Shown one piece after another: positions 1 to 8,582 of a stretch of DNA of 8,582 bases. How positions within the stretch are numbered: the first letter of the stretch is position 1; each line of letters begins with the position of its first letter. This stretch comes from a bacterium (GTDB lineage: Bacteria > T1Sed10-126), in the NCBI GenBank assembly GCA_003554945.1, contig PWHN01000005.1:1-8582 (forward strand), written 5' to 3'. A program made the position numbers and the translations under genes. The notes under the pieces were generated by a model. It saw only the letters and a list, made by a program, of their open reading frames with translations. It did not search any database and was not told the DNA's origin.

Positions 1-287
1 AAATAACTGTCGAGAGCCGCTCCGGTAAAAACCAGGTCTACGTCTCAGTAAGCGACACCGGTTCAGGTATTCCGCCTGAATATCAAGATAAAATATTTGA
101 AAAATTTGTTCGAGTTGGGGAAGATGATTCTATAGGAAGTGGCCTTGGACTGGCCATATGTAAGGAAATTGTTGAGGCCCATAACGGACAAATATGGGTA
201 GAAAGTGAGGTTGGTGAAGGTTCTACTTTCACTTTCACTATACCTACCCTATCAGCGGTTAAAGACAGGAAACAAAAACATGAATAA
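1..287 (+). CDS. Sensor histidine kinase, C-terminal ATPase end only (5' truncated by window)
   Basis: This is the last 94 codons of a two-component sensor kinase, read in the frame starting at base 3 and ending with TAA at 285-287. Visible are the end of the HATPase_c catalytic domain: the G1 box (SDTGSGIP), the F box (IFEKF), the G2 box (GSGLGLAI) and the final strand motif ([11 protein letters not shown]). These bind ATP and drive autophosphorylation of a histidine that lies upstream of the window. The sensor domain, the H-box and any membrane segments cannot be seen, so the stimulus is unknown. The gene overlaps the next start codon by 8 bases (ATGAATAA), so the kinase and the receiver protein after it are almost certainly co-translated partners. 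The family assignment is secure; the substrate and signal are inference. Confidence 0.93.
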
Positions 288-657
288 GATATTATTGGCC
301 GAGGATGAAAAAAATATTGCCCTGACCTTAAAAAAACGTTTGAGCAGAGCCGGGTATTCAGTAAATGTTACAAGTGATGGTGTCGAAACTCTCAATAGCT
401 GTCTTGAAGAGGACTGGGCCCTGGTTTTACTTGACCTGCGTCTACCTAAAATGGACGGTTTCATGGTTCTGGAGGCCCTGGAAAAAGAAAATCGCCTGGC
501 TGATATGCCAATTGTGATTGTTAGTGCAAGTTCTAACGAAGATGATATTGAGAAAGCTAAAAAGATGGGGGCCCGGGATTATTTAATTAAACCTATTGAA
601 TCCGAAGATTTACTGGAAAGTGTGGAAAAGTATAAAAAGGAGGATACAAATGAGTGA
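280..657 (+). CDS. Stand-alone response regulator receiver (CheY/Spo0F-like)
   Basis: This is a 125-residue single-domain receiver. The phosphorylation site is complete: the acidic pair E8-D9, phosphoacceptor D52 in [12 protein letters not shown]82 at the switch Ser/Thr position, and K104 in the YLIKP motif. Only a short charged tail follows, with no DNA-binding or enzymatic output domain. The start at 280 is preferred over an upstream in-frame ATG at 205 because [10 protein letters not shown] is the normal receiver N-terminus, AGGA lies just upstream (267-270), and 205 falls deep inside the kinase gene. It overlaps the kinase gene by 8 bases and the next gene by 8 bases. Single-domain receivers act as phosphate shuttles or bind target proteins; a phosphorelay to the next receiver or direct binding to a partner are both plausible. 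The function in K+ uptake is inferred only from the operon. Confidence 0.92.
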
Positions 658-1351
658 CGCTAACATTTTAGTTATCGATGACGAAGAAAACATCCGCATG
701 ACCCTGCAAAAGACTCTCTCTAAACAGGGTTATGAGGTAGAAACTGCTTTAAACGGCGAAGATGGTCTGGAAAAAGCCCGGAAATCAGAGCCCGATCTCA
801 TCCTGCTTGATCTTAAGCTCCCGGGATTGAGCGGCCTGGAGGTACTGGAAAAACTCGAGGATCATCCGGCCAGTGTAATTATGATTACCGGTTACGGCAG
901 CGTGGAGACCGCCGTAAAATCAATGAAATCCGGCGCCATTGATTACCTGCGCAAACCCTTTTCGCCGGATGAAATTCGTGAGGTTGTCAGCGAAGTTCTC
1001 CAGCGGCGAAAACTTGAGCCCAGGGAGCCGGAAAAATCAGACTACGAGACCTGTATTGAACTGGCCAAGAAAATGATTAACGAGAAGAAATTCGAACAGG
1101 CCGAGGACTACCTGGAAGCCGCCCTGGCCAGCGATCCTTCCACCGGGGAACCCTTTAACCTTCTCGGAGTTATCCTGGAGATGAGAGGGGAAACTACCGA
1201 AGCATTAAAAAAATACCGGGCTGCCCTGGCGCTGGATCCGTCCTATAAGCCTGCCGAACAGAATATCGAAAGAGCAACGCAGTTTGACTACAGTCCGGAG
1301 GGAATTAAGCTGGACGAGGAAACCGAAGCAGACACTGGTGATAAAAACTAA
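650..1351 (+). CDS. Response regulator: NtrC-type receiver fused to TPR repeats
   Basis: This 233-residue protein has an N-terminal receiver (about residues 3-118) with D10-D11, phosphoacceptor D54, T80 and K102. The stretch ITGYGSVETAVKSMKSGA and the following YLRKPF are typical of NtrC-family receivers. After a charged linker come two tetratricopeptide-like helical hairpins (about 131-164 and 167-200, each ending in a DP(S) motif) and an acidic tail. There is no AAA+ ATPase, Fis-type or winged-helix DNA-binding domain, so the output is probably protein-protein contact through the TPRs. Start 650 has a strong AAGGAGG (637-643) and gives the normal receiver N-terminus; an in-frame ATG at 596 lies inside the previous gene and is rejected. 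The stop overlaps the next ATG by one base (TAATG). Whether it regulates the K+ transporters encoded downstream is inference. Confidence 0.9.
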   Translation: MSDANILVIDDEENIRMTLQKTLSKQGYEVETALNGEDGLEKARKSEPDLILLDLKLPGLSGLEVLEKLEDHPASVIMITGYGSVETAVKSMKSGAIDYLRKPFSPDEIREVVSEVLQRRKLEPREPEKSDYETCIELAKKMINEKKFEQAEDYLEAALASDPSTGEPFNLLGVILEMRGETTEALKKYRAALALDPSYKPAEQNIERATQFDYSPEGIKLDEETEADTGDKN

Positions 1352-1758
1352 TGTACACCATTATTGTAGGCTGTGGACGCACGGGCGGCGAGCTTGCTTC
1401 CCGGCTCTCCAGAGCCGGTCACGAAGTCGTTATCATCGACCGGTCGGAAGCATCTTTCGCTAATCTTTCGCCCGAATTCACGGGCTTTAAGCTCCACGGT
1501 AACGCAGCCGAACTATCCCTGCTGGAGGAAGCTAAAATAGATCGGGCCGACGTTTTTGTGGCCACTTCTGACGACGATAACGTAAATTACATGACCAGCC
1601 GGATTGCAAGTTGCATTTTCAACGTTCCCCGGATCCTGGTCCGCATAAATGAACCGGAGAAAGAAATACTCTACGAAAAAACCGAACTGGAGACATTTTC
1701 TCCCACTACTCTTTTAGCCGGCCAGCTTGCTAATACTATCACGGACAATTTGGAGTAA
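1351..1758 (+). CDS. RCK N-domain-only protein (TrkA-N, nucleotide-binding)
   Basis: This 135-residue protein consists only of the Rossmann-type RCK_N (TrkA-N) domain found in the cytosolic regulators of Trk/Ktr K+ transporters. The dinucleotide loop is intact (G7-x-G9-x-x-G12, preceded by IIV), and an acidic residue, D30, ends the second strand where the ribose is normally held. R10 matches the arginine seen in the GLGRFG motif of KtrA. Usual single-unit TrkA/KtrA proteins are about 220 residues; here the RCK_C domain is absent, since the stop at 1756-1758 comes right after the N-domain. It starts on the last base of the preceding gene and lies 5 bases before a second RCK gene, so the two products probably assemble together. 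The ribosome site is weak, consistent with coupling. A decayed E. coli-type double TrkA is an alternative origin. Confidence 0.85.
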   Translation: MYTIIVGCGRTGGELASRLSRAGHEVVIIDRSEASFANLSPEFTGFKLHGNAAELSLLEEAKIDRADVFVATSDDDNVNYMTSRIASCIFNVPRILVRINEPEKEILYEKTELETFSPTTLLAGQLANTITDNLE

Positions 1759-1763
1759 ATAAA

Positions 1764-2429
1764 ATGAAACTGATTCTTGTTGGAGGCGACAAAGCAACCT
1801 ACTACCTGGCGCAAACTTTTGCGGCCAAGGGTCACCGTGTCGTTTTGGTAAATAAAGACAGGGACTACTGCGAGGAACTTTCTGAAAAGCTGAAAGCTCT
1901 CGTGGTCTGCGGCGACGGTTCGCAACCTTCCGTGCTTGAGGACGCCGGGTCCCGAAGCGCTGACGCTCTTTTAGCTTTAACACCGGATGATCCGGCCAAC
2001 CTACTTATCTGTCAGTTAGCCCGGGAAGTCTTTAGCGTCCCCCGCACCTTTTCAATAATTAATAACCCGACTAACGAGAAGATTTTTAAAGAGCTGGGCG
2101 TTGAACAGGTTTTTAATAAAACAACTCTTCTCAGTGAACTTGTCGAGCAAAAAGTTACCTCGGAAAATATCGACACTATCCTATCTTTAGCCGGCGGCCG
2201 GGTTAACGTAACCCAGGTCGTGCTCACCGACGACTCCCCGGCGACCAACCAGAAGTTAGAAGAACTGGCACTGCCCCCTGACTCCGTTATTGGTACTGTG
2301 ATTCGTGACGAAGGAATTATCGTCCCTCGCGGGGACACGAAACTTCAGGCGGATGACGAGCTTCTTGTCTTCACTCTGAACACTAACCAGGGGGAAGTTC
2401 TTGAGGCCTTAGTCGGGAGCAAACTCTGA
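1764..2429 (+). CDS. trkA: TrkA-like RCK protein (RCK_N plus RCK_C) with degenerate nucleotide site
   Basis: This 221-residue cytosolic regulator has the length and order of a single-unit TrkA: an RCK_N Rossmann domain (about 1-130) and an RCK_C domain (about 147-218, with RGDTKLQADDELLVF near its end). It would gate the TrkH channel encoded next. The nucleotide loop is abnormal: where GxGxxG is expected it reads G7-G8-D9-K10-A11-T12, so the second and third glycines are lost, and the acidic residue at the end of strand 2 is N30. Classical NAD(H)/ATP binding is therefore doubtful. The start is supported by GGAG at 1752-1755. It sits 5 bases after the N-only RCK gene, which does keep these residues, so a mixed ring of the two proteins is an attractive inference. 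Family assignment is firm; the loss of binding is a prediction from motif inspection. Confidence 0.88.
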   Translation: MKLILVGGDKATYYLAQTFAAKGHRVVLVNKDRDYCEELSEKLKALVVCGDGSQPSVLEDAGSRSADALLALTPDDPANLLICQLAREVFSVPRTFSIINNPTNEKIFKELGVEQVFNKTTLLSELVEQKVTSENIDTILSLAGGRVNVTQVVLTDDSPATNQKLEELALPPDSVIGTVIRDEGIIVPRGDTKLQADDELLVFTLNTNQGEVLEALVGSKL

Positions 2430-2436
2430 ATTCCTC

Positions 2437-3921
2437 ATGCGCTTGAAAAAGTTTCTGAAAATCCGTTATAGACTGATATTAAAATACATTGGTGTCCTTG
2501 TCGCCGGCGGTGGGCTTTATCTTCTCACCCCTCTCTTTTCCCTACTTTTTTTCCCGGGGGAAGTAAACTATAGTCTAAGTTTTGTCATCCCCGCACTAAT
2601 CGGTATTTTCTTCGGAGCCCTGCTTTACTTTTTCAACCGTTCTTCCTTTGAAGTAACTCTCAACTTAAAAGAGGGAGGAGTTATAGTTGTTATTTCCTGG
2701 CTTGTCGTTATCCTGCTCTTTTCTCTACCCTTTTACCTGACCGGCATCGCTGACTTCACTGGCGCAGTTTTTGAATCCACCAGCGGCATCACTACCACGG
2801 GACTTACAGTTGTTGAAGAGGATTCCGTTCCTAAAATGTTCCTGCTCTGGCGCTCTCTTATGCAACTTCTTGGTGGTGCCGGACTGGTAGTGGTTATGAT
2901 GGCTGCTATTATTAATCCCTATGGCTTTGGAATGTTTCAGGCCGAAGGCCGTGAGGATCAGCTGGTTCCACATGTAAAACGTTCGGCCAAGTTAATCTCC
3001 ACGATCTACATCAGCTACAGCTTAGCCGGAATTGTTCTCTATTATCTAGCCGGGATGAACCTGTTTGATTCCATAAACCACTCCTTTGCCGCACTCTCCA
3101 CCGGAGGCTTTTCCACCTCACCGGCCAGCATTGGCGCCTGGGACAGCCTCTCCGTGGAACTGGTTACTATCTTACTCATGTTGCTGGGGGGGATTAACTT
3201 TGCCACTCATTACGTCCTCTTAAAGGGAAAATACAGACTATTTTTTAAAAACGGTGAAATCAGGTTTTCCGGTTTCGTTTTGCTTTTTAGCATACCACTG
3301 GTGAGCTTTCTGGGACTACGGGGAATTTCAACGGCTGTATCAGAAGCTGTCCGAACGGGCTCATTTCAGGTCATTTCTGCCCTGACTACGACCGGTTTTT
3401 CCACCGTGAGCCTGGCTGGCTGGCCGGCTCTGGCGTTCTTTACAATAATTATTCTGATGCTTATCGGTGGTGGGGCCGGTTCTACAGCCGGCGGGTTGAA
3501 ACAATTTCGAGTTCATGCACTTTTCTGCGTTCTTTTCTCCGAAATCAAGCGCATAGTCCTGCCTGATCGAGCCGTCTATAACACTCACGTCTGGCGGGGA
3601 GAAAAGCAGGTAAGGTTGGACAACGAACAAATCAAAGAAATCGCCAGCTTTGTCGCCCTTTATTTCGTCACTTTTACTGTTGGCGTGCTTATTTTTCTCA
3701 GCTACGGTTATGAAATTCGGGAGTCTCTTTTTGAGTTTGCATCCGCCCTTGGAACGGTGGGACTATCGACAGGTATTACAGGGCCCGAAGCTCCCCGAGG
3801 AATACTCTGGACACAGACTGCGGGCATGTTCCTGGGCCGGCTGGAGTTTCTCATTATATTTGTTTCAATCATAAAACTATTATCGGACGTTAGAGCTCTT
3901 GTCAGGGCTGATCAACTATGA
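2437..3921 (+). CDS. trkH: TrkH-type potassium uptake channel subunit
   Basis: This 494-residue integral membrane protein has the four-fold M1-pore-M2 layout of the TrkH/TrkG/KtrB superfamily. The four selectivity-filter segments are visible at about residues 115-124 (TSGITTTGLT), 220-227 (LSTGGFST), 316-323 (LTTTGFST) and 438-445 (LGTVGLST), each with its filter glycine (G122, G223, G320, G442). The glycine-rich intramembrane gate loop is GGGAGSTAGGLK (344-355). Length, the extended N-terminal hairpin and the C-terminal GRLEFLI fit TrkH better than the shorter KtrB. It imports K+ across the cytoplasmic membrane under control of an RCK ring. ATG 2437 lies 7 bases after trkA and has no good ribosome site at normal spacing (GGGAG at 2415-2419 is too far), so translation is probably coupled. 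No other in-frame start exists between it and the in-frame TAG at 2410. Confidence 0.93.
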   Translation: MRLKKFLKIRYRLILKYIGVLVAGGGLYLLTPLFSLLFFPGEVNYSLSFVIPALIGIFFGALLYFFNRSSFEVTLNLKEGGVIVVISWLVVILLFSLPFYLTGIADFTGAVFESTSGITTTGLTVVEEDSVPKMFLLWRSLMQLLGGAGLVVVMMAAIINPYGFGMFQAEGREDQLVPHVKRSAKLISTIYISYSLAGIVLYYLAGMNLFDSINHSFAALSTGGFSTSPASIGAWDSLSVELVTILLMLLGGINFATHYVLLKGKYRLFFKNGEIRFSGFVLLFSIPLVSFLGLRGISTAVSEAVRTGSFQVISALTTTGFSTVSLAGWPALAFFTIIILMLIGGGAGSTAGGLKQFRVHALFCVLFSEIKRIVLPDRAVYNTHVWRGEKQVRLDNEQIKEIASFVALYFVTFTVGVLIFLSYGYEIRESLFEFASALGTVGLSTGITGPEAPRGILWTQTAGMFLGRLEFLIIFVSIIKLLSDVRALVRADQL

Positions 3922-5288
3922 TTTCAAATTTATATAATCACCTTGATCAAATTACACCTTTTGAACTGACCCCTACCCGGCTAATTATTATGGGTTACCT
4001 GGTCGTCATCCTGACCGGTGCCTTACTGCTCACTCTGCCCGTGGCGACGCAGTCGGGGGAGGCGACGCCATTCATCAACGCTCTCTTCACCTCTACCTCG
4101 GCCGTCTGCGTTACCGGTCTGATTGTCGTTAACACCGCCGCGCACTGGTCGCTGTTCGGCCAGGTGGTTATCCTCGTCTTGATTCAGATCGGCGGTCTGG
4201 GGATTATGACCCTTTCCACGCTGGCTATTGTCCTGATCGGCAAAAAAATACTGCTCAGCGAACGTCTCCTGATTCAGCAGGACCTCGGTCACCTGACTCA
4301 ATCCGGCCTGCTTAAACTGGTCAAATACATCATTACCCTGACTTTTGTTGCCGAAGCCACCGGTACTCTGCTCCTTTTTTATAGTTTGATTGGAGACAAG
4401 GAACCACTAACTGCCGCCTGGCACGCCCTTTTTCACTCGGTTTCTGCTTTCAACAACGCCGGTTTTGATATTTTCGGCGATAGCCTCGAAGGTTTCACTG
4501 GAAATATTGTTGTAAACCTGACAATTATTTCCCTGATTGTTCTTGGCGGTCTGGGTTTCACAGTAATCTACGAGTATGGTAGTAAATTATTTTCCACCGG
4601 CAAGCAACGGAAGCTTTCTCTCCACAGCAAAACAGTGTTTATCGCCACTGTAACGCTCCTTATACTTGGAATCGTAGTTATTTACGGTCTGGAGATGAAT
4701 AATCCCGAAACGATGGGGGGACTTTCCGGCGGCAACCGGCTGTTAGCTTCTTTTTTCCTCTCGGTAACTCCTCGAACGGCCGGCTTTAACACCGTCCCTA
4801 CGGGAGCCCTTACAACTGCTACCCTGGTTTTTGTCATCTTCCTGATGTATGTGGGCGCATCTCCCGGCTCCACCGGTGGCGGCATTAAGACTACTACCTT
4901 TGCGGCTCTTCTCAAGCAACTTTATGCTTATGTCTTCGGGAAACGTGATGTCACTTCTTTCAACCGCCGCTTGAGCCAGGGGCTAGTTCGCAAGGCAATG
5001 GTTATCGGATTTCTCGCCCTCGCTTTAATATTTGTTAGCTCTTTCCTTCTTTCAATTACTGAAAACGCTGAATTCCTTGATATACTTTTTGAATCAACAT
5101 CCGCCTTTGGCACTGTCGGTCTATCAACCGGCATAACCGGCGAACTTTCTTTTTTCGGACGGCTGATTATTATTATTACCATGTTCGCCGGCCGACTCGG
5201 TCCTCTCACACTGGCGATCGGTTTAAGCCGCGCTGAAAAAAATAAGGTCAACTATCGCTATCCGGAAGAAGATATAATGGTTGGATAA
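3918..5288 (+). CDS. ktrB: KtrB/NtpJ-type potassium channel subunit
   Basis: This 456-residue membrane protein is a second K+ channel subunit, of the Ktr branch. It carries the four filter segments (AVCVTGL 62-68, AFNNAGFD 177-184, TPRTAGFNT 284-292, AFGTVGLSTG 396-405), the gate loop GASPGSTGGGIKTTT (313-327), and the C-terminal GRLGPLTLA and YPEEDIMVG signatures typical of KtrB/NtpJ. Ktr systems usually couple K+ uptake to Na+ and work as a KtrB dimer on a KtrA octamer; that part is family knowledge. It overlaps trkH by 4 bases (ATGA) and is followed 27 bases later by ktrA, the expected partner. Having TrkH and KtrB side by side in one operon is notable and suggests two uptake modes made together, or channels sharing subunits. 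Confidence 0.95.
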   Translation: MISNLYNHLDQITPFELTPTRLIIMGYLVVILTGALLLTLPVATQSGEATPFINALFTSTSAVCVTGLIVVNTAAHWSLFGQVVILVLIQIGGLGIMTLSTLAIVLIGKKILLSERLLIQQDLGHLTQSGLLKLVKYIITLTFVAEATGTLLLFYSLIGDKEPLTAAWHALFHSVSAFNNAGFDIFGDSLEGFTGNIVVNLTIISLIVLGGLGFTVIYEYGSKLFSTGKQRKLSLHSKTVFIATVTLLILGIVVIYGLEMNNPETMGGLSGGNRLLASFFLSVTPRTAGFNTVPTGALTTATLVFVIFLMYVGASPGSTGGGIKTTTFAALLKQLYAYVFGKRDVTSFNRRLSQGLVRKAMVIGFLALALIFVSSFLLSITENAEFLDILFESTSAFGTVGLSTGITGELSFFGRLIIIITMFAGRLGPLTLAIGLSRAEKNKVNYRYPEEDIMVG

Positions 5289-5315
5289 CACACGTAATTA
5301 GACAGGAGGTATAAA

Positions 5316-5975
5316 ATGCAAACCAAACAATTTATCGTCGTAGGTCTGGGTCGGTTTGGCACCAGCATTGCTGAAAAACTTACCGAACTCGGACACGAGG
5401 TTCTGGCGCTCGACATAAATGAACAAGAGGTCGACAGGGTGAAGGACACTGTAACCCAGGCTGTTACCATCGACAGCCTGACCGAGGAAACTCTGGAGTC
5501 GCTAGGCGCCCGGGATTTAGACGTCGGCGTCATGGCAATTGGCGAGGATATTCAGTCCAACATCATGGGTTCTTTGATGCTTAAAGAGTTGGGCTTGATG
5601 GTGGTTGCCCGGGCTCAGAACGAGCTCCACGGAAAATTGCTGGGAAAAATTGGAGCCGATCGTATAATCTATCCCGAACACGACATGGGAGCACGAGTCG
5701 CTTACAATTTAACCGCAGTAAACGTGCTCGACTACATCGAACTCTCGCCCGAGATATCGGTGGCGGAAGTAACGGTCAGCCCGGAAATGGCTGCCAAAAG
5801 TCTGAAAGAACTTGACCTGCGCTCCCGTTACGGGGTCAACGTGCTGGCAATAAAATCCTCAGATGGACAAATCAACATCTCTCCCCGGGCAGACGACTCC
5901 CCTGAAGAAGAGGATACGCTCGTCCTGGTTGGTCCAAACAAGGGAATTAACGCTATGAAGGAAAAGTTTAAATAA
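5316..5975 (+). CDS. ktrA: KtrA-type RCK regulator of potassium uptake
   Basis: This 219-residue cytosolic regulator has an intact RCK_N domain with the GLGRFG loop (G10, G12, G15, with R13), D33 ending strand 2, and the ADRIIYPEHDMG segment in which E121 corresponds to the glutamate next to the bound nucleotide in Bacillus KtrA. An RCK_C domain follows (about 140-218). The family binds ATP and ADP, forms an octameric ring and opens or closes the KtrB dimer. The start has an excellent AGGAGGT (5304-5310) with 5-base spacing, stronger than that of the upstream channel genes, as expected for a protein needed in excess over its channel. The gene is the last of the + strand operon and ends 4 bases before the stop codon of the opposing metal transporter gene; no separate terminator is visible. 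Confidence 0.95.
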   Translation: MQTKQFIVVGLGRFGTSIAEKLTELGHEVLALDINEQEVDRVKDTVTQAVTIDSLTEETLESLGARDLDVGVMAIGEDIQSNIMGSLMLKELGLMVVARAQNELHGKLLGKIGADRIIYPEHDMGARVAYNLTAVNVLDYIELSPEISVAEVTVSPEMAAKSLKELDLRSRYGVNVLAIKSSDGQINISPRADDSPEEEDTLVLVGPNKGINAMKEKFK

Positions 5976-5979
5976 ACCC

Positions 5980-6822
5980 TTACCCCAACATAAGTAAACT
6001 CACGGCCATTATAAACATCCCTAAAATGAGACCGTAAATCGAAAGATGATGCTCGCCGTATTTCTCGGCCGCCGGCAACAGCTCATCCAATGCCACGTAG
6101 ACCATTATACCGGCCACTGCTCCAAAAACAATTCCAAAGGCCGGGTCCTCGGGACCACTTAAGAAGGGCAGCAAAAGCCAGAAACCAACAAAAGCCCCGA
6201 TAGGTTCTGCACAGCCGGCCAGAAACGAATAGAGCAATCCCTTTTTGCGGCTGCCGGAAGCGTAATACAAGGGCATAGATACGGCGATCCCCTCCGGTAT
6301 GTTATGAATCGCTATTGCTATGGCAATAGTAATCCCCAGTAAAGGGTCATAGAGCGCCGCCAGAAACGTAATCAGTCCCTCGGGAAAATTGTGCAAAAAT
6401 ATTGCCAGCGCAGAAAATATTCCCGTCCGGTGCAGCTCACCGGCGTCGTGAATTGGCGAGGACTCGTCTTTGGTCTCTTCAATAAATTCCTCCACTTCCT
6501 CAACCGTATGCAACTCGTGCGGATTGTCAAACTCCGGGATCAGGTTGTCAACAATAATCGCCAGTAAAATGCCGCCAAAGAAAGCCGCCACGGCGACCAG
6601 CTTGCTGGGCGCCATGTCAAAAGCCTCGTTGGCCAGCAGTTCAACAAATGAAATGTAAATCATCACTCCGGCGGCAAACCCCAGCGCCGCCGTTAAAAAT
6701 TTCTTGTTTGTATGCTTGGTAAAAAAGGCCATAAATCCACCAATTCCGGTGGAAAGCCCGGCCAGCGTCGTCAAACCAAAAGCAAATAATATCGCAGTCA
6801 ACTCAAAACCATTTAACGTCAA
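5980..6822 (-). CDS. zupT: ZIP-family divalent metal transporter (ZupT-like)
   Basis: This membrane protein, about 280 residues from the TTG start, moves Zn2+ or other divalent metals (Fe2+, Mn2+) into the cytoplasm. The two ZIP metal-binding helices are clear: HNFPEG (144-149) and HNIPEG (173-178), with a further conserved acidic motif AEPIG (about 205-209) and the GFAAGVM motif in helix 2. Between helices 3 and 4 is an acidic, histidine-containing loop (about 98-133, with H102, H105, H125 and H131), likely the variable metal-sensing loop. TTG at 6820-6822 is preferred because GAAGGAG (bases 6831-6837) sits 8 bases before it; an in-frame GTG at 6829-6831 overlaps that site and would add three residues. 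The gene converges on ktrA and is probably its own transcription unit. Metal specificity cannot be told from sequence. Confidence 0.92.
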   Translation of the reverse strand: MTLNGFELTAILFAFGLTTLAGLSTGIGGFMAFFTKHTNKKFLTAALGFAAGVMIYISFVELLANEAFDMAPSKLVAVAAFFGGILLAIIVDNLIPEFDNPHELHTVEEVEEFIEETKDESSPIHDAGELHRTGIFSALAIFLHNFPEGLITFLAALYDPLLGITIAIAIAIHNIPEGIAVSMPLYYASGSRKKGLLYSFLAGCAEPIGAFVGFWLLLPFLSGPEDPAFGIVFGAVAGIMVYVALDELLPAAEKYGEHHLSIYGLILGMFIMAVSLLMLG

Positions 6823-6830
6823 TCCAGCCA

Positions 6831-6837
6831 CTCCTTC
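6831..6837 (-). promoter_or_regulatory. Ribosome binding site deciding the zupT start
   Basis: GAAGGAG on the minus strand lies 8 bases upstream of TTG 6820-6822. It overlaps the alternative GTG at 6829-6831, which would have only a distant GAGG. This favours a rare TTG start for the metal transporter. Confidence 0.55.
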
Positions 6838-6864
6838 AATATGCCTCGGAGGTAAAGTTGTTCA

Positions 6865-6878
6865 AAAACTTAAGTTTT
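6865..6878. promoter_or_regulatory. Perfect AT-rich palindrome upstream of zupT (candidate operator)
   Basis: AAAACTTAAGTTTT is a 14-base perfect palindrome in the 125-base gap between the fusion gene and zupT. On the minus strand it partly overlaps a TATAAA (bases 6876-6881) that could serve as a -10 box, about 40 bases before the gene. No good -35 box was found. A metal-responsive repressor site (Zur, Fur or MntR type) is a reasonable guess from position alone, but the bases do not match a consensus I recognise. Confidence 0.3.
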
Positions 6879-6947
6879 ATAATGTTTTTTAAAAATAGCT
6901 TTGATCACAGAAACCTTGAAGTTAAATTTAAAAAAATTCAGACGTGA

Positions 6948-8123
6948 TTAACTATCTGTGAGCTGATTTTCATTTAAAAAATTCTCCACGTCCTGGTAAT
7001 CAGGCTCTTCGCCGACCTCTTCAACCAACTGAAAGTAACGCAGGACCCCAGCTTGATCAACCACCATGACAGCTCTTGCCGTCAGCCCAACCCCCTCTAT
7101 CAAAAGCCCGCAGCGGCTGGAGAACTGCCGTCCGTTTATGTCCGAGTAAATCGGCCAGTCGATTCCTTCCTTTTCTTTAAACCGCTGCTGGGCAAAAGGT
7201 GTGTCACAACTCATAGTGACAAAATTTATTTTTTCATCATAATTTTTTAATTTCTGACTGAATTTTTTCGTCTGTTGTTGACAGACCGGGGTATCGAGAG
7301 AAGGAACCGAGCTTATCACGAGTGGTCCATCCAACAACTCAGCCAGAGTAACCGTCTGACCTGGAACCTTCATTAATTCAAAATCAGGAACGGGTTCACC
7401 AACTTCTGGCTGAACTCCAATGAGATTCAGGTTGTCATCTCCCATTTTTACGGACTTGATTTGCTCAACAAAGGGATTTTTAAGTTCCAGCTTCTCCGGC
7501 GGGTTATAGCTGTTCATGCTCACAATATCTGTAAAATTCTTTCTCCGGTTGCGCTGCAGCAGAGTAGTTTCATCATCAAATTTACCCAGGGAGAGAAGCA
7601 TTGTCACAATTAAATCTTCCGGAATATCAAATTTTTCTTTTACTTCCTGCGGATTAAAGCCAATCATCGGGTGGGACTGCCAGCCGTAGGCTTCCGCCGC
7701 ATACATCAATGACATCCCGAAAAATGCTGCATTTTTAACCGCATATCGGTCGGGCTTTTCCAGGTCGGTATAAAGCCCCTCTACCATCTCCGTGTAACCC
7801 TCCATTTCCTCGGCTTCCATATACCCCCGTTCAACAAAACTGCCGTAAGTAGGATTTCCTTTTTTATAGGCTTCTGGATCTGCCAGGACAATCAGTGTAC
7901 ATGAGGATTCAGTAATTTTTGGCTGATCAAAGGCAGATTCTCGAAGATTTGCTTTGGCCTCAGGATCTTCAACCACTACGAGTTCCCAGGGCTGGGTGTT
8001 TGAAGATGAGGGGGCAAGCCCCGCCAGATTGACGATATTCCTTAATGCTTCTTTTTGCATGGAGCAGTCTTCTTTGAAAAAATTGACGGACCTGCGGCGA
8101 ATAAAATTTTCCAGGGTTTCCAT
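6948..8123 (-). CDS. Nitroreductase-thiol peroxidase (Tpx) fusion protein
   Basis: This 391-residue cytosolic protein joins two redox enzymes. Residues 1 to about 205 form an FMN-dependent nitroreductase: RRRSV near the start (9-13), APSSSNTQPW (37-46), the helix around NAAFFGMSLMYAAEAYGW (131-148) and LLSLGKFDD (176-184). Residues about 236-387 form a Tpx-type peroxiredoxin: VGEPVPDFEL, the active site PSLDTPVC with T278 and peroxidatic C281, the PFAQQRF motif, R350 in TARAVMVVD, and QLVEEV...EPDY. About 30 residues link them. The usual Tpx resolving cysteine after PFAQxRF is K316; C306 and C338 are the other cysteines in this half. The start has AAGGAGG (bases 8131-8137) 7 bases upstream. 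It likely reduces peroxides, perhaps fed with electrons by the flavin domain; that coupling is inference. Both families are individually common; the fusion is not one I recognise. Confidence 0.92.
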   Translation of the reverse strand: METLENFIRRRSVNFFKEDCSMQKEALRNIVNLAGLAPSSSNTQPWELVVVEDPEAKANLRESAFDQPKITESSCTLIVLADPEAYKKGNPTYGSFVERGYMEAEEMEGYTEMVEGLYTDLEKPDRYAVKNAAFFGMSLMYAAEAYGWQSHPMIGFNPQEVKEKFDIPEDLIVTMLLSLGKFDDETTLLQRNRRKNFTDIVSMNSYNPPEKLELKNPFVEQIKSVKMGDDNLNLIGVQPEVGEPVPDFELMKVPGQTVTLAELLDGPLVISSVPSLDTPVCQQQTKKFSQKLKNYDEKINFVTMSCDTPFAQQRFKEKEGIDWPIYSDINGRQFSSRCGLLIEGVGLTARAVMVVDQAGVLRYFQLVEEVGEEPDYQDVENFLNENQLTDS

Positions 8124-8209
8124 GGCTTTTCCTCCTTAAAAGGGACCAGCAGAGATTAGTTTACACCACATGCATGATAAATAAATTTTAATGTGTTGAT
8201 GTTAATTTC

Positions 8210-8238
8210 ATTATAGGCACTTCAAGAAATATTTTCAA
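8210..8238 (-). promoter_or_regulatory. Sigma-70/SigA-type promoter for the fusion gene
   Basis: On the minus strand, TTGAAA (8238-8233) and TATAAT (8215-8210) are separated by exactly 17 bases, one mismatch from the full consensus. Transcription would begin near 8203, giving a leader of about 80 bases before the ATG at 8123. The strength of the match suggests high basal expression of the nitroreductase-Tpx protein. Confidence 0.72.
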
Positions 8239-8253
8239 TGAAAACAAACTCTC

Positions 8254-8275
8254 TGGTTATTTTCCTTGATAACCA
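8254..8275. promoter_or_regulatory. Inverted repeat upstream of the promoter (candidate regulator site)
   Basis: TGGTTAT and ATAACCA form a perfect 7-base inverted repeat with an 8-base spacer. It lies 16 bases upstream of the -35 box of the fusion gene, about -50 to -70 from the predicted start of transcription, which is where an activator would bind. The family of the regulator is unknown. Confidence 0.3.
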
Positions 8276-8315
8276 CATTCCTCGCCAGCGATCAAATTTA
8301 CCAACCCATCACTGA

Positions 8316-8360
8316 CCTCCTAAAACATCTCCCCTCCCCTGGCGGGAGGGGATTAAGGAG
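8316..8360. repeat. GC-rich inverted repeat, probable dispersed intergenic element
   Basis: A perfect 8-base stem, CCCCTCCC (8331-8338) and GGGAGGGG (8344-8351), encloses a 5-base loop. Outer arms CTCCTAA (near 8317-8323) and TTAAGGAG (8353-8360) pair with one bulge. The stretch is strongly C-rich then G-rich, unlike the AT-rich surroundings. Similar C-rich/G-rich hairpins with a central TGGCGGGAGGGG-like core recur between genes in many bacterial genomes, so this may be a copy of such an element. No T-run follows on either strand, so it is not a standard terminator. An open frame crossing it (8266-8502) has no ribosome site or protein-like features. Confidence 0.45.
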
Positions 8361-8467
8361 AGGGAAAAGGAATTCTGTCATCTTTTCGGTAGGTTCTTCT
8401 CCATCACCGATCTCCCTTGTTTGTGCATTCAACTTCTCATATAATTCAATTGTTACCAATTTTAACC

Positions 8468-8506
8468 CGAATTATGCACGAAAACTTCGTTTTCGAACAT
8501 AATTCG
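8468..8506. repeat. Large AT-rich hairpin/palindrome
   Basis: A 9-base outer stem (CGAATTATG 8468-8476 with CATAATTCG 8498-8506) and a 7-base inner stem (8479-8485 with 8489-8495) are separated only by a 2x2 mismatch, with a TTC loop. This gives 16 paired bases in 39. No T-run follows. It could be an operator, a folded leader RNA of a gene beyond the right edge, or the end of a small mobile repeat. Confidence 0.5.
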
Positions 8507-8527
8507 CCTCTACGAGGTAGCACTCAA

Positions 8528-8548
8528 GCTTTATTTGGCAAATAAAGC
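8528..8548. repeat. Second AT-rich perfect inverted repeat
   Basis: GCTTTATTT and AAATAAAGC form a perfect 9-base inverted repeat around GGC, 21 bases after the larger hairpin. It lacks the GC content and U-tract of a normal terminator. Together with the preceding hairpin it suggests a structured or protein-bound region before a gene lying to the right of the window. Confidence 0.45.
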
Positions 8549-8582
8549 AAATTAAAATAAGCATGCCAATTTTACAGGGTGT

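Follow-up and report, generated by a model that had tools for sequence, protein, structure and literature searches.

A nitroreductase fused to a Tpx-type peroxiredoxin in uncultured bacteria, a candidate bifunctional oxygen-defence protein

Can nitroreductase-family flavoproteins feed electrons to peroxiredoxins? A simple test of this question is offered by a gene found in a stretch of 8,582 bases (the window), in which a nitroreductase (Ntr) and a Tpx-type peroxiredoxin are fused in one polypeptide of 391 aa (6948..8123, minus strand; assigned from the ORF, Pfam and NCBIfam). If electrons are fed from one half to the other, the fusion would represent a new class of reductant beside thioredoxin reductase and AhpF; if they are not, it helps to define the role of such nitroreductases in oxygen defence. 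The first-pass annotation of the DNA had proposed the former, namely a peroxidase in which NAD(P)H reduces FMN and FMN reduces the peroxidatic centre, with thioredoxin replaced.

The structure of the gene agreed with that annotation in most respects. The frame runs uninterrupted from ATG to stop over 391 codons with no internal stop, and the strong ribosome site claimed for it was found as the Shine-Dalgarno sequence AAGGAGG (8131..8137, minus strand), 7 bases 5' of the ATG. The claim of a promoter held only in part. A site of the form TTGAAA-17-TATAAT (8210..8238, minus strand) matches the consensus at 11 of 12 positions, but six promoter-like sites were present in the scanned stretch, a small excess over the 3.8 expected by chance, and the match alone is no proof of function.

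An assembly or sequencing error that fused two genes could be suspected, since the window is a short contig (8582 bases) from a draft genome and unfused homologs occur elsewhere as adjacent genes with a short gap between them. However, the fusion was present at full length in two other, independently assembled genomes. One ortholog, 63% identical, came from the window's own family and phylum (L003, genome G001; public record PWOD01000072.1 of MAG CSSed10_354m, L032); the name of this MAG matches the soda-lake-sediment series, as far as the naming given in PMC6146748 goes. The other, 47% identical, lies on JAGOBX010000235.1 (L033) of bin Go_SlDig_bin_425, for which an origin in a sludge digester was inferred from the bin name. 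This bin, labelled Candidatus Dependentiae, comprises 3.8 Mb in hundreds of contigs; members of that phylum generally have far smaller genomes, which casts doubt on the bin's label or purity. The three fusions aligned without indels, linker included, up to the last few residues. Between the window and L003, differences at the first, second and third codon positions numbered 49/30/115 in the Ntr half and 54/27/104 in the Tpx half; this prevalence of third-position changes indicates that purifying selection acts on both domains, while the linker, with 17 codons, is too short and too diverged for such a reading. Because the fusion is conserved in orthologs and under apparent purifying selection, a stop lost by assembly error was rejected as an explanation, and a joining artefact of any kind is extremely improbable. 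The gene was thus taken to be a real single gene.

The N-terminal half (residues 1-205; 7509..8123, minus strand) is a complete FMN nitroreductase domain, as had been claimed. Residues 9-181 matched PF00881 with an E-value of 8e-21 and 75.3 bits against a gathering score of 23.5, covering positions 3-167 of the 167 in the profile. The residues predicted to form the FMN site are conserved, namely S12 together with R10, R11, P38, S39, N42, Q44, R191 and R194, the latter eight being invariant in an alignment of 12 Ntr homologs. Foldseek placed this half with the YdfN-type nitroreductases, whose structures 3BEM and 3GE6 are its nearest solved relatives; these share the domain fold and the FMN-site residues but are standalone proteins without a peroxidase domain. 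A linker of about residues 206-222 (7458..7508, minus strand) lies between the domain ends and carries no indels among the three orthologs. In an AlphaFold2 model from a seven-row alignment, the domains were usable (mean pLDDT of 76.2). Since the linker region was disordered (pLDDT below 50 at residues 185-221) and the pTM was 0.45, the model does not give the arrangement of the domains. Viral contigs, when searched, yielded single-domain relatives only, and these served as rows of the alignment.

The C-terminal half (residues 223-391; 6951..7457, minus strand) was assigned to the Tpx-type peroxiredoxins by PF08534/PF00578, PRK00522 and Foldseek. The Redoxin profile PF08534 (Redoxin/AhpC-TSA) matched residues 241-378 with an E-value of 1.5e-23, and the NCBIfam thiol peroxidase model PRK00522 matched residues 224-379 with 119.2 bits, slightly below its curated cut-off of 123. 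In structure searches, this half showed the Tpx fold, with TMt values of 0.87-0.92 to the Tpx structures 9F5V, 2YZH and 1PSQ. The Tpx active-site motif PS(I/L/V)DTx(V/T/I)C (PMC5302317) is present as PSLDTPVC at residues 274-281, and the active-site residues P274, T278, C281 and R350 are intact. The peroxidatic cysteine C281 (7281..7283, minus strand) is invariant in the three fusions and was found in 76 of 77 other Tpx. The claim of a complete Tpx peroxiredoxin therefore stands by motif, arginine and fold, with the sub-threshold PRK00522 score and one replaced cysteine as qualifications.

This cysteine is the resolving one, which lies in helix 3 of known Tpx structures (PMC5302317). In the alignment, its canonical position is occupied in the window by K316 (7176..7178, minus strand), so that RFC reads RFK. 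Lysine was also found in L003 and cysteine in L033, i.e., two of the three fusions are without it. With the replacement by K316, the domain can be classed from its sequence as atypical and Tpx-like. A tie between the loss of the resolving cysteine and coupling to Ntr was considered and dropped after 40 more Tpx had been added: of 68 unlinked Tpx with an intact peroxidatic cysteine, 8 were also missing the residue, as was 1 of 8 Ntr-adjacent Tpx. Standalone proteins with RFA, RFI or RFM at this site were seen in L148, L153, L169, L173, L174, L177 and L179, which suggests that 1-Cys-like Tpx are not rare. A second cysteine, C306 (7206..7208, minus strand), occupies the middle position of the SxD motif in the sequence SCDTPFAQ and is specific to the fusions (3 of 3, against 0 of 77 other Tpx). 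Besides C281, it is the only cysteine kept across all three. Since the three fusions form one clade, C306 counts as one event; still, it suggests something special in the fused Tpx, beyond function side by side. In comparison with Tpx family members such as those of Aquifex (2YZH) and E. coli (1QXH), the window protein thus has fold, PSLDTPVC motif and active-site arginine in common, but differs by the lysine in helix 3, by the additional C306 and by the fused Ntr.

How widespread is the fusion? Of 386 genomes drawn from across the bacteria, 3 carried it: the two from the window's phylum and the digester bin. A further sample of 385 genomes, mostly the same as the first 386, added no new fusion. 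The three fused domains formed one clade in the Tpx tree (support 100/97) as well as in the Ntr tree (support 100/99), which points to the domains having been joined once and the fusion having then been inherited or transferred.

The view that the pairing of domains had not been described before was only partly correct. A literature search, with most subscription journals outside its coverage, returned no description of a nitroreductase joined to a thiol peroxidase. For nitroreductase and peroxiredoxin in general, however, a hybrid of the two from Thermotoga maritima (PDB 4EO3) has been characterised. Like the window protein, it unites a peroxiredoxin and an FMN nitroreductase in one chain, but its peroxiredoxin is N-terminal and, by the chain name, of the BCP/PrxQ class, whereas the window protein has an N-terminal Ntr and a Tpx-class peroxiredoxin. 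From domain order and peroxiredoxin class, the two fusions seem to have arisen independently. Thus, a second, separately arisen joining of nitroreductase to peroxiredoxin appears to exist in uncultured lineages. According to a passage in a review (PMC8395237, citing Couturier et al. 2013), the domains of the T. maritima hybrid work independently and do not exchange redox equivalents. The two hosts differ as well: no thioredoxin match was obtained for T. maritima in the control set, whereas canonical thioredoxins are encoded in the window's genome.

Unfused counterparts were found in a large other phylum. Among 395 of its genomes, three full-length matches were obtained, all of them as two genes in the order Ntr, stop, short gap, Tpx, with frame and order as in the fusion. 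A laxer search revealed five more adjacent pairs (G736, G621, G666, G670 and G778), and at least eight such pairs in eight genomes of that phylum are therefore known (L127-L134). Their Ntr proteins belong to the same subfamily as that of the fusion, with about 40% identity. In the Ntr tree, the clade of the operon pairs was separate from the fusion clade, while for Tpx a common clade of fusions and pairs was not rejected (AU test, p = 0.093). Judged from these sequences, the fusion may have descended from such a pair. The gene 3' of Tpx encodes an Fe/Mn superoxide dismutase (SOD) by Pfam in L127, L128, L129 and L132, and its sequence in L100 and L130 looks like that of the same SOD. Moreover, an SOD-like gene directly follows Ntr in L138, and rubrerythrin-family genes adjoin Ntr in L136 and L139. 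These neighbourhoods point to a recurrent Ntr-Tpx-SOD gene association. Since the pairs are commonly followed by an Fe/Mn SOD gene, the Ntr and Tpx activities are likely set in the defence against oxygen and peroxide. The reverse order was seen in L013 (1438-2658, plus strand), where a Tpx gene is followed almost directly by a nitroreductase of another subfamily.

The window protein is probably a bifunctional oxygen-defence protein whose two halves act side by side rather than in an obligatory relay. In it, an NAD(P)H:FMN oxidoreductase of the nitroreductase family and a Tpx, elsewhere products of neighbouring operon genes, would be merged in one chain. The Tpx half, with its intact motif and fold, would reduce H2O2 or organic peroxides via C281. 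As the canonical resolving cysteine is lacking, the sulfenic acid may be resolved in 1-Cys fashion by an external thiol or thioredoxin, or else via C306. By family, the Ntr half would be an NAD(P)H-driven FMN oxidoreductase with quinones, nitro compounds or other molecules as acceptors, and their reduction would be part of the same stress response. The fusion would hold both halves at a 1:1 stoichiometry, perhaps in an assembly that uses the dimer interfaces of both domains, and a relay from NAD(P)H over FMN to Cys would most likely not be obligatory. At least two canonical thioredoxins are encoded in the window's genome, and no other Tpx-like match of comparable strength was found there.

The relay model of the first-pass annotation was disfavoured because of these thioredoxins and because its nearest studied analogue, the T. 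maritima hybrid, shows no exchange. In a fuller form of that model, FMNH- would reduce the Tpx half, either as Cys281-SOH or as a C281-C306 disulfide, as AhpF reduces AhpC. The covalent fusion and the recurrent Ntr-Tpx pairing do suggest functional coupling, and the missing resolving cysteine in two of three fused Tpx and the unique C306 in all three can be counted in its favour. Reduction of Cys-SOH by FADH2 is known chemistry from NADH peroxidase, and direct electron transfer between the domains is possible. Nevertheless, a stand-in for a missing thioredoxin was ruled out by the thioredoxins present, and the loss of the resolving cysteine, shared by unlinked Tpx, is no mark of coupling to Ntr. 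AhpF/AhpC, in which a flavoprotein likewise works with a peroxiredoxin against peroxides, is a functional analogue; however, AhpF passes electrons through disulfide redox centres, while nitroreductases are without a redox-active disulfide. None was apparent in the window, where the Ntr domain contains no CxxC and its sole cysteines, C20 and C75, are both absent from L003, so that the AhpF-like role was not borne out. A self-contained NAD(P)H peroxidase is therefore unlikely, and its specific form, a thioredoxin-independent single chain in which nitroreductase FMNH- reduces the Tpx centre with C306 as relay or resolving residue, is likewise unlikely. An improbable alternative is that the Ntr half generates H2O2 as an NAD(P)H oxidase and a thioredoxin-reduced Tpx half removes it locally, giving a four-electron O2-scavenging module. 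The NADH oxidase of Thermus (1NOX), a member of the Ntr family, is among the relatives, and the unfused genes adjoin SOD and rubrerythrin-family genes; on the other hand, an oxidase activity would be putative for this Ntr subfamily, and many nitroreductases are slow with O2.

Some further observations were made on related loci and in the surroundings of the gene. A tandem Tpx in L011 (2313-2867, minus strand) adjoins an intact copy and has neither a peroxidatic cysteine (the motif reads PSLEHPEY) nor a resolving one; its sequence marks it as a degenerate or non-peroxidase Tpx. In the window, a gene for a ZIP-family metal transporter (5980-6831, minus strand) lies directly downstream of the fusion gene on the same strand, with 116 bases between, and is possibly co-transcribed with it. 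At positions 1351-5975, genes for potassium transporters of the TrkH type (two) and for proteins of the TrkA type (three) form a single run, preceded by the end of a histidine kinase and two response regulators. For K+ uptake this is an unusually rich cluster, which may be compatible with a saline habitat.
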